Source of the DNA: Brachybacterium squillarum M-6-3 | GTDB lineage: Bacteria; Actinomycetota; Actinomycetes; Actinomycetales; Dermabacteraceae | DNA length: 64,000 nucleotides | Reading direction: 5' to 3' | Assembly (NCBI RefSeq): GCF_000225825.1 | Contig: NZ_AGBX01000001.1 | Location: 744,001-808,000 of the forward strand | The notes under the pieces: model-generated | Database searches by the model: none | What the model was told of the DNA's origin: nothing | What the model saw: the letters and a program-made list of their open reading frames with translations, nothing else | Program-made: the position numbers and the translations under genes | Shown: positions 1-64,000 of the stretch, one piece after another | Layout of the letters: the number at the start of each line of letters is the position of its first letter | Numbering within the stretch: position 1 is the stretch's first letter

Positions 1-50
1 GCGCCGATCGCACCGAGGCCGATCCAGCCGACGGTGGGGGTGGCGGACAT
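1..50 (-). CDS. NAD(P)-binding tetronate/hydroxyacid dehydrogenase, N-terminal fragment
   Basis: Only the first 16 codons are inside the window. The minus-strand ATG at 48-50 is preceded by an AGGAG-type ribosome binding site, and the peptide begins MSATPTVGWIGLGAIG. This has the GxGxxG dinucleotide-binding turn of beta-hydroxyacid dehydrogenases such as L-threonate dehydrogenase (LtnD). It follows the four-carbon acid sugar kinase by 24 bp in the same direction, the usual pairing in threonate/erythronate catabolism, where the dehydrogenase makes the 2-oxo acid that the kinase phosphorylates. The family is inferred from the turn and the neighbour; the rest lies outside the window. Confidence 0.6.
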   Translation of the reverse strand, partial: MSATPTVGWIGLGAIG

Positions 51-74
51 GCGGGGCTCCTGGGGTGGGACGGG

Positions 75-1427
75 TCAGCGGGTGGCGGCGGTGAGGCGGT
101 CGACGACGTCGGCGAGGGCCTGCTCGCCGCCGACGTTGCCGGGGAAGACCACGTAGGGCATGCCCATCACCTCATCGGGGGCGTCGACGGTGGCGAAGAG
201 GGAGACCTGACCGGGCCAGAACTGGCCGACCACCTCGGCGCGGCGCATGTCCAGGCCGGAGGCGGCGACCTCGTGGGAGGTGATGCCGCCCTTGGCGACG
301 ACCCAGGCGGGCCGGGCGGTGCGGACGCGGCGCACCGCCTCGACGACGGCGTCGGAGACGCGGCGGGCGATGGCCAGTGAGGCCGCGGGGTCCTCGGTGC
401 GGATCAGGTCACGGCTGGTGTAGACCACGCAGTCGTCCTCGGCGAGCGCCGCGGTGAGGCGCTCGGCGACCTCGGCGAGGTGCCCCTCGCGGCGCTCGTC
501 GAGCAGGGAGGGCACGTGCAGCTCCACCTCGACCAGGCTCCCGCGCTGCTGGACGGCGCGCAGCTGGGTGGTGGTGAGGCCGACGTGGGAGCCGACCACC
601 ACGAGGCCATGGGGCAGGCGGCCGGCGGGGATCTCCAGGGTGTCGGCCTCGACCACGGTGGCGCCGTGCTGACCGGCCAGGGGCCGCACGAAGGAGGGCC
701 CGCAGCGGGTGATGAAGGTGCGGCCGGCGGCCTCGAGCTCGGCAAGGGCCGCGGTGACGGTCTCCATGTCCTCGTAACGGCTGGCGTCGACGGCGATCCA
801 GCGGCCGTCGCGGGCCTGCTCGAGGATCTGCTGCACCCAGGCGGTGCCGCCCTCGCGGATGTCGGCGAGGCGGATGCTGAGCACGTCGCCTGCGCGGACG
901 GCGCCGCCCGAGCGCTCCTCGAGGACCTCGCGCAGGTCGGAGTGGTGGAAGCCGAAGGTGGCGTCGCGGGCGAAGTCGGTCTCGGCGACGGGCACGGCGG
1001 CGCCGTCGACCGTGGCGTAGTGGATGCCGTCCTCGGTGAAGCGGCCGGCCTCGATCATGGCGGGACAGAACAGGATGCCGTCCACGTCGACCCCCCGGTC
1101 GGCGAGCTCGGCGCGGATCGCCTCGGGCTCGGCGATCAGGTGGCCGCGCAGGGTGGAGTCGGAGCGGGAGACCACGTGCAGGCCGGCCGGGTCGACGCCC
1201 GCGTCCAGCACCCCGCCGAGCACGCGGCGGTTCAGGGCGACGGCCTCGTTCTCGTCCAGGGCGCGGGTGTTGGTGAGCACGAAGCAGGCGGCGCCCTCCG
1301 TGCCGGCGTCGCGGAGCACGGCGGCGGGCACGGCCGGGTCCTCCCCCAGGGCCACGTCCACCCCGGCCACGCACTGGGAGCCGGTGGGGTCGTCGTCGAG
1401 CACGAGCAGGCGGCGGGCGGGGGCCAT
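75..1427 (-). CDS. otnK: four-carbon acid sugar kinase (OtnK/LtnK, DUF1537 family)
   Basis: Predicted 450-residue cytosolic kinase that phosphorylates a four-carbon 2-oxo sugar acid at O4. The N terminus LLVLDDDPTGSQCVAG carries the DDDPTGS substrate motif of the DUF1537 family. The C-terminal half has the nucleotide-binding segments VVAKGGITSHEVA and WPGQVSLFA...YVVFPGNVGG. The ATG at 1427 is chosen because it starts MAPARRLLVLDDDPTG and has GAAGG upstream; the open frame continues 29 codons further without homology. It is downstream of the GntP permease and upstream of the dehydrogenase, so a tetronate uptake-oxidation-phosphorylation operon is likely. The exact isomer handled (threonate or erythronate) cannot be read from sequence. 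Confidence 0.88.
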   Translation of the reverse strand: MAPARRLLVLDDDPTGSQCVAGVDVALGEDPAVPAAVLRDAGTEGAACFVLTNTRALDENEAVALNRRVLGGVLDAGVDPAGLHVVSRSDSTLRGHLIAEPEAIRAELADRGVDVDGILFCPAMIEAGRFTEDGIHYATVDGAAVPVAETDFARDATFGFHHSDLREVLEERSGGAVRAGDVLSIRLADIREGGTAWVQQILEQARDGRWIAVDASRYEDMETVTAALAELEAAGRTFITRCGPSFVRPLAGQHGATVVEADTLEIPAGRLPHGLVVVGSHVGLTTTQLRAVQQRGSLVEVELHVPSLLDERREGHLAEVAERLTAALAEDDCVVYTSRDLIRTEDPAASLAIARRVSDAVVEAVRRVRTARPAWVVAKGGITSHEVAASGLDMRRAEVVGQFWPGQVSLFATVDAPDEVMGMPYVVFPGNVGGEQALADVVDRLTAATR

Positions 1428-1474
1428 GCGGGGGTCCTTCCGGACGGTGCGGGTCGGGCGGCGATGCGGGGAGG

Positions 1475-1555
1475 GCCGTCCACGAGATGGATCCGAGGCG
1501 ACAGCGGCCTGCATATATCGAAGCAGTGTCTCTCCGACTCCATCCCGTGGACAGC
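1475..1555. repeat. 81-bp element with 17-bp terminal inverted repeats, copy A
   Basis: The left arm GCCGTCCACGAGATGGA (1475-1491) is the inverted match (15/17) of TCCATCCCGTGGACAGC (1539-1555). CTGCATAT sits 34 bp from the left end. A second element of identical length, arms and CTGCATAT offset lies at 8797-8877. Copy A is in the 145-bp gap between the GntP permease and the sugar-acid kinase, so it would be within their shared transcript. It could be a miniature repeat element or an intercistronic RNA structure; no match to a named element is claimed. Confidence 0.75.
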
Positions 1556-1572
1556 CCCCGGCGCGGATCGGA

Positions 1573-2973
1573 CTAGGCGGCGATCAGGAACACCACGGTC
1601 GACAGGGCGAAGCCCAGCAGCGAGATGGTGGTGCCGACCAGCGACCAGGTCTTGAAGGTGGTCACCGTGTCGAAGCCGCAGAAGCGGCCGATCAGCCAGA
1701 AGCCCGAGTCGTTCACGTGCGACCAGCCGATCGAGGCGGCGCCGATGGTGATGACGATCGCGGCGACCGCCACGGAGCCGAAGTCGCCGCCCAGCACGGC
1801 CGGGGCCATGATCGAGGCGCCGGTGGTGGCGGCCACGGTGGCGGAGCCCTGGGCGATGCGCATCGCCATCGTCACCAGGTAGGCGGCGAGGATCAGCGGC
1901 AGGCCGAGGGCGTCCAGGCCGTCGGCCACGGAGGAGCCGATGCCGGTCTCGGTGAGGATGCGGCCGAAGGCACCGCCCGCGCCGGTGATCAGGATGATCG
2001 AGCAGACGGGCGCGAGGGCGTCGTCCACCAGGTTCTCGAGGGTCCCGCCGATGGTCAGGCCCTGGCGGCGGCGCGGCACGATGTACAGCACCAGCATCGC
2101 CAGCAGCGCGGACAGGGCCAGCGCCACCGGGGTCGCGCCGATCAGGCGGGACAGGGCGAACAGCACGTTGTCCTCGGTGACCGCGTCGGAGGCCTGCGCG
2201 GTGGACATCGCGGTGTTGAAGAATATCAGCAGCAGGGGCAGCAGCAGCACCGCGATGATCGCCGTGAAGGAGGGGCGCTCCTCGGCGGGCACGTCGCGGG
2301 GCTCGCCCAGCAGCGCCGGCACCGGGGTGTCCGGGAACCTCTTGGCGATCGCGGTGGCCACCAGGTAGCCGCCGAAGTACCAGGTGGGCAGCCCGATCAG
2401 CAGGCCGATCAGCACGACCAGGCCGATGTCGGCGCCCATCACGGTGGCGGCGGCGGTCGGGCCCGGGTGGGGCGGCAGCAGGGCGTGCATCATCATGAAC
2501 GAGGCGATCGAGGGAAGCACGTAGAGCATGAAGGAGCCGCCCAGACGCCGCGCCACCGTGTAGATCACCGGCAGCATCACGATGAAGCCGGCGTCCAGGA
2601 AGATCGGGAAGGCGTAGAACAGCGAGGCCACGGAGAGGGCCAGCGGTGCCCGCGCTTCCCCGAAGGTGTCGAGCATCTTGTCGGCCAGCACCTGCGCCCC
2701 GCCGGTGACCTCCACCAGTCTGCCCAGCACGGCGCCGAAGCCGACTAGCAGGGCCACGGTGCCGACCGTGGTGCTGAAACCCTCGATCACCACCGTGATG
2801 ACGTCGCCGACGCCGATGCCGGCGGCCAGGCCGGTTCCGACGGCGACGATCAGCAGGGAGAAGAAGGCGTGCAGCCGCACTTTGATGATGAGGCCGAGGA
2901 GCACGGCGATCGCGACGACGGCGATCGTGAGGAGCAGCCAGACCGGCCGATCCGCGAGGACGAGTTCTTCCAC
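1573..2973 (-). CDS. GntP-family gluconate/sugar-acid:H+ symporter
   Basis: A 466-residue polytopic inner-membrane permease with about twelve hydrophobic segments. GntP-family hallmarks include the LLIVAVGTGLAAGIG segment, ALLPPHPGP (around residue 160-170) and the glycine-rich C-terminal helices ending in WSHVNDSGFW. It starts at GTG 2973 with GAAGGAG spaced well upstream. The gene follows the dehydrogenase at 3046 and precedes the four-carbon acid kinase, so the likely substrate is a tetronate rather than gluconate; this is inferred from context. The downstream gap holds the 81-bp inverted-repeat element. Confidence 0.9.
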   Translation of the reverse strand: MEELVLADRPVWLLLTIAVVAIAVLLGLIIKVRLHAFFSLLIVAVGTGLAAGIGVGDVITVVIEGFSTTVGTVALLVGFGAVLGRLVEVTGGAQVLADKMLDTFGEARAPLALSVASLFYAFPIFLDAGFIVMLPVIYTVARRLGGSFMLYVLPSIASFMMMHALLPPHPGPTAAATVMGADIGLVVLIGLLIGLPTWYFGGYLVATAIAKRFPDTPVPALLGEPRDVPAEERPSFTAIIAVLLLPLLLIFFNTAMSTAQASDAVTEDNVLFALSRLIGATPVALALSALLAMLVLYIVPRRRQGLTIGGTLENLVDDALAPVCSIILITGAGGAFGRILTETGIGSSVADGLDALGLPLILAAYLVTMAMRIAQGSATVAATTGASIMAPAVLGGDFGSVAVAAIVITIGAASIGWSHVNDSGFWLIGRFCGFDTVTTFKTWSLVGTTISLLGFALSTVVFLIAA

Positions 2974-3045
2974 GGGACTCTCCTTCGAGTCGAGGTGGGC
3001 CCCGAGGCCGGTCCGGCCGCGGGGCGTCAGGGATGAGGGAGGGGC

Positions 3046-4005
3046 TCAGCGGGCCTTGGGGGCGGGGCCGAGCTCGGCGAGCAGCTGGGACATCTTGGCG
3101 TAGGCGCGGTTGCGGTAGGCGACGAGCTCCTCGCGGGTGTCCTCGTCGTAGTCGCCCAGCAGGCCCTTGCCGTTCTTGACGCCCTTGCGGTCGCCGGCGA
3201 CCGCATCGGTGAGCAGCTCGGGGGTGGCCAGGCGGTCGCCGAAGGCGTTCTCGAAGGTCACGAAGCAGTTGGCGTAGACGTCCAGGCCCGCCTGGTCGGC
3301 GATCGCGAAGGGGCCGAAGAAGCCCAGGCGAAAGCCGAAGGTGGTGCGCACGATGGTGTCGACGTCCTCGGCGGTGGCGACGCCCTCCTCGACGATGGCG
3401 GTGGCCTCCTTCAGCAGCACGTACTGCAGGCGGTTCAGCACCATGCCGGGGGTGTCGGCGACCTGGGCGCCCTGGTTGCCGGATCGGGCCAGCAGCTCCT
3501 TGACCTCGGCGATCGCCACATCGGTGGTGGCCTCGCCGGCCACCAGCTCGACGCCGGGGATGAAGGGGGCGGGGTTGGAGAAGTGCACGGTGAGGAAGCG
3601 CTCGGGGTGCTCGACGGCGCTCTCGAGCTCCTTCACCGGGATGGTGGAGGTATTGGTGCCGATGATCGCGTCGGGGCGGGCGTGCTTCGAGATCAGGGCG
3701 AGCACGTCGCGCTTGACGTCGATCCGCTCGAAGACGGCCTCCTCGATGAAGTCGACGTCGGCGACGGCCTCCTCGATGGTCTTGCCGGCGGAGATGTTCT
3801 GCTCCACCAGGTCGGCGCTGCCCGGGGAGAACAGGCCCTGCTCCTCGAACTGGCGGGCCTCGGCGCGCAGGCGCTGCAGGGAGGCATTGGCGTTGTCGAC
3901 GCTGACGTCGGCGATGGTCACGTCGAAGCCGGCGATGGCGAGCACCTGGGCGATGCCGCCGCCCATGTAGCCGGCGCCGACGATGGTCACGGTGGAGATG
4001 GACAT
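3046..4005 (-). CDS. 3-hydroxyacyl-CoA dehydrogenase-family oxidoreductase
   Basis: A 319-residue two-domain NAD-dependent dehydrogenase. The Rossmann domain opens with VTIVGAGYMGGGIAQ (residues 5-19), and the catalytic histidine lies in VHFSNPAPFIPGVELV. The C-terminal helical domain includes DTPGMVLNRLQYVLLKEA and GFRLGFFGPFAIADQAGLD. The ATG at 4005 follows GAAGGAG; longer open-frame starts add non-homologous sequence. Family members use 3-hydroxybutyryl-CoA, L-gulonate or L-carnitine. In this sugar-acid operon a polyol- or sugar-acid 3-dehydrogenase role is more likely than fatty-acid oxidation, but that is inference. It is the first gene of the leftward operon, just below the GntR-type operator at 4183. 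Confidence 0.82.
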   Translation of the reverse strand: MSISTVTIVGAGYMGGGIAQVLAIAGFDVTIADVSVDNANASLQRLRAEARQFEEQGLFSPGSADLVEQNISAGKTIEEAVADVDFIEEAVFERIDVKRDVLALISKHARPDAIIGTNTSTIPVKELESAVEHPERFLTVHFSNPAPFIPGVELVAGEATTDVAIAEVKELLARSGNQGAQVADTPGMVLNRLQYVLLKEATAIVEEGVATAEDVDTIVRTTFGFRLGFFGPFAIADQAGLDVYANCFVTFENAFGDRLATPELLTDAVAGDRKGVKNGKGLLGDYDEDTREELVAYRNRAYAKMSQLLAELGPAPKAR

Positions 4006-4173
4006 GCAGGGGACTCCTTCGTCTGGGGCGATGCTGCGGGTGAGCGTCGGGGCGTGCGCGGGGCACGGTCTCGAGGCGGTCGGGCGTCGATGCCGGGGCG
4101 AGGGGGCGTCGATGCCGGTGCCGTGGCCTGCCCGGCCCGGGTCGTTCCGGGGAGGCATGCCGTCTCGCCGCCC

Positions 4174-4197
4174 AGCATAACGATCCTATTGGATATC
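4174..4197 (-). promoter_or_regulatory. operator/promoter of the leftward tetronate operon
   Basis: ATCCTATTGGATA (4183-4195) is a near-palindrome matching the sites at 6120-6131 and 10418-10432. Read leftwards, a TATGCT hexamer (4174-4179) lies just below it, a plausible -10. The gap 4006-4311 between the 3-hydroxyacyl-CoA dehydrogenase and the SDR holds this site and no convincing gene. The probable ligand is the GntR/FCD regulator encoded at 9676-10368. Confidence 0.6.
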
Positions 4198-4311
4198 TGC
4201 TAGGGGTGTATGGGTGGTTGGAGGGGGTTCGGGGTGCCGGGCATGCGGGATCGGTGCCATCCCGGTGCCGTGCCCCGGGGGACGGAGGACCCACCCGCCC
4301 CGACGGCGGGC

Positions 4312-5130
4312 TCAGACCATGTGCTTGCCGCCGTCGACGAACACGCTGCCGCCGCTGACGTAGCTGGAGTCCTCGCTGACCAGGAAGTTCACCAGGCCGG
4401 CGACCTCCTGCGGCTGGCCCACGCGCTGCACGGGGATGTCCGCGGACATGCCCTGCTTGCGCTCGTCCGAGAGCTGGCCGCCCATGATGTCGGTGTCGAT
4501 CGGGCCGGGCACGATCGCGTTGACGGTGATGCCGTAGCGGCCCAGCTCGCGGGCGGCGCCGCGGGTCAGGCCCAGCACCGCCGCCTTCGCGGCCGCATAG
4601 CCGGTCTTGGAGAAGGTGCCGCCGCCGTCGTAGGCCGTGATCGAGGAGGTGTTCACGATCCGCCCGCCGGTGCCGGCGTCGATCATCCGCCGCGCGGCGG
4701 CCTGGGTCATCAGCAGGGTGCCCTTGGCGTTGACGCCCATCACCCGGTCCCACAGCTCGGGGGTGATCTCGAAGATGGTGTCGGGGCTGGCCACGCCGGC
4801 CAGATTCACGACGGCCAGCACCGGCGGCAGCTCGGCGTCGATGCGCTCGAAGGCGCGTTCCACGGCGGCGGCGTCGGTGATGTCCAGGCCGAGGCCGACC
4901 ACCTGGCGACCGGAGGCGGCGGTCAGCTCGGCGGCGTAGGTCACCACGGCGTCCTCGTCGATGTCGACGAGGGCCAGGTTCCAGCCGGTGGAGGCGAGCT
5001 TGCGGGCCACGTGGCGGCCGATGCCGCGGGCGCCACCGGCACCGGTGACCACGGCGGTGCGCTCGGCGGGAAAGGTCTGGACGGATTCGATGGCGAGGTT
5101 CTCGCCGGTCGCGCTGGTCTCGTTGCTCAT
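4312..5130 (-). CDS. SDR-family NAD(P)-dependent oxidoreductase
   Basis: A 272-residue short-chain dehydrogenase. Cofactor turn VVTGAGGARGIGRHVA, structural motif VVNLAGVA (NAG-like), catalytic Ser in INTSSITAYDGGG-type context, and the YAAAKAA active-site YxxxK; the C terminus SYVSGGSVFVDGGKHMV is typical of classical SDRs that reduce or oxidise sugars and polyols. Start choice: the second ATG (5130) has AAGGAG at optimal spacing, while ATG 5133 is equally in frame. It lies 19 bp downstream of the isomerase at 5150-6085 and shares its leftward promoter. In this locus it could oxidise a tetritol to erythrulose or act on a tetronate; the substrate is not determinable. Confidence 0.87.
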   Translation of the reverse strand: MSNETSATGENLAIESVQTFPAERTAVVTGAGGARGIGRHVARKLASTGWNLALVDIDEDAVVTYAAELTAASGRQVVGLGLDITDAAAVERAFERIDAELPPVLAVVNLAGVASPDTIFEITPELWDRVMGVNAKGTLLMTQAAARRMIDAGTGGRIVNTSSITAYDGGGTFSKTGYAAAKAAVLGLTRGAARELGRYGITVNAIVPGPIDTDIMGGQLSDERKQGMSADIPVQRVGQPQEVAGLVNFLVSEDSSYVSGGSVFVDGGKHMV

Positions 5131-5149
5131 CATGGTGCTCCTTCGCGGC

Positions 5150-6085
5150 TCAGGCGGCGTCACGGTCGGCCAGGGCAGAAGTGAGCACCTGGCGGATGTA
5201 GTCGACGTTCTCGGCGATGACGCCGAGGGAGTCGGAGCCGTAGTGCTCGCAGCAGAACGGGCCGGTGTAGCCGAGCTCGAGGGCGCGGCGGATGATCTTG
5301 CGGTAGTTGATGTAGCCGGTCTTCAGCGGCAGCGGTGCGCTGGAATAGGCGCCGGTGGCCGGGTCGAAGTCCCGCGAGTAGTTCTTGATGTGCCAGAAGT
5401 TCGCCTGCGGGAGCACCTTCTCGAAGATGTCCTCGTAGGGCTCGACCTCGCGGTGCAGGCGCACCAGGTTGCCCACGTCCGGGTTCAGGCCGACGTTGTC
5501 GTGGCCGAGGTCGGTCACGAAGGAGACGGCGTCGTCCGCGGTGCCGACGTAGGTGTCCTCGTACATCTCCAGGCTGATCTGCACGCCGTGCTGCGCGCCG
5601 AGGTCGCCGAGGTCGCGGATCCGCTCCAGGGCGAGGTCGCGCAGGGCCGGGTCGTCGTGGTGGCCCTCCTCCAGCCAGAACCAGATGGCCTTCGCCTGGG
5701 CGGGGGTGAGCGCCTGCATGAAACCGGTGTTGACCAGCGAGACCCCGAAGCTGGGGGCGATCTCCACGAAGCGCTTCGCGTCGGCGAGGTTCGCCTCGCC
5801 GTGCTCGACGTCGACGACGGAGTTGCGGGTCATGGAGATGGAGGCGAGGGAGAGGCCCTCCCCGTCGAGCACGCGGCGGAACTCCTCGAGGCGCTCGTCC
5901 GAGAGCTTGGCCAGGGGCAGCCACGCATCGGTGGGATCGATCTGGTCGACCCCGAGCTCCTTGACCTGTCGGAGCTGGGAGGCCCAGAGGCGGGAGTCGG
6001 CCTCCTGCATCGGGCGTCCGTCGGGGGCCGTGTTCCCGAAGGTCAGCATGTTGGCCCCGATGGGCCAGGTCTCGGCGGTGAACAT
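5150..6085 (-). CDS. sugar phosphate isomerase/epimerase (AP-endonuclease-2 TIM barrel)
   Basis: A 311-residue xylose-isomerase-like TIM barrel. Metal-binding positions are visible in SLEMYEDTYVG (Glu near residue 175), VGLNPDVGNLVRL (Asp), FWHIKNYSRD (His) and FCCEHYG (Glu), the E-D-H-E arrangement of this fold. The ATG at 6085 is better spaced from GGAAGGA than the ATG at 6088, which lies immediately upstream and in frame. It is the first gene of a leftward pair with the SDR, divergent from the erythrulose kinase across a region carrying the perfect ATCCTATAGGAT palindrome. It may interconvert a four-carbon ketose or oxo-acid (OtnI-like role); this is a contextual guess. Confidence 0.82.
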   Translation of the reverse strand: MFTAETWPIGANMLTFGNTAPDGRPMQEADSRLWASQLRQVKELGVDQIDPTDAWLPLAKLSDERLEEFRRVLDGEGLSLASISMTRNSVVDVEHGEANLADAKRFVEIAPSFGVSLVNTGFMQALTPAQAKAIWFWLEEGHHDDPALRDLALERIRDLGDLGAQHGVQISLEMYEDTYVGTADDAVSFVTDLGHDNVGLNPDVGNLVRLHREVEPYEDIFEKVLPQANFWHIKNYSRDFDPATGAYSSAPLPLKTGYINYRKIIRRALELGYTGPFCCEHYGSDSLGVIAENVDYIRQVLTSALADRDAA

Positions 6086-6118
6086 CATCGTCCTTCCTCA
6101 TCGGCGAGTGCGTCCCTC

Positions 6119-6133
6119 GATCCTATAGGATAA
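6119..6133. promoter_or_regulatory. palindromic GntR-type operator in divergent promoter region
   Basis: ATCCTATAGGAT (6120-6131) is a perfect 12-bp palindrome, 32 bp beyond the isomerase start and about 245 bp before the kinase start. It is the best of three copies in this locus. The rest of 6086-6376 between the divergent genes shows no gene. A single central site could control both operons. Confidence 0.68.
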
Positions 6134-6376
6134 TCTGGCACGAGTGGAAGAGTGACGGCGTGACGCTTCGATCGAGTCGCCGCACATCTCCCCGTCGGGT
6201 TCTCGAACCTGCGGGGCGGCCCTCCCGTCGGCACTGGTCCGACCAGTTCCGACGGAGGCAACGCGTTCACTCCCCGCTCGTAGGATCACACCGACCCCGG
6301 GATGGCCGGCTCCCTCCGGCCCGGACCCGTTCGTCGCGCCCTCACCGTCCGATGGCGCCCGTGGAGGAAATCAACG

Positions 6377-8092
6377 ATGACGTATCTCTTCAACGACCCG
6401 GCCGCCTTCGCCGCGCAGGCCGTCCAGGGCCTGGCCCTGGCCCACCCCGACCACGTGGCCACCGTCCACGGCGGCCTGGTGCGCGCGACCGAGACCCCTG
6501 AGGGCCAGCCCGCCCTGGTGATCGGCGGAGGCTCCGGCCACTACCCCGCCTTCGCCGGCTGGGTCGGCCCCGGCATGGGGCACGGCGCCCCCTGCGGCAA
6601 CATCTTCGCCTCGCCCTCGGCCTCCCAGGTCTACTCGGTGGCCCGCAACGCCGAGAACGGCGGCGGCGTGCTGCTGGGCTTCGGCAACTACGCCGGGGAC
6701 GTGCTGCACTTCGGCCTCGCCGCCGAGAAGCTGCGCGCCGAGGGCATCGACGCGCGCCTGGTGCGCGTCAGCGACGACATCGTCTCCAACCCGCCCGAGC
6801 AGCACCGCGAGCGCCGCGGCATCGCCGGCGACCTGCCCGTCTTCAAGATCACCGGCGCCGCCATCGAGGCAGGGGCCGACATCGCCGAGGCCGAGCGGGT
6901 CTTCACCGCCGCCAACGACGCCACCCGCTCCTTCGGCGTGGCCTTCGACGGCTGCACCGTCCCCGGCTCCGAGGAGCCCCTGTTCCACGTGCCCGAGGGT
7001 CAGATGGGCGTGGGCCTGGGCATCCACGGCGAGCCCGGCGTGCGCGACCAGGACCTCGGCACCGCCGACGAGGTCGCCGCGCTGCTGGTCGAGGGCCTCC
7101 TCGCCGAGCAGCCGGAGCGCGTCGCGGGCGGCTACCAGGGCCGCGCCGCCGTGGTGCTGAACGGCCTGGGCACCGTGAAGTACGAGGAGCTGTTCGTCGT
7201 CTACACCAAGGTGGCCGAGCTGCTGGAGCAGGCCGGCATCACCCCCGTCCGCCCCGAGGTGGGCGAGTTCGTGACCAGCCTCGACATGGCCGGCCTGTCC
7301 CTGACCCTGGTGTTCCTGGACGAGGAGCTGGAGCGGCACTGGCTGGCCCCGGTCGACACCCCCGCCTACCACCGCGGCGCGATGCCCGACGTCCAGCGCC
7401 CCCGCCGCGCGAGCTTCTGGGAGGCCGGCGCCGACCCGGTGCCCGCGGCCACCGAGGAGTCCCGTGCGGCCGCCTCCCACGTCACCGCGGTGCTCGACCT
7501 GTTCCAGCGGGTCTGCGCTCGCGAGGAGGCGGAGCTGGGCCGCATCGACGCGATCGCGGGCGACGGCGACCACGGCCAGGGCATGGCCTACGGCTCCACC
7601 GGCGCCGCCAAGGCCGCCCACGCGGCGCTCGACGAGGGCGCCGGGGCCCGTACCGTGCTGGTCCGCGCCGGGGAGGCCTGGTCCGAGTCGGCCGGCGGCA
7701 CCTCCGGGGCGCTCTGGGGCGCGGCGCTGACCGCGGCGGGCGGCGTGTTCGCCGACGACGCCGGCACCTCCTCCGAGATCACCGTCCGCGCGATCGACGC
7801 CGGCATCGACGCGGTGCTGCGCCTGGGCGGCGCCGAGCTCGGCGACAAGACCATGGTCGACGCCGCGATCCCCTTCCGCGACGCCCTGGCCGAGGCCTTC
7901 GCCCGCGGCGACGTCTCCACCGCGATCGCCGAGGCGGCGCAGGTAGCCCGCGAGGCCGCCGACCGCACCGCGGACATCACGGCCCGCCGCGGCCGCTCCC
8001 GCGTGCTGGGAGACAAGTCCCTGGGCACCCCCGACCCCGGCGCGATCTCCTTCTCGATCCTCATGCGAGAGCTGGCCGAGCACCTGTCCTGA
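6377..8092 (+). CDS. lerK: dihydroxyacetone-kinase-family sugar kinase, probable erythrulose kinase
   Basis: A single-chain 571-residue kinase with an N-terminal DhaK domain (about 1-330) and a C-terminal DhaL ATP domain (about 370-571). The DhaK part has VIGGGSGHYPAF, GNYAGDVLHF and GIHGEPGV, whose His217 is the residue that covalently holds the ketose in this family. The DhaL part has DGDHGQGM for Mg-ADP binding and GGTSGALWGAAL. The ATG at 6377 follows GGAGGA by 8 nt. Directly downstream are RpiB-type and TIM-type isomerases, the same trio as LerK-DerI-LerI of tetritol catabolism in mycobacteria. So phosphorylation of L- or D-erythrulose is more likely than of glycerone. Symbol assigned by context. 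Confidence 0.8.
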   Translation: MTYLFNDPAAFAAQAVQGLALAHPDHVATVHGGLVRATETPEGQPALVIGGGSGHYPAFAGWVGPGMGHGAPCGNIFASPSASQVYSVARNAENGGGVLLGFGNYAGDVLHFGLAAEKLRAEGIDARLVRVSDDIVSNPPEQHRERRGIAGDLPVFKITGAAIEAGADIAEAERVFTAANDATRSFGVAFDGCTVPGSEEPLFHVPEGQMGVGLGIHGEPGVRDQDLGTADEVAALLVEGLLAEQPERVAGGYQGRAAVVLNGLGTVKYEELFVVYTKVAELLEQAGITPVRPEVGEFVTSLDMAGLSLTLVFLDEELERHWLAPVDTPAYHRGAMPDVQRPRRASFWEAGADPVPAATEESRAAASHVTAVLDLFQRVCAREEAELGRIDAIAGDGDHGQGMAYGSTGAAKAAHAALDEGAGARTVLVRAGEAWSESAGGTSGALWGAALTAAGGVFADDAGTSSEITVRAIDAGIDAVLRLGGAELGDKTMVDAAIPFRDALAEAFARGDVSTAIAEAAQVAREAADRTADITARRGRSRVLGDKSLGTPDPGAISFSILMRELAEHLS

Positions 8093-8103
8093 CCCCACCG
8101 GTT

Positions 8104-8143
8104 CCCCTCCCCCGGCCCGGACCCGTACCGTGCCGGGGAGGGG
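8104..8143 (+). terminator. GC hairpin between kinase and RpiB-type isomerase
   Basis: CCCCTCCCCCGGC (8104-8116) pairs with GCCGGGGAGGGG (8132-8143), with one bulged base. There is no T-run. It may trim or attenuate expression of the downstream isomerases rather than end the operon. Confidence 0.45.
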
Positions 8144-8229
8144 GATCCACCCGGTCGGCCCCGCGCCGGCCCCGAGACCCGGACGCCGCCGCCCGGCGGC
8201 CGTCCCCCGATGCACCGAAGGAGCACCCC

Positions 8230-8700
8230 ATGACCTGGAACATCGTCGTCGGCGGCGACAACGCCGGATACGGCTACAAGGAAGAGCTGAAGGCCCTGCT
8301 GGAGTCCGACGACCGCGTGGGCACCGTGACCGACGTGGGCGTGGGCTCCACCGAGGACGGCACCTACTACCCGAACGTCGCGGTCGCCGCCGCGGAGAAG
8401 GTCGCCGCCGGCGAGGCCGACCGGGCGCTGCTGATCTGCGGCACCGGCCTGGGCGTCGCGATCGCCGCGAACAAGGTCTCCGGCGTCCGCGCCGTCACCG
8501 CCCACGACCTCTACTCCGTGCAGCGCTCCGTGCTGTCCAACAACGCGCAGGTGCTGTGCATGGGCCAGCGCGTCGTGGGCCTCGAGCTCGCCAAGGAGCT
8601 GGTGAAGGTGTGGCTGGACCTCGAGTTCGACCCCACCTCCTCCTCCGCGGCGAAGGTCGACGCGATCTGCGCCTACGACGGCTCGCTCGAGCAGGCCTGA
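8230..8700 (+). CDS. derI: RpiB/LacA-family isomerase, probable D-erythrulose-4-phosphate isomerase
   Basis: A 156-residue RpiB-fold sugar-phosphate isomerase. The N terminus IVVGGDNAGYGYKEELK supplies the phosphate-binding loop and ALLICGTGLGVAIAANKV.GVRA carries the catalytic cysteine. The downstream segment RSVLSNNAQVLCMGQR replaces the usual R.HNDANVL of ribose-5-phosphate isomerase B, consistent with a different sugar. It starts at ATG 8230 after AAGGAG. Lying between an erythrulose-type kinase and a TIM-type isomerase, its likely reaction is D-erythrulose 4-phosphate to D-erythrose 4-phosphate. Ribose-5-phosphate isomerase activity is the alternative. Confidence 0.8.
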   Translation: MTWNIVVGGDNAGYGYKEELKALLESDDRVGTVTDVGVGSTEDGTYYPNVAVAAAEKVAAGEADRALLICGTGLGVAIAANKVSGVRAVTAHDLYSVQRSVLSNNAQVLCMGQRVVGLELAKELVKVWLDLEFDPTSSSAAKVDAICAYDGSLEQA

Positions 8701-8796
8701 GCCGCCCGGGCCTCGCGCCCCCGCACCCCACCGGGCCGGGCGCCCGGCCGCCCCGCCGGTCGCCCAGCGTCGCCCCCACCCCTCGCTCCCTCGACG

Positions 8797-8877
8797 GCTG
8801 TCCATGAGATGGAGCGAGGGAGACGGTGCCCTGCATATGGCGGGGCACCGTCTCCTGTGATCCATTCCGTGGACAGC
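8797..8877. repeat. 81-bp element with 17-bp terminal inverted repeats, copy B
   Basis: Arms GCTGTCCATGAGATGGA (8797-8813) and TCCATTCCGTGGACAGC (8861-8877) match as inverted repeats at 14/17. CTGCATAT is 34 bp from the left end, as in copy A at 1475. An inner 12-bp perfect stem GAGACGGTGCCC / GGGCACCGTCTC (8820-8831, 8843-8854) encloses the CTGCATAT loop. The left flank CCTCGCTCC (8781-8789) can also pair with GGAGCGAGG (8811-8819). It sits between the two isomerase genes of the same operon. Confidence 0.78.
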
Positions 8878-8909
8878 ACCGCCGTCCACCCCGCTCCGAA
8901 AGGCCCCCG

Positions 8910-9668
8910 ATGACGCTCTGGGTCGGCACCAGCTGGAAGATGACCAAGACCCTCGCCGAGGCCCGCACCTGGGCCACCGGCCTGCGCGATCACCTGGACG
9001 GATGGGCCCCCGAGGGGGTGCAGCCCTTCGTGATCCCCTCCTTCACGGCCACCACCACGGTGCGGGAGGTCCTCGGGGAGGACTCCCCTGTGCTGCTGGG
9101 CGTGCAGAACGCCCACTGGGAGGACGCGGGAGCCTGGACCGGCGAGGTCTCGGTGGCCCAGGCCGCGGACGCGGGGGCGCAGATCGTGGAGAGCGGCCAC
9201 TCCGAGCGGCGCGAGCACTTCGGGGAGACCGTGGAGACCACGCGGCTCAAGGTCGCCGCGGCCCTGCGCCACGGCCTCACCCCGCTGCTGTGCATCGGGG
9301 AGAGCCTGGAGGTGAAGGACGCCGGCGGCTCCGCGGACTTCATCCTGGAGCAGGCCGCCGGGGCGCTGGAGGGCCTGGACGTGGAGCAGCTCGCGCAGGT
9401 GGTCATCGCCTACGAGCCGATCTGGGCGATCGGCGAGCACGGCCGGCCCGCCACCGTCGCGGAGCTCGTCGAGCCCTTCGCCGCGCTCGGCGAGGCCTAC
9501 ACCGAGCGGGTCGCGGGCCTGCTGTACGGCGGCTCGGTGAACCTGGACAACGCCGCGGACCTGCTGGGCATCGACCACGTGACCGGCCTGTTCGTGGGCC
9601 GCACCGCCTGGGAGCTGCCGGGCTACCTGGAGCTGCTGCGGATCGCGGAGGCCCACGCCGCCGCTTGA
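8910..9668 (+). CDS. lerI: TIM-family isomerase, probable L-erythrulose-1-phosphate isomerase
   Basis: A 252-residue triosephosphate-isomerase fold. Catalytic landmarks are GTSWKMT (residues 6-12, in place of the canonical GNWKMN), the electrophilic His in ESGHSERREHFGET, the catalytic Glu in IAYEPIWAIGEHGRPA, and the phosphate loop LYGGSVNLDN. The ATG at 8910 follows AAGG. The Asn-to-Ser change in the lysine loop, and its place in the erythrulose operon away from gap/pgk, point to the LerI/EryH class that converts L-erythrulose 1-phosphate to D-erythrulose 4-phosphate. It ends 7 bp from the convergent GntR gene. Confidence 0.82.
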   Translation: MTLWVGTSWKMTKTLAEARTWATGLRDHLDGWAPEGVQPFVIPSFTATTTVREVLGEDSPVLLGVQNAHWEDAGAWTGEVSVAQAADAGAQIVESGHSERREHFGETVETTRLKVAAALRHGLTPLLCIGESLEVKDAGGSADFILEQAAGALEGLDVEQLAQVVIAYEPIWAIGEHGRPATVAELVEPFAALGEAYTERVAGLLYGGSVNLDNAADLLGIDHVTGLFVGRTAWELPGYLELLRIAEAHAAA

Positions 9669-9675
9669 CCCGGGA

Positions 9676-10368
9676 TCAGCCGCGCGTCTCCTCAGTGGCG
9701 ACCGCCGGGAGGGAGCGCGAGAGCACGCCGTCCAGGTGGGACTCGAGGGCCTTCAGCGCCCCGTCGTGGTGGTGGCGGCGCACCATCTCCAGGATCTCCC
9801 CGTGCTCGCTGTGCGCCTGACGGCCGTCGAACAGGCCGGCGCCGGTCCAGGTCTGACGCATGCGGTGGGTGTGGGTGCCGAGGTTCTCCACCATCGTGTG
9901 CAGGTAGCGGTTCGCGGCGTGCTCGAAGAACACCTGGTGGAAGGCCCAGTCGGCGCGGAAGTGCTCGTGCATCAGCGGGTAGTCGACGGTCTCGACGGCC
10001 TCGATGGCGTCCAGCACCTCGCCGTGGCGGGCGTGCGCGATCTCGAGGTCGGCGAGCAGCCCCTCCCACTGGGTGAAGGAGCGGCCGAGCGCGGCGGACT
10101 CGACGACGTTGCGGGCGTCCAGCAGCTCGATCATGTGCGCGGCGTCCAGCATGGGGGCGACCACGTAGCCGCGCAGCGCCACGTACTCGACCAGCCCGCT
10201 GCGCTCGAGGGCGACCATCGCCTCGCGCACCGGGGTGGGTGAGACCTCGAGGTCGCGGGCCAGGCCGTCGATGCTGAGCCGGGAGCCGGGCTCCCAGCGG
10301 TTCTCGAGGAGGCGCTGCAGGATCAGCTGCTCGACCTCGTCGCGCAGCACCTGTCGTCTGATCGCCAT
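9676..10368 (-). CDS. GntR-family transcriptional regulator, FCD (FadR-like) subfamily
   Basis: A 230-residue regulator. The winged helix-turn-helix occupies about residues 5-75, with the characteristic SRLSIDGLARDLEVSPTPVREAMVALERSGLVEY. An all-helical FCD effector domain follows (about 85-225), with candidate metal/ligand histidines in MHEHFRADWAFHQVFFEHAAN. The ATG at 10368 is preceded by GGAGGAACC. It is convergent with the TIM-type isomerase. A copy of the locus operator lies 50 bp upstream of the start, so autoregulation and control of the three tetrose/tetronate promoters is the simplest reading. Repressor versus activator cannot be told. Confidence 0.87.
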   Translation of the reverse strand: MAIRRQVLRDEVEQLILQRLLENRWEPGSRLSIDGLARDLEVSPTPVREAMVALERSGLVEYVALRGYVVAPMLDAAHMIELLDARNVVESAALGRSFTQWEGLLADLEIAHARHGEVLDAIEAVETVDYPLMHEHFRADWAFHQVFFEHAANRYLHTMVENLGTHTHRMRQTWTGAGLFDGRQAHSEHGEILEMVRRHHHDGALKALESHLDGVLSRSLPAVATEETRG

Positions 10369-10417
10369 CGGCGGTTCCTCCCGGGCCCTCGCCCGACGCT
10401 CTGCCGGGTGATCGTTC

Positions 10418-10432
10418 TTCCCATAGGATAAC
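10418..10432 (-). promoter_or_regulatory. GntR-type operator upstream of its regulator gene
   Basis: TTCCCATAGGATAAC (10418-10432), read on the minus strand as TTATCCTATGGGAA, is the third copy of the ATCCTATAGGAT motif. It is placed about 50 bp upstream of the GntR start, where it would give autoregulation. Confidence 0.6.
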
Positions 10433-10509
10433 GGTTCGCCGCGATTGCCCTGCTCAGACGCCGGACTCCCGATGACGGGACCCCGGACGTCCTCCGGCGA
10501 CGACCGTGC

Positions 10510-10852
10510 TCAGCGGGCCTCGGGGTCGGGCTGGTGGAGGCCGAACACGTTGTGCTCGGTGTCGTGGAAGTAGGCCTGCCACGCCATGCCGGGCAGGGCG
10601 TACTTCGGCAGCGCCTCGGTGCCGCCCGAGGATGGCGCCGTCGATGCCGAGGCCCTCCCCCGTGCTGACGCCGACGTAGGGCATCCCGGCGTATTCGGAC
10701 CAGTCCTGCATCGACCAGCTGAAGACCTCGCGGTAGAACGCGGTGGCGCGCTCGACGTCGGCGGCCTGGATCTCGAAGTGGACGGGACGGCCGAGGGAGG
10801 CGGCAGGCGTCTTCTCGCCGTCGGCGCTGGTGGAGGGTTGGTTCTCGGTCAC
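10510..10852 (-). pseudogene. VOC/glyoxalase-family protein, internally deleted and frameshifted
   Basis: The N-terminal half is a good VOC domain: RPVHFEIQAADVERATAFYREVFSW then DWSEYAGMPYVGVSTGEGLGIDGAILG. The family C terminus is present only in another frame, as ALPKYALPGMAWQAYFHD then TEHNVFGLHQPDPEAR ending at 10510. The central strand of the usual roughly 125-residue protein is missing at the junction near 10620-10630. Reading straight on gives unrelated Arg-rich sequence. The ATG at 10852 follows AGAGGATCC. I read this as an internal deletion that also shifted the frame, so no functional metal-binding fold should form. Confidence 0.8.
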
Positions 10853-10930
10853 GATGGATCCTCTCGCTGCGGGGGCCGGGGAGCGGCCCTGGCTCCAGGG
10901 TAGGTACCGGGATCGGTCCCCGGAGCGGGG

Positions 10931-13900
10931 TCAGCCGACCTCCACCTCGAGCAGCGAGCCGTCCCGCACCAGCTCCCGCGGCAGCCGCACCCCGGCGGCG
11001 CGGTAGCGCCGCGCGAGGGGCACGACGGACGCATCGGAGCCGTCCAGGGGGATCTCGCGGCCGTCCACGCGCAGGGAGCGCAGGCCGCAGCCGGCGCCGC
11101 CGACGCGATAGCGGACCGTGGCCTCGCCCTCGGGCAGGGGGATGCGGGCCTCGGTGTCGTCGAGCTCGGCGGCCAGCACCGGGTCGATCTCGATCCCGGT
11201 GGCGCGCACCCGCACGCCCAGCATCTCCTCGACCACCAGGCGCAGCAGCAGACCGGGACCGGAGGAGTACACGCGCCAGCCGCCCTCGAAGCCGGTGGCG
11301 GGGTCGAACATCCGGGCGGCGTGCTCATCGGCGCTCCAGCGGTCGGGGAAGACCGCGTCGGCGCTGGAGAAGTACGCGGTGGCCTGGCGGGGCCGGGCGC
11401 CGCGCAGGCGGTCGGAGATGCCGATGGGCACGGCCTTCAGCAGCTCCTGCCAGGCCTGCTCGGCCTCGCCGAGGTGCAGCAGGGCCTCGATCCAGCGCAG
11501 GTGCGCATGCATGTACATCAGGCCGACCTCGCGGCCCCAGAAGGTGGCGGCCTCGGCGCGCAGGAACACCTCGGTGACGCCGCCGTGATAGCTCACGGGC
11601 CGGTCGAAGAGGTGCAGGCCGCTGGGCCCGACCAGGTGCTCCTCGAGGAGCTCCAGGTGGTGGCGGGCCTGCTCGGGCGTGAGCTGCTCGTCGGCGATGG
11701 CGTGGATCATCTGCAGGGACCCGTGACGCAGGCCGGTCTCCTCGTCACGGGGGTGGACGAGGTGGCGCAGCGGCCCGCCGTCGAGCACCGCGTACCCGGC
11801 GAGCTCCTCGTCGACCAGCAGTACCTCGGCGACGGCCTCGCGGGCCCCGGCGGCAAGCTCGCGGGAGCGGTCCGCGAGGGGCAGCTCGCCGCGGCCGACG
11901 GTCTCCAGGCCCTCCACGAGCGCGCCGAGGGAGGCGATCTCGAGGCCGGCGGTCCAGGCGGAGCAGAGGTGGCGGGCCAGCTCGGGGCGGGCGGGCTGCA
12001 GGGAGTCGTTCCAGTCGCCGTGGCCGTAGGCGGGCAGGCGGGGGTCGGCGGTGCGCTGGGCGGAGATGTGGGCGAGGGCCCGATCGACGTGGTCGAGCAC
12101 CGGGGTGGGCTCGCCGAGGGCGTCCTCGCCGACCCATCCCGCGGGCTCGTCCAGCAGGCTGGCATCGCCGGTGACCTGCAGGTATTCGCCGAGAGCGCGC
12201 AGCGGCCAGTAGACCACGTCGCCGTGGCTGTCGCGCAGGCCGGGGCCGCCGTGGCCGGGCAGGTAGTCGAACCACTGCGGCCAGGTGCCGTCGACCTGCT
12301 GGGCGGCGAGCACCCGCAGCAGGGTCGCCCGCAGCACCTGGTGCTCGCCGGTGGCCAGCAGCAGGCCGACGGGGCCCTGGCAGACGTCGCGCACGCCCCA
12401 GGCACCGCCGGTGAACTGCTCCAGGCCGCGCGGGGAGCGGAAGTGCACGGCGGCGTTCTGGGCGAACCAGCCCAGTGACTCGCCGACGACGGCGACGGGG
12501 TCGCCGAGGCCGCCCGTCCGCCGGGTCCCGTCGAGGCGGGTGAGCCCGGGCAGGCGGGGCGTGTAACCGGCCGGATGCTCGCCGGCGGGCTCGGCCGTCT
12601 CGGCGGGGGCGCCGAGCTGCAGGTGCAGCTCACGCGCGGCGGGGGCGAGGACGCTGCGCAGGCCGGTGCCGTGGGCGGCGCCGTCGGTGAACAGGGCGGC
12701 GTCGTCCCCGAGGGGCAGTGCCGCGCCATCGGCCTCGGCGCGGACCTCGAGCGCCGGATCGGCATCGAGGCTGACCAGGAGGTCGCCGGGGGTGCCGGTG
12801 GTGCGGACGTCGAGGTGGACGGTCCCGGGCAGCTCCACGCGGCTGCGCACCTCGATCGTGGCCTCGGCCAGGCGGTACACCCAGGTGCTGTCGGCGGTGT
12901 CGGTGAGCCAGGCGGAGGGCAGGCCGAGCCGTCGCCAGGTGCCGTCGGGGTCACGGCGCAGGATCCGCACGCCGCCGACGGGGTCGAGGCCCAGGTAGGA
13001 GCGGCGGATCCCGGTCAGCGGTGCGGCGGAGGCGTGGCCGCGGGTGAGCTGGGAGCAGAACACGCCGCGCATCCAGACGGTGGAGGCGAGCACGGCGAGG
13101 TCGGGGGCGGCGCTCGCGCTGCGCTGCTGGATGTGGCCGTGGGGGCGCAGCACCAGGCGCTCCTTGGCGGCGGTGACCAGGTGTCCGGCGGGACCGAAGG
13201 CGGAGAGCAGGCGGTCCCCGTCGCGTTCGGCCAGGCGCAGCTCGCCGCCGGCGAGGGCCGTGAGCGCGGGCTCCTCGAGCGGGAGGGCCTCGGCCTCGGG
13301 GGCCAGGGCCAGCAGCGAGCCGGGCACCTCTGCGGGCTCGGCGCCCTCGGGCACCCGGGCGGGCAGCACCAGGGCGTCCCGCAGGGCCCGGATCGCGGGG
13401 GCGTCGGCGGGGCCGGTGGCGTCGGGATGGTCAGGCAGCACGGCGCCCCAGAAGCTGACGGTGCGCTCCTCGCCGGGTGCGAGGTCGAGGGGCGCGGTGC
13501 GCAGGGTGGCGAGGGTGTGCTCGTGCTGGAGCCGCTCGGAGGGGAGGTCCCGGGCCAGGTCGAGACCGGCGCCGGTGGTCCGGTCGATGAGCTGCAGGGC
13601 GTCGGTGGCCCAGGAGTCGATCGGATCGTCGCTGCCGACGACGGCCCAGGGGGTGCGGACGCCGGGCATGTTCTGGCGGACGGCGAGGGCGAGCGTGCCA
13701 GGGTCCTCTCCGAGCACGACGGGGGTGAGGTCGAGGTACTGCGCGACGTACTGCTCGTTGCGTCGCACGTCCTCCAGGGGGCTCAGGGCCACGTCGAGGG
13801 TGTGCAGCACGTCCAGCCGCAGCGGCGTCGATCCCGCGTTGTGCAGGGTGACCTGCCAGGTCCAGTCGGCCCCGTCCTCGGTGACGGCCACCCGGGTGCG

Positions 13901-14179
13901 GGCCGCGAGGTCGCCGTGGCGGGTGTGCACGGCGCCGTCCTCGCTGATCCGGCCGCCGCAGGCGGGGCCGTGCAGGCGATGGGCGCGCATCGCCCCGTCG
14001 GCCTCGTGCACCCGCAGGGAGAGGCCGGCGGGGCCGGAGGCGGCGGTCGTCGCGGGGTACTGCAGCAGGCTCAGCCCCTCGGCCTCGAGCCGCGCGGCGT
14101 CCCCGGCGGCGGTGCGCTCCAGCACCACCGACGAGGGGGTGAGGGTCGTGGGGTCGAGCTCCTGGTCCGGGGCGGTCAT
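10931..14179 (-). CDS. GH94-type glycoside phosphorylase (cellobiose/cellodextrin phosphorylase-like)
   Basis: A 1082-residue member of the former glycosyltransferase-36 group. Its (alpha/alpha)6 barrel half begins near residue 560. It includes GAWGVRDVCQGP, the catalytic-acid segment YGHGDWNDSLQPA (general acid Asp in GDWND) and SYHGGVTEVFLRAEAATFWGRE; the last 90 residues form a beta jelly-roll cap. The N-terminal half is the usual beta-sandwich with long connecting regions. The ATG at 14179 overlaps the LacI stop (ATGA), so the two genes are translationally coupled. It likely cleaves a beta-glucoside with inorganic phosphate in the cytosol. At 1082 residues it is longer than cellobiose phosphorylases (about 800), closer to cellodextrin phosphorylases. 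Substrate unknown. Confidence 0.82.
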   Translation of the reverse strand: MTAPDQELDPTTLTPSSVVLERTAAGDAARLEAEGLSLLQYPATTAASGPAGLSLRVHEADGAMRAHRLHGPACGGRISEDGAVHTRHGDLAARTRVAVTEDGADWTWQVTLHNAGSTPLRLDVLHTLDVALSPLEDVRRNEQYVAQYLDLTPVVLGEDPGTLALAVRQNMPGVRTPWAVVGSDDPIDSWATDALQLIDRTTGAGLDLARDLPSERLQHEHTLATLRTAPLDLAPGEERTVSFWGAVLPDHPDATGPADAPAIRALRDALVLPARVPEGAEPAEVPGSLLALAPEAEALPLEEPALTALAGGELRLAERDGDRLLSAFGPAGHLVTAAKERLVLRPHGHIQQRSASAAPDLAVLASTVWMRGVFCSQLTRGHASAAPLTGIRRSYLGLDPVGGVRILRRDPDGTWRRLGLPSAWLTDTADSTWVYRLAEATIEVRSRVELPGTVHLDVRTTGTPGDLLVSLDADPALEVRAEADGAALPLGDDAALFTDGAAHGTGLRSVLAPAARELHLQLGAPAETAEPAGEHPAGYTPRLPGLTRLDGTRRTGGLGDPVAVVGESLGWFAQNAAVHFRSPRGLEQFTGGAWGVRDVCQGPVGLLLATGEHQVLRATLLRVLAAQQVDGTWPQWFDYLPGHGGPGLRDSHGDVVYWPLRALGEYLQVTGDASLLDEPAGWVGEDALGEPTPVLDHVDRALAHISAQRTADPRLPAYGHGDWNDSLQPARPELARHLCSAWTAGLEIASLGALVEGLETVGRGELPLADRSRELAAGAREAVAEVLLVDEELAGYAVLDGGPLRHLVHPRDEETGLRHGSLQMIHAIADEQLTPEQARHHLELLEEHLVGPSGLHLFDRPVSYHGGVTEVFLRAEAATFWGREVGLMYMHAHLRWIEALLHLGEAEQAWQELLKAVPIGISDRLRGARPRQATAYFSSADAVFPDRWSADEHAARMFDPATGFEGGWRVYSSGPGLLLRLVVEEMLGVRVRATGIEIDPVLAAELDDTEARIPLPEGEATVRYRVGGAGCGLRSLRVDGREIPLDGSDASVVPLARRYRAAGVRLPRELVRDGSLLEVEVG

Positions 14180-15282
14180 CGGCTCTCCTCGCGCTCGGGG
14201 GACGGCAGCTCCTCGCCGGTCCCGGGGTGGGCGCAGCCGCAGCTGGAGCGGTGCACGATCTGGGAGTCGAGGACCACGGGCTCCTCGACGGGGGCGCCGC
14301 CGTCCACGAGGGCGGCGAGGCGGCGGGCGGCCAGCGCGCCGAGCTCCTCGACGGGCTGGGCGACGGTGGTCAGGCCGGGCCGCACGAAGCGCGCGGCGTG
14401 CACGTCGTCCCAGCCGACGACGGCGACCTGGCCGGGCACGTCGACGCCTCCGTCCTGCAGGGCCCGCATGACCGCGAGGGCGAGCTGGTCGTTGCCGCAG
14501 ACCAGGGCGTCGACGTCCAGGCCGGCGGCGAGGAGCTCGCGCACGACGTCCTCGCCGGCCTCCTCGACGGGATCGACGGCGAACAGCGGGCCGGCCTCGA
14601 CCTCCGCCCCCGCGAGCGCGGCGAGGTAGCCCTGGTAGCGGGCGCCGATGTCGGAGTCGGGTTCGGGGCGGCCCACGAAGCCGACGCGGCGCTTGCCGGC
14701 CTCGAGCAGGTGCGCGGTCAGGTCGGCGGCGGCCCTCGGGTTCTCGGCGTACAGCGCGTCCCGGCCGGGCAGCCGGCCGCGGGCGGCGGTGACGACGGGC
14801 CGGCGGGCGGCGAGCTCCTCGATGAGGGCGTCCTCCACGGCGCTGCGGGCCATGAAGGCGATGCCGTCGACGTTGCTGGCCAGGGTGCGCACGGCCCGCT
14901 GAGGGTCGGTCTCGGGCCCGGCCAGGGAGATCACGACGGACAGGCCGAGCTCGCTGGCGGCCATCTCGAAGCCGACCAGCAGGGCCGCGTAGTAGGGACC
15001 GTCGATGTGGGGCAGCACCAGGCCGAGGGCGTGGGTGCGACGCCCGGCCAGGGCGCGGGCGGCGCCGTCGGGCACGTAGTTCAGCTCGCGGGCGGCCGTG
15101 AGCACGGCCTCCCGCGTGCGGTCGGCGACCTTGCTGCTGCCGCCGAGCGCCCGGGAGACGGTGGCCGTGGAGACCCCGGCGCGCTGGGCGACGGCGTAGA
15201 TGGTGGCTGCGCCCTGGGTAGGCTCGAATCCGGCGGCGCCCCCGCGCCCTCGCGATCCTCGCCCCTCGCCTCGTGGGTTCAT
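14176..15282 (-). CDS. LacI-family transcriptional regulator of the GH94 gene
   Basis: A 368-residue repressor. After a 25-residue Gly/Arg-rich leader comes the HTH and hinge, TIYAVAQRAGVSTATVSRAL through ALAGRRTHALGLVLP, followed by a periplasmic-binding-protein-like effector domain (VSRAL, VCGNDQLALAVM, VAVVGWDDV). It ends in a cysteine-containing HRSSCGCAHPG tail seen in some actinobacterial LacI proteins. The start at 15282 is the first ATG; a shorter start just before the HTH is possible. It is upstream of and overlaps the GH94 gene. A consensus LacI half-site palindrome TGCAACCGCTTACA lies upstream. Confidence 0.87.
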   Translation of the reverse strand: MNPRGEGRGSRGRGGAAGFEPTQGAATIYAVAQRAGVSTATVSRALGGSSKVADRTREAVLTAARELNYVPDGAARALAGRRTHALGLVLPHIDGPYYAALLVGFEMAASELGLSVVISLAGPETDPQRAVRTLASNVDGIAFMARSAVEDALIEELAARRPVVTAARGRLPGRDALYAENPRAAADLTAHLLEAGKRRVGFVGRPEPDSDIGARYQGYLAALAGAEVEAGPLFAVDPVEEAGEDVVRELLAAGLDVDALVCGNDQLALAVMRALQDGGVDVPGQVAVVGWDDVHAARFVRPGLTTVAQPVEELGALAARRLAALVDGGAPVEEPVVLDSQIVHRSSCGCAHPGTGEELPSPEREESR

Positions 15283-15304
15283 GGCTCCCTCTCCCCTCTG
15301 CGGT

Positions 15305-15395
15305 GCAACCGGTGCCGGCTCGGCGGCGCGACCGGAGCCGACGCCGTCGTCGACACCCTCGGTCCCTGCAGGCCCGAGGGGTGCAACCGCTTACA
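15305..15395 (-). promoter_or_regulatory. LacI-type operators upstream of lacI-GH94
   Basis: TGCAACCGCTTACA (15382-15395) fits the LacI-family form TGNAANCGNTTNCA exactly. GCAACCGGTGC (15305-15315) is a weaker second copy nearer the gene. The gap 15283-15635 also contains a guanine-rich tract (about 15540-15602, repeated runs of 4-5 G on the plus strand) and no gene. Confidence 0.6.
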
Positions 15396-15635
15396 TGTGC
15401 CTGCTCGGCCGAACCTACGGCACCCCGGGGATTCTTGCAAGGCGGACCGGGATTCTCACCGTGCCTCCGCCCATCGAGCTCTTCACGTCTGCGTCCATGG
15501 CGGTCCATGCACACACGAACGAAGAGCTCGAGGGAAGAAGAGTCTGGGGAGGCTGGGGTGGCGAGGATGGCGGGGGCGGGGGAGGAGGGGGTGGCGGGGC
15601 AGGGCGCGCCGCAGGCGCTCAGCGGACGCGAGTGC

Positions 15636-17141
15636 TCAGAGGTCCTCGCGGGTGCGCTGGCGGACGGCGGCGCGGACCGCGAGGGCCACGACCACGGCCA
15701 GCAGCGCGTAGATCACGATGGTGATGGGGCTGGAGACCAGCACTCGCGGGTCGCCCACGGAGGAGAGCAGGGCGTCACGCAGGGAGCTCTCGGCGAGCGG
15801 ACCCAGCACCATGCCGATCATCAGCGGCGCCAGCGGGTACTCGTAGCGGCGCATCAGGAAGCCCAGCACGCCCACGCCCAGCAGCATCAGCAGATCGAAC
15901 ACCGCCCCGGAGGTGGCGTAGATGCCGAGCCCGCAGAACAGGGTGATGCCGCCGTAGAGCTGGGGCTTGGGGATCAGCAGCAGCTTCGACCAGAGCTGGG
16001 CGAAGGGCAGGTTGATGATCAGCAGCACCACCATCGCCAGGAAGAAGCTGGCCAGCAGCGCCCACACCAGCTCGGGGCTGCGCTCGAACAGCAGCGGGCC
16101 CGGCTGCAGGCCGTACTGCCGGAAGGCGGCCAGCATGATCGCGGCGGTCGCGGAGATCGGCAGGCCGAGGGCCAGCAGGGCGCCCATCGCCATGCCGGTG
16201 GTGGCGTTGCCGGCGGCCTCGGGGGCGGCCAGGCCGCGGATGGCGCCCTTGCCGAACACGGGGTGCTTCCGGCGGCGGTCCAGGCGCCGCTCCGCCTCGT
16301 AGGCCAGGAAGGTGGGCACCTCGGCGCCGCCGGCGGGGACCACACCGAAGGGCAGGCCGATGAGGGTGCCGCGGGCCCAAGCGGGGGCGGCCTCCTTCAC
16401 CTCGGCGGCGGAGAGGAAGGGGCGTCCGGCGGCGCGGATGCGCAGGTCCTCGCGGGTGCCGCGGATGCGGGAGGCCACGAACAGCACCTCGCCGAGGGCG
16501 AGGATGCCGACGGTGACGGTGACCAGGGAGATCCCGTCGAACAGCTGCGGGGCGCCCAGGGTGTAGCGCTCCAGGCCGGAGATGCCGTCGATGCCGACCA
16601 TCGTGATGGCCACGCCGATCACGAGCGCCGCGAGGCCCTTGGCGATGTTGTCGGCCACCACGGAGGAGGTGGCCACGAAGGCGAACAGGGCGAGGGCGAA
16701 GTACTCGGGCGGGCCGAAGCTGGCCGAGACCGCCACCAGCGTCGGCGAGAGGAACACGACCAGCACCGAGGCGATCATGCCGCCGATGAAGGCGCCGATC
16801 GCGGCGGTCGCGAGCGCCTGCGGGGCGCGCCCGGAGTTGGCCATCTTGTGGCCCTCGAAGGTGGAGGCGATGGCGCTGGCCTGGCCGGGGGTGTTCAGCA
16901 GGATCGCCATCGTGGAGTCGCCGAACAGGCCGCCGAAGTAGACGCCGGCGAAGAGGATGAAGGCGGCGGTGGGATCGAGGGCAAAGGTCATCGGCAGCAG
17001 TAGCGCCACGGCCATCGAGGAGCCGAGGCCGGGCAGCACGCCCACGGCGGTGCCGAGCAGGCAGCCGACCACCACCCACAGCAGGTTCATCGGGGTGAGG
17101 GCTCCCGCGAAGCCCTCCATCAGCAGTCCGAGCTGGTCCAT
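15636..17141 (-). CDS. tctA: tripartite tricarboxylate transporter, large membrane subunit
   Basis: A 501-residue polytopic membrane protein of the TctA family with about 11-12 hydrophobic segments. Conserved family segments are GTAVGVLPGLGSSMAVALLLP near residue 25-45, YFGGLFGDSTMAILLNTPGQ, and the C-terminal YPLAPLMIGMVLGPLAESSLR. It couples substrate delivered by TctC to an ion gradient. The start ATG at 17141 overlaps the tctB stop codon. It is the third gene of a leftward tctC-tctB-tctA operon. Substrates of the family are di- and tricarboxylates, but this set has no adjacent degradative gene that would name one. Confidence 0.92.
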   Translation of the reverse strand: MDQLGLLMEGFAGALTPMNLLWVVVGCLLGTAVGVLPGLGSSMAVALLLPMTFALDPTAAFILFAGVYFGGLFGDSTMAILLNTPGQASAIASTFEGHKMANSGRAPQALATAAIGAFIGGMIASVLVVFLSPTLVAVSASFGPPEYFALALFAFVATSSVVADNIAKGLAALVIGVAITMVGIDGISGLERYTLGAPQLFDGISLVTVTVGILALGEVLFVASRIRGTREDLRIRAAGRPFLSAAEVKEAAPAWARGTLIGLPFGVVPAGGAEVPTFLAYEAERRLDRRRKHPVFGKGAIRGLAAPEAAGNATTGMAMGALLALGLPISATAAIMLAAFRQYGLQPGPLLFERSPELVWALLASFFLAMVVLLIINLPFAQLWSKLLLIPKPQLYGGITLFCGLGIYATSGAVFDLLMLLGVGVLGFLMRRYEYPLAPLMIGMVLGPLAESSLRDALLSSVGDPRVLVSSPITIVIYALLAVVVALAVRAAVRQRTREDL

Positions 17142-17710
17142 CAGGCGCCCCCTCCCAGCATGCCGAGGAATCCGGTGGGCAGCACCAGCCCCAGGCCGGT
17201 GCCGAAGATCAGGTAGACGGCCGAGGCCAGGAACAGGCCCAGCAGCACGTCGAAGCCGGGTCGGCGGGAGCCGAAGCCGTGGCTGGTGCACCAGAACAGC
17301 AGCGCCCCGGCGAGGATCCAGCCCAGATAGGTCAGCAGCAGCGCGAAGGCCAGGAAACCGCCGCCCACCCAGGCCAGCGCCACCAGATCGGTGCGGGGGC
17401 GGGCCGCGCCCGTGGTCGGGTCCACGGAGGGCTCGGGGTGGCGGATCGCTCCCACGGCCAGGATCGCGGCGAGCACCAGGCCGACGACGGCGAGGATCAC
17501 GGGCAGGAACCGCGGCCCGGGGAACTCGGTCCCCACGGCGTCCAGGGTGGCGGCGCCGACCAGCAGGAACACGCTGATCGCGGCGAGCAGCAGGGGCATC
17601 ACCAGGCCGGAGCGTCCGCCGCGCGCGGGCCGCGGCGACGCCTCGGCCGGTGACTGCGTGGCCTGCGGTGCCGGGGCGGGGGTGCTGGGGGTGGTGTCCA
17701 TGCTGCTCAT
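17141..17710 (-). CDS. tctB: tripartite tricarboxylate transporter, small membrane subunit
   Basis: A 189-residue membrane protein. A Pro/Ala-rich cytosolic leader of about 35 residues precedes four predicted membrane helices: LVMPLLLAAISVFLLVGAAT, FLPVILAVVGLVLAAILAVG, LVALAWVGGGFLAFALLL with its following stretch, and a C-terminal GLFLASAVYLIFGTGLGLVLP. Size and topology match TctB. It starts at ATG 17710, overlapping the tctC stop, and its own stop overlaps the tctA start, so the three subunits are translationally coupled. Confidence 0.87.
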   Translation of the reverse strand: MSSMDTTPSTPAPAPQATQSPAEASPRPARGGRSGLVMPLLLAAISVFLLVGAATLDAVGTEFPGPRFLPVILAVVGLVLAAILAVGAIRHPEPSVDPTTGAARPRTDLVALAWVGGGFLAFALLLTYLGWILAGALLFWCTSHGFGSRRPGFDVLLGLFLASAVYLIFGTGLGLVLPTGFLGMLGGGA

Positions 17711-18732
17711 CCCTCGATCTCCGCGAAGAGCCCGGCGATGCGCTCGGTCTCCTCCTCGATGTACGCCCGGAGCTCCTCGCCGGTGGCGGGCACCTCCACC
17801 CAGTTGTAGCGGGCCACGGCGTCGGCCCATTCGGGGGTGGCGAAGGCCTGCTCCAGCAGCTCCTCGAACTCCGCGATCTCCTCGGCGGTGACGACGGGCG
17901 GCGCGAACAGGGCCCGCCAGTTGGTCAGGGTCACGTCGTAGCCGAGCTCGGGCAGTGTCGGGATGTCCACGCCCTCCAGCCGCTGCGGGGCGACGACGCC
18001 GAGGGCCCGCAGCCGGCCGAACTCGACCTGCGGGTAGATGTCGGCGAAGCCGCCGGCCGTGGCCTGGGCGGTGCCGTTGAGGATCGCCTGGATCGCCTCG
18101 CCGCCCCCGTCGGAGGGGATGTAGGTGGTGTCCCCGGGGGCGATGTCCGCGGCGAGCGCGAGGTCGGTCATCACCAGCTGGTCGAAGGAGCCGCCGCCGG
18201 TCCAGGCGACGTCCGGGGTGTTCTCACGCCAGTCGGCGATAAGGCCGTCGAGGTCCTGGTGGGGGCCGTCGGCGGGCACGGCGATGAGGTCGTACTCCTC
18301 GATCACGCGGGCGACGGGGGTGACGTCGGTGATCTGCGAGGGGGTGTCGAACTGGATCTGGGCGGCGATCTGGCCGGTGCCGCCCACCATCAGCGTGTTC
18401 GGCTGGGTGAGGCGGCCGACGCTGCCCAGCGCGATGGTGCCGCCGGCGCCCGGGATGTTCACCACCTGCACGTTCCCGACCAGGCTGTGGGTGCGCATGA
18501 CCTGCTGCAGCTCCCGCTGGAAGGCGTCCCAGCCGCCGCCGGCGGCCGCGGGGGCCACGAGGGTGAGGTTCGCGGAGATGGTGCTGCCGCCGGAGGCGGA
18601 GCGGATCGACTGGTAGCCGGCGGCGGCGATCACGGGCACGGCGAGCACGCCGAAACCGATGCTGAGAGCACGGCGGCGGGAGGGGGATGCCGGGGCGGCG
18701 GGCCGGTCGGCGCCGTGGTCGTCGGGACCCAT
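17707..18732 (-). CDS. tctC: tripartite tricarboxylate transporter substrate-binding protein
   Basis: A 341-residue extracytoplasmic binding protein of the Bug/TctC family. An N-terminal basic stretch (SPSRRRALSIGFG) and hydrophobic segment form a signal or anchor. The mature part shows the family marks VAPAAAGGGWDAFQRELQQVM near residue 65, NIPGAGGTIALG and VAWTGGGSFDQLVM. The ATG at 18732 has GAAGGAG upstream; the longer open frame lacks homology. It is first in the operon, which is usual because binding protein is needed in excess. It diverges from the small stress-protein gene at 18917. Confidence 0.88.
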   Translation of the reverse strand: MGPDDHGADRPAAPASPSRRRALSIGFGVLAVPVIAAAGYQSIRSASGGSTISANLTLVAPAAAGGGWDAFQRELQQVMRTHSLVGNVQVVNIPGAGGTIALGSVGRLTQPNTLMVGGTGQIAAQIQFDTPSQITDVTPVARVIEEYDLIAVPADGPHQDLDGLIADWRENTPDVAWTGGGSFDQLVMTDLALAADIAPGDTTYIPSDGGGEAIQAILNGTAQATAGGFADIYPQVEFGRLRALGVVAPQRLEGVDIPTLPELGYDVTLTNWRALFAPPVVTAEEIAEFEELLEQAFATPEWADAVARYNWVEVPATGEELRAYIEEETERIAGLFAEIEG

Positions 18733-18916
18733 CGGCACGACTCCTTCGTCATGGGGGACGTCGGAGGGGGCCCCGACGCTGGGGAGGCCCCCATGAAAGC
18801 ACGCCGCGCCCGCTCCCGGCGGCGGGGATCGCCGCGGCGGAATGCGCGGGATACAGTGCCGGGACGATCCCGCCGGGCCCGCCGTGGTGCCCGCTCGCCC
18901 CACCTCGGGAGGACCC

Positions 18917-19261
18917 ATGTCCGTGCTCGTCGCCGGCACCGCCACCCCGGCCGGCCAGGCCGCCTACCGCTACGCGATCGAGGAGGCCCGGCGCCGCGGC
19001 GAGGGCATCGTGTACTTCCAGCTGGAGGGCGAGCACACGCCCTCCCCGGAGCTGGACGGCATCCCCGAGACCGTCGAGCACCCCGATGGCCGCACCCACT
19101 CCCCCGCCGGCGACCTCATCGACCGCGCCGAGCGCGACGACATCTCCGCCCTGGTCATCGGCGTGCGGCACCGCACCGCGGTGGCCAAGCTGTTCCTCGG
19201 CTCCTCCGCCCAGCAGATCATCCTCGAGGCGAACAAGCCCGTCATCTGCGTCAAGGCCTGA
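18917..19261 (+). CDS. small universal-stress-protein (UspA) family protein
   Basis: A 114-residue UspA-fold protein, shorter than the usual 140. The N-terminal strand MSVLVAGTATPAGQAAYRYAIEEA and the C-terminal segment ALVIGVRHRTAVAKLFLGSSAQQIILEANKPVICVKA match the family. The ATP-binding G2xG9xG(S/T) pattern is only partly present (GVR..., LGSS). The missing length is in the middle. It starts at ATG 18917 after GGAGGA and is divergent from tctC. Function beyond the fold is not assigned. Confidence 0.72.
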   Translation: MSVLVAGTATPAGQAAYRYAIEEARRRGEGIVYFQLEGEHTPSPELDGIPETVEHPDGRTHSPAGDLIDRAERDDISALVIGVRHRTAVAKLFLGSSAQQIILEANKPVICVKA

Positions 19262-19273
19262 CCGGAGCCCGAA

Positions 19274-20221
19274 TCAGTCCCGTCGTCGGAGCGCGGCGGC
19301 GGCCAGGCCCGCGACGGCCGCGGTCCACTGCTCGCGGCCGGCCTCGCGCTCGGCGGCGTCGGTGCCGCTGAGCACCACCTCCAGCCGGGTGCCGTGACCG
19401 GTGCCCTCGCCCGTGGCCACCCGCAGCCCCTCGCCGGGCTCGGCGGGGTCCACCTCCAGCACCAGCAGGCGCGGCGGGTCCAGGGCGGTGACGGTGCCGA
19501 GCACCACCTCGGGGGCGCGGGGCGACCGGAAGGCCCGGTCGATCTCGGGGTCGGGGCCGTGCCCGGCGGGGTCTCCCCCGGCCAGCCACAGCTCCCAGGC
19601 GGTCTCGGCGGGCACCACCAGCTGCCGTGACCAGCGCAGCACCCAGCCCTGGGCGTCCTCGGCGGGCACGGGCCGGTCCAGGCCGAAGGCGGCGGCGAGC
19701 TCCTCGTGGCGCGCAGGACGCGGTCCCGGGTCGGTGACCTCCTGGCCGGCGAGCACCTGGGCGAGGCCTTCCAGGCAGGCCTCCCAGCCGGTGGCGTAGC
19801 TGGCGGTGCCGGGCCGGTCGTCGCCGAGCTGGGTGATGGTCAGCAGGGTGCCGTCGCCCTCGGGACGCAGCGCGAGGGTCATCTCCTCGCCGCCCCAGGT
19901 GAAGCGCAGCCGTTCGCCGTGCTCGACCTCGAGCATCTGGCCGTAGCCCTCGGGGCCCTCGCCGAAGGCGGGGAAGCGCGCGGTGCCGCCCTCGCGCAGC
20001 GTGAACACGGGGGCGCCGGGGAACCAGGGCTCCAGCAGCACGGGGCGGGTGATGCCCTCCCACACCTCCTCGGGTGGATGCGGCAGGAGGCGGGAGACGA
20101 CCACGGCGGCGCGGCCGTCGCGGTCCTCGAGGCGGGGCGCGGGGACGCCGTCCGCGGTGCGCGGCACTCCCCCCGTGGCCTGCGAGGTGGGCACGGTCGG
20201 GTCAGGGGCGTCGGTGCTCAT
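19274..20221 (-). CDS. SRPBCC (AHSA1-like) domain protein, tandem domain
   Basis: A 315-residue cytosolic protein with two START/SRPBCC halves. The first (about 35-165) has VVVSRLLPHPPEEVWEGITRPVLLEPWFPG, a typical AHSA1 entry. The second (about 200-315) has WSRQLVVPAETAWELWLAGGDP and ends VAGLAAAALRRRD. Such proteins bind small hydrophobic ligands or act as Hsp90-activator-like folds. The ATG at 20221 is chosen before the Asp/Pro/Thr-rich leader. It is convergent with the Usp gene (12-bp gap) and divergent from the fructan operon promoter. Confidence 0.72.
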   Translation of the reverse strand: MSTDAPDPTVPTSQATGGVPRTADGVPAPRLEDRDGRAAVVVSRLLPHPPEEVWEGITRPVLLEPWFPGAPVFTLREGGTARFPAFGEGPEGYGQMLEVEHGERLRFTWGGEEMTLALRPEGDGTLLTITQLGDDRPGTASYATGWEACLEGLAQVLAGQEVTDPGPRPARHEELAAAFGLDRPVPAEDAQGWVLRWSRQLVVPAETAWELWLAGGDPAGHGPDPEIDRAFRSPRAPEVVLGTVTALDPPRLLVLEVDPAEPGEGLRVATGEGTGHGTRLEVVLSGTDAAEREAGREQWTAAVAGLAAAALRRRD

Positions 20222-20299
20222 GCCCCCTGGATAGCCAGCCGCGCCGCCGGAGTCCAGCGACCCGACGGACGCCCGACCGAAAAAACTCGACATTCGGAG

Positions 20300-20360
20300 T
20301 GGACAAACGCTTGACCAACCGTGATCCACGTCCTACTGTCCATGATCAAACGATTGATCA
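20300..20360 (+). promoter_or_regulatory. fructan operon promoter with two LacI-type operators
   Basis: TTGACC (20311-20316) and TACTGT (20334-20339), spaced 17 bp, form a good housekeeping promoter. Operator 1, TGGACAAACGCTTGACCA (20300-20317), overlaps the -35. Operator 2, TGATCAAACGATTGATCA (20343-20360), a 16/18 palindrome with central CG, covers the transcription start. Both have the AANCGNTT core of LacI-family sites and are likely bound by the regulator at 25014. Confidence 0.75.
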
Positions 20361-20372
20361 CGAGGGAGTGAC

Positions 20373-21791
20373 ATGCCGCTGCGAACCCCGTTCTTCCGCC
20401 CCGACCCGCACTGGGTGGGCGACCTGATCCCCTTCTCCCACGGCGGGGTGCTGTACCTGTACTACCTGCACGAACGCCGCCGGAGCCCCAAGCCCGGCAC
20501 CTCCTGGCACCTGGTGACCACCGAGGACCTGGTGACCTTCACCGACCACGGCGAGGTGCTCCCCCACGGCGACGAGGACGCCGCCGACTTCAACGCCTAC
20601 ACCGGCTCCGTGGTCACCGACGACGAGGGCCTGCACCACCTCTTCTACACGGGCCAGAACCCGCGCCGCACCGCCCCCGACGGCCGCCCCCTGCAGGTGG
20701 TCATGCACGCCACCGGCACCGACCTGATCCACTGGGACAAGCACCCCGAGCACACCGTGGGCGCCCCCGAGGGCTACGACCCCGCGGACTTCCGCGACCC
20801 CTTCGTCTACCGCACCGGCCCCGGCCAGCCCTGGCAGCTGATCCTCGCCGCCCGCCACGCGGAGGGCCCCGAGCGCCGCCGCGGCACCGTCGGCCGCCTG
20901 CGCAGCACCGACCTGGTCCGCTGGCAGAGCGCCGACCCGCTGTGGGACCCGCACCGCTTCCTCACCCAGGAGTGCCCCGAGATCTTCCGGATCGGCGACT
21001 GGTGGTACCTGGTGTACTCCGAGTTCACCGACGCCTTCCAGACCCGCTACCGGATGTCCCGCTCCCCCGAGGGTCCCTGGCACGCCCCCCGCCACGACAC
21101 CCTCGACGGCCGCGCCTTCTACGCCGTGAAGTCCGCCGAGTGGCACGGGCGCCGCATCCTCGCCGGCTGGATCGCCAGCCGCGAGGGCGAGACGGACGAC
21201 GGCCCCTGGCTGTGGGCCGGCACCCTCTCCCTGCTGGAGGCGGTGCAGCGCGAGGACGGCACCCTGGACGTGCGGATCCCCGCCGAGGTGCTCGCCGCGG
21301 ACCCCACGGCGCTCGACGCCGGCCTCGCCCCCGGGGCGCTGGAGGCCCCCACCTCCTACGCCTCCCGCGTGGGCACCACCGATCTTCCCGCCCGCTGCAC
21401 GATCCGCGCGGAGCTGACCCTGGACCCCGAGGGTCGCGCCGCCGGGCTGCTGCTGCGCACCGACGCCGAGGGCGAGCACGGCTACGTGCTGCGCCTGGAG
21501 CCCCGCGCCGGCCGCATGGTGCTGGACCGCTGGCCGCGACCCGCGACCGGCACCGAGCAGTGGCAGATCTCGGGCGACATCCCCCACGCCCTGGACCTCG
21601 AGCGACCGGCCGACCTGAGCGGCCCGGACCACCGTCTCGATCTGATCCTCGAGGACGACCTGCTGGTCGCCTGCCTCGATCAGCGGGTCGTGCTCTCCAC
21701 CCGTCTCTACGACCACCGGACCGGCCGCCTCGGCCTGTTCGCCGACGACGCCGCGATCGGCCTGCGATCCCTGCGCGTCACCACCGCCTGA
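20373..21791 (+). CDS. GH32-like glycoside hydrolase (cytosolic beta-fructosidase-type)
   Basis: A 472-residue five-bladed-propeller hydrolase with a C-terminal beta-sandwich, lacking a signal peptide. GH32 landmarks: WVGD (residues 14-17) in the place of the WMNDP nucleophile block with Asp17, FRDP near residue 141 (transition-state Asp) and ECPE at 200-203 (acid/base Glu). The last 130 residues (RAELTLDPEGRAAGLLLRTD onwards) are a typical GH32 C-terminal module. It starts at ATG 20373, 12 bp past the operator. First gene of an operon with an ABC sugar importer and LacI regulator, it probably splits an imported fructoside. The atypical nucleophile block makes exact specificity uncertain. Confidence 0.78.
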   Translation: MPLRTPFFRPDPHWVGDLIPFSHGGVLYLYYLHERRRSPKPGTSWHLVTTEDLVTFTDHGEVLPHGDEDAADFNAYTGSVVTDDEGLHHLFYTGQNPRRTAPDGRPLQVVMHATGTDLIHWDKHPEHTVGAPEGYDPADFRDPFVYRTGPGQPWQLILAARHAEGPERRRGTVGRLRSTDLVRWQSADPLWDPHRFLTQECPEIFRIGDWWYLVYSEFTDAFQTRYRMSRSPEGPWHAPRHDTLDGRAFYAVKSAEWHGRRILAGWIASREGETDDGPWLWAGTLSLLEAVQREDGTLDVRIPAEVLAADPTALDAGLAPGALEAPTSYASRVGTTDLPARCTIRAELTLDPEGRAAGLLLRTDAEGEHGYVLRLEPRAGRMVLDRWPRPATGTEQWQISGDIPHALDLERPADLSGPDHRLDLILEDDLLVACLDQRVVLSTRLYDHRTGRLGLFADDAAIGLRSLRVTTA

Positions 21792-21839
21792 CCCCCGCAC
21801 CACCCCGAGCGACCCCACCCGATATCGAAGGAGATCATC

Positions 21840-23192
21840 ATGAAGCGCTCGCAGTTCCTCGCCCTGGCCGCCGGAGCGGCCACCGTCCCCGTCCTCGCCG
21901 CCTGTGGCGGTTCCGGCTCCGGCGGCGCGGCCGCCACCGGGGCGGCCGTCGAGGGGGAGGTGGAGCCCCGCGCCATCTCCTGGCTGCTCTCGCGGCCCGC
22001 CGACGGCGCCGTCATCTCGATCATGGAGCAGATCGCGGACGAGTACGCCGCCGAGAACGAGGGCTTCTCCCTCGAGCTGATCACCACCCCGGACCGTCCC
22101 AGCTACATCCAGAAGTACGAGACCCTGGCCGCCGCCGGGGAGCTGCCGGAGCTGTTCGACACCGACGCCACCCCCTTCGCCGCCAAGCTCGCCGAGACCG
22201 GGCAGATGATCGACGTGGAGGACCTGCTCACCCAGTTCGGGATCCTCGAGGAGTTCCGGCCTGCCGCCCTGGACTACCAGCGCTTCGACGACGGCGCGCT
22301 GTACATGATCCCGCTCGAGTTCGGCCTCGAGGTGTTCTGGTACAACACCGCCCTGTTCGAGGAGGCGGGCGTCGAGGTGCCCACCACCCTGGACGAGATG
22401 GTCGAGGTCTGCGAGACCCTGCGCGGCGCCGACATCACCCCGATCGCCGTCGGTGGGCAGGACGCCTGGCCGCTCGAGCGCTACGTCGCCTACCAGCCCT
22501 TCCGGATCGCCGGCCCCGAGTACATCCAGGAGCTCAAGCGCGGCGACGCCGCCTTCGCCGACGAGCCCGGCACCGCGAGCGCCGAGTGGCTGGCCCGCCT
22601 CGGCGAGGTCGAGGCCTTCGAGCCCGGCTTCTCCTCCGTGGGCTACGCGGACGCGCAGGCCGCCTTCACCTCCGGGAAGGCCGCGATCTACAACATGGGC
22701 ACCTGGGAGCTGCCGAACCTCGCCACCGAGGAGCTGCCCGAGGAGATGCGCGAGAACATCGCGTTCTTCACCCTGCCCGTCACCGAGGGCTCCGTGACCG
22801 CGGAGAACGAGTACGTGGCACCCTCCGGCATCGGCGTCGCCGTGAACGCGGAGACCTACGACCCGCTGGTGCGGGACTTCCTCGAGTTCGCGCTGGGCCG
22901 CTACCCGGCGCTGTACGCCGAGAGCGGTCTGCTGGGCCCCACCACCGTGGACCCCGTGATCCCCGAGAACGCGCTGCCGATCTACGAGGAGGCCATCGCG
23001 GCCGCCGAGGACCTCGGCGAGGCCACCCTGATGCCCTGGGACACCCAGCTCGACCCGACCACCAACTCCCGCCTGCAGCAGGAGCTGGTGCTGCTGGTGC
23101 AGGGCGACGTGACGGCGGAGGAGTTCCTGACCACCATGGATTCCACGCTCGAGGAGAACGCCCCGCGCTACTTCGAGGACGCGGAGGGCTGA
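21840..23192 (+). CDS. ABC sugar transporter substrate-binding lipoprotein
   Basis: A 450-residue extracellular solute-binding protein, family 1. The signal peptide MKRSQFLALAAGAATVPV with lipobox LAAC puts the lipidated cysteine near residue 21. The mature part has carbohydrate-binding-protein features such as YIQKYETLAAAGELPELFDTD, IPLEFGLEVFWYNTALFEEAG and AAFTSGKAAIYNMGTWELPN. It starts at ATG 21840 after GAAGGAG and is followed 3 bp later by the first permease gene. It likely captures a fructose-containing oligosaccharide for the two permeases. No ATPase gene is present, so a shared MsiK-type ATPase elsewhere is expected. Confidence 0.92.
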   Translation: MKRSQFLALAAGAATVPVLAACGGSGSGGAAATGAAVEGEVEPRAISWLLSRPADGAVISIMEQIADEYAAENEGFSLELITTPDRPSYIQKYETLAAAGELPELFDTDATPFAAKLAETGQMIDVEDLLTQFGILEEFRPAALDYQRFDDGALYMIPLEFGLEVFWYNTALFEEAGVEVPTTLDEMVEVCETLRGADITPIAVGGQDAWPLERYVAYQPFRIAGPEYIQELKRGDAAFADEPGTASAEWLARLGEVEAFEPGFSSVGYADAQAAFTSGKAAIYNMGTWELPNLATEELPEEMRENIAFFTLPVTEGSVTAENEYVAPSGIGVAVNAETYDPLVRDFLEFALGRYPALYAESGLLGPTTVDPVIPENALPIYEEAIAAAEDLGEATLMPWDTQLDPTTNSRLQQELVLLVQGDVTAEEFLTTMDSTLEENAPRYFEDAEG

Positions 23193-23195
23193 TCC

Positions 23196-24068
23196 GTGCT
23201 TCCCCATCGTTCGCGCACCTCCGTGGTGCTGTTCCTGGCTCCGCCGCTGCTGCTGTTCGGCGGCGGGGTGCTGCTGCCCATCGTGCAGTCGCTGTTCCTG
23301 AGCTTCTTCCAGTGGGACGGCATCTTCCCGATGGAGTTCGTGGGGCTGGAGAACTACCGGCGCCTGCTGTTCGGCGACGACATCTTCTGGACCGCCTTCG
23401 GCAACCAGCTGCTGTACCTGGTGATCTGCCTGGTGCTGCAGGTGGGCGGCGGCCTGCTGGTGGCCAGCCTGCTGCTGACCATCACCAAGGGCCGTGAGGT
23501 CTTCAAGGTGCTCTACCTGATGCCCGCCGTGATCTCGACCCCCGCGATCGCGCTGCTGTTCCAGCGCATCTACGGCGGGGACGGCCTGATCAACACGATG
23601 CTCTCCGCGGTGGGGCTCGACGCCCTGGCCCGGCCCTGGCTGTCGGACGTGTCCACGGTGCTGGCGGCCGTCTCCATCCCCGAGGGCTGGCGCTTCCTGG
23701 GCCTGTACACGGTGATCCTCTACGCGGCGCTGCTGGCGGTGCCGCGGGAGCAGGAGGAGGCCGCCGCCCTGGACGGGGCGAACGCCTGGACCGTGTTCAC
23801 GAAGATCCGCTTCCCGCACATCATGCCGGTCTTCATCACCACGATGATCATGGCCACCACCTACGCGCTGCGCGGCTTCGACATCCCCTTCCTGCTCACC
23901 AACGGCGGACCGGGGCAGGCCTCGGAACTGGTCACGACCTACATGTACAAGACGGCCTTCACCAGCGGGCACTACGGCTACGCGAGCGCCATCTCGGTGT
24001 TCATCGTGGTGGAGTGCCTGGTGGCGGTCGGCCTGATCCTCTTCTCGCTGCGGCGGAAGGACGCCTGA
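23196..24068 (+). CDS. ABC sugar transporter permease (MalF-type)
   Basis: A 290-residue membrane protein with six hydrophobic helices. The EAA loop appears as REQEEAAALDGANAWTVFTKIRFPHIMP near residue 185-212, where the ATPase docks. It begins at GTG 23196, only 3 bp after the lipoprotein gene, and its stop is 1 bp before the next permease start. Forms the translocation pore with the 24070 product. Confidence 0.92.
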   Translation: MLPHRSRTSVVLFLAPPLLLFGGGVLLPIVQSLFLSFFQWDGIFPMEFVGLENYRRLLFGDDIFWTAFGNQLLYLVICLVLQVGGGLLVASLLLTITKGREVFKVLYLMPAVISTPAIALLFQRIYGGDGLINTMLSAVGLDALARPWLSDVSTVLAAVSIPEGWRFLGLYTVILYAALLAVPREQEEAAALDGANAWTVFTKIRFPHIMPVFITTMIMATTYALRGFDIPFLLTNGGPGQASELVTTYMYKTAFTSGHYGYASAISVFIVVECLVAVGLILFSLRRKDA

Positions 24069-24069
24069 G

Positions 24070-25017
24070 ATGACCGTGCTCGCCCCCACCGACCCCTCCC
24101 GGGAGGGACAGACCATGACCGACACCGCCCCGGACGCCTCCGCGCCCCGCGCCCCGCGCCGGGGACGCCCCGGCTCCCGCCGTCCCTCACGGCTGCGGAT
24201 CTCGCAGGTCGTCTCCCGGGTGCTCATCGTCTGCGTGCTGATCCTGCAGGTGTACCCCTTCCTGTGGCTGCTGCAGACCAGCCTGCGCGACCGGCAGGAC
24301 TTCGCCGCCTCCAACCCCTTCTCGATCCCCACCGAGCTCACCCTGGAGAACTTCGCGCGGGCCCTCGAGCAGGGCAGCCTGCTGCGCAACATCCTGAACT
24401 CGCTGATCATCACCGGCGGCGCCTGCGCCCTGCTGGTGGTCTGCGGGATGGCCGGGGCCTACGCGATCCAGGTGCTCGGCTTCCGCGGCAGCAACCTGGT
24501 GCACGGACTGTTCCTGCTGGGCATCGTGGTGCCCGTGCAGGTTGCCCTGGTGCCGCTGTTCATCGACTACTCGCGGATCGGGCTACTGGACACCTACGTG
24601 GCGGTGATGATCCCGCTGGCGGGCTTCGCCCTGCCGATGGCGATGTTCCTGTTCCTGTCGTTCTTCAGCTACATCCCGCGGGAGCTGTACGAGGCGGCCA
24701 GCATCGACGGCGCCGGCCCCTACCGGATCTTCTTCCGCATCACGATGCCGATGTCCTTGAACACCGTGGTCACGGTGGTGATGGTCAACGCGATCTTCAT
24801 CTGGAACGACTTCATCTTCGCCAACACCTTCATCCTCAGCGACGAGCTGAAGACGATCCCGCTGGGCCTGCAGAACTACATCGGGGCCATGGGCAACACC
24901 GACTGGACCGCCACCTTCGCCGCCGTGTCGATCACCGTCACCCCGCTGCTGCTGGTCTTCCTCGTGCTGAACCGCGCGATGATCTACGGTCTCGAGAGCG
25001 GGGCGAGCAAGGGATGA
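24070..25017 (+). CDS. ABC sugar transporter permease (MalG-type)
   Basis: A 315-residue permease with six predicted helices and an EAA loop, PRELYEAASIDGAGPYRIFFRITMP, near residue 210. The first ATG (24070) follows the previous stop directly. A second in-frame ATG at 24115 has its own GGGAGGG and would remove a 15-residue leader; either may be used. The C terminus overlaps the LacI start (ATGA), coupling transporter and regulator expression. Confidence 0.92.
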   Translation: MTVLAPTDPSREGQTMTDTAPDASAPRAPRRGRPGSRRPSRLRISQVVSRVLIVCVLILQVYPFLWLLQTSLRDRQDFAASNPFSIPTELTLENFARALEQGSLLRNILNSLIITGGACALLVVCGMAGAYAIQVLGFRGSNLVHGLFLLGIVVPVQVALVPLFIDYSRIGLLDTYVAVMIPLAGFALPMAMFLFLSFFSYIPRELYEAASIDGAGPYRIFFRITMPMSLNTVVTVVMVNAIFIWNDFIFANTFILSDELKTIPLGLQNYIGAMGNTDWTATFAAVSITVTPLLLVFLVLNRAMIYGLESGASKG

Positions 25018-26036
25018 GGACGATGACGGAGAACGGGCGCACGGTGACGATGCGCGAGGTGGCCGAGCGGGCGGGCGTGTCCGTCACCACGGTCTCCCAC
25101 GTCATCAACGACAAGCCGGGCGTCCGCATCGGCGCGAAGACCCGCTCCCGGGTGCGCCAGGCCGTGGTGGACCTCGGCTACCGGCCCAACATCCTGGCCA
25201 AGAACCTGGTGCAGGGCACCAGCCGCTTCATCGGCCTGGTCGCGGACTCGATCGCCACCACGCCCTTCGCCGGCCAGATCATCCGCGGCGCCCAGGAGGA
25301 GGCCTGGCGCCACGGCCGGGTGCTGCTGGTGGCCAACACCGAGGCCGACGCCGCCGCCGAGCAGAATGCGCTCGCGATGATGCTGGAGTACCAGGTCAGC
25401 GGCATCCTCTACTCGAGCTGGACCCATCAGGCCCTGACCCTGCCGCCGGGCCTCGCGGAGGCGGAGCACGTGTTGGTGAACTGCTACGCCCCGGGCACCG
25501 GTGCCCGGGCCGTGGTGCCCGACGAGGTGGCCGGCGGCCGCACCGCCACCGAGATGCTCATCGCACAGGGCCACGACCGGATCGCCTTCCTGAACACCAC
25601 CTCCCCCTCCCCCGCCCGCGAGGGCCGCCTGCGCGGCCACCGCGAGGCGCTGGTGGAGGCCGGCCTCCCCCTCGACGACGCCCTCGTGGTCGACGCCCTG
25701 CCCGAGCAGGAGGGCGGCTACGACGCCGCCGACCGCGTGCTCGAGCTCGGCGCCACCGCCGTGTTCTGCCACAACGACCGGGTCGCGATGGGCCTGTACG
25801 ACGCGCTGCGCGAGCGGGGCCTGCGCATCCCGGAGGACCTCTCGGTGGTCGGTTTCGACAACCAGGAGGTCATCGCCGGGCACCTGCGGCCGGCGCTGTC
25901 GACCGTGGCCCTGCCCCATTACGAGCTCGGGGCTGCCGGCATCCGGGTGCTGCTGGGCGAGGAGGAGGTGGCCCCCGGGCAGCAGCTCCGGGTGGACTGC
26001 CCTCCGATCCCTCGCTGTTCGATCGCCCCGCGCTGA
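25014..26036 (+). CDS. LacI-family regulator of the fructan operon
   Basis: A 340-residue LacI protein. The HTH TMREVAERAGVSVTTVSHVINDKPGVR (residues 9-35) includes a VSHVIND recognition helix like that of fructose/sucrose regulators; the hinge YRPNILAKNLVQGTSRFIGLVA is followed by an effector-binding domain with CHNDRVAMGLYDAL and LSVVGFDNQ. The start is ATG 25014, overlapping the permease stop, or ATG 25023 in the same frame. Last gene of the operon, ended by the strong hairpin at 26045. Likely binds the two CG-centred palindromes at 20300-20360 and is thus autoregulated. Confidence 0.9.
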   Translation: MRTMTENGRTVTMREVAERAGVSVTTVSHVINDKPGVRIGAKTRSRVRQAVVDLGYRPNILAKNLVQGTSRFIGLVADSIATTPFAGQIIRGAQEEAWRHGRVLLVANTEADAAAEQNALAMMLEYQVSGILYSSWTHQALTLPPGLAEAEHVLVNCYAPGTGARAVVPDEVAGGRTATEMLIAQGHDRIAFLNTTSPSPAREGRLRGHREALVEAGLPLDDALVVDALPEQEGGYDAADRVLELGATAVFCHNDRVAMGLYDALRERGLRIPEDLSVVGFDNQEVIAGHLRPALSTVALPHYELGAAGIRVLLGEEEVAPGQQLRVDCPPIPRCSIAPR

Positions 26037-26044
26037 TCCTCGTC

Positions 26045-26075
26045 GTGCCCGGGCGGGCGGCGCCCGCCCGGGCAC
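26045..26075 (+). terminator. strong hairpin terminator after the fructan operon
   Basis: A perfect 14-bp stem GTGCCCGGGCGGGC / GCCCGCCCGGGCAC with a 3-nt loop, 8 bp after the LacI stop. There is no T-run, as is common in high-GC genomes. It implies that the second GH32 gene has its own promoter. Confidence 0.72.
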
Positions 26076-26138
26076 CGCTCCGCCCCGCGGGACTCCCTGC
26101 GGCGGTCCTCCTCCCCTCGACGACGAGAGAGCCGAATC

Positions 26139-27698
26139 ATGGACCCCTTCACCCGCCGACACCTCCTGCGCACCACCTCGCTGGGCGGCCTGGCCCTGGC
26201 GGGGGCGAGCGCCCTGCCCCTGGCCGCCTGCGCCGAGGACCCCTCCCTGCGCGCCCGCTTCCACATGACCCCGCCGCACGGCTGGCTCTGCGACCCGCAG
26301 CGCCCGATCGTCCGCGACGGCGTCCACCACCTCTACTACCTGCACTCCGAGATCAACTCCGGGGACGGCGGCTGGGACCGCGCCACCACCGAGGACCTCG
26401 TGCACTTCACCCACCACGGCGATGCGATCCCGCTGCGCCCGGACTTCCCCGTCTGGTCCGGCTGCCTGGTGGTCGACGAGCACGACGACGCCGGCTACGG
26501 CGCCGGGACTGTGCTGGCCTATCCCACCCAGCCCACCGACGGGATCCGGAAGTACCAGGAGCAGTACCTCTACGTCTCCCACGACGGCGGCGCCACCTTC
26601 ACCCGCCGCGAGGAGCCGGTGATCCCCAACGAGGACGGCCGCGAGGCCGTCACCGGGGAGGAGGTCCTCAACGCCGAGTGGTTCCGCGACCCCAAGATCC
26701 ACTGGGACGCCGCCACCGAGGAGTGGGTCTGCGTGATCGGCCGCAAGAAGTACGCGGCGTTCTACACCTCGACGGACCTCGTGCACTGGCGTCTGCGCCG
26801 CAACTTCGACTACCTGGTGGAGCCGGACGACCTCGACCTCGGCGGCATCGAGTGCCCCGACCTCTTCGAGATCACCGCCGACGACGGCACCTCGCACTGG
26901 GTGCTGGGCGCGAGCATGGACGCCTGGGGGGTAGGCCTGCCGATGACCTACGCCTACTGGACCGGCCGCTGGGACGGGGAGCAGTTCCTGGCCGACGACC
27001 TCACCCCGCAGTGGCTGGACTGGGGCTGGGACTGGTACGCGGCGGTGACCTGGCCGAAACCCGAGGACCCGGAGCGCACGCGCTACGCGATCGCCTGGAT
27101 GAACAACTGGAAGTACGCCAACCGGGACGTCCCCACCGACGCCTCGGACGGCTACAACGGCCAGAACTCGATCGTCCGCGAGATCCACCTGCAGCGGGAG
27201 TCCGACGGCCGGTACGCGCTGCTCAGCCGGCCGGTCCCGCAGCTCGCGGCCACGGCCTCCGAGGTGGTGGAGATCCCCGATCAGGTGGTGGCCGGCTGGT
27301 GGGACCTGCCCTGGTCCGGGCGCGCCTATGAGCTGGAGCTCGACCTGGCCTGGGACTCCGCCGCCAACCTGGGGGTCTCCCTGGGCCGCTCCGCGGACGG
27401 CTCCCGGCACACGAACGTCGGCGTTCACGACGGGAAGCTGTACGTGGACCGTGGCCCCTCCGACCTGGAGGGCTTCTCCTTCGGGGAGTTCACCCAGGCG
27501 GAGGCGCCCATCGACCCGGCGGCCCGGCACGTGCACCTGCGGATCTTCGTGGACACCCAGAGCGTGGAGGTCTTCGCGAACTCCGGGCACACGGTGCTGT
27601 CCCAGCAGGTGCACTTCCTGCCCGCGGACACGGGCATCGCGCTGCACGGCGACGGCGGCCCGGTGACGGCCTCGCACATCACCGTCCGGGTGCACTGA
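26139..27698 (+). CDS. secreted GH32 beta-fructosidase/levanase, Tat lipoprotein
   Basis: A 519-residue exported enzyme. The signal TRRHLLRTTSLGGLALAG has a twin arginine followed by a lipobox ending LAAC (Cys31), so Tat export and lipid anchoring are likely. Catalytic blocks are WLCDP (nucleophile Asp52), FRDPK near residue 184 and ECPDLF (acid/base Glu238). The C-terminal beta-sandwich contains HLRIFVDTQSVEVFANSGH, the GH32 signature. The ATG at 26139 follows GAGAG. It would hydrolyse levan or inulin at the cell surface and feed the adjacent importer. It is paired with a broken levansucrase on the opposite strand, suggesting the locus once both made and used fructan. Confidence 0.9.
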   Translation: MDPFTRRHLLRTTSLGGLALAGASALPLAACAEDPSLRARFHMTPPHGWLCDPQRPIVRDGVHHLYYLHSEINSGDGGWDRATTEDLVHFTHHGDAIPLRPDFPVWSGCLVVDEHDDAGYGAGTVLAYPTQPTDGIRKYQEQYLYVSHDGGATFTRREEPVIPNEDGREAVTGEEVLNAEWFRDPKIHWDAATEEWVCVIGRKKYAAFYTSTDLVHWRLRRNFDYLVEPDDLDLGGIECPDLFEITADDGTSHWVLGASMDAWGVGLPMTYAYWTGRWDGEQFLADDLTPQWLDWGWDWYAAVTWPKPEDPERTRYAIAWMNNWKYANRDVPTDASDGYNGQNSIVREIHLQRESDGRYALLSRPVPQLAATASEVVEIPDQVVAGWWDLPWSGRAYELELDLAWDSAANLGVSLGRSADGSRHTNVGVHDGKLYVDRGPSDLEGFSFGEFTQAEAPIDPAARHVHLRIFVDTQSVEVFANSGHTVLSQQVHFLPADTGIALHGDGGPVTASHITVRVH

Positions 27699-27705
27699 GC
27701 CCCGC

Positions 27706-27739
27706 CCGGGCCGACGGCCCGGTCCCCCGCGTGGGGGAC
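27706..27739 (+). terminator. double hairpin after the secreted GH32 gene
   Basis: CCGGGCC-GAC-GGCCCGG (27706-27722) is followed directly by GTCCCCC-GCGT-GGGGGAC (27722-27739). Two adjacent 7-bp stems 8 bp after the stop codon form a probable terminator, which could also act on the convergent pseudogene. Confidence 0.6.
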
Positions 27740-27757
27740 GGGACCGTCGGAGTCCTC

Positions 27758-28620
27758 CGAGGTGCCCTGGCTCTCCGCCGACAGGTTCAGGTCGGTGGGG
27801 TTGGCCAGCACCAGCCCCGAGCCGTTCAGCGGCTCGAATTCGGAACGGATGCCCTCTCCCACGAAGCCGTACACCCCGTCCGGGCCGCGCAGCCCGACCG
27901 CATAGGTGTACTGGTGGGAGATCGTGTACAGGTAGTAGAGCCCGTCCTTGCGGATCATCTGCGGCCGCTCGGTCTGGTCGTTGACGCCGTAGGCCGAGAG
28001 GATCGGCGGCAGCATCGTCCAGGCCGTCAGGTCGTTGTTGTCTGCACAGGCCAGGCCGATGTTCCCGCGCTGGTAGTCGGCGCCGGAGGCGTTGACCTCC
28101 TCGACGGTCGCCAGCACGGCGGGCTTGCCGTCGGTGCCGGGCCGCTTGTCGCCGAAGGTGGTGGCCGTGTAGAAGATCCGGATCAGGTCGTCGCCGAGGT
28201 AGCGGGCCGAGCCGGACCACTCGGTGTTGGACAAGGAGGTGTCGTCCTCGAAGACGTAGCCCTGGTCGTTCCACTCCGAGTCGGAATCGACGTCGAAGCG
28301 GCGGATGAACCAGCCGATGCGGGCGCTCAAGTGCCGCTCGTCGAAGGGGATGTCCGGCCTCGTGATGGTCGCGGGCATCGAGTTCTCCCCGGCCTCCACG
28401 TCGGGGTCGTTCTGGGTGGCCATGATCTGGCGGGCGTCGGCGCGGGTCCACTTGGCGGTGAAGCCGGACTGGATCGGGTCGTACGCCTGGCGGGTGTGCG
28501 CGGTGGGCTGGGGACCCTCAGCGGCGGAGGCCCGGGGGGCGCCCACCGCGGCGGCGGTGGTTGGGGCCGCGAACGTGCCGAAAGCGAGGGCTCAGAGGCC
28601 GCGGCGGATGGGGTTCAGGA
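27758..28620 (-). pseudogene. levansucrase (GH68) remnant
   Basis: Recognisable GH68 pieces in order: signal-peptide core LAFGTFAAPTTAAVG, FTAKWTRADARQIMA, ENSMPATITRPDIP, then FDERHLSARIGWFIRR and TERPQMIRKDGLYYLYTISH (acid/base Glu block), ending near GSGLVLANPTDLNL. Three lesions are visible. A TGA at 28592-28594 interrupts the signal peptide. The roughly 40 residues normally between the RPDIP-like and FDERH-like segments, including the VWDTW nucleophile block, are absent. The 3' third is missing where the secreted GH32 gene and its terminator begin. The remaining frame runs on into antisense sequence. No active transferase can be made. Confidence 0.85.
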
Positions 28621-28778
28621 CGGGGTTCTCCGGGTAAGGGATGCAGGGCACAGCGTCTCCTCTGACGGGGTACGACGTACTACAGGGGACCAGCGGCCGC
28701 CCCGGAGGAGAGGGGAACCCAGAGGGATCCCACCGAGACGATGTATCAGGCCGAGCAGACATGCCACCGAGACGTGCA

Positions 28779-28794
28779 CCACATCGTGATGTGG
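28779..28794. promoter_or_regulatory. inverted repeat in the levansucrase/flavodoxin gap
   Basis: CCACATC-GT-GATGTGG is a 7-bp inverted repeat with a 2-nt spacer. It lies in the 28621-28899 stretch, which otherwise shows no gene. It may be an old operator of the decayed levansucrase gene; no regulator is assigned. Confidence 0.35.
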
Positions 28795-28899
28795 CTCACC
28801 GTGAAGAATGTGTCCTGCTCACGGCGTTGACCAGGCCGTCTCCTCGGGCCAGAGCATGGTCATGTGGGTCATCAGCGGAGCCGGTGCGGGACCCCTCGG

Positions 28900-29391
28900 T
28901 CAGCGGAGCAACGGCCGGACCTCCCGCGCCCAGGCCGCGACCGCGTCGAGGTCCCGGAAGTCGCCGATCGGGGTGCGCATCGCCCGCAGCAGGGTGCGCT
29001 CGGCCAGAGGGATGCGGTCCATCAGCACCCAGCCGGGGAAGTTCCGCACCGCGACGGGGCGGATCGGACTGCGGGCCAGGAAGCTCTCGGTGCCCTTCTG
29101 ACGCTCGGCCTTGGCGGGGTTCGCGGCGGAGCCGGAGCAAGTGAACAGGGCCACAGGGCGGGCTCCGAGCGCGGCCGCGTGCCGGCCGGCCCAGTCCTGG
29201 AAGCTCTTCTCCAGGGCATCCATGCGGATGCCGGAGCCGATCACCGCGGCGTCGTGGCCGACGGGGTCCGGGTCCGCGGCGATATCGTGCAGCACGGCCT
29301 CGGTGCCGGCGAGGATGAGCTCGTCGACGATCACCTCGGCGAGGCTGCGGGTGGCTCCGGAATGGGTGGCATAGGCGACCAGGACGCTCAT
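28900..29391 (-). CDS. flavodoxin-domain protein (HemG/flavodoxin-like)
   Basis: A 163-residue flavodoxin fold. The N-terminal FMN phosphate loop reads YATHSGATRSLAEVI (residues 7-21); DAAVIGSGIRMDALEKSFQDW and VALFTCSGSAANP follow as the second and third FMN-contact loops. Length and motifs resemble menaquinone-dependent protoporphyrinogen oxidase-type flavodoxins, though the match is general. The ATG at 29391 is close to a GGTGG-type site. No operon partner. Confidence 0.78.
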   Translation of the reverse strand: MSVLVAYATHSGATRSLAEVIVDELILAGTEAVLHDIAADPDPVGHDAAVIGSGIRMDALEKSFQDWAGRHAAALGARPVALFTCSGSAANPAKAERQKGTESFLARSPIRPVAVRNFPGWVLMDRIPLAERTLLRAMRTPIGDFRDLDAVAAWAREVRPLLR

Positions 29392-29461
29392 GGAACCACC
29401 CTGTCACCTGCTTCGATGGCCACGGAGGGACCCACGGCCCGGCGACGACGGACCGCTCTGC

Positions 29462-30190
29462 TCAGGAGTAGCCCGGGACGTCCGGGAGGGCGACCCCACG
29501 GTATCCGACCAGGCAGTCCCCGGGCAGCAGGTCCCGCGCCAGCGGGGTGCGGGAGATAGGAATGGAGAGTCCGACCGTCATCCGGGTCTCGGACTGCTCA
29601 CGCTCCCCGGGCAACCGGACGACCCGCTGGTGCTCCCTGGGTCCGGCGCACTGGACCACCTCGTCGCTGAACCGCGGGGAGTCACCGGGGCGGGCGACGT
29701 CCGCGGACCCGCTGAGCACCCCGTCGGTGAGCCCTGCGACCTGCCTTCCCTCCCAGGCGGGGCCCGTCGACGGTTCCCACGCCTGCTCCCCGCCGAGGTC
29801 GGCGGCCTCCAGGGCGTCGACCAGCTCCTCCTCTCTCGGCGTCGTGCCCGCGAGCTCGTAGCTGAGGTCCACGGAGAGCCGGCACTCCTGCACCTGCCGC
29901 GTGTCGAGGCCGCCCTCCAGGCGGCAGGAGAGCGTCCAGACCTCCCCGATCGGCTCCCCGACCAGCGGGTCCAGGGCCGCGCGGGTGCCATCGGCGGCCT
30001 GATCGATGACCGGCTCCCAGCGCTCGTAGCCGGCGCCGGCCTGGGCGCGGACGGCGAGCGCGGTGCGGGGCGCCGCCGTGAGCGTGGTCAGCAGAGCGAG
30101 GATCAGCAGCACCGCCACCGCGATCAGCGCGATCATCCACCCGCGCCGTCGGGGTCGCCCCCGGCCCTGCGCTGTTCCCTGCGAGCTCAT
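29462..30190 (-). CDS. hypothetical single-pass membrane protein
   Basis: A 242-residue protein not recognised. Basic N terminus (GRGRPRRRGW), one strong membrane helix WMIALIAVAVLLILALLTTL (about residues 18-37), then an extracytoplasmic domain with two or three cysteines (SCRLEGG, QECRLSVDLS, PGDCLVGYRG). ATG 30190 is chosen because it sits just before the basic stretch; an upstream in-frame extension is low-complexity. Divergent from the secreted protein at 30493. Confidence 0.65.
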   Translation of the reverse strand: MSSQGTAQGRGRPRRRGWMIALIAVAVLLILALLTTLTAAPRTALAVRAQAGAGYERWEPVIDQAADGTRAALDPLVGEPIGEVWTLSCRLEGGLDTRQVQECRLSVDLSYELAGTTPREEELVDALEAADLGGEQAWEPSTGPAWEGRQVAGLTDGVLSGSADVARPGDSPRFSDEVVQCAGPREHQRVVRLPGEREQSETRMTVGLSIPISRTPLARDLLPGDCLVGYRGVALPDVPGYS

Positions 30191-30492
30191 GCTCCGCCCC
30201 CGTCCCCTCGATCCCCCGGTGCGGCTCGTGCCGCCGACCCTCGCCATCCTCGCCCACCCCCGGGCGACCCACCAGGGCGCGGCATGGGGAGGACTGTCCC
30301 TCCCGGCCTCCCCGGTCGGCACCGGTTCGGCGATTCGTCCGGTTTCCCGCCCGCTCCGCGCAGGCTCGGTCAGCGAGGTCACGAATCGGACGTCATGACT
30401 GCTCGGTCACTGAAAGGCGCTGGTCGCAGCGGCGGAGAATCGCCGCACGGCGGTGGCCGTCCCGTCATCGCCGTGGCACGAAGGAGTGCACC
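30191..30492. other. divergent intergenic region, nothing recognised
   Basis: A 302-bp gap between two divergent envelope-protein genes. No tRNA, repeat or convincing operator is visible. Promoters for both genes presumably lie here, but I cannot place them. A GAAGGAG ribosome binding site precedes the plus-strand gene. Confidence 0.5.
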
Positions 30493-31038
30493 ATGTCCCG
30501 TCGTATCCTCTCCGCCCTCTCCTCCCTGCTCCTCGTCTGCGGTCTCGCCGTGCTCGTCCCCGCCACGGCACAGCCCGCGCCGTACTGCGGCTTCTACTGG
30601 GGATCCACCCCGGAGTCGTCCTCCGGGCCCGGCGCCGGTCCCCTGGAGGATCTGCGCACGGGCCGGCACGCCTGCTTCGACCGGCTCGTCATCGACCTCG
30701 ACGGGGACGTCGTCGGCTACTCCGTCCGCTACGACCGGGTCGAGGCGCTCGGCACCGGCGACACCATCCCGCTGGCCGGGGGTGCCGATCTCGAGATCCT
30801 GGTCGAGGCCGCGGCCTACGACGTGGACGGTCTGGCCACCTACCAGCCGGCCGATCCCGAGCACGCCCTGGACGTGTCCGGGCACCGGACCTTCCGCCAG
30901 GTGGTCTGGGGCTCCAGCTTCGAAGGGCAGAGCCTCATCGGCCTCGGCGTGCGCGCCCGGCTGCCGATGCGCGCCTTCGTCCTGAACGGTCCGGGGGACG
31001 GCTCCCGCCTCGTCGTGGACGTCGCCCACCGCTGGTGA
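30493..31038 (+). CDS. secreted AMIN-like domain protein
   Basis: A 181-residue exported protein. The signal peptide MSRRILSALSSLLLVCGLAVLVPATAQP probably ends near residue 27. The mature part resembles the actinobacterial AMIN-like fold: HACFDRLVIDLDG near residue 58-70, VGYSVRYDRVEA, and the closing strands LGVRARLPMRAFVL and GSRLVVDVAHRW. Two cysteines (CGFYWG and ACFDR) may form a disulphide. Probably binds the cell wall; partner unknown. Good GAAGGAG site upstream of ATG 30493. Confidence 0.75.
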   Translation: MSRRILSALSSLLLVCGLAVLVPATAQPAPYCGFYWGSTPESSSGPGAGPLEDLRTGRHACFDRLVIDLDGDVVGYSVRYDRVEALGTGDTIPLAGGADLEILVEAAAYDVDGLATYQPADPEHALDVSGHRTFRQVVWGSSFEGQSLIGLGVRARLPMRAFVLNGPGDGSRLVVDVAHRW

Positions 31039-31250
31039 GCCCGGCATCCCGCTGAGGATGATCGACCGGTTCTCCTCCCTCTGCGGGGCGGCCGGTCCAC
31101 CCCGCGCGCCGCGGGGATGACGGATCCGCCCCGGACGAGGGAGGCGGTGCCTGGGCGCCTGTTCTCCCGCCGACCGGCTCCCCGTCGCGTGCGGTGAGGG
31201 ACACTGGACACACGGCGGAGCCCTCGTCCGCCCCTCCCGGAGGAGAGACC

Positions 31251-31640
31251 ATGCCCCGCTACGTGATGATCAAGCACTACCGGGGCACGCCGCCCACGGT
31301 GAACGACCACCCGATGGACGAGTGGAGCACCGCGGAGGTCGAGGACCACCTGCGCTACATGAACGACTTCGCCGACCGTCTGCGAGCCGGCGGCGAGTTC
31401 GTGGACTCCCAGGCCCTCGCCGCCGAGTCGATCTTCGTCCGCGCCGCCCCCGACGGCTCCGGTCCCGAGACCACTCCGGTGCCGGCGGACAACTCGCTGG
31501 TCGCGGGCTGGATGATGATCGACGTGGCCTCCCACGAACGAGCCCTGGAGCTGGCCGCGGAGCTCTCGGCCGAGCCCGGCAAGGGCGGGAACCCCATCCA
31601 CGAGTGGCTCGAGCTGCGCCCCGTGCTGGGGGACCACTGA
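31251..31640 (+). CDS. YCII-related domain protein
   Basis: A 129-residue protein of the YCII/DGPF family: MPRYVMIKHYRGTPP, then WSTAEVEDHLRYMNDFADRL, GEFVDSQALAAES and a C-terminal strand-helix ending NPIHEWLELRPVL. These small alpha/beta dimers often accompany ECF sigma factors, but none is adjacent here. ATG 31251 follows GGAGGAGAG. Biochemical role not known. Separated by 8 bp from the SDR gene, so likely co-transcribed. Confidence 0.8.
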   Translation: MPRYVMIKHYRGTPPTVNDHPMDEWSTAEVEDHLRYMNDFADRLRAGGEFVDSQALAAESIFVRAAPDGSGPETTPVPADNSLVAGWMMIDVASHERALELAAELSAEPGKGGNPIHEWLELRPVLGDH

Positions 31641-31648
31641 TCCCCCGG

Positions 31649-32488
31649 GTGAACCGGCGCCCGCGACGTCGCCGCGGCACCGCCCTGCGCGGAGCCCGCG
31701 TGCTGGTCACCGGCGGCGGCTCCGGCCTGGGCCGGCAGCTGGCTCGGGACGCGGCGGCGCGCGGCGCCGAGCTGGTGCTCTGGGACCTGGACCTCCCGGC
31801 CGCCGAAACCGTCGCCCACGAGATCCGCGCCGTCGGCGGCGTCGCCGCCGCACAGGGCGTGAACGTCGCCGATACGCAGGCGGTGGCGGCCGCCGCGGAG
31901 ACGGCCGGGCCCATCGACGTGCTGATCAACAACGCCGGGGTCGTCACCGGCAGGCCGCTGCTGGAGGCGGGCGAGGAGCAGATCCGCCGCACGCTGGACG
32001 TGAACGCGCTGGCCCTGTTCTGGACCACCCGGGCGCTGCTGCCCGGGATGCTGGAACGGGGCCGCGGCACGGTGGTGACCATCGCCAGCGCCGCCGGCTG
32101 GGCGGGGGTGTCCCGCCAGACCGACTACTCGGCCAGCAAGTGGGCCGCGGTGGGGTTCACCGAGTCGCTGCGCAACGAGCTGCGCACCGCCGGGCACCGG
32201 GTGTCCACGCTGGTGGTGTGCCCGTACTACATCGACACCGGCATGTTCGACGGCGTGACCACGCGCTTCCCGCGGCTGCTGCCGATCCTGCGGCCCGAGG
32301 ACGTCTCCCGCCGCACCCTGGACGCGATCGAAGCCGGCGAGCACCAGGTGATGATGCCCTGGATGGTGCGCACGGTGCCGCTGATGCGGGTGCTGCCGCC
32401 GCGCCTGTTCGACCGGGTGATGGACCTGTTCGGCATGAACCACGCGATGGACCGCTTCACCGGTCGCAGCGGACCGCATCCGTCCTGA
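31649..32488 (+). CDS. SDR-family oxidoreductase (retinol-dehydrogenase-like)
   Basis: A 279-residue short-chain dehydrogenase. NAD(P) turn VLVTGGGSGLGRQLA near residue 17-31, LINNAGVVTGRPL, catalytic Ser in TIASAAGWAG and the YSASKWAAVGFTESLRNEL YxxxK site. The C-terminal tail (MPWMVRTVPLMRVLPPRLFDRVMDLFG) is typical of DHRS/membrane-associated SDRs acting on lipid-like ketones. Start GTG 31649 is the only start in frame before the cofactor turn; its ribosome site is weak and translation may couple to the YCII gene 8 bp upstream. Confidence 0.85.
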   Translation: MNRRPRRRRGTALRGARVLVTGGGSGLGRQLARDAAARGAELVLWDLDLPAAETVAHEIRAVGGVAAAQGVNVADTQAVAAAAETAGPIDVLINNAGVVTGRPLLEAGEEQIRRTLDVNALALFWTTRALLPGMLERGRGTVVTIASAAGWAGVSRQTDYSASKWAAVGFTESLRNELRTAGHRVSTLVVCPYYIDTGMFDGVTTRFPRLLPILRPEDVSRRTLDAIEAGEHQVMMPWMVRTVPLMRVLPPRLFDRVMDLFGMNHAMDRFTGRSGPHPS

Positions 32489-32575
32489 GCCCCTGCGGGA
32501 TTCGTGCGCCCGGTGCGGGGTCACCCCTCGGTCCGGGCCGCGACCCCGCACTCGGCGCCGGATCCTCGTCGACCG

Positions 32576-32934
32576 TCAGGCGATCGGCGGCACGTACAGC
32601 GCCTCGGGCTCCTCGGCGCCCTCGGGCACAGCGCTCAGCAGCATCACCGTGTCCTGGAGGGCGATCACCTCGCGACGCTGCGGCGGCACCTCATGGATCA
32701 CCCCGCTCTGCAGCACGAAGGGCTCCTCTCGGCGATCACCTTGATGGCGCCGTGCAGGATGTAGAGGCTCGCGTCGACCTCGGAGTGGTGCGGCGGCAGG
32801 GTGGTGTCCTCGAGCAGCACCACCACCGTCTGCTGGAGTCGACCGCCGAGGATCACGTGCTCCTCATGGCGGCGGTCCGCGGCGTTGCAGGCACGGTCGA
32901 TGGACCGCGAGACGATGTCGGACAGGGCGACCAT
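32576..32934 (-). pseudogene. cupin-domain protein with single frameshift
   Basis: Frame 1 from ATG 32934 reads VALSDIVSRSIDRACNAADR, then EDTTLPPHHSEVDASLYILHGAIKVI. After about 32725 the family sequence continues only in another frame as EEPFVLQSGVIHEVPPQRRE then ALQDTVMLLSAVPEGAEE, ending at TGA 32576. One lost base within GCCGAGAGGAGCCC would explain the break. The first frame would stop after a few unrelated residues (PSCCRAG). A sequencing error would look the same. Confidence 0.72.
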
Positions 32935-33208
32935 GATGCGCCCCTCGGGGACGAGGGGTCCCGGGGGTCGTCGTCGACGGCGCCGGTGCGCCGGGTCGCC
33001 GTCGAACATGCCCGGGCGGATCCTTTGTGCACTGCTGTGGTCAGTCCAGGGGGACCCCGATCCCGCCCGCCCGGGTCCGACCGCTCGGACGCGGCTCGCC
33101 GCGCTGTGGTCCCGCTCCGGCGGGCCGACCGAACCGCCGACAATCGCCGCCGTCGGCAGGAGCATCACGTCCGACGTCCGTGTGCGGCGCTCGTGCCCCG
33201 ACCACGAG

Positions 33209-33244
33209 TCGAGGCCGCCTCCCGTGACGGGGAGGCGGCCTCGA
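33209..33244 (-). terminator. terminator of the tRNA-Ile/DLW-39/tRNA-Ala unit
   Basis: A perfect 15-bp stem TCGAGGCCGCCTCCC / GGGAGGCGGCCTCGA with a 6-nt loop, 12 bp past the tRNA-Ala 3' end in the leftward direction. The remaining stretch 32935-33208 up to the cupin remnant shows nothing recognisable. Confidence 0.75.
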
Positions 33245-33256
33245 TCTGGACTCTTG

Positions 33257-33329
33257 TGGAGACTAGGGGGGTCGAACCCCTGACCTGAAGCTTGCAAAGC
33301 TACCGCTCTACCAACTGAGCTAAGTCCCC
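33257..33329 (-). tRNA. tRNA-Ala (UGC anticodon)
   Basis: 73-nt cloverleaf on the minus strand. The acceptor GGGGACU pairs with AGUCUCC, the D-arm GCUCAGUUGGUAGAGC is standard, the anticodon loop is UUUGCAA with UGC, and the T-arm contains GGUUCGACCCC. CCA is not encoded. Confidence 0.97.
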
Positions 33330-33372
33330 GGGTGGAGTGATGACTCCGATTCGATGGGCGGTGCCGGCCGGG

Positions 33373-33546
33373 TCAGCCGCGCGGCGCGGTGACGGGCTCG
33401 GCGGGGGTGCTGTCCTGCTCGGCGGAGACCTTCTCGGCCTCGGCCCAGAGATCGTCGCGCAGACGATCGGACTCGACCTTGCGCCACACGAGGATCCCGG
33501 TCGCGGCGGTGCCGATCAGCACGGCGGCGAGTCTGACGAACTTCAT
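33373..33546 (-). CDS. DLW-39 family microprotein
   Basis: A 57-residue ORF below the usual length cut-off, lying between the two tRNA genes. It reads MKFVRLAAVLIGTAATGILV (one membrane helix), then WRKVESDRLRDDLWAEAEKV with the DLW signature (residues 32-34), and an Asp/Pro/Thr-rich tail. ATG 33546 is preceded by GAGGACTC. This small membrane protein is conserved beside these tRNAs and gyrA in actinobacteria; its function is not known. Confidence 0.9.
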   Translation of the reverse strand: MKFVRLAAVLIGTAATGILVWRKVESDRLRDDLWAEAEKVSAEQDSTPAEPVTAPRG

Positions 33547-33571
33547 CACGAGAGTCCTCCACTCATCGAAG

Positions 33572-33645
33572 TGGGCCTAACTGGACTTGAACCAGTGACC
33601 TCTGTCTTATCAGGACAGCGCTCTAACCGACTGAGCTATAGGCCC
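33572..33645 (-). tRNA. tRNA-Ile (GAU anticodon)
   Basis: 74-nt minus-strand cloverleaf. The acceptor GGGCCUA pairs with UAGGCCC, the D-arm is GCUCAGUCGGUUAGAGC, the anticodon loop CUGAUAA carries GAU, and the T-arm has GGUUCAAGUCC. CCA is not encoded. First gene of the leftward tRNA unit. Confidence 0.97.
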
Positions 33646-33671
33646 GGGGGCGCTGCACCGGATCGTACCGG

Positions 33672-33814
33672 TGCCTGCTACCGACGCACCACTGTACGTG
33701 CGCCGCGGGCCGCCGTCCAACCGATGAGGGGTGCTGTACGGCAGGTCACAGGGGGATCCGGCGGCCGTCCACAATTGTCTACCGAACCCCGGCGGTCGAT
33801 GCCTGCTACCGACG
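33672..33814 (+). repeat. exact 15-bp direct repeat flanking the tRNA/sigma promoter region
   Basis: TGCCTGCTACCGACG occurs at 33672-33686 and again at 33800-33814, 128 bp apart. The first copy is next to the tRNA-Ile promoter and the second is 70 bp upstream of the broken sigma-factor gene. Could be a shared regulatory site or a short duplication. Confidence 0.7.
33691..33720 (-). promoter_or_regulatory. promoter of the tRNA-Ile/DLW-39/tRNA-Ala unit
   Basis: Read leftwards, TTGGAC (33715-33720) and TACAGT (33691-33696) with an 18-bp spacer form a housekeeping-type promoter about 46 bp upstream of tRNA-Ile. Confidence 0.6.
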
Positions 33815-33884
33815 ACTGTCAGCACCATCGACGCCGAGAGTTGCCGAGGGGGACCCCGGCACCTGGTCCCCCGAGGAGTCGTGC

Positions 33885-34301
33885 ATGTCCACCGTCACGC
33901 CCGCGAGCATTGGCGGCTCCCCGCCCAGTCCGTCCGAAAGCCTGCCGCCCGCGGTCCCGGCGTCTCCCCCGCGCCCCCCGCCGCCCCGCTGGAGCAGGTC
34001 GCCGACGGCGACGAGCTGGCCTTCGCCGAGCTCGCCGGACAGAGACGAGGGCGAGTACCAGCTCGGTGACCGCGTGGTCGGCGTGCAGGAGGAGGGCAAC
34101 CGCCGGGTCGAGTCCGAGCGGGTCACCCACGCCCTGACCTTTCTCAGCGACCCCCAGCGCGAGGCGATCGAGCTGGCCTCTGTCGGCGGGTACACCCAGC
34201 GGGAAGTGGCGGATCTTCTGGATATCCCCCTCGGAGCCGCCAAGACCCGCATCCGGGAGGGCATGATCGTCCTGCGGGACAGGCTGGGGGTGGGCTCATG
34301 A
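33885..34301 (+). pseudogene. ECF sigma factor (SigK-like) lacking region 2
   Basis: The C-terminal 65 codons encode an intact sigma region 4: SERVTHALTFLSDPQREAIE, then LASVGGYTQREVADLLDIPL and GAAKTRIREGMIVLRDRLGV. The family N terminus PLEQVADGDELAFAELA is present but in a different frame (about 33988-34040). The roughly 100 residues of region 2, which bind core polymerase and the -10 element, are missing at the junction near 34040-34055. The continuous ORF from ATG 33885 encodes Pro/Ser-rich nonsense before region 4. It overlaps the start of an intact RskA-type anti-sigma gene by 4 bp, the normal sigK-rskA arrangement. Internal deletion plus frameshift is the simplest explanation. Confidence 0.8.
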
Positions 34302-34942
34302 CGGCGTACGGACAGGATCATTCGGAGGACCAGGCGACGCGCGCGCTGCTCGCCGCCTGGGCCCTGGACGCCCTGGACGAGGGCGAACGCGCCCGGGTCG
34401 AGGAGCTGATGGCGCGGGACGAGCGCGCCGCCGCGGAGGCCGCCTCCTTCCTGGCGACGATGGCGGCGGTGGACGAGGGCCTGGAGCAGCTGCCGCCCCG
34501 TCCGGAACTGCGCGAGACCGTGCTGCGGCGGGTGGCGGCGACCCCGCAGGGCCGGGCGCCCGCGGACGCTCCGTCGTCGCCGTCCGCACCCCGGGGAACG
34601 GATCCCGCACCGCACGGGGAGCCGTCGGCCCGGGAACAGGGCGAGGTCGTGCCCCTGTCCCGCTATCGCTCCAACGTGCGGCGCGGCCGTTGGCTGGGGC
34701 TGGCCGCCGCGACCCTGCTGATCACCACGGTCGCCTCCTTCGGGCTGTGGCGCGGCGAGCGCGCGGCGGACGACGTGGAGCTGGCCGAGATCGAGACCCC
34801 GCAGAGCGACTCCGCACCCGCCGAGGGCTCGGTGACGGTGCAGGACGATCTCGCCGGCTCCGTGCAGATCGGGGTGACGGTGGAGCCGAGCACCGGCTCG
34901 CAGGAGCCCACCTCCGACCCGATCGCCGCCGCCGAGCTCTGA
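34298..34942 (+). CDS. rskA: RskA-type anti-sigma factor
   Basis: A 214-residue membrane protein. The N-terminal anti-sigma domain (residues 10-75) has LLAAWALDALDEGERARVEE and a paired helix LRETVLRRVA. A linker rich in Pro/Ser/Glu leads to PLSRYRSNVRRGRW and one membrane helix LGLAAATLLITTVASFGLW (about 128-147), with a short extracytoplasmic tail. Members hold SigK-type sigma factors at the membrane until proteolysis. Here the adjacent sigma gene is broken, so the protein may be orphaned or control another sigma factor. ATG 34298 overlaps the sigma stop codon. Confidence 0.82.
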   Translation: MTAYGQDHSEDQATRALLAAWALDALDEGERARVEELMARDERAAAEAASFLATMAAVDEGLEQLPPRPELRETVLRRVAATPQGRAPADAPSSPSAPRGTDPAPHGEPSAREQGEVVPLSRYRSNVRRGRWLGLAAATLLITTVASFGLWRGERAADDVELAEIETPQSDSAPAEGSVTVQDDLAGSVQIGVTVEPSTGSQEPTSDPIAAAEL

Positions 34943-34982
34943 TCCGGCCCCGGACCCGGGCTGCCCGGCGTACGGTGGAGTC

Positions 34983-35462
34983 ATGAGCGAGGAGCGTGCC
35001 CGCGCGGCCCTGGAGGCCTCCGGGCTGGAGCACGCGATCACCCGGCACGGGCGCGTGTCCTCCCTCGCCGAGGCCGCGGCCGCCCGCGGCGTGGAGCCCC
35101 GAGACATCGTGAAGACGCTGGTGGTGCGCCGCGGCGAGGACGACTTCCTGTTCGTGCTGGTGCCCGGGGACCGGGAGATCTCCTGGCCGCTGCTGCGGGC
35201 CGAGCTCGGAGTCAACCGCCTCTCGATGCCTGACGCGGAGGTCGCCCGCGAGGTCACCGGCTACGAGCGCGGCACCATCACGCCCTTCGGCGCCACGACA
35301 GCCTGGCCCGTCGTCGCCGACGCCACCCTGACAGGCGACCCCGAGCGGCGGATCTCCCTGGGCGCCGGCGCCCACGGCGTCGCCGCGACCGTGCCGGCCG
35401 AGGCCGCCCTCGAACACCTGGGCGCCCTCATCGCTCCCGTCACCGCCCCCTTGGATCCCTGA
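34983..35462 (+). CDS. YbaK/EbsC-family aminoacyl-tRNA deacylase
   Basis: A 159-residue YbaK/ProX-fold protein: ALEASGLEHAITRHG near the N terminus, then DIVKTLVVRRGEDDFLFVLVPG with the lysine typical of the active-site pocket, and EVTGYERGTITPFGATTAWPVVAD. It likely hydrolyses mischarged tRNA (Cys- or Ala-tRNA-Pro type) in the cytosol. Stand-alone gene with ATG 34983 after GGTGGAG. Confidence 0.87.
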   Translation: MSEERARAALEASGLEHAITRHGRVSSLAEAAAARGVEPRDIVKTLVVRRGEDDFLFVLVPGDREISWPLLRAELGVNRLSMPDAEVAREVTGYERGTITPFGATTAWPVVADATLTGDPERRISLGAGAHGVAATVPAEAALEHLGALIAPVTAPLDP

Positions 35463-35509
35463 CCCGTCGACCCCCGAGCTTCTGATCGACCGTTTTCCGG
35501 GAGGACACC

Positions 35510-35632
35510 ATGTAGCCCGTCCGCTACCAGATCCGCCTCGTCATCGCACGCGACGCCTGGGAGGACCGCCGAGCGCAGCACGCGGAGTTCTCGCCCGACC
35601 ACGACCCGGCGGACCGGGGAGCACAGCGATGA
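35510..35632 (+). pseudogene. 40-codon ORF with a stop at codon 2
   Basis: A GGGAGGA ribosome site is followed by ATG TAG, then an open frame PVRYQIRLVIARDAWEDRRA...DHDPADRGAQR ending in TGA that overlaps the next gene's ATG (35629). Ribosome site, codon usage and stop-start overlap look like a real small gene with an early nonsense mutation. The family is not recognised, and stop read-through or another start cannot be excluded. Confidence 0.5.
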
Positions 35633-35844
35633 GCATCAGTCCGACGGGCCGCATGGCGGCGGCCGCGATCATCGTCCTCATCGGCATCGCCTTGTGCGTG
35701 CTGCAGGACGACGTCCTCGGGCGGGCCCTCGCCGTCGGCCAGGTCCTCGTCGGCCTCTGGCTCCTGCGCACCGGCTGGCGTGAGCGCGTGGAGGAGCGGA
35801 CAGCCCTCCAGCGCCCCCGCTCCGAGGACGCTCCCGGCCACTGA
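35629..35844 (+). CDS. small two-helix membrane protein
   Basis: A 71-residue protein, not recognised. Hydrophobic segment AAAAIIVLIGIALCVLQ is followed by ALAVGQVLVGLWLLRTGW and a charged tail. Its ATG overlaps the stop of the interrupted 40-codon ORF (ATGA). Terminated by the 20-bp stem at 35869. Confidence 0.5.
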   Translation: MSISPTGRMAAAAIIVLIGIALCVLQDDVLGRALAVGQVLVGLWLLRTGWRERVEERTALQRPRSEDAPGH

Positions 35845-35868
35845 ACCGGCCCCCACGACCCCACGACA

Positions 35869-35913
35869 CACGAGGAGGGGCGGGCACCTGCGCGGTGCCC
35901 GCCCCTCCTCGTG
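35869..35913. terminator. bidirectional terminator between small gene and the gyrase operon end
   Basis: A perfect inverted repeat with 20-bp arms (35869-35888 and 35894-35913) and a 5-nt loop TGCGC lies between two convergent transcripts. The strongest hairpin in the window. Confidence 0.85.
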
Positions 35914-35940
35914 GTGCCCCGGGGCTTCCGGGGCGGTGGC

Positions 35941-36693
35941 TCACTGGTCGGTGAAGGTCATCTTCAATCCGCCCAGCAGCGCCGCCACCAGGTTGTACAG
36001 GAAGGCGAACAGGGTGCCGAGCGCGGTGATGATGACGACGTTCACCACGGCCACGACGGTGCCGTAGCTGACCATCTTCGAGAAGCTGAAGAAGTCCATG
36101 AACGGCAGCGGGTCACCGCCGTTGAGATCCCGGCCGAGCTGGTCGATCTGGTTCCACAGGCCGATGGCCTCGACCAGGTTCCACAGCAGGATCACGGCCA
36201 CCACGGTCGCGATGCCCACGGCGATCGCCACCAGGAACGACAGCTTCATCACCGAGAACGGGTCCATGCGGGCCAGGGTCAGGCGCACCCGGCGCGGGCC
36301 GCGGCGCTCCTCGGTGCCGGAGGGAGCGGCGGACTCCTTGACGGGGCTGCGGCTGGAGCCGCGCGCCGCCGAGCCGCGACCGGTGCCCAGCGAGAGCTCC
36401 TCCTCCGCGTCCTCGGCGACCGGCTGGGCCTTCGTGGCGCCGGTGGCGGTGCGGGAGGAGCCCTTGACCGGACCGCCCTTCGCGGAGGTCCGCGAGGACC
36501 CTTTGCCGGATCCCGCGGCGCCGGCCTTCTCCGTCGTCGTCCCGGCCGTGTCGGCGTCGGTGACCTTCTCCTGCGCCTGAGTGGGCTCCTCGGCGCTCAG
36601 CGTCGTGGTCTCCTCCCCGTTGGTGGGCAGGGCGGAGGTCTTCTCGGAGGACGCCGTGGGACGGGACCCTCCCTGGGAGCTGCTCGGGGTCAC
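35941..36693 (-). CDS. DUF3566 transmembrane protein downstream of gyrA
   Basis: A 250-residue protein. A disordered Ser/Thr/Lys-rich cytosolic region of about 140 residues is followed by the DUF3566 core: RRVRLTLARMDPFSVMKLSFLVA, then two to three membrane helices and the closing ALGTLFAFLYNLVAALLGGLKMTFTDQ. This family is nearly always immediately after gyrA in actinobacteria and is linked to cell-shape/division proteins. GTG 36693 starts 4 bp after the gyrA stop, with GAGGAG upstream, so it is in the gyrase operon. Confidence 0.92.
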   Translation of the reverse strand: MTPSSSQGGSRPTASSEKTSALPTNGEETTTLSAEEPTQAQEKVTDADTAGTTTEKAGAAGSGKGSSRTSAKGGPVKGSSRTATGATKAQPVAEDAEEELSLGTGRGSAARGSSRSPVKESAAPSGTEERRGPRRVRLTLARMDPFSVMKLSFLVAIAVGIATVVAVILLWNLVEAIGLWNQIDQLGRDLNGGDPLPFMDFFSFSKMVSYGTVVAVVNVVIITALGTLFAFLYNLVAALLGGLKMTFTDQ

Positions 36694-36697
36694 GGGG

Positions 36698-39514
<2,817 letters not shown>

Positions 39515-39609
39515 GGAGGGCCTTTCGGGTCGGGCCGGCGGAGGGACGGTCCCCGGGGGTCGGGCGCGCCGCGGGTCGGGCGCGGCGCCGGCCGCCGGGG
39601 GTGCCGGGA

Positions 39610-41709
<2,100 letters not shown>

Positions 41710-41914
41710 CTGATGCTGCTCCTCGCGGTTCGGGACCCCCGGCCGGCGGGGAGCGCCGAGGGCGGTGCCGGGCGCGACGGGGACCCCGGGGCGCCGAGTT
41801 CGGGGCAGGGCTCCCCACGCGCACGCGCGCGCGAGGCCGCTCGCCCTCCACGAGCCCTCCGGGAGGGCGGTGTCGGCGGGCCCGTTCCCGCCGCGGGCGA
41901 CGGGGGTGGGCCGG

Positions 41915-41948
41915 GGTCCGGATACGCGTCCGGACCTGCACCATTCTA
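41915..41948 (-). promoter_or_regulatory. gyrB promoter -10 with 5'-leader hairpin
   Basis: Read leftwards, TAGAAT (41943-41948) is a strong -10; a clear -35 is not seen. Starting at the expected first base is the 8-bp stem GGTCCGGA / TCCGGACC (41915-41922, 41929-41936) with a 6-nt loop, so the gyrB mRNA would begin with a hairpin. The full gap 41710-42146 also holds the dciA terminator but no gene. Confidence 0.6.
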
Positions 41949-42005
41949 ACGGACGACGGGCCCGATCGGGGACATCCGACGGGCGTGGCGCGGGCCGCAG
42001 ATACC

Positions 42006-42032
42006 CCCAGGCGGCACGGGAAGCCGCCTGGG
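42006..42032 (-). terminator. terminator after dciA
   Basis: A perfect 10-bp stem CCCAGGCGGC / GCCGCCTGGG with a 7-nt loop, about 115 bp past the dciA stop in the leftward direction. It separates the dnaN-recF-dciA unit from the gyrB promoter. Confidence 0.72.
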
Positions 42033-42146
42033 AGCGGCGAAGGACGGCCCGGACGAGGGCCGGTATGCCCGGCCGGGTCCCGACGCGCCTGCGGGGTCTC
42101 TGGCGGATCAGGACCCGCGGCCTCCGGGACGGGGCCGGAGCAGCGG

Positions 42147-42938
42147 TCAGCCGTAGGTGTCGCGGGGACCGCGCCAGGTCACGGTGCGTCGTCCTCGCTT
42201 CCAGGAGCGCTGGGCGGCGGCGGGCCCGGTGACGCGCAGCTCGGAGACGACGTGGGCGCCGATGTGCTCCTCGATGGTGGTGATGAGCTGCGGGGTGAGC
42301 ATCCGCAGCTGGGCGGCCCAGGCGGAGGAGGAGGCGCTGACCACGAGCACCCCGTCCTCGAGGGAGACGGGGCGGCAGTGCTCGGCGACCCGCTCCCCGA
42401 CGATGCCGTCCCATTCCTCCAGCACCCGGCCGCTGCTCATGCCGGCCTCCCAGCCCAGGTCGGACAGCACCCGGCGCATGATCAGCTGGATGCCCTGGGG
42501 GTCGCGCGGGTCGGGGCGCGCGCCGGAGTACCCCGGGGAGCGGGAGGAGCGGTCGCGGACATCGCGGGCCTGGGTCTTGGCGGAGATCGGGAACAGGCCG
42601 CGGTCGCGGGCGGCGGCGCGGGAGCGGTTCACGGTGCGGCGGGCCAGCTCGAAGGGGTCGTCCAGCCGGGGCAGGGCCGGCGGGTCGACCGGGTCCTCCT
42701 CGGCACCCGCGGACCCGCTGCCGTACTCGGGGGCCTCCTCCCGGTCGTTCCCGCCGGGCTCGGGCCAGGGATCCGCCGGCACCGGGCGGCGACCGGAGGC
42801 GCCCTCCGACGGGGTCGAGGGGGCCATGGCGCCCTCACCGCTCCAGGTGCGCAGGTCGTAGGGGTTGGCGACGCCGGGCCGAGGTGACCCCGTGGGCTGC
42901 GGCGCGGGACGGGGCGGCTCGCGCCGCGCGGCGCTCAC
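42147..42938 (-). CDS. dciA: DciA/DUF721-family replication protein
   Basis: A 263-residue protein. The C-terminal DUF721 domain (about 165-250) reads [28 protein letters not shown] then [28 protein letters not shown], the RNA/KH-like core of DciA, which in bacteria without DnaC helps load the DnaB helicase. The first 160 residues are disordered. GTG 42938 overlaps the recF stop (GTGA), consistent with coupled translation. Immediately upstream of gyrB, as in other actinobacteria. Confidence 0.85.
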
Positions 42939-44194
42939 GACAGCCGCCCGCTCTCGCGGGGGACCGCCTCGCCGAGGGTCACGTCGACCACGTGGGTGCC
43001 GCCGTCCAGGGCGGCGGGGATGTCGGAGTCGTTGGCGGTGGTGATGAGGACCTGGCGGGCGCCGGTGATGATGCGGCCCAGACGCTCGCGGCGGTGGGTG
43101 TCGAGCTCGGAGAAGACGTCGTCGAGGATGAGGATGGGCTCGCCGTCGCCGAGGTCGCCCTCCTCCAGCCGCAGCAGGTCGTAGGAGGCCAGCCGCAGGG
43201 CGAGGGCCAGGGACCAGGACTCGCCGTGGCTGGCGTAGCCCTTGGCCGGGAAGTCGTGCAGGCGGATCTCGAGGTCGTCCCGATGGGGGCCGACCAGGGT
43301 GACGCCGCGGTCGATCTCCTCGTCGTGGCGGCCGGCCAGGAGGGCGAGCATGGTCTGGCCGATCTCGCGGGTGCCGGGCAGCTCGCCGGGTCCGGCGCCG
43401 AGCTCGTCGAGGATCGCGGAGCGGTAGGCGACGTCCGCCGGGGAGTCGACCTCACCCCGCTGCTCGGGGGGCAGCTCGAGGGCCTGCTCGGCGCCCTCGT
43501 CGGTGGCGACCCGCAGGTAGGAGTAGCCCAGGTGGGGGCGCAGGCGGTTGACCAGGTGCAGCCGGGCGCGCAGCAGCTCGGCGCCGTGCTGCGCGAGCTG
43601 CTGGTCCCAGACCTCGAGGGTGGAGGCGGCGGCCTCGGCGGGGTCGAGGCCCCCCACGGCGCGGCCGCTGCCGCCGCGGCGCATGGAGCGCATCTGCTTG
43701 AGCAGGTTGGAGCGCTGCTTGAGCACCCGGTCGTAGTCGGCCTTGACGCCGGCGAAGCGGGGGGCGATGAGGAACAGCAGCTCGTCCAGGAAGCGGCGTC
43801 GGCCCTCGGGATCGGCCTTGACCAGGCCCAGGTCCTCGGGGGCGAAGAGCACGGCGCGCACCTCGCCCAGCAGGTCGCGCAGGCGGGGCAGGTTCTGGCC
43901 CTGCAGCCGGGCACGGTTCGACTTGCCCGGGGTGATCTCGAGGTCGACCTGCAGGGGCCGGCCGGCACGCTCGAAGGAGGCGCGGATGATCGCGGTGGCG
44001 GAGCCGCGGTGGACCAGCGCGGCGTCGTGCGGCACGCGGTGGCTGGAGAGGGTGGCCAGGTACCAGACGGCCTCGACCACGTTGGTCTTGCCCTGGCCGT
44101 TGCGGCCGACCAGCACGGTGATGCCGGGGTCGACGGGCAGGGTGAGCCGCGGGTAGGAGCGGAAGTCGGTGAGGTCGAGGGCGGTCAGCTGCAC
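42935..44194 (-). CDS. recF: DNA replication/repair protein RecF
   Basis: A 419-residue SMC-like ATPase for gap repair and RecA loading. Walker A is GRNGQGKTN (about residues 30-38), the signature region lies near SHGESWSLALALRL, and Walker B is EPILILDDVFSELD. Start GTG 44194 (VQLTALDLTDFRSYP) is 18 bp after the dnaN stop, with GGAGG close by. It overlaps dciA by 4 bp. Confidence 0.95.
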   Translation of the reverse strand: MQLTALDLTDFRSYPRLTLPVDPGITVLVGRNGQGKTNVVEAVWYLATLSSHRVPHDAALVHRGSATAIIRASFERAGRPLQVDLEITPGKSNRARLQGQNLPRLRDLLGEVRAVLFAPEDLGLVKADPEGRRRFLDELLFLIAPRFAGVKADYDRVLKQRSNLLKQMRSMRRGGSGRAVGGLDPAEAAASTLEVWDQQLAQHGAELLRARLHLVNRLRPHLGYSYLRVATDEGAEQALELPPEQRGEVDSPADVAYRSAILDELGAGPGELPGTREIGQTMLALLAGRHDEEIDRGVTLVGPHRDDLEIRLHDFPAKGYASHGESWSLALALRLASYDLLRLEEGDLGDGEPILILDDVFSELDTHRRERLGRIITGARQVLITTANDSDIPAALDGGTHVVDVTLGEAVPRESGRLS

Positions 44195-44211
44195 GGAGGG
44201 GGTGCCTCCGC

Positions 44212-45333
44212 TCAGGTCCGCATCGGCATGATCAGGTACCGGTACGAGGTGTCCGGGGTGCCCTCGAGGGACTCCTGGCCGCTCATGACGGAGGGCTTGA
44301 TCGAGTCGGTGAAGGTGAGGCGGGCGAAGTCGGTGCCGAGGGCCTGCAGGCCGTCCAGCAGGAAGCCGGAGTTGAAGCCCACGACGAGGTCCTCGCCCTC
44401 GAGCTGCGCCTCGAGCACCTCGCTGGCCTGGGCGTCGTCTCCGGCGCCGGCCTCGAGGGCCACCTGTCCCTCGGTGAAGGAGAGGCGGACGGGGGTGTTG
44501 CGCTCGGCGACCAGGGAGACGCGCTTGACGGCCTCGATGAGCGGGGCGGTGGCGACGACGGCGGTGATGGCGCTCTGCTCGGGGAACAGGCGGCGCACGG
44601 GCGGGTAGTCGCCGTCGACCAGGGTGGAGGTGGTGCGGCGGCCGCCGGCCTCGAAGCCGACCAGGTTGCCGCCCTCCTCGGCGAGGGCCACCTCGACGCT
44701 GCCGCCGGTGGCCAGGGAGCGGGCGACCTCCTGCAGGGTGCGGCCGCGGACCAGGGCGGTCTGCTCGGCGCCGGGAGAGGAGGGGGTCCAGGTCAGCTCG
44801 CGCATGGCCAGGCGGTAGCGGTCGGTGGCCATCAGGGTCATGGTCTCGCCGCTGATCTCGACCTTGACGCCGGTCAGCAGGGGCAGGGTGTCGTCCTTGG
44901 AGGCGGCGACGGTGACCTGCGAGATCGCCTGGGCGAAGACGTCGGCGGGGACGGCGCCGGCGCGGGGCGGCATCGCGGGCAGCTGGGGGTACTCCTCGAC
45001 CGGGAGGGTGGCCAGCGCGAAACGCGAGGAACCGCAGCGGACCTGCAGCTTGGTGCCCTCGAGGGAGACGGAGACGTCCTTGTTGGGCAGGGCGCGGACG
45101 ATGTCGGAGAGCATCCTGCCCTGGACCAGCACCTCGCCGCCCTGCTCGACCTCGGCATCGAGCTGGATCTGCGCGCTGACCTCGTAGTCGAAGGTCGACA
45201 GCTGCAGCGAGCCGGAGGTCTCGGCCACGATCCGCACGCCCTGCAGGATCGGCAACGCCGGGCGCACGGGGAGGGTTCGGGTGGCCCAGGAGACGGCATC
45301 GCCCAGGACGCCGCGGTCGAGGTGGAACTTCAC
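44212..45333 (-). CDS. dnaN: DNA polymerase III beta sliding clamp
   Basis: A 373-residue clamp. Three repeated clamp domains; recognisable start KFHLDRGVLGDAVSWATRTL, central RGRTLQEVARSL and the C terminus SYRYLIMPMRT. Start GTG 45333 has GAAGGAG at good spacing; the open frame continues upstream into the origin region without homology. First gene of the dnaN-recF-dciA unit. No gnd gene separates dnaN and recF, unlike in some other actinobacteria. Confidence 0.96.
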   Translation of the reverse strand: MKFHLDRGVLGDAVSWATRTLPVRPALPILQGVRIVAETSGSLQLSTFDYEVSAQIQLDAEVEQGGEVLVQGRMLSDIVRALPNKDVSVSLEGTKLQVRCGSSRFALATLPVEEYPQLPAMPPRAGAVPADVFAQAISQVTVAASKDDTLPLLTGVKVEISGETMTLMATDRYRLAMRELTWTPSSPGAEQTALVRGRTLQEVARSLATGGSVEVALAEEGGNLVGFEAGGRRTTSTLVDGDYPPVRRLFPEQSAITAVVATAPLIEAVKRVSLVAERNTPVRLSFTEGQVALEAGAGDDAQASEVLEAQLEGEDLVVGFNSGFLLDGLQALGTDFARLTFTDSIKPSVMSGQESLEGTPDTSYRYLIMPMRT

Positions 45334-46047
45334 CGTTGCCACTCCTTCGCAGTGGTCGTTCGTCAGATCGGGGACAGCGTATCGGGTTCCCGGCCATGCG
45401 GACGACACACCGCCTCGAGCCTTGACATCCCCCACCGCGGTCCTTCCCGCGCACGACTCGCGGACCGGCGGTGCCTCGCGGAACCGGTCATCCGGTGCCC
45501 GACCTGCTGCCGGCGGTCCGGCCGCCCCGCGCCCGGCCGGACCGCCGCCCCGCGCGAGGACCCGGGATCCCCTCTCCTCGTCGAGGCCTCCTGCCGACCC
45601 CGCGAGCACCCGACCCCGCGAGCACCGCCGCCGGACGACGCCCCGACACCGCCCGCCGTCCACACCCCCGACGACAACACTTGGACAGTCCTCTTCTTCA
45701 CGGCTGTTGATCCGGTGGATGAATGACAACGTCCCAGCTCGCACGGATCACCGGCGCCCCGGATCGCTCCGGACGGATCCGGGAGCGCTCGTGGGCGGGG
45801 TGTGTACGAGGGACCCCGGACCCCCGATTCCTGTCATTCGACCGTACACAACGGTTCCTGCAGGAATGACAAGAACTCCACACTGTCCACAGCGTCGTCC
45901 ACATTGGGGATGAGCGAGGTGCTCGGATTCTTGTGGTTCCGCAGGTCGTCACGGCCGCGTCATCTCGCGGACACCCGCTCCGGATGCACTCCCGGTGCTC
46001 CTCACGAGCACCCTCCGCCTCCGCGCCGCGGGACACGGCCGGGTGGC
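45334..46047. other. dnaN-dnaA intergenic region, candidate oriC
   Basis: A 714-bp gene-free stretch at the classical actinobacterial origin position. DnaA-box-like CTGTCCACA (45883-45891) and TCGTCCACA (45895-45903) lie 12 bp apart start to start. The octamer GAATGACA occurs at 45721 and 45864 and inverted at 45832-45839. The most AT-rich parts are about 45670-45730 and 45830-45935. The 45430-45660 part is very GC-rich and uninformative. Only two good boxes are seen, few for an origin, so the assignment is moderate. Confidence 0.6.
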
Positions 46048-47745
46048 TCAGGGACGGGCGGAGGAGCTCGAGCTCTTGATCTTCGCGGTCAGCTCGGTGA
46101 CCTGGTTGAAGATCGCCCGGCGCTCCTTCATCAGCTCGCTGATCTTCTTGTTCGCGTGCATCACGGTGGTGTGGTCGCGGCCGCCGAACTCCTCGCCGAT
46201 GCGGATCAGGGGCATGTCGGTCAGCTCGCGGCACAGGTACATCGCGATCTGGCGCGCGGAGACCAGGCGCCGGCTGCGGCCCGAGCCCACGATCTCGTCG
46301 ACCGACAGCCCGAAGTAGGTGGCGGTCTGCGCGATGATCGTGGAGGCGGTGATCTGGGCGCCGTCGTCGTGGGAGAGCAGGTCCTTCAGGACGCTCTCGG
46401 CCAGGGTGACGTCCATCGGCTGCCGGGAGAGCGAGTGCAGGGCCTGCACCCTGATCAGGGCGCCCTCCAGCTCGCGGATGTTGGTGGCGATGTGAGAGGC
46501 GATGTACTCCAGCACGTCGTGGGGCACCTCGCCGGTGTTCTCCTGTGCGACCTTCTTGCGCAGGATGGCGATGCGGGTCTCGAGGTCCGGCGGCTGCACG
46601 TCCGTCATCAGGCCCATCTCGAAGCGCGAGCGCATCCGGTCCTCGAAGCCGCCCAGCTCCTTGGGCGGCAGGTCCGAGGTGATGACGATCTGCTTGTCCG
46701 TGTTGTACAGCGTGTTGAAGGTGTGGAAGAACGCCTCCATCGTCTCCGGGGCGCGCTGCAGGAACTGGATGTCGTCGATCAGCAGGATGTCGATGTCGCG
46801 GTAGCGGCGCTGGAACTCCTGCGCCTTGCCGAACTGGCCGGACTGCACCGAGTTGATGAAGTCGTTGGTGAACTCCTCCGAGTTCACGTACCGCACCACC
46901 ACGTCCGGGTAGAGGGTCTGCGCGTAGTGGCCCACCGCGTGCAGCAGGTGGGTCTTGCCCAGGCCCGAGCCGCCGTAGATGAACAGCGGGTTGTAGGCCT
47001 TGGCGGGGGTCTCGGCCACGGCCGAGGCTGCGGCCTGCGCGAAGCGGTTCGAGGAGCCGATCACGAAGGTGTCGAAGGTGTACTTCGCGTTCAGCCGGGA
47101 GTCCTCGCCGAGGGTCGAGGCGGGGCCGGTGCCGCGGGAGATCCGGGTCGGGGCCGGCACGGGCGAGGGGGCGGAGGCGCCGGAGAAGCCCGCGTAGGGG
47201 GAGGTCTCCGAGAAGCCGCGGCCCTCACCGGCGTCGACGCCGACGGGGGCGGCCTCCTGCGGGGAGTCGTCGCCCGAGGTCGCGGAGCCCTGGCCGGGCA
47301 GGGGGGCGCGGCTGCCGGAGCTCGGCGACTGGCCCTCGCCGGTGGCCCGTCGGAACGGGGGATCGGTGTGGACGGACCGCTCGGAGTTCTCCACATCGTT
47401 GTCCACAGAATGTGCAGGAGCAGAGGCGGATGCCGAGGTCGCGCCGGGGACGGGGGTGGGCTTGTCGCCCTCGTCCTCCAGCAGCAGCGACTCGTCGACG
47501 GTCACCGCGAAGCGCATCTCGCGGCCCGTGGCCTCGCTCAGGGCCTGCTTGAGCTCGGCCACGATGCGGTGCTCGAACAGCTCCTTGGCGGAGGTGGAAG
47601 GCGCTGCGACCAGGGCGGTGTCCGCCACCACGGCCATCAGCCGGGAGAGCGTGAGCAGGGCGATCACCCGTGGGGAGACCCCGGCGTCCCGGCGCAGGCT
47701 GCTCAGGGTGTGCTCCCAGATCGCGTCGACGCTCTCGTCGGTCAT
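46048..47745 (-). CDS. dnaA: chromosomal replication initiator DnaA
   Basis: A 565-residue initiator. Domain I (about 1-85) begins [17 protein letters not shown]; domain II is a long Pro/Ala/Ser-rich linker (about 90-230); the AAA+ domain carries Walker [17 protein letters not shown] and Walker [12 protein letters not shown]; the domain IV recognition motif is [17 protein letters not shown] 47745 is preferred because GGAG lies 6 nt upstream; ATG 47757 adds four residues (METE). The long domain II itself contains a perfect DnaA box in its DNA. Confidence 0.97.
47388..47407 (+). promoter_or_regulatory. DnaA boxes inside the dnaA gene
   Basis: TTGTCCACA (47399-47407) is an exact consensus box, preceded by TCTCCACAT (47388-47396). 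Both are in the codons for the variable domain II linker, where the DNA is free to carry binding sites. Confidence 0.65.
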
Positions 47746-47781
47746 CTCGGTCTCCATCGCGGGGGTCGGGGCTCGCCGTAG

Positions 47782-47826
47782 TTTTCCACAGAATCCCCAG
47801 CATTGTGGACCGATGTTGTGGAGGGT
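47782..47826. promoter_or_regulatory. DnaA-box-like sites upstream of dnaA
   Basis: TTTTCCACA (47782-47790), and inverted TGTGGACCG (47804-47812) and TGTGGAGGG (47817-47825), lie 37-80 bp upstream of the dnaA start. Suitable for autoregulation. Part of the 47746-48147 divergent dnaA/rpmH gap, which contains no gene. Confidence 0.6.
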
Positions 47827-47924
47827 CACCTCTCCTGGCACGATGTCCCTCCCCGAGGCCGACAACGCCACGCCCGCGGCGGTGAGAATCCCGCCACACC
47901 CGCCTGTGCAGGGCGCCTGCGCCG

Positions 47925-47953
47925 TTGACCCCCTCGAAGGGCTCTCCTAGAAT
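47925..47953 (+). promoter_or_regulatory. rpmH operon promoter
   Basis: TTGACC (47925-47930) and TAGAAT (47948-47953) with a 17-bp spacer give a near-ideal housekeeping promoter about 195 bp upstream of rpmH. It drives the rightward ribosome/membrane/partition genes. Confidence 0.8.
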
Positions 47954-48147
47954 CGCTCAGTCACCGCTGCGCGTCGGTCCTGCCGCGCGCCCGGTCGCGG
48001 GCTTCGCCCGTGGCCGCCGCGACTCGGACCGGCTCGGTCATCCCGGCCGTCGCCCCGCCCCGGCGGGTGCGCCCGATCCGTCCGTCCGTGCAGCCGACCC
48101 CACGCCACCGCGAGGGGCACGCCCGTGCCCATGACCGAGGAGAACCG

Positions 48148-48285
48148 ATGAGCAAGCGCACGTTCCAGCCGAACAACCGTCGTCGCGCCAAGAAGCACGG
48201 CTTCCGCGCCCGCATGCGCACCCGCGCCGGCCGCGCCATCATCAACGCCCGTCGCACCAAGGGCCGCTCCGAGCTCTCGGCCTGA
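48148..48285 (+). CDS. rpmH: 50S ribosomal protein L34
   Basis: A 45-residue basic ribosomal protein of full normal length: [19 protein letters not shown], then [16 protein letters not shown]-type sequence to the end. ATG 48148 is preceded by GAGGAGAACCG. It begins the conserved rpmH-rnpA-yidD-yidC block. Confidence 0.97.
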
Positions 48286-48329
48286 GGCCGAGGGTCCCGG
48301 AGCCCCGCGAGTCCCCGGGAACCGGGCCC

Positions 48330-48716
48330 GTGACCCCGACGTCCTGGTCCCGGCACCGACTCCGCTCCGGCGACGACTTCCGCGCCGTCACCCGTCGTGG
48401 CGTGCGCAGCGCCCGATCCCACGTGGTCGTGCACCTCGCCCTGCTCCCGCAGGCCCCCGAGGCGCCCCGCGTGGGATTCGTCGTGTCCAAGAAGGTGGGC
48501 AACTCGGTGGTCCGCCATCGCATCACCCGCCGCCTCCGGGAGCTGGTGCGTGCCCATCTCGACGCGTTCCCGGCCGGGTCCACCGCGGTGATCCGCGCAC
48601 TGCCCGGCGCGGAGCAGCTGCCCTTCGCCGACCTCGAGGACGAGGTGACCGGCGCCCTGGGTTCCGCCGTCCGCAAGCTCGAGCGCCGCGGCACCCCCTC
48701 GGGGGCGCCCCGATGA
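48330..48716 (+). CDS. rnpA: ribonuclease P protein component
   Basis: A 128-residue basic protein that binds RNase P RNA for tRNA 5' processing. The family signature appears in [43 protein letters not shown], with the RNR-like [12 protein letters not shown] helix. GTG 48330 gives the usual length; the next gene overlaps by 4 bp. Confidence 0.94.
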
Positions 48717-49069
48717 CCGCTGCCCGTCCGGGGCCGGGGTGGGGCCGCCGCCTGCTGCGCCTCCCGCGTCGCCTGCTGATGCTGCCGGTGATCGCCTACC
48801 AGCGCGGCATCTCCCCGTACACGCCCGCCGCCTGCCGCTACACCCCCGTCTGCTCGCAGTACGGGCTCGACGCCCTGCGCGTGCACGGCGCCGTGAAGGG
48901 CACCCTGCTGACCGCCTACCGGATCCTGCGCTGCAACCCCTTCACCCGGGGAGGCCCCGATCCGGTGCCCGCCCCCGGCATGTGGAGCAATCCACGCCGA
49001 CTGCGGACCCCGGCCCGCGAGGGCCTACCCTTGTCCGAGACTCCCGACCAGAGCCGTCACCACGCATGA
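48713..49069 (+). CDS. yidD: membrane protein insertion efficiency factor YidD
   Basis: A 118-residue HlyA/YidD family protein. An amphipathic N-terminal helix precedes [20 protein letters not shown] with the cysteine triplet, then [19 protein letters not shown] and [20 protein letters not shown] 48713 overlaps the rnpA stop (ATGA). The C-terminal 30 residues are a less conserved tail. Confidence 0.94.
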
Positions 49070-49106
49070 ACGACATGCGCATCCGGACGGCAGAGAGACC
49101 AGGCCG

Positions 49107-50225
49107 ATGAATCCCCTGTACCCGATCGAGTGGGCCGTCGCATGGATCATGGTGAAGTTCCATGCCCTGCTCAGCCTCTTCATGGACGCCGACTCCGGCT
49201 GGACCTGGCTGCTGTCCATCGTGGGCCTCACCGTGGTGGTCCGCACCCTGATCACCCCGCTGTTCATCCGGCAGATCCGCTCCTCGCGGGCGATGCAGGC
49301 GGTCTCCCCGCAGCTGCAGGCCGTGCAGAAGAAGTACAAGGGCAAGACCGACCAGGAATCCCGCCAGAAGATGGCGATGGAGATGCAGTCGATCTACCGC
49401 GAGGCCGGCGCCAGCCCGCTGTCCTCCTGCCTGCCCCTGCTGCTGCAGATGCCGATCTTCTTCGGCCTGTTCCGGGTGCTGTACAACAAGCTCCCCGAGG
49501 CCGCGTCCGGCACCGCCTTCGGCCCGCTCACCGTGGAGCTCGCCCAGAGCGCGAACAACGCCAGCATCTTCGGGGCCACCACCATCGCCGACAGCTTCCT
49601 GTCGCCCGGTGACGGCGGCATCACCACCCGCATCATCGTCGGCGTCATCATCGCGATGATGGTCGCGGTCACCTTCATCACCCAGAAGGAGCTGACGATG
49701 CGGAACATGCCGCCGTCGGCCCTCGAGGGGCAGATGGGCAGCACCCAGAAGATGATGCTGTACATCCTGCCGTTCATCTACGTGATCACCGGTCCGTCGA
49801 TGCCGATCGGTGTGCTCGTCTACTGGCTCACCACCAGCGCCTGGACCATGGCGCAGCAGGCCATCGTGGTGTGGACCTACCCCACTCCCGGCTCGCCCGC
49901 CGAGGCCTCCCGCCACCGCCGCATCAACGCCAAGCGCGAGCGCCAGGGCCTCGAGCCCCTGGACTTCACCCCGCCCAAGAAGGTCGTCGAGCCCGAGGCC
50001 GAGCCGACCATCCGCGTCCAGCCCACCGGGAAGAAGCGCTCCGACGGCAAGAAGCTCTCCGACGAGGAGAAGCTCGCCCGCGCCCGTGAGGCCCGGCAGA
50101 AGGCCCAGGAGGAGCGCCGCCAGCAGCAGCAGGCCTCCGGCGACTTCCTGGAGGGCAAGTCCTCCACCGGCGGCGCCCTGAACAAGAAGAACGGCAAGAG
50201 CGCCAAGAAGAAGCGCCGCTCCTGA
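49107..50225 (+). CDS. yidC: membrane protein insertase YidC
   Basis: A 372-residue Oxa1/YidC insertase of the Gram-positive type without a large periplasmic domain. Core segments: VVRTLITPLFIRQIRSSRAM with the pocket arginine, MEMQSIYREAGASPLSSCLP, LLLQMPIFFGLFRVLYN, and late helices ending MPIGVLVYWLTTSAWTMAQQ. The C terminus from about residue 265 is a long Lys/Arg-rich tail that may contact the ribosome. ATG 49107 is 37 bp past yidD. Confidence 0.96.
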   Translation: MNPLYPIEWAVAWIMVKFHALLSLFMDADSGWTWLLSIVGLTVVVRTLITPLFIRQIRSSRAMQAVSPQLQAVQKKYKGKTDQESRQKMAMEMQSIYREAGASPLSSCLPLLLQMPIFFGLFRVLYNKLPEAASGTAFGPLTVELAQSANNASIFGATTIADSFLSPGDGGITTRIIVGVIIAMMVAVTFITQKELTMRNMPPSALEGQMGSTQKMMLYILPFIYVITGPSMPIGVLVYWLTTSAWTMAQQAIVVWTYPTPGSPAEASRHRRINAKRERQGLEPLDFTPPKKVVEPEAEPTIRVQPTGKKRSDGKKLSDEEKLARAREARQKAQEERRQQQQASGDFLEGKSSTGGALNKKNGKSAKKKRRS

Positions 50226-50235
50226 TCCCCCTCGC

Positions 50236-50261
50236 CCCGGGAGCGAGGACGCTCCCGGGGC
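50236..50261 (+). terminator. hairpin between yidC and jag
   Basis: A perfect 11-bp stem CCCCGGGAGCG / CGCTCCCGGGG with AGGA loop, 10 bp after the yidC stop. It may reduce read-through to jag and the partition genes. Confidence 0.65.
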
Positions 50262-50294
50262 ACACCCCATTCCCCGCGCACCCCGGAGGACCCC

Positions 50295-50954
50295 ATGACC
50301 GAGACCCCCACGCCCGATCCGCAGGAGACCGCGGCCGCCGCCCCCGAGCAGGACGCCCCCGTCGCCGAGGAGCAGGCCCCCGAGACCGCCGACGCGCCCG
50401 CGGCGACCACCGCTGCAGAGGGGTCGGAGGCGGCCGCCGCCGACGCCGAGGGCGCCGAGGGCGAGGCCCCCACCGAGTCGACCGCGGACCGTCTGGCGCG
50501 TCTCGAGGAGGAGGGCGACATCGCCGCCGACTACCTCGAGGAGCTGCTGGACATCGCCGACCTCGACGGCGACATCGACATCGACGTGGACGGCGACCGC
50601 GCCTCCGTGGAGATCCGCGGCGCCGAGCAGCTGGGCCGGCTGAACAAGCCCAAGGGCGAGCTGATGGACGCCCTGCAGGAGCTCACCCGCCTGGCCGTGC
50701 AGACCCGCACCGGCAACCGCTCCCGCCTGATGCTGGACATCGGCGGCTTCCGCGCCGAGCACAAGGGCGATCTGGAGACCCAGGCCGAGGAGGCCGTCGA
50801 GCAGGCCCGCAGCGGCGGCGAGCCCGTCGCCCTGCGCCCGATGAACCCCTTCGAGCGCAAGGTCGTCCACGACGTCGCCAAGCGCGAGGGCCTGCGCTCC
50901 GAGTCCGACGGCGACGGCAAGGGCCGTCACGTCGTGATCTACCCGGCCTCCTGA
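50295..50954 (+). CDS. jag: Jag/KhpB-family single-stranded nucleic-acid-binding protein
   Basis: A 219-residue RNA-binding protein. The first 65 residues are Glu/Ala/Pro-rich and disordered. A KH domain follows (DIDIDVDGDRASVEIRGAEQ, GRLNKPKGELMDALQELTRL), then the C-terminal R3H domain with MNPFERKVVHDVAKREGLRS and GRHVVIYP. ATG 50295 has GGAGGA. Position between yidC and rsmG is conserved. Confidence 0.93.
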   Translation: MTETPTPDPQETAAAAPEQDAPVAEEQAPETADAPAATTAAEGSEAAAADAEGAEGEAPTESTADRLARLEEEGDIAADYLEELLDIADLDGDIDIDVDGDRASVEIRGAEQLGRLNKPKGELMDALQELTRLAVQTRTGNRSRLMLDIGGFRAEHKGDLETQAEEAVEQARSGGEPVALRPMNPFERKVVHDVAKREGLRSESDGDGKGRHVVIYPAS

Positions 50955-50958
50955 CCCC

Positions 50959-51633
50959 GTGGTGCCCGTCCCCGTGCTGCCCGCCGCGCTCCGCGACCCC
51001 GCCGAGCGCCTCTTCGGCGACCGCCTCGAGCTGGCCGAGCGCTTCACCGCGCTGCTCGCCGAGCAGGGTCCTGAGCGTGGCCTGATCGGCCCCCGCGAGG
51101 TGGAGCGGCTCTGGGAGCGGCACCTGGTCAACTGCGCCCTGCTCGCCGACGCCGTGCCCGCGGGCACGTCCACGGTGGCCGACGTCGGCTCCGGCGCCGG
51201 CCTGCCCGGGGTGGTGCTGACCATCGCCCGTCCCGAGCTGCGGCTGACGCTCATCGAGACGATGCAGCGCCGGACCACCTGGCTGGAGGAGGTCGACGCC
51301 GAGCTGGGTCTCGGCCTCGAGGTGGTGCGCGCCCGCGCCGAGGACCTGCACGGCCGCCGCGACTTCGACGTGGTCACCGCCCGCGCGGTCGCCGCCCTGG
51401 ACAAGTTGGCCCGCTGGACCCTGCCGCTGGTGGCCGACGGCGGCGAGCTGCTGGCCATGAAGGGCAGCTCCGCCGGCGAGGAGATCGACAAGGCCGCCCC
51501 GGTGCTCCGACGTCTCGGCGGCACCGATGCCCACGTCACCCTGCACGGCCAGGACGAGGTGGAGGTTCCCACTACAGTGGTCCACGTGCGTCGCCGCGCG
51601 CACGGCACCGAGAAGGGAGGGCCCCGTGGCTGA
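50959..51633 (+). CDS. rsmG: 16S rRNA (guanine-527-N7) methyltransferase RsmG
   Basis: A 224-residue SAM-dependent methyltransferase. SAM motif I is VADVGSGAGLPGVVLTIARP; LIETMQRRTTWLEEVDAELGL is motif II, VVTARAVAALDKL the later core, and GGELLAMKGSSAGEE the catalytic-side strand. Starts at GTG 50959, 4 bp past jag. Its last codons overlap the parA start by 8 bp. Confidence 0.94.
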   Translation: MVPVPVLPAALRDPAERLFGDRLELAERFTALLAEQGPERGLIGPREVERLWERHLVNCALLADAVPAGTSTVADVGSGAGLPGVVLTIARPELRLTLIETMQRRTTWLEEVDAELGLGLEVVRARAEDLHGRRDFDVVTARAVAALDKLARWTLPLVADGGELLAMKGSSAGEEIDKAAPVLRRLGGTDAHVTLHGQDEVEVPTTVVHVRRRAHGTEKGGPRG

Positions 51634-52537
51634 TCAGAGCAGTGAATCCGCAGGTCAGGGGGACACCCCGCTGATGCGCGAGCTGCAGCGGGACCATGCC
51701 CGTCGCCGCGCCCTCGAGGGTGTCGAGTTCGCGGTGCCGGAGCGGACCCGCGTGCTCACCGTCGCCAACCAGAAGGGCGGGGTCGGCAAGACCTCCACCG
51801 CGGTGAATCTCGCCGCCGCCCTGGCCATGGGCGGCCTGCAGGTGCTGGTCATCGACGCGGACCCGCAGGGCAACGCCTCCACCGCGTTGGGCCTGGAGCA
51901 CCACGCCGAGGTGCCGAGCATGTACGAGGTGCTGGTGGACTCCAGCCCCCTGGCCGAGGTGATCCAGGACGTCGAGGGCATGCCCACGCTGCAGTGCGCC
52001 CCCGCCACCATCAACCTCTCCGGCGCCGAGATCGAGCTGGTCTCGATGGTCGCCCGGGAGAACCGGCTGCGCAACGCGATCCGCGAACACCTGACTTGGC
52101 GGGAGGAGCAGGGGCTGCGCCGCCTGGACTACGTGATCATCGACTGCCCGCCGTCCCTGGGCCTGCTGACCGTGAACGCCCTGGTCGCGGCCCGCGAGGT
52201 GTTCATCCCGATCCAGGCGGAGTACTACGCCCTGGAGGGGCTGACCCTGCTGCTGAACAACATCGAGCTGATCCGCCAGCACCTGAACCCGGAGCTGACG
52301 GTCTCCTCGATCCTGCTCACGATGTACGACGCCCGCACCCGGCTGGCCGCGCAGGTGGCCCAGGACGTGCGCGATCACTTCCCGGAGCAGACGATGACCT
52401 CGACGATCCCGCGCTCGGTGCGGATCTCGGAGGCCCCCAGCTACGGACAGACCGTGCTGACCTACGATCCGGGCTCCAGCGGGGCCCTGGCGTACCGCGC
52501 GGCGGCGCACGAGCTGACCGTGCGTCCCGTTCCCTGA
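51626..52537 (+). CDS. parA: chromosome partition ATPase ParA
   Basis: A 303-residue deviant-Walker ATPase. The P-loop is VANQKGGVGKTSTAVNLAAA (about residues 45-64), with VLVIDADPQGNASTALG as the A' motif and YVIIDCPPSLGLLTVNAL as Walker B. It forms the nucleoid-bound gradient along which ParB-parS moves. GTG 51626 has GGGAGG upstream and overlaps rsmG by 8 bp; a shorter ATG at 51674 is possible. Followed by parB after 94 bp. Confidence 0.95.
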   Translation: MADQSSESAGQGDTPLMRELQRDHARRRALEGVEFAVPERTRVLTVANQKGGVGKTSTAVNLAAALAMGGLQVLVIDADPQGNASTALGLEHHAEVPSMYEVLVDSSPLAEVIQDVEGMPTLQCAPATINLSGAEIELVSMVARENRLRNAIREHLTWREEQGLRRLDYVIIDCPPSLGLLTVNALVAAREVFIPIQAEYYALEGLTLLLNNIELIRQHLNPELTVSSILLTMYDARTRLAAQVAQDVRDHFPEQTMTSTIPRSVRISEAPSYGQTVLTYDPGSSGALAYRAAAHELTVRPVP

Positions 52538-52631
52538 GCGGGTCCGGACGGCGGGGCCCCGACGACGGCGGTCCCGGATGCGGACGGGGTGACTCAGGGT
52601 GGGCACCGACGGTGGAAGAAGGAATGTGGAG

Positions 52632-54593
52632 ATGACGCAGAAGCGAGGACTCGGACGCGGCCTGGGCGCCCTGATCCCCGGGGCCGGCGCCGCCCCCCAG
52701 CAGGCCCCGGCCGCCCCCGCGGAGGAGGCCCCGGCGGCCGCCCCGTCCCCGGCGGAGGCCGCGCCCCTCGCGGAGACCGCCGGCGCGGCCGAGGTCGGGC
52801 AAGCCGCTGCGGCGGCATCCTCCCCGTCGGAGGCACCGGTCCCGGAGGCACCCGTCTCGGCGGCTCCTGCCTCCGAGACCCCCTCTGTGGAGGAGACCCC
52901 GGCGCTGCGCACCCGCACGCAGCCGACGCCGGAGCCCGAGCAGGGCAGCGCCGCGGCGGAGCGTCCCGTCGACATGTTCTTCTCCGGCGAGCAGGCCGGC
53001 TCCCGCGAGGAGCGGGCACGCGCCGAGCGCGGGTCGGCCCGTGACCTGGCCGGGGACATGGCCAAGGCCGCCGCCGAGCGCCGCGGCCGCGGCACCTCCG
53101 TCCGCTCCACCGCCAAGGGCTCCTCCGCGAGCACCGAGACCGCCTCCGCCGGCCGCGGCGCGTCCACCGGGAAGAAGTCCGGTGCCACGGGCTCCGGGGG
53201 GAAGAAGTCCCCCGGCGGCGCGGCCGCCTCCAGCGCCCGCAGCTCGTCCTCCCGCAGCACGGGCTCGGCGACGGCGAAGAAGAAGACGTCGAAGACCTCG
53301 GCGTCCTCGGCGTCGGCGAAGCGTGGGGCGACGAAGGGCGGCGCGTCGAAGGGCGGCGCGGCGACGCGGTCCTCCACGACGTCGGCCCCCGGCACGGGAG
53401 CCGTCAGCGAGACTGCCGCGCAGCCCACGTCGCCTCGCACCGCGGCGGAGTCGAGCCCGGTGGTGGACGTCGAGGAGGTCCCCCTGACCCCGGCGCGCGC
53501 CGAGTCCTCGCCCGTGACGACCGTGGAGGCGCAGGCTACCGCTCCCGCCGGAACACCGGAGTCCGCCCCTGCCGAGCCCGTGGAGTCGGCGGAGTCTTCT
53601 CCCGCTCCCGCCGAGCCCTCGGAGCCGATGGAGACGACCCCCGTCCCCGCCTCGGCCGCGGAGGCCGCTCCGACCACCGCCGCCGCCGATGAGGAGCCGG
53701 TGGTCGCGCAGGATCTCTCGCCGATCGGCACCACCCCCGCGGGCGGCGACCTGCTCCCCGTGCCGGGCGCCGAGTTCGCCGAGATCCCCATCCACGAGAT
53801 CCGCGAGAACCCGCGGAACCCCCGCACCCTCTTCGACGAGGACGAGCTGGACGAGCTGGCGGCCTCCCTCCGCCAGGTGGGCGTGCTGCAGCCGGTGGTG
53901 GTCCGCTCGATCGCGGTCACCGAGAACGGTGAGTCCTTCGAGCTGGTCATGGGTGAGCGCCGCTGGCGCGCCGCCACCCGCGCCGGCCTCCCCTCGATCC
54001 CGGCGATCATCCGCCAGACCAGCGATGACGACCTGCTGCGTGACGCCCTGCTGGAGAACCTGCACCGCTCGCAGCTCAACCCCCTGGAGGAGGCTGCCGC
54101 CTACCAGCAGCTGCTGGAGGACTTCGGCTGCACCCAGGACGAGCTGGGCGAGCGGATCGGTCGCTCCCGCCCGCAGATCACCAACACTCTGCGGCTGCTG
54201 CGCCTCCCCCCGCTCGTGCAGCGACGTCTGGCCAGCGGTGCCCTGAGCGCCGGCCACGCCCGCGCGCTGCTCTCCCTGGACAACCCGGCGCTGATGGAGG
54301 AGCTCGCCCAGCGGATCGTCGCGGAGGGCCTGTCCGTCCGGGCCGTGGAACGCCTCGTGGCCGCCGGTGGTGCGGCGCAGCCGGCCGCCAGGACGGCTCG
54401 GCGCTCGACCTACGATCCGCACGTCGTGGACCTCACGAGCCGGCTCTCCAACCGCCTGGAGACCCAGGTGCGGATCGACGTCGGCAAGCGCAAGGGGCGC
54501 ATCACCCTGGAGTTCACCAACCTGGAGGACCTGGAGCGTCTGGTGGAGAACATCGGGCTGGATCCCGCGGAGGTCCTCGGCAGCGAGGACTGA
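52632..54593 (+). CDS. parB: chromosome partition protein ParB with very long linker
   Basis: A 653-residue CTP-dependent clamp, almost twice the common length. Residues 1-16 (MTQKRGLGRGLGALIP) form the ParA-stimulating peptide. Residues about 17-371 are low-complexity Ala/Pro/Glu then Ser/Thr/Lys/Gly sequence without a predicted fold. The CTP-binding core starts near residue 372 (PVPGAEFAEIPIHEIRENPR), with GVLQP, GERRWRAA and ENLHRSQLNP motifs; a helix-turn-helix TQDELGERIGRSRPQITNTL binds parS; the last 50 residues are the dimer domain. ATG 52632 is chosen for the conserved N-terminal peptide. Its likely sites are in the array 0.6-2.5 kb downstream. Confidence 0.95.
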   Translation: MTQKRGLGRGLGALIPGAGAAPQQAPAAPAEEAPAAAPSPAEAAPLAETAGAAEVGQAAAAASSPSEAPVPEAPVSAAPASETPSVEETPALRTRTQPTPEPEQGSAAAERPVDMFFSGEQAGSREERARAERGSARDLAGDMAKAAAERRGRGTSVRSTAKGSSASTETASAGRGASTGKKSGATGSGGKKSPGGAAASSARSSSSRSTGSATAKKKTSKTSASSASAKRGATKGGASKGGAATRSSTTSAPGTGAVSETAAQPTSPRTAAESSPVVDVEEVPLTPARAESSPVTTVEAQATAPAGTPESAPAEPVESAESSPAPAEPSEPMETTPVPASAAEAAPTTAAADEEPVVAQDLSPIGTTPAGGDLLPVPGAEFAEIPIHEIRENPRNPRTLFDEDELDELAASLRQVGVLQPVVVRSIAVTENGESFELVMGERRWRAATRAGLPSIPAIIRQTSDDDLLRDALLENLHRSQLNPLEEAAAYQQLLEDFGCTQDELGERIGRSRPQITNTLRLLRLPPLVQRRLASGALSAGHARALLSLDNPALMEELAQRIVAEGLSVRAVERLVAAGGAAQPAARTARRSTYDPHVVDLTSRLSNRLETQVRIDVGKRKGRITLEFTNLEDLERLVENIGLDPAEVLGSED

Positions 54594-54611
54594 CCGCATC
54601 GTCCGCAGCGC

Positions 54612-54657
54612 CACGACGCACGGGCCCTTCCCCGCCGGGGAGGGGTCCGTCGTCGTG
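54612..54657 (+). terminator. long hairpin terminator after parB
   Basis: CACGACG (54612-54618) pairs with CGTCGTG (54651-54657), and most of the 14 inner bases on each side also pair (ACGGGCCCTTCCCC against GGGGAGGGGTCCGT). Lies 18 bp after the parB stop and closes the rpmH-parB series. Confidence 0.72.
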
Positions 54658-54915
54658 TCGAGGTGAGCGCGTCATGTTGACGGGGTGTGGAGTGTCCCTG
54701 GCACTCGCAGGTCACGCCAGAGTGCCGAGAATGCCGGGTATGGGAGTAGTCAGCCTCCTCCGGGAGAAGCACGTCGGCCTCCGAGAGCTGCGCTCCCGCC
54801 GCGGCGCCCGAACCGGACTGGCCCGCGCGGCGGTCGGTCCTCTGTCTCGGATCAGCGCCTGAACCCCCGGGTGGTGGTATGTCCTCAGGAGGGGTTTCAC
54901 GCGAGTTTCCACCAG

Positions 54916-54936
54916 TGTGGACATCCCTGTGGATGA
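54916..54936 (-). promoter_or_regulatory. DnaA-box pair at the left edge of the parS region
   Basis: TGTGGACAT (54916-54924) and TGTGGATGA (54928-54936), 12 bp apart start to start, the same phasing as at 45883/45895 and 57588/57600. A degenerate parS half (GTTTCACGCGAG, 54894-54905) is just upstream. Confidence 0.5.
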
Positions 54937-55218
54937 TGATGGCCAGGGCACCGCAGATGTCATCCACCCGTTCATCGGAGACGCGCAGGATCAGGACCGG
55001 CGAGCCGCGGTGTGGGTCGCCCGCTCGGCCTTGCCGGATGTTCCCCATGACTTCGGGCACCGAGCGGAGACGACCCGGTGCACGTGGCGGCGAGTCAACA
55101 GAGTTTCCCGCAAAAGTGCGCCCTGACCTGGGGTTTCACCAACAGGGGGTTCGGGCAAGGGCTCGCTATCGGGCCTGAGGATGTCAGCCTCGTGGCCGGC
55201 CTACGCCGGCCGCGGCAT

Positions 55219-55232
55219 GTTTCCCGTGGAAC
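55219..55232 (+). other. parS site 1
   Basis: GTTTCCCGTGGAAC. First strong site of the array, 626 bp after the parB stop. Differs from the canonical GTTTCACGTGAAAC at positions 6 and 11. Confidence 0.82.
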
Positions 55233-55390
55233 CGTCATGGTGGGTGGACGCCGGATCGGGTGGCTGGTTTTGTCGCTGACCGCGCCCCTGTCCGTCACCG
55301 ACACGGAGCGAAGCCACGTGAAGCTACGTCAAATCCGTACAGCTCGAGGCGTGCACCTCGGTGGATAGCTGCGCCGACGCTCCGTCGAGA

Positions 55391-55404
55391 GTTTCCCGTG
55401 GAAC
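55391..55404 (+). other. parS site 2
   Basis: GTTTCCCGTGGAAC, identical to site 1, 172 bp further on. Confidence 0.82.
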
Positions 55405-55670
55405 GCGTGTCAGGCGCGATGATACGTGCTGGAGACCGACCGCTTGCTCGGGGTCGGCTACAGCCGAATACTCATCACCCGGGGAAGGGCACCTGGCCGG
55501 CCAGGGGTAGCGTGGGGCAGCGATCAGCTCCCTGATCGTGGTCGCCTGCCAGGGCCCCCGCACTCCCCTCCGCAGCAGTCGCCAGGCGATGGGTACGTGC
55601 CTGTGTGTCGCTGCGCTGCGTTCTTCGGGTGGGCCCATAGCCGCGTACGTGCTCGGCGTGGTCTGAATGA

Positions 55671-55684
55671 GTTTCCCGTGGAAC
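55671..55684 (+). other. parS site 3
   Basis: GTTTCCCGTGGAAC, identical to sites 1 and 2, 280 bp after site 2. Confidence 0.82.
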
Positions 55685-55769
55685 GCTGCTCTTGGCGCGA
55701 GGCGAGAGTCCGGACCAGTGTGGAGTCAACCGCGCTGCGGGGTGGGATGTCGATCGTTTGACGTTCCGT

Positions 55770-55783
55770 GTTTCACGTGAATC
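55770..55783 (+). other. parS site 4
   Basis: GTTTCACGTGAATC, one mismatch (position 13) to the perfect palindrome. Confidence 0.82.
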
Positions 55784-55873
55784 TTCGCGAGCGCTTGCGC
55801 TCGGACATTCGTGCACCTGTCGCGACGGACAAAAACCACGAGATCATGCTGCTGCGGTGACCCCGATCCACGT

Positions 55874-55887
55874 GTTTCACGGGGAAC
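55874..55887 (+). other. parS site 5
   Basis: GTTTCACGGGGAAC within the 16-mer TGTTTCACGGGGAACA; two changes in the right half. Confidence 0.75.
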
Positions 55888-56018
55888 ACTCACCCCGGTC
55901 CACGTGCGGTCGACACGTGGCGCGTCGCTGATACGCGGTTGAGAGATCAAGAGATCGCGGGAGTTGGTGGTTCCACCAGTGGTGACTGCCATGGCAGGTG
56001 TCTCCGGGCGGAGCTGCA

Positions 56019-56032
56019 GATTCACGTGAAAC
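56019..56032 (+). other. parS site 6
   Basis: GATTCACGTGAAAC, one mismatch at position 2; the right half-site is perfect. Confidence 0.82.
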
Positions 56033-56206
56033 ACATCGTGAGCGTCTCGGAAGCGGCGTGCTGCTTCGGAGTGAGAGTGCAGTCCGCAGTGCAACATCGT
56101 CGCCGTACTCGGCGTTGGCGATGCGCACACGGTCGGAGATACTCGGGCGATTCCAGCTCCCGGTCTTCCGTGGTGGGGAGCGGCTCTCGGCCCGGGGGCG
56201 GGAGGG

Positions 56207-56220
56207 GTTTCACGCGAAAC
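56207..56220 (+). other. parS site 7
   Basis: GTTTCACGCGAAAC, one mismatch at position 9 in the central CACGTG. Confidence 0.82.
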
Positions 56221-56379
56221 ATGGGGTAAAGCGCCTCCCGCGTCCGATTTTGCCAGTCCCCTTTCCGTCCCTCCTGCCGTATTGACTTTGCGGAGGTCCG
56301 GGTGGCAGTACCATCTCTCCCGCGCGTGCCGAGCCCTCTGCTTCAGGTCCGGGAAAGACGTGACGAGACCGGACTCGAT

Positions 56380-56393
56380 GTTTCGCGTGAAAC
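56380..56393 (+). other. parS site 8
   Basis: GTTTCGCGTGAAAC, one mismatch at position 6; the reverse complement of the site 7 word. Confidence 0.82.
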
Positions 56394-56525
56394 CTCGCGT
56401 CTCCACGGGCTGTCGCTCGCGGCTTCCTCGGCAGGTGGGTTCGACGCCGGGACCAGTGCACAGGCATGGGAGTTACCCCCAGCTGGCGAAGCATCACTCT
56501 TCGCGTAGACAGCATCGCGAGAACC

Positions 56526-56539
56526 GTTGCACGTGAAAC
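56526..56539 (+). other. parS site 9
   Basis: GTTGCACGTGAAAC, one mismatch at position 4; perfect right half. Confidence 0.82.
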
Positions 56540-56618
56540 GTTCGGCGTGTCAGCTCTCGCCACATCAGCTGCGATAGCAGGGGCCATAGTGCCTGCGCTT
56601 CCCTCTGCGTCATGTCTC

Positions 56619-56632
56619 GTTCCACGGGAAAC
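56619..56632 (-). other. parS site 10
   Basis: GTTCCACGGGAAAC on the plus strand, i.e. GTTTCCCGTGGAAC (the site 1 word) on the minus strand. Confidence 0.82.
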
Positions 56633-56981
56633 ACACGGATCCAGCGCAAGATGCCGGTACCCCATACTCCTGGCCAGCAAGGCACTGCGCGCGGGCAGGC
56701 CGCCGGTGTCGACGACCTTTCGTGACGTCAAGTATGGGTCTGAGCCCCCGAGGGCGAAGGTTCCGCGTGCTTGTGCTCGTGCGACTGGAACGTGGGGGCG
56801 CGCAGCTGGAGGAGCCACGAGTAGGTCGTCGCTACGCCACGCGTTGGCCGTGGGTGAACGTCCGTGTGCGTGTGCGAGTGGTCGCGGGGCAGTCGGTGGG
56901 AGAGCGAAAGGGAGGGGAGCTGGGTACGGGCGCAGGAATGACTGTCGGCATCAGCGGTCATCCCGTGCGTCCGTCGCGTGC

Positions 56982-56995
56982 GTTTCCCGTGGAAC
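56982..56995 (+). other. parS site 11
   Basis: GTTTCCCGTGGAAC, identical to sites 1-3, after a 363-bp gap that is the largest in the array. Confidence 0.82.
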
Positions 56996-57055
56996 GTGCG
57001 ACCGCGCGTACAGATCGGCAGCTGTTGGCTGGCCGAGGCCCGCTGGAGATCCGAG

Positions 57056-57069
57056 GTTCGCCGTGGAAC
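57056..57069 (+). other. parS site 12 (degenerate)
   Basis: GTTCGCCGTGGAAC, two mismatches to the site 1 word, 74 bp after site 11. A weaker AGTCCCCGTGGAAT follows at 57115-57128. Confidence 0.6.
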
Positions 57070-57526
57070 CGTCGATCGAACCTGTCCGGTGCGGCGGGCA
57101 GGAAGAGATGGTGGAGTCCCCGTGGAATGAGCCGTGTGATGGACAGCGGCGTCGGCCGGGATCCCCTTCGTCCTCACGTGCAGCGCGCGGGGCGTCGATG
57201 CCCAGTCCGCAGGCTCATCAACCACGGCAAGGGTCTCGGTGGTGATTGTCAATGTGACAGAAACGGAGATCCATGCCGCGACGACGCCAGAGGGAGGGGC
57301 TCCGGCCGCTGCGGTCGACGGCGTGTCGGGCTGTCCGTCGCGGCGGTGGAGCACCTGGTGGACAGTGATGTGGACGACGGGCCGCGAGTCGCCCTGCACG
57401 GTGGAGTGCGCAGCCGTCGTGACGTGCGCGGACAAGTCCCTATATGTGAGGTGAGCCACTCGCAGTCGTGTTCTTGCTGGTCAGACGCGTGAGGGGCTCA
57501 TGTCTGATGCTGTCCGGATCCGCTGG

Positions 57527-57608
57527 TCGTCCACACGACAATGTGGATGAGTGGTGGACGGCCCGGCTCCTCTCTGGTGGACAGTGCTGTGGATAACTCT
57601 GTGGACGT
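57527..57608. promoter_or_regulatory. DnaA-box cluster at the right edge of the parS region
   Basis: TCGTCCACA (57527-57535), inverted TGTGGATGA (57542-57550), TGGTGGACA (57575-57583), the exact box TGTGGATAA (57588-57596; TTATCCACA on the other strand) and TGTGGACGT (57600-57608), five boxes in 82 bp. This is denser than the dnaN-dnaA region. Confidence 0.68.
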
Positions 57609-57765
57609 AGCGTTGGTGCACGTCAGCCTCGGCGTGTCGCTCCGTCTTGACGCGCGGCTCGAATCACCTGGGGCTTGCCAGGTGGACACCGATCGAGACT
57701 CGGGAGTCCGGGCACTCGGAGCAGCGAGCCGGCGTCCGTATCGGAGGGTCGTGCACCGACTCCCC

Positions 57766-58245
57766 TCAGGAGGACGGGACAGTTCCCGGAGCAGCATCGC
57801 TCGGGGACGCGTCGGGGTCGCGGAGCATCCGGTCGACCTCGTGCTTGGGCAGGTTCCCGACACGTCTCTGCTGCACGGCCCACCTCCCCGCCAGCGGAGC
57901 CTGTGCCGGGTCGGACGTGTCCTCGGGTGCTTCCATGCGCCGCACCCCGGTGACGTCCTGCGTCGGCAGATCCCCCAGCTCGAGCACGTCCGCGGGACCC
58001 CCGGAGTCGTCGTGCCCGTTCAGCGCACCGGGTTCGACGGCCCTCAGGAGGAGCCAGGTCGGCAGCTCCTCCACGTCCAGCCGGACGAGGGTCTCCTCGT
58101 CGGGGCCCTCGATGACCGCGGTCAGCGCGCCCGATCCCCAGCGGCGGGCCAGCTCGTGCAGCACCGTCCGTGCCGGTCGGGCGGGCAGGCACCAGTCGGC
58201 GGTGACCAGGAGGAGCAGTGGCGGGCCTGCGGTCGGGCTGTGCAG
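57766..58245 (-). CDS. thioredoxin-fold protein with degenerate active site
   Basis: About 159 residues. After a short leader comes LLLLVTADWCLPARPARTVL, a thioredoxin beta-strand and active-site helix in which CxxC has become CLPA (second Cys lost). Next come a strand ALTAVIEGPDEETLVRLDVE and the cis-proline segment ELPTWLLLRAVEPG; a less conserved tail follows. It sits right after trxB, where trxA often lies. No ATG, GTG or TTG occurs in frame upstream of the fold. A CTG at 58245 has GGGAGG 4 nt before it and is my start choice; GTG 58164 would cut off the active-site strand. Unlikely to act as a disulphide reductase. Confidence 0.6.
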   Translation of the reverse strand: MHSPTAGPPLLLLVTADWCLPARPARTVLHELARRWGSGALTAVIEGPDEETLVRLDVEELPTWLLLRAVEPGALNGHDDSGGPADVLELGDLPTQDVTGVRRMEAPEDTSDPAQAPLAGRWAVQQRRVGNLPKHEVDRMLRDPDASPSDAAPGTVPSS

Positions 58246-58364
58246 GGATCCTCCCGTTCCCGGGGCGGATTGCCGAGCGATCGTCGCGTGGGCAGACGGC
58301 GACGCGGCGGGCGTCCCCTCCCCGTGGGGAGAGGCGCCCGCCGCGTCCTCGTCGTGCCCGGTGC

Positions 58365-59453
58365 TCAGGCCTGCACCGGGGCCGCCTGCTCGGCGGCCTC
58401 CTCCGCCTCGGCGGCCGCGGCGGCGTCCTCGCTGCCGAAGGCCTCGAGGTCCGCGAGCCAGCGCTCGGCGTCCAGGGCCGCCTGGCTCCCGGAGCCGGCG
58501 GCGGTGATGGCCTGGCGGTAGGTGTGGTCCACGACGTCACCCGCCGCGAACACGCCCGGCACCGAGGTGTAGGTCGAGCGACCCTGGCAGACGATGTAGC
58601 CCTCCGCGTCGAGCTCCAGCTTCCCGGTGAACAGGTCCGTGCGGGGCAGGTGCCCGATCGCCTCGAACACGGCGTCCGTGGCGACCTCCCGCTCCTCACC
58701 GGTGACGGTGTCGCGCAGCGTCACGGACTCGACCTTGTCGGTGCCGTTGATCGAGGAGACCTCGGAGTTCCAGGCGAAGGAGAGCTTGGCGTCGGCCTCC
58801 GCGCGGCGGGCCATGATCTTCGAGGCGCGCAGCTCGTCGCGGCGGTGCACCAGGGTCACGGACTTCCCGAAGCGGGTGAGGAAGGTGGCCTCCTCCACGG
58901 CGCTGTCGCCGCCGCCGACCACGATGATGTCCTGGTCCTTGAAGAAGAACCCGTCGCAGGTGGCGCACCAGCTCACGCCCTTGCCGGAGAGGCGCTGCTC
59001 GCCCGTCACGGACAGCTTCCTGTACGCCGAGCCGGTGGCGATGATGACGGCCTTGGCCCGGTAGACGGTGCCGTCGTCCAGGGTCAGGGTCTTCACGGGG
59101 CCCTCGAGCTCCACGTCGATGACGTCCTCGTACTCGATGACGGCGCCGAAGCGCTCGGCCTGCTCCTGCATCCTGGTCATCAGCTCGGGCCCCTGGATGC
59201 CGTCCACGAAGCCCGGGAAGTTCTCCACGTCGGTGGTGGTCATCAGGGCGCCGCCGGCGTCCAGGGCTCCGGCCAGCACGATGGGATGCATCTCGGCGCG
59301 GGCCGCGTAGATCGCGGCGGTGTAGCCGGCGGGGCCGGAGCCGACGATGACCAGCTCGTGGACCGTGCCGTCGTCCTGCGGGCCGCTCGCCGCGCCCTCG
59401 GTGGCGGGAGCGGTGGTGCCGAGGATGTTCAGTGCTTGGATGGGCTGGGTCAT
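58365..59453 (-). CDS. trxB: thioredoxin-disulphide reductase
   Basis: A 362-residue flavoprotein. FAD-binding [18 protein letters not shown], redox-active [16 protein letters not shown]-binding [19 protein letters not shown] and the C-terminal FAD motif [22 protein letters not shown]. It has an N-terminal extension of about 30 residues and an Ala/Glu-rich tail of about 30 residues beyond the usual 310-320. ATG 59453 follows GGAAGGATCC. Upstream of the thioredoxin-like gene in the same direction. Confidence 0.96.
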
Positions 59454-59619
59454 GGGGATCCTTCCGGGAGGGGCCGCCCGGCGCGGGGCGGATCGTGGGG
59501 TCGGTGCGGGACTGCTGGACTGCACGGCGGGTCGTGCCGGCGGGTCGGGGTCGTGGGGGGCCGGGGCGATCAGGGACGGCGCGTCGGCGGACGGAGCGGA
59601 CGCGGGAGGGACGGAGGGA

Positions 59620-60180
59620 TCAGGCCGGGGTCCCGTCCACCAGGACGGTCCCCGTCCACAGCCGGTCCTCGGTGGGGACCTCCGAGGCGGACTCGCTGCC
59701 GCACTCCGGCAGCACCACCGTGGTCGAGACGGTGCCGCCGGTGGCCTGCAGGGTGGTCTTGTCCATCGGGCCGTGCACCAGCAGCCAGGCCGGTGTCTGC
59801 TCCGGTCCCCATGCCACCTCCTCCATCAGCAGGATCGCGTCCGTGCTGCCCTGCTCCTGCAGGCACTGCACGGCGTCGAAGCTCGTCGTCGGCTGCAGCG
59901 CCCCGTCGTCGATCAGGGACTCCACCTCGGTGCCGAGGCTTCCCTCGGTGACAACGGGCAGGGCCGCCGCGTTGTTCCCGCCCCTGGCGGTGTCGATCGA
60001 CGCCCCGGTCCGGTCACGGCCGATGGTCGTGGCCTCCAGGGCGCGGGTGAGGGTCAGGCCCACCAGGACGGCGAGCGTCGCGGAGACGACGATCAGCGGC
60101 AGCGGGATCCCGAGGACCGTGGGATAGCGGCGCGCCGGGCGCCGGACCCGCCGGGGCCCGGGGGAACCCTCGCTGTGCAT
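59620..60180 (-). CDS. hypothetical single-pass membrane protein
   Basis: A 186-residue protein, not recognised. A basic Arg/Pro-rich start ([12 protein letters not shown]) leads to one membrane helix [21 protein letters not shown] (about residues 25-45), then an extracytoplasmic domain with two cysteines (VQCLQEQ and PECGSE). ATG 60180 is 2 bp after the pseudokinase stop; a GTG overlapping that stop at 60186 is an alternative. Co-transcribed with the pseudokinase and murJ. Confidence 0.68.
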
Positions 60181-60182
60181 GG

Positions 60183-62804
60183 TCACTCGACCCGGATCTC
60201 CGCCACCCGGCCACGGTAGCCGCTCGAGTCGCTGGTGTCCGTGGGGAGCGAGGGGAACCACAGCGCCAGCTCGGAGGCGTCCACCGGTTCGTCCAGCTCG
60301 AAGGTGACCTCGCCGTCGCCGGCGAACTCACCCTCGGCGATGGTGTCCCCGAGGGAGCCGTCGTCGTTGACCGTGTGCAGCTCGATGGTGCCGCCGCTGT
60401 TGCGGGCGGTGGTGACCACGACGGTGGAGACGGTCGACTCCTCCTCCAGCTCGAGGCGCAGGCCCATGCCGTCCATCAGGCCGCCCCATTCCGGGGTCGA
60501 GTAGATCTGGGTGGACCAGTAGGTGTCGGTGTCCCCGTCGGTGATCAGGTCCACCTCCTCCGGGTGGTCCGCGTCCTCGCCGTCCTCGGTGATGATCTCG
60601 ACGCCGGCGAGGGAGGCGGCCGGCAACTCCGGCTCCTCCTCGGTGGTCTCCTCCGCCGACTCCTCGGCGGTGGCCTCCTCGCTGGTCGCGGCGGCGGACC
60701 CCGGGGTGGTGTTCAGCGGGTTGGAGACCCGGTCGCGCAGGCCCGAGGTGATCGAGGACAGCGCGAACACCATCGCCAGGATCACCAGCAGCGCCCCGCC
60801 CAGCAGGATCCACTGCGACTGCCGGGAGCGCTCGGCGGGCTGCTCCGGGCCCATCGCGAAGGTCTCGGGGTCGTCCGCGTCCACGGCGACGCCGACCACG
60901 TCGCGCAGCAGGGCACTGCGGGAGGCGGGCTGGGCCGCCGCGCCGGCGGGAGCCTGGTCGGTGGAGGCGTGCTCGCGGCCGCGCACCACGATGGGGCCCT
61001 CCTCCTCGGGGGGCGGCGCGGTGGCGGGCAGCATCGACTCCTGGCGGCCCGCGACGGCGACCGGTCCGGTGCCGCCGGTGCCGCTGCCATGGTGCACGGA
61101 GGCGACGGGGGTGATCTCGACGGCGGTCTCCTCCGCCGGGGCCGTCGGGGCGGCGGCGTCCGCGGCGGGGCCTCCGTCCTCGGCGGTCCCCGCCCCGGGG
61201 GCGTCGCCGGCAGCGGTGTCGGGGGTGGCGGAGGCCGGGATGGTGGCCTCGGCGCCCGCGGTGCTCGCCGCGGCCGCGCCGGCTGCGGGGGCCAGCGGCC
61301 AGTGGCTGCCCGCGGTCGCGGCGGGGATCTGCTCCGACGCGTCCTGCTCGGGCTTCTCCGGGTCCTGCCCGGCCGTCCCGCGAGCGGCGCCCTCAGGGGC
61401 GTCCGCGGGAGTCGCCGTGGACGGGTCCTGCCCCGCCTCGGCGTCGGTGGCGGCGCCCGGTCCCGCGGCGGCGTCCTCCGGAACGGGCTTCGGGGCGGGG
61501 GTCGGCTCGATGTCCAGGTGGCCGGGGAAGGCGCCGGCGGTGCGCTTGCGGTCCAGGTGCAGGTCCTCGACCAGCTGCTTCGCCTCGCGCGCGGCGGCCG
61601 GATCCTGGGGAGCCGCGTCCGCGGGGGCCGGATCCTGCGGGCCCGGGTCCGCGGTCGGCGCATCCTCCGCCCCGTCGTCCTCGGCCCCGACGCTGCTGAC
61701 GGCCGAGGCGGTGGCGGCGCCCGCGGCTCCGGCGCCCAGCGCGAGAGCGGTCGTGCGGTCCTCGTCCTCCGCCTGCTCCTTCGCCGAATCCTCCGCCAAG
61801 TCCTCCGCCTGCACCTGTTCCGGGGCGGGGTCGGCGGTGGGCTGCTCGGAGGCGTCCGCGGGGGACGCCTCCCCGGTCGCGGGGACCGGCTCCATCGCGC
61901 GGGTGCTCTCGAGCTCCGGCTCCTCGGGCCCCGTGTCCGTGCCCGCGGGGGCCTGCGTCCCCGCGACGGCCTCCTCCGGGGTGGCGACGGCGCCGCGGCC
62001 CGCGTAGGCCTCGAGCGTCACCGGGATCGACTGCCACGGCTCGAGGGCGGCGATCAGCCCGCGGGTGGTCTCCGGGATGTCCTCGGCGGACTCGTTGAGC
62101 ACCAGGTCGCAGAGCAGGTCCAGGTCCTGCGGGATCGGACCCTGCGCCAGCGTGGAGGGGCGCGGCACCCGGCCGTCGTCCCCGCGGCGCGGGCTGCGCC
62201 CGGTCAGTGCCCGGTACAGCAGCGCCACCAGGGCGGAGGTGTCCTGGAAGGAGGCGACCTCGCGGGAGCGGTCGAGCTCCGCGTGGGAAGCGGCCTCGAC
62301 CCCGACGCCCAGCACGGACACCGCCCCGGAGGCGGTGTCCACGAACAGGCGGTTGGAGTCCAGGAGCTGGTGGCGCAGGCCGCGGCGGCGCGCGGCCTCG
62401 AGACCCTGCGCGGCCTCGCCGATGATGGACCGGGCCGTCTCCGGGTGCAGCGCGCCCTTCCCCAGCAGCGCGGCCAGCGGCGGTGCGGACGGGAAGGGGT
62501 ACTCGACGACCGTCATCGGGGCCTCGAGCTGCACCCCGTCGTCGGGCACCGCGTGCCCCTCGCCGAGCACCACCATGTCCCGCACCGGGATCAGGTGCGG
62601 GTCCTCCACCAGGTAGGCGCGGCGCACAGTGTCCGCGGTCTCGAGGGCGATCTCGCCCTCGACCACGAACAGCGCCACCGCGTCCCCGCTCGCCACCGAG
62701 CGCGCGCGATACCATTGGGCGCCCTCGGCGACCTGGGACAGGGGGATCGTGCCCTCCAGGGTCCACCGGGAGTGCAGGGCCTCCTGATGCGGGGTGGTGT
62801 TCAC
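60183..62804 (-). CDS. MurJ-associated pseudokinase with discoidin-like C terminus
   Basis: An 873-residue membrane protein. Residues about 1-260 form a kinase-like lobe (ARSVASGDAVALFVVEGEIA, then an HQLLDSNRLFVDTASGAVSV region where HxD-type catalytic residues are missing). Residues 270-640 are a long Ala/Pro/Glu linker. One membrane helix (WILLGGALLVILAMVFALSS) precedes a secreted galactose-binding/discoidin-like domain of about 145 residues (DLITDGDTDTYWSTQIYSTP ... GYRGRVAEIRVE). This is the layout of the C-terminal part of the mycobacterial MurJ fusion Rv3910, here as a separate gene after murJ. GTG 62804 has AAGGA upstream. Likely regulates peptidoglycan precursor flipping through an FHA protein. 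Confidence 0.8.
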   Translation of the reverse strand: MNTTPHQEALHSRWTLEGTIPLSQVAEGAQWYRARSVASGDAVALFVVEGEIALETADTVRRAYLVEDPHLIPVRDMVVLGEGHAVPDDGVQLEAPMTVVEYPFPSAPPLAALLGKGALHPETARSIIGEAAQGLEAARRRGLRHQLLDSNRLFVDTASGAVSVLGVGVEAASHAELDRSREVASFQDTSALVALLYRALTGRSPRRGDDGRVPRPSTLAQGPIPQDLDLLCDLVLNESAEDIPETTRGLIAALEPWQSIPVTLEAYAGRGAVATPEEAVAGTQAPAGTDTGPEEPELESTRAMEPVPATGEASPADASEQPTADPAPEQVQAEDLAEDSAKEQAEDEDRTTALALGAGAAGAATASAVSSVGAEDDGAEDAPTADPGPQDPAPADAAPQDPAAAREAKQLVEDLHLDRKRTAGAFPGHLDIEPTPAPKPVPEDAAAGPGAATDAEAGQDPSTATPADAPEGAARGTAGQDPEKPEQDASEQIPAATAGSHWPLAPAAGAAAASTAGAEATIPASATPDTAAGDAPGAGTAEDGGPAADAAAPTAPAEETAVEITPVASVHHGSGTGGTGPVAVAGRQESMLPATAPPPEEEGPIVVRGREHASTDQAPAGAAAQPASRSALLRDVVGVAVDADDPETFAMGPEQPAERSRQSQWILLGGALLVILAMVFALSSITSGLRDRVSNPLNTTPGSAAATSEEATAEESAEETTEEEPELPAASLAGVEIITEDGEDADHPEEVDLITDGDTDTYWSTQIYSTPEWGGLMDGMGLRLELEEESTVSTVVVTTARNSGGTIELHTVNDDGSLGDTIAEGEFAGDGEVTFELDEPVDASELALWFPSLPTDTSDSSGYRGRVAEIRVE

Positions 62805-62876
62805 GGACCGTCCTTCATGTTCTCCATCGGGACACGCTCGGGACGAGACGCGCCTCCGGCTCGGGAACTTCCCATG

Positions 62877-64000
62877 CTACGAGGTCACCCGCAGCCGACC
62901 GGGGAGCCGACGCCCGGCCGCGCGGACCAGCCAGCGCACCTCGTCGACCCGCAGCAGCCAGGCCACCCCCACGAAGACGGCCGTCATCACCACGCCGAGC
63001 ACGGCGCCGCCGAGCGCCGCCACCAGCCGGTGGATCCAGAGCACGTCGCCGAGCAGGGCCATCAGGCCGCTGCCCGCCGCCCAGGTGATCACGCCCGCCA
63101 CCGCCAGCTTCCCGAACACCACGGCGCCCGTGCCCAGCGAGGGCGAGGTCGCGCCGAGCGCGGTCCCGTGGCGGCGCAGCATGACCAGGCCCATCACCCA
63201 GCCGGCCACGTTGCCCGCGCTGGAGATGATCGCCGCGGTCATCGTGGCGTACATCGGGTCCACCAGACCGAGCACGATCGGCACCCCCGCCAGGGAGAAC
63301 AGCGTGATCGGGATCTGCACCAGGAACGGCGTGCGGCCGTCCTCGTAGGCGTAGAACACGCGCTTCATCAGGTACAGCGCGGCGAAGGGCACCAGCCCCA
63401 GCATGTACCCCATCAGCACCAGGCCGTTGGCGCGGGCCCCCTCCACCCCGGTGCCGCCGCCGATCACCCACATGATCGGGCCGGACAGGGCGATGAAGAC
63501 GGCCGTGCACAGCACCATCGGCACCAGCAGGATCCGGTTGGTGCGGGCGTAGGACTGCAGCGCCCCCGTGTGCTCGTCGGCCGCCGCCTGCCGCGAGATC
63601 GCCGGGAAGGCGGCCGTGACCAGGGAGACCGCGATGATGCCCTGGGGGATCATGAACGCCAGGTAGGACCAGTCCAGGCTCAGCAGCGCCGGGTAGCGCG
63701 CCGCCTGGTCCGGGTCGTCCTGCAGGCGTTCGTTCATCGCCACCGCCCCGCCGGTGGACCAGCGGGTGGCCCAGATGCCCAGCTGCCCCAGGCCCAGCAT
63801 GCCCAGGGTCCACAGGCCGATGTGGCTGAGCTTGCCCAGGCCGAGCCCGCGGAAGCCCCAGCGCGGCCGCAGCCGCAGGTTCAGCTTGCGCACGTACCAG
63901 AACAGGAAGGCGACCTGCGCCGCGGACCCGCCGACGTTGATCGCGGCCATCGCGATCACCATCGCCAGGGTCCAGGTGGAGGGGTCGCCCTGCCGGCCCC
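62877..64000 (-). CDS. murJ: lipid II flippase MurJ, C-terminal part
   Basis: The open frame enters from beyond the window and ends with TAG at 62877; about 375 C-terminal residues are visible. It has about eight to nine hydrophobic helices. MviN/MurJ features include FMIPQGIIAVSLVTAAFPAISRQAAADE, RTNRILLVPMVLCTAVFIALS and YLMKRVFYAYEDGRTPFLVQ. The protein stops shortly after the last helix and lacks the fused pseudokinase found in mycobacteria, which here is the next gene 72 bp downstream. Confidence 0.92.
   Translation of the reverse strand, partial: GRQGDPSTWTLAMVIAMAAINVGGSAAQVAFLFWYVRKLNLRLRPRWGFRGLGLGKLSHIGLWTLGMLGLGQLGIWATRWSTGGAVAMNERLQDDPDQAARYPALLSLDWSYLAFMIPQGIIAVSLVTAAFPAISRQAAADEHTGALQSYARTNRILLVPMVLCTAVFIALSGPIMWVIGGGTGVEGARANGLVLMGYMLGLVPFAALYLMKRVFYAYEDGRTPFLVQIPITLFSLAGVPIVLGLVDPMYATMTAAIISSAGNVAGWVMGLVMLRRHGTALGATSPSLGTGAVVFGKLAVAGVITWAAGSGLMALLGDVLWIHRLVAALGGAVLGVVMTAVFVGVAWLLRVDEVRWLVRAAGRRLPGRLRVTS

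Follow-up and report, generated by a model that had tools for sequence, protein, structure and literature searches.

The window analysed here is a stretch of 64,000 nucleotides from the genome of Brachybacterium squillarum M-6-3 (C8:744001-808000 in an assembly of 3.19 Mb on 8 contigs, rated 99.99% complete). Inside a 1.37-Mb contig, the window carries the remnant of a sigK gene for a sigma factor and an rskA-like anti-sigma factor gene, which overlap by ATGA and are flanked by two tRNA genes on one side and a ybaK-like gene on the other (Table 1). An 18-nt direct repeat is also present between the tRNA-Ile gene and the sigK remnant; its second copy is possibly a rearrangement scar at the place where a fasciclin gene is missing.

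Table 1. Features of the sigK-rskA locus, in positions of the window
Feature	Position	Strand	Basis and remarks
tRNA-Ala	33256..33329	-	ARAGORN; left border of the ancestral site, same neighbour in relatives
tRNA-Ile	33571..33645	-	ARAGORN, synteny in relatives; also marks the left border
Position of the lost SigK-type promoter	33761..33787	+	CCGAAC kept, upstream element absent; 8/12 matches, chance level
18-nt direct repeat, second copy	33797..33814	+	First copy at 33669-33686, 17/18 alike
sigK remnant	33885..34301	+	138-codon open frame starting at the homologous ATG; lacks region 2, retains region 4
Scrap of sigma region 2.1, 18 residues	33986..34039	+	In the +1 frame
Junction of the region-2 deletion	34032..34044	+	~212 bp missing relative to the intact copy
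Sigma-70 region 4 (PF08281)	34116..34262	+	Pfam profile match
rskA-like anti-sigma gene	34298..34942	+	214 codons; lacks most of the sensor domain
Predicted four-helix cytoplasmic anti-sigma domain, residues 8-81	34319..34540	+	AlphaFold2 model, pLDDT mostly 72-88
Transmembrane segment, residues ~129-155	34682..34762	+	Alignment; within helix 120-166 of the AlphaFold2 model
Junction of the RskA_C loss, in frame, ~76 residues	34824..34829	+	Alignment
ybaK-like gene (PF04073)	34983..35462	+	Right border of the site

In the sigK remnant, the native ATG (33885, whose surroundings match those of the start codons of the homologues), the N-terminal tail and region 4 belong to one open frame, and only the scrap of region 2.1 is out of frame; given that this ATG is in frame with region 4, we infer that the deletion is offset by another frame change, located in the proline-rich leader. 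The alignment with homologues places all of the Pfam region 2 within the deleted segment, and a whole-genome profile search with PF04542 (region 2) yielded no match at the window locus. Region 4, in contrast to region 2, is recognized by PF08281 (34.9 bits, cut-off 25.7) and is the best-kept part of the locus: 4 of the 42 sites that are invariant in 15 functional homologues are broken when four positions of the junction stretch are set aside, and over the whole aligned stretch 8 of 46 invariant sites are changed, four of them in that non-homologous junction stretch. The same comparison gives 3 changes at 49 invariant sites for a second, intact copy of the gene found elsewhere in the genome (see below). 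With the model for the whole SigK protein (NF007228/PRK09646), the remnant scores 70.3 against a cut-off of 226, which the intact copy passes with 230.5. A sigma peptide without region 2 neither binds core RNA polymerase nor melts the -10 element. Given the absence of region 2, the window locus encodes no sigma factor, and the pair would no longer drive a regulon.

When the rskA-like product is aligned with its intact counterpart and those of 13 relatives, the in-frame loss falls between residues 176 and 177, where the extracytoplasmic RskA_C sensor domain has been removed almost entirely, together with its conserved YQLW core; the membrane helix and the last 38 residues remain. The PF10099 (RskA_C) profile gives 20.4 bits (cut-off 29.4), over profile positions 89-135 of 135 only, versus 74.3 bits for the intact copy, and the NCBIfam anti-sigma equivalog NF052375 gives 79.3 versus 145.4, with a cut-off of 100. 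The AlphaFold2 models of the window and intact proteins (mean pLDDT 67 and 68) both contain the cytoplasmic and membrane helices, the cytoplasmic ones being predicted in the window RskA at residues 8-24, 28-40, 42-61 and 69-81. An eight-strand domain with pLDDT near 90 is present only in the intact model, compared with two short, low-confidence strands in the window model. A single transmembrane helix is predicted from the hydrophobic stretch conserved in the alignment and from the modelled helix. A Foldseek search of the window model against the PDB produced no meaningful match, so that assignment to the anti-sigma fold is based on the model and on homology with the intact copy; a PDB sequence search with the same protein returned two chance-like matches only. 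In the sigma-binding part, the window RskA keeps 21 of the 37 residues in columns with at least 85% conservation, versus 30 of 37 in the intact copy.

To place the locus in the context of the genus, a synteny map of 35 stretches (3 of them from the source genome) was used. In 12 relatives, the genes for tRNA-Ala, tRNA-Ile, SigK, RskA, a molybdopterin oxidoreductase and YbaK follow each other in this order on one contig, with gyrA next to ybaK, and the cassette at this site is usually headed by a fasciclin gene; three further genomes (G019, G027 and G032) possess sigK-rskA-oxidoreductase in a setting partly hidden by contig ends or rearrangement. The fasciclin gene, which the intact copy and most relatives possess, has no tblastn match in the window, and the gap between rskA and ybaK, which in the relatives holds the oxidoreductase and more, measures only 40 bp. 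Partial remains are found at the same site in three other genomes, namely the oxidoreductase only, without sigK-rskA, in G020 (L124), a part of the fasciclin gene close to a part of the oxidoreductase gene, again without sigK-rskA, in G026 (L126), and the fasciclin gene, part of rskA and the oxidoreductase in G028. The G028 locus (L043, 5399-8300, flipped strand), where the end of the fasciclin gene joins the middle of rskA and sigK is gone, represents a different broken state. In ten stretches with ybaK, no match to sigK, rskA or the oxidoreductase was detected. Given this synteny, the window locus occupies the ancestral place of the cassette, and loss of the sigma/anti-sigma dyad recurs in the genus. 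A scan of named genomes with the window anti-sigma protein as the query found nothing; a scan with ybaK returned 80 loci, 10 of them with any match to the cassette and none similar to the window remnant; and in an order-wide search of 396 genomes the closest relative was still the intact copy of the same genome (48% identity).

The promoter has been lost along with the fasciclin gene. Upstream of the fasciclin gene, a site of the form CMATCC-like/N15/CCGAAC-like was found in each of the 13 relatives examined, as well as in the intact copy, with variants such as N16 in G019, CGATCC in G024 and CCGAAT in G026. At the window site, CCGAAC is kept and the other element is absent, the best score being equal to 8/12 compared with a mean of 7.7 for shuffled sequences, and neither a SigK-type nor a sigma-70 consensus promoter was found there. 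The source genome contains three exact CMATCC-N15-CCGAAY sites (0 in the control), none of them at the window locus: one precedes the intact fasciclin gene, one (at 909800) lies inside the intact cassette between the oxidoreductase gene and the CHRD-like and sortase genes, and the third (C8:1108818-1108844, minus strand; L281) is located away from both cassettes.

The original prediction, which held that sigma region 4 persists, that region 2 is deleted and that an RskA-type gene overlaps the sigma gene, agrees with these results. Its placement of the sigma parts in different frames applies to the region 2.1 scrap and not to the start, the tail and region 4; the anti-sigma gene, which was thought to be free of lesions, shows the kind of inactivating change that the prediction had named as its refutation, in the sensor domain and not in the sigma-binding domain; and the damage extends beyond the dyad, to the fasciclin gene, the promoter and the oxidoreductase.

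The complete gene set is found about 129 kb from the window locus, at C8:905.7-911.4 kb, in the order fasciclin - sigK - rskA - oxidoreductase - CHRD-like - sortase, where CHRD-like is a putative name that we assign from the translation rather than from a database match. The sigma factor encoded there matches Mycobacterium tuberculosis SigK (4nqw) with an E value of 1.5e-39, and the oxidoreductase is recognized by PF00174 (163 bits). The presence of two such SigK copies in one genome is unique to the source genome among 38 of the genus. In the source genome, the intact cassette lies between a gene that we take to encode a permease and a presumably FUSC-like gene, which are 5958 bp apart. In 26 of the 29 other genomes with both genes on one contig these are divergent neighbours less than 600 bp apart, the exceptions being G018 (879 bp), G007 (2152 bp) and G012 (6880 bp); given that the flanking genes are adjacent in most relatives, the intact cassette has been inserted between them. 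The sortase encoded next to it (L037, 8711-9439; C8:910710-911438) has as its most similar counterparts (58-61%) the sortases of genomes with a second, distant sigK cassette, and because of this likeness the intact cassette looks as if it were composite.

An assembly or sequencing artefact, with an intact pair misread, is hardly credible. Single-base errors are possible in this region, given that the adjacent cupin-like gene (a putative assignment from the translation; 32580-32935, minus strand) is split by an apparent single frameshift near 32727, but the losses in the window locus comprise blocks of about 212 and 228 bp as well as whole genes, the locus is embedded in a long contig of a nearly complete genome, and the intact copy occupies a separate place and is merely 48-62% identical. 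The split cupin-like gene itself, for which no homologue was found among the fetched loci except those of its own genome, is either another gene that was inactivated recently or the product of a base error.

Region 4 is 62% identical between the two copies, and RskA 48%. In trees with outgroups, the window copy falls outside the group formed by the remaining Brachybacterium SigK, to which the intact copy belongs (94.5/95; 97.4/99). In unrooted trees without outgroups the two copies group weakly (38/76), a grouping that is not reproduced with outgroups. A recent duplication of the intact copy within the genome can be dismissed, the sister-copy tree being rejected (AU p = 0.020); an alternative that nests the window copy within the genus and places G019 outside it is not rejected (AU p = 0.067). 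The source genome is placed near G020 in the gyrA tree (84/89), and the intact copy is placed near G020 in the oxidoreductase tree (77/72, weak). Synteny would make the window copy the resident one, but in the tree it is the intact copy that lies closer to the expected place of the source genome; either copy may be the native one, and the intact cassette may have either moved or been acquired. The second, distant sigK-rskA cassette of Brachybacterium (G005, G011, G013, G020 and G034) is likewise a SigK-RskA pair with a nearby sortase gene, but its SigK is 45-49% identical, it forms a separate lineage in the trees and it is not located at the tRNA-Ile/ybaK site.

The codon analysis bears on when the decay took place. 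In branch profiles computed with a codon model, omega on the window branch is at most about 0.1 for region 4, the lower of the two, and 0.1-0.3 for rskA, with synonymous sites near saturation and on a tree without outgroups in which the two copies are adjacent (about 8 of the 92 sigma codons precede the deletion junction). Fixing omega at 1 on this branch costs 14.2 log-likelihood units for region 4 and 12.1 for rskA, so that neutral decay since the split of the copies is rejected; when the synonymous time of the intact copy is imposed on the window branch, omega becomes approximately 0.4 for region 4 and 0.33 for rskA. The GC3 values, 0.89 and 0.94, are similar to those of functional homologues. 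Open reading frames are weak proof of function: in neutral simulations with 0.3 changes per site, 32% and 16% of the runs retain a stop-free frame. Given the rejection of omega = 1, the pair coded for working proteins during most of its separate history. Accordingly, either (i) the lesions are late or (ii) the remaining domains have been kept in use, and a single genome cannot separate these options.

One version of continued use would make the region 4 peptide the product that matters, as a DNA-binding or anti-sigma-titrating peptide that sequesters the intact RskA and raises SigK activity. Region 4 is the best-preserved part of the locus with the lowest omega, and PMC7406223, in the part available, describes a leucine in sigma region 4 that contacts RskA. 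However, according to the same part of that source, class I anti-sigma domains hold sigma 2 and sigma 4 in a clamp, and this peptide has no sigma 2; furthermore, the gene for the peptide precedes that for its own RskA, which would compete, and the arrangement is seen in one genome only. Altogether, this role for the peptide is very unlikely.

The gene order fasciclin - sigK - rskA is shared with the mpt83/mpt70 cassette of Mycobacterium and Yersinia, as described in the available part of PMC7509140, and the similarity extends to the match between the intact SigK and M. tuberculosis SigK and to the SigK-type promoter before the fasciclin gene. Unlike that cassette, Brachybacterium possesses a molybdopterin oxidoreductase gene after rskA, and the window site lacks the fasciclin gene, the promoter, region 2 and most of RskA_C. 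The same portion of PMC7509140 reports that RskA 1-81 or 1-86 alone suffices to inhibit SigK, that certain RskA variants are dominant over the wild type, and that the RskA remnant of Nocardia (about 81 residues), often annotated as a pseudogene, still inhibits. The window RskA resembles the Nocardia protein in being cut towards the N-terminal domain, in the loss of the mpt83-type gene and in its pseudogene look, but in Nocardia a full-length sigK stands beside the truncated rskA (PMC7509140, available part), whereas in the window sigK is broken too and the intact SigK is encoded elsewhere, and the window RskA retains the membrane helix and the last 38 residues. For M. tuberculosis RskA, that part of the source gives the form lacking only 194-232 as SigK-activating and larger truncations as not activating. 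The available part of the paper on Leifsonia anti-sigma K (PMC6323826) is not informative on broken pairs.

These precedents bring up the possibility that the sensor-less, membrane-anchored RskA acts in trans, with the intact SigK of the same genome, which lies beyond the sequence on which the original prediction was made, as the obvious partner for any cross-regulation. Given the loss of most of the extracytoplasmic domain, the window RskA, if active, would more likely be inhibitory; it would thus inhibit the intact SigK constitutively, activation being less likely, and the region 4 peptide would be a by-product or a partial decoy. The predicted four-helix domain and membrane helix, the preserved frames and translational overlap, the omega well under 1 and the intact SigK with a similar region 4 are all compatible with such a role. 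Nevertheless, we regard it as unlikely, because the sigma-binding part is more eroded than that of the intact copy, no promoter was found at the site, the arrangement is seen in one genome only, and the window RskA and the intact SigK belong to different lineages, which makes the pairing uncertain. It appears quite unlikely that the dyad lost its sigma factor and kept the sensor-less RskA as a constitutive trans-acting brake or modulator on its replacement, a SigK of another lineage, which would make the former pair a stand-alone regulator.

In our opinion, the window locus is probably a redundant, recently broken relic of a SigK-type cassette. Given that the complete gene set is present elsewhere in the chromosome, the window pair is most likely an ordinary leftover. 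The open frames, native start, ATGA coupling, omega below 1 and few broken invariant sites are traits that a still-used peptide would show, but the relic reading is preferred because the promoter is lost and the sigma-binding part of the anti-sigma protein is more eroded than that of the intact copy. The site holds what remains of a fasciclin - sigK - rskA - molybdopterin oxidoreductase cassette in its usual place in the genus, from which separate deletions took the fasciclin gene together with the SigK promoter, region 2 of the sigma factor, most of the sensor domain of RskA and the oxidoreductase. The complete SigK cassette inserted 129 kb away would have rendered the window copy redundant; the pair, presumably unable to drive its regulon, would be on the way to being lost, like the dyad in several sister genomes, and the codon analysis suggests that the loss is recent relative to the divergence of the window copy. 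The original prediction thus stands in part: recent decay, one of the possibilities it raised, fits the rejection of neutrality and the still recognizable out-of-frame scrap of region 2.1, whereas the supposedly intact anti-sigma factor turned out to be damaged.

The locus shows displacement of a sigma/anti-sigma cassette, with a complete cassette at a new site and piecewise erosion of the copy at the old one. If the leftover RskA is inactive, this erosion is ordinary gene decay; if it remains active, regulators would be hidden among the sensor-less anti-sigma genes that are automatically called 'pseudogenes', as has been reported for Nocardia.

Follow-up and report, generated by a model that had tools for sequence, protein, structure and literature searches.

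A conserved DnaA-box cluster beside the parS array of Brachybacterium, predicted to be an accessory DnaA locus

We present a computational analysis of a dense DnaA-box cluster in Brachybacterium squillarum M-6-3, situated at 57.3-57.6 kb of the window, i.e. the whole 64,000-nucleotide stretch of chromosome that was analysed. On balance the cluster is somewhat better explained than not as an accessory DnaA locus proximal to oriC, a prediction in which titration of the initiator would be its likeliest action. The strongest support for the cluster is the conservation of box order and spacing across species. The box groups that flank the parS array are probably not the origin itself but a place where DnaA is locally sequestered or controlled.

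Results

Architecture of the core array and its clustering

The core array spans 82 bp (57527-57608) and comprises five DnaA-box-like 9-mers, namely one exact TTATCCACA, two words with one mismatch and two words with two mismatches. All five, the exact box included, had been reported by the sequence-only reading and were recovered on re-scanning the window: TCGTCCACA at 57527 on the forward strand and, on the reverse strand, TCATCCACA at 57542, CTGTCCACC at 57576 (two mismatches), the exact TTATCCACA at 57588 and ACGTCCACA at 57600 (two mismatches). Comparison with the array of congeners places a decayed sixth box, also on the reverse strand, near 57553; in the window itself the array has partly decayed, with a box lost and two others at two mismatches. 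An outer module on the reverse strand (57346-57377) holds boxes at 57357 and 57369 with a spacing of 12 bp, and this group, which the earlier reading had put at 57345-57375, is present together with the pair at 54916/54928 that it had also named. About 50 bp to the left of the core array lies TGCTGGTCAG (57475-57484, forward strand), a variant of the conserved TGCAGGTCAG element, while the conserved TGCACGTCAG element stands directly to the right (57617-57626, forward strand). The core cluster is 11.6 kb away from the boxes of the dnaN-dnaA gap, and its distance to the 5' end of the dnaA frame is 9.7 kb, in agreement with its initial placement outside that gap and about 10 kb from dnaA.

Exact TTRTCCACA words number 6 in the whole 3.19-Mb genome against 4 for the reversed control; as exact boxes are not enriched genome-wide, it is the clustering and not the single boxes that is the notable feature. 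Boxes with at most one mismatch number three in the 82 bp against 0.08 expected from dinucleotide shuffles, and four in 57300-57700 against 0.11 expected, and none of 1000-2000 shuffles attained the observed counts. The 464 kb surrounding the origin contain 45 boxes with no more than one mismatch, for which random placement would give 0.013 triples within 250 bp, and at least three such boxes per 250 bp occur there only at 57369-57596 and at C8:626363-626771. The shuffles and the random-placement count together rule out chance clustering.

Gene context

The gene order, read from translations, is gyrA-gyrB-recF-dnaN on the reverse strand, a gap, dnaA on the reverse strand, rpmH-rnpA-yidD-yidC-jag-rsmG-parA-parB on the forward strand, a gap of 3.2 kb, and a small ORF and trxB on the reverse strand. 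parB (52599-54593, forward strand), whose position is kept in congeners, is transcribed toward the gap, and from the opposite side so are the small ORF (57766-58164, reverse strand), thioredoxin-like by eye (trxA), and trxB (58365-59519, reverse strand). The gap holding the parS array and the cluster is therefore convergent, gene-free and non-coding, and since it is convergent the cluster is not the promoter of parB or of the trx genes; a promoter reading was ruled out on this arrangement. There were no Rfam matches within 44-60 kb of the window and no matches of the spaced GTCATTC-CACA pattern in the genome.

Conservation in the genus, the family and beyond

The dnaN-trxB region was taken from 31 congeners, giving 32 Brachybacterium sequences with the window, and its genes were mapped by tblastn. 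The box order and spacing +,6,-,3,-,13,-,3,-,3,- is common to 24 of these 32, among them the window, so that the phasing of 9+3 bp in fixed order extends across most of the genus. The core array of the relatives has on its left an outer module of TTATGCACA(+)/TGTGCGTAA(-)/TGTGGACAA(-) at a distance of some 160 bp and TGCAGGTCAG at about 50 bp; on its right it has TGCACGTCAG close by and TTGACAG further away. Within the 320 bp around the array 140 boxes were observed against 4.4 expected from shuffles; as two boxes in each sequence had served to pick the anchor, up to 48 of the 140 are not independent. The eight congeners that are more diverged mostly keep boxes at the same place, with the full array absent. 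In the congener G017 (L052) the parB-trxB gap measures 8.5 kb against the usual length of about 3.5 kb, and the core array is still found near trxB.

Most other genera of Dermabacteraceae have a DnaA-box cluster at the same place, and the gap of eleven other families of the order, one representative each, holds zero or one box. When 80 actinobacterial trxB loci were scanned for at least three boxes per 250 bp, all five from Dermabacteraceae had such clusters, against one among the other 75; among the families sampled, the predicted locus is confined to one. DnaA-box clusters of two other families of the order lie on the far side of dnaN and not near trxB (L073:2324-2885, L077:4118-4632).

The GCAGGTCA word, an element of the cluster, recurs in the dnaN-dnaA gap of many relatives, and the TGCAGGTCAG/TGCACGTCAG elements, together with GCAGGTCA at the oriC candidate, may mark a possible site of a further origin-binding protein. 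The phased double box TGTGGAYN5TGTGGAY occurs 122 times in 33 Brachybacterium genomes against 5 times for the reversed control; its matches sit mostly at dnaN-dnaA, inside dnaA and at the parS-side cluster, and it is found in other actinobacterial genomes too.

A second conserved cluster (L086:2363-2771), the one at C8:626363-626771, lies about 163 kb to the left of the dnaN-dnaA gap in this genome. It sits in the convergent gap between pcp (pyroglutamyl-peptidase-like) and rhomboid-like genes, both named by eye from translations, and 28 of 30 congeners have it. Its distance to the dnaN-dnaA gap, measured in eleven genomes, is 163-305 kb, or 4.7-7.7% of the genome. The occurrence of two conserved clusters, both in convergent gaps, fits accessory DnaA loci. 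A further box cluster was seen in two congeners (L110:1383-1547, L112:1337-1488), the former upstream of a gene that is DUF222/HNH-type endonuclease-like by eye.

The parS array and its framing

A motif scan located 11 parS sites within two mismatches of GTTTCACGTGAAAC at 55219-56995, and this array of the window has no DnaA box with at most one mismatch inside it. On its parB side lies the left DnaA-box group (54916-54936, reverse strand), made up of ATGTCCACA and TCATCCACA 12 bp apart. Among the 24 array-bearing genomes, 11-17 parS sites lie to the left of the core array, and in 23 of the 24 the stretch from parB to the first parS has boxes too. These counts make the framing of the parS region by DnaA sites, already asserted for the window, a trait conserved in most of the genus. 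The left group commonly shows the + - - layout again, with steps of 11 and 12 bp, and it is absent in several of the more diverged congeners. DnaA boxes inside the parS array are few overall, some congeners having a few.

The dnaN-dnaA gap and the position of the origin

The conventional oriC candidate is the dnaN-dnaA gap (45344-46047), where boxes at 45883 and 45895, both on the forward strand and 12 bp apart, lie in a strongly conserved block of about 260 bp; these are the only two boxes with at most one mismatch in the gap of this genome. In the 5' part of dnaA a pair of boxes 12 bp apart, TTCTCCACA and TTGTCCACA (47387-47407, forward strand), is kept in most congeners, and a conserved TTTTCCACA box (47782-47790, forward strand) stands just upstream of the likely dnaA start, where it probably serves autoregulation. 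The dnaN-dnaA block has a mean pairwise identity of 0.68 (132 of 263 alignment columns at 85% or more), the core array 0.62 (44 of 114 columns at 85% or more) and the parS region 0.40. Because it is better conserved, has its own phased boxes and follows the usual gene-context rule for oriC placement (PMC4285127), the dnaN-dnaA gap appears the likelier oriC of the two.

GC skew over 464 kb around the origin is weak and inverted, with a cumulative maximum, not a minimum, near the origin, in part because of the coding strand, coding strands being C-rich at third positions. The cumulative maxima fall at 47.8 kb (local) and 67 kb (regional); 46 and 57.5 kb are inseparable by this measure, and third-position and noncoding skew likewise do not separate them. 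Elevated AT content is seen chiefly at the boxes themselves, in the cluster and in the dnaN-dnaA gap alike.

Discussion

The region at 57.3-57.6 kb has the marks of an accessory cluster, that is, boxes outside oriC, conserved position and architecture, and a non-coding setting that provides no promoter for a neighbour. An accessory locus with titration was chosen on account of the two clusters in convergent gaps, the precedents of repression in other bacteria and the mycobacterial accessory sites, and the best reading is a locus of the datA, B. subtilis DBC, Streptomyces or mycobacterial kind, here apparently wrapped around the centromere. In this scheme DnaA would bind the array cooperatively, with the 54.9-kb boxes as the presumed partner of the 57.3-57.6 kb locus across the parS array. 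As it lies about 11 kb from oriC, the locus would be duplicated almost at once after initiation, and the doubled locus could draw DnaA off the new origins, or alter its nucleotide state, and thereby lessen re-initiation. Its placement beside the centromere would put such control inside the origin/centromere domain that is handled by ParA/ParB.

Mycobacterial DnaA has five binding regions, occupied both in vitro and in vivo, and for two of them no counterpart is known elsewhere (PMC7738170); the function of the accessory sites Rv0010c-Rv0011c and Rv3843c-RVnc0040 is unsettled, titration having been proposed (PMC7738170). These sites resemble the present locus in being actinobacterial and outside oriC, and one has a box cluster; they differ in that no parS flanking is described for them, whereas the Brachybacterium boxes flank parS in a convergent gap (PMC7738170). 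According to passages in PMC5742627, PMC4585315 and PMC5010248, DnaA-box clusters curb untimely initiation in B. subtilis and S. coelicolor, and a passage of one review doubts a major regulatory role for the B. subtilis DBCs (PMC5295017). The B. subtilis clusters (Okumura 2012, as relayed in passages of PMC5295017 and PMC5010248) are alike in that there are several outside the origin, some of them oriC-proximal; those same passages do not mention a parS association, and the Brachybacterium locus is a prediction from sequence. The S. coelicolor clusters (Smulczyk-Krawczyszyn 2006, as relayed in passages of PMC5742627 and PMC4585315) share with it the vicinity of oriC and an actinobacterial host and are stated there to repress untimely initiation; unlike Brachybacterium, the Streptomyces loci examined have no three-box cluster near trxB. 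E. coli datA is likewise a non-coding DnaA-box locus with a conserved relative distance from oriC (PMC4585315), but it differs in sequence, lineage and context, and IHF-dependent DnaA-ATP hydrolysis is a datA feature.

Among the options that the sequence-only reading had listed, a titration or accessory role is the best supported, and that of a main origin found no support; the box cluster outside the dnaN-dnaA gap is itself real and conserved. It is very improbable that replication starts chiefly at the cluster instead of at dnaN-dnaA: even though the cluster is the densest near-consensus one near dnaA in this genome, the better conservation of the dnaN-dnaA block and its phased boxes point the other way, and the rpmH-parB operon would face the fork head-on. 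The cluster might instead belong to an extended or split origin, in which DnaA bound there would contact DnaA at the gap 11.6 kb off and aid orisome assembly, like the second half of a bipartite origin. The phased boxes and the GCAGGTCA element that the two regions have in common, and the mere two boxes of at most one mismatch in the gap of this genome, are consistent with such an arrangement, which we nevertheless hold to be decidedly unlikely, given that described bipartite origins cover about 2 kb and have one spacer gene, in most cases dnaA (PMC4285127), against a spacer here of about 11.6 kb with nine genes, that no AT-rich element is prominent apart from the boxes, and that other families of the order do without the cluster.

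A coupling or boundary site, at which DnaA on either side of parS limits ParB spreading or exposes DnaA to ParA/ParB, seems rather unlikely, despite a parS array that in most congeners lies between box groups and has few boxes within it, nearest parS sites at 7-319 bp (left group) and 88-545 bp (core array), and the known action of ParA/Soj or ParB on DnaA in other bacteria (PMC7022226). Bracketing by itself demonstrates no interaction, these distances vary, the left group is missing in some congeners and a few boxes do occur inside the parS array in others. A further, unlikely construction would join both box groups and parS into a combined centromere/replication-control element, with DnaA complexes delimiting the ParB domain and ParA/ParB sensing or modulating the DnaA pool, by which initiation and segregation would be coupled in cis at a family-specific locus. 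That another protein binds these words, or that their pattern arose by chance, is scarcely credible; two mismatches do occur in two of the five here, but conservation, the 12-bp phasing and the return of the motif at dnaA and dnaN make chance untenable, and since the motif is common to the oriC candidate and the region upstream of dnaA, DnaA is the candidate binder. The favoured accessory locus acting by titration leaves the parS flanking and the conservation of TGCAGGTCAG/TGCACGTCAG unexplained.

The kind of locus proposed here is already known. In the open-licence papers searched we found neither its conserved placement around the centromere, nor its restriction to one family among those sampled, nor the shared TGCAGGTCAG element, and no paper joining Brachybacterium, DnaA box and oriC. 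There is no settled account of the tie between replication initiation and origin segregation, least of all for actinobacteria, whose accessory DnaA sites are known yet unexplained. The present case offers a compact, conserved non-coding locus of about 300 bp in non-model bacteria, in which the predicted sites of the two machineries interlock and for which 24 natural variants of one array are at hand.
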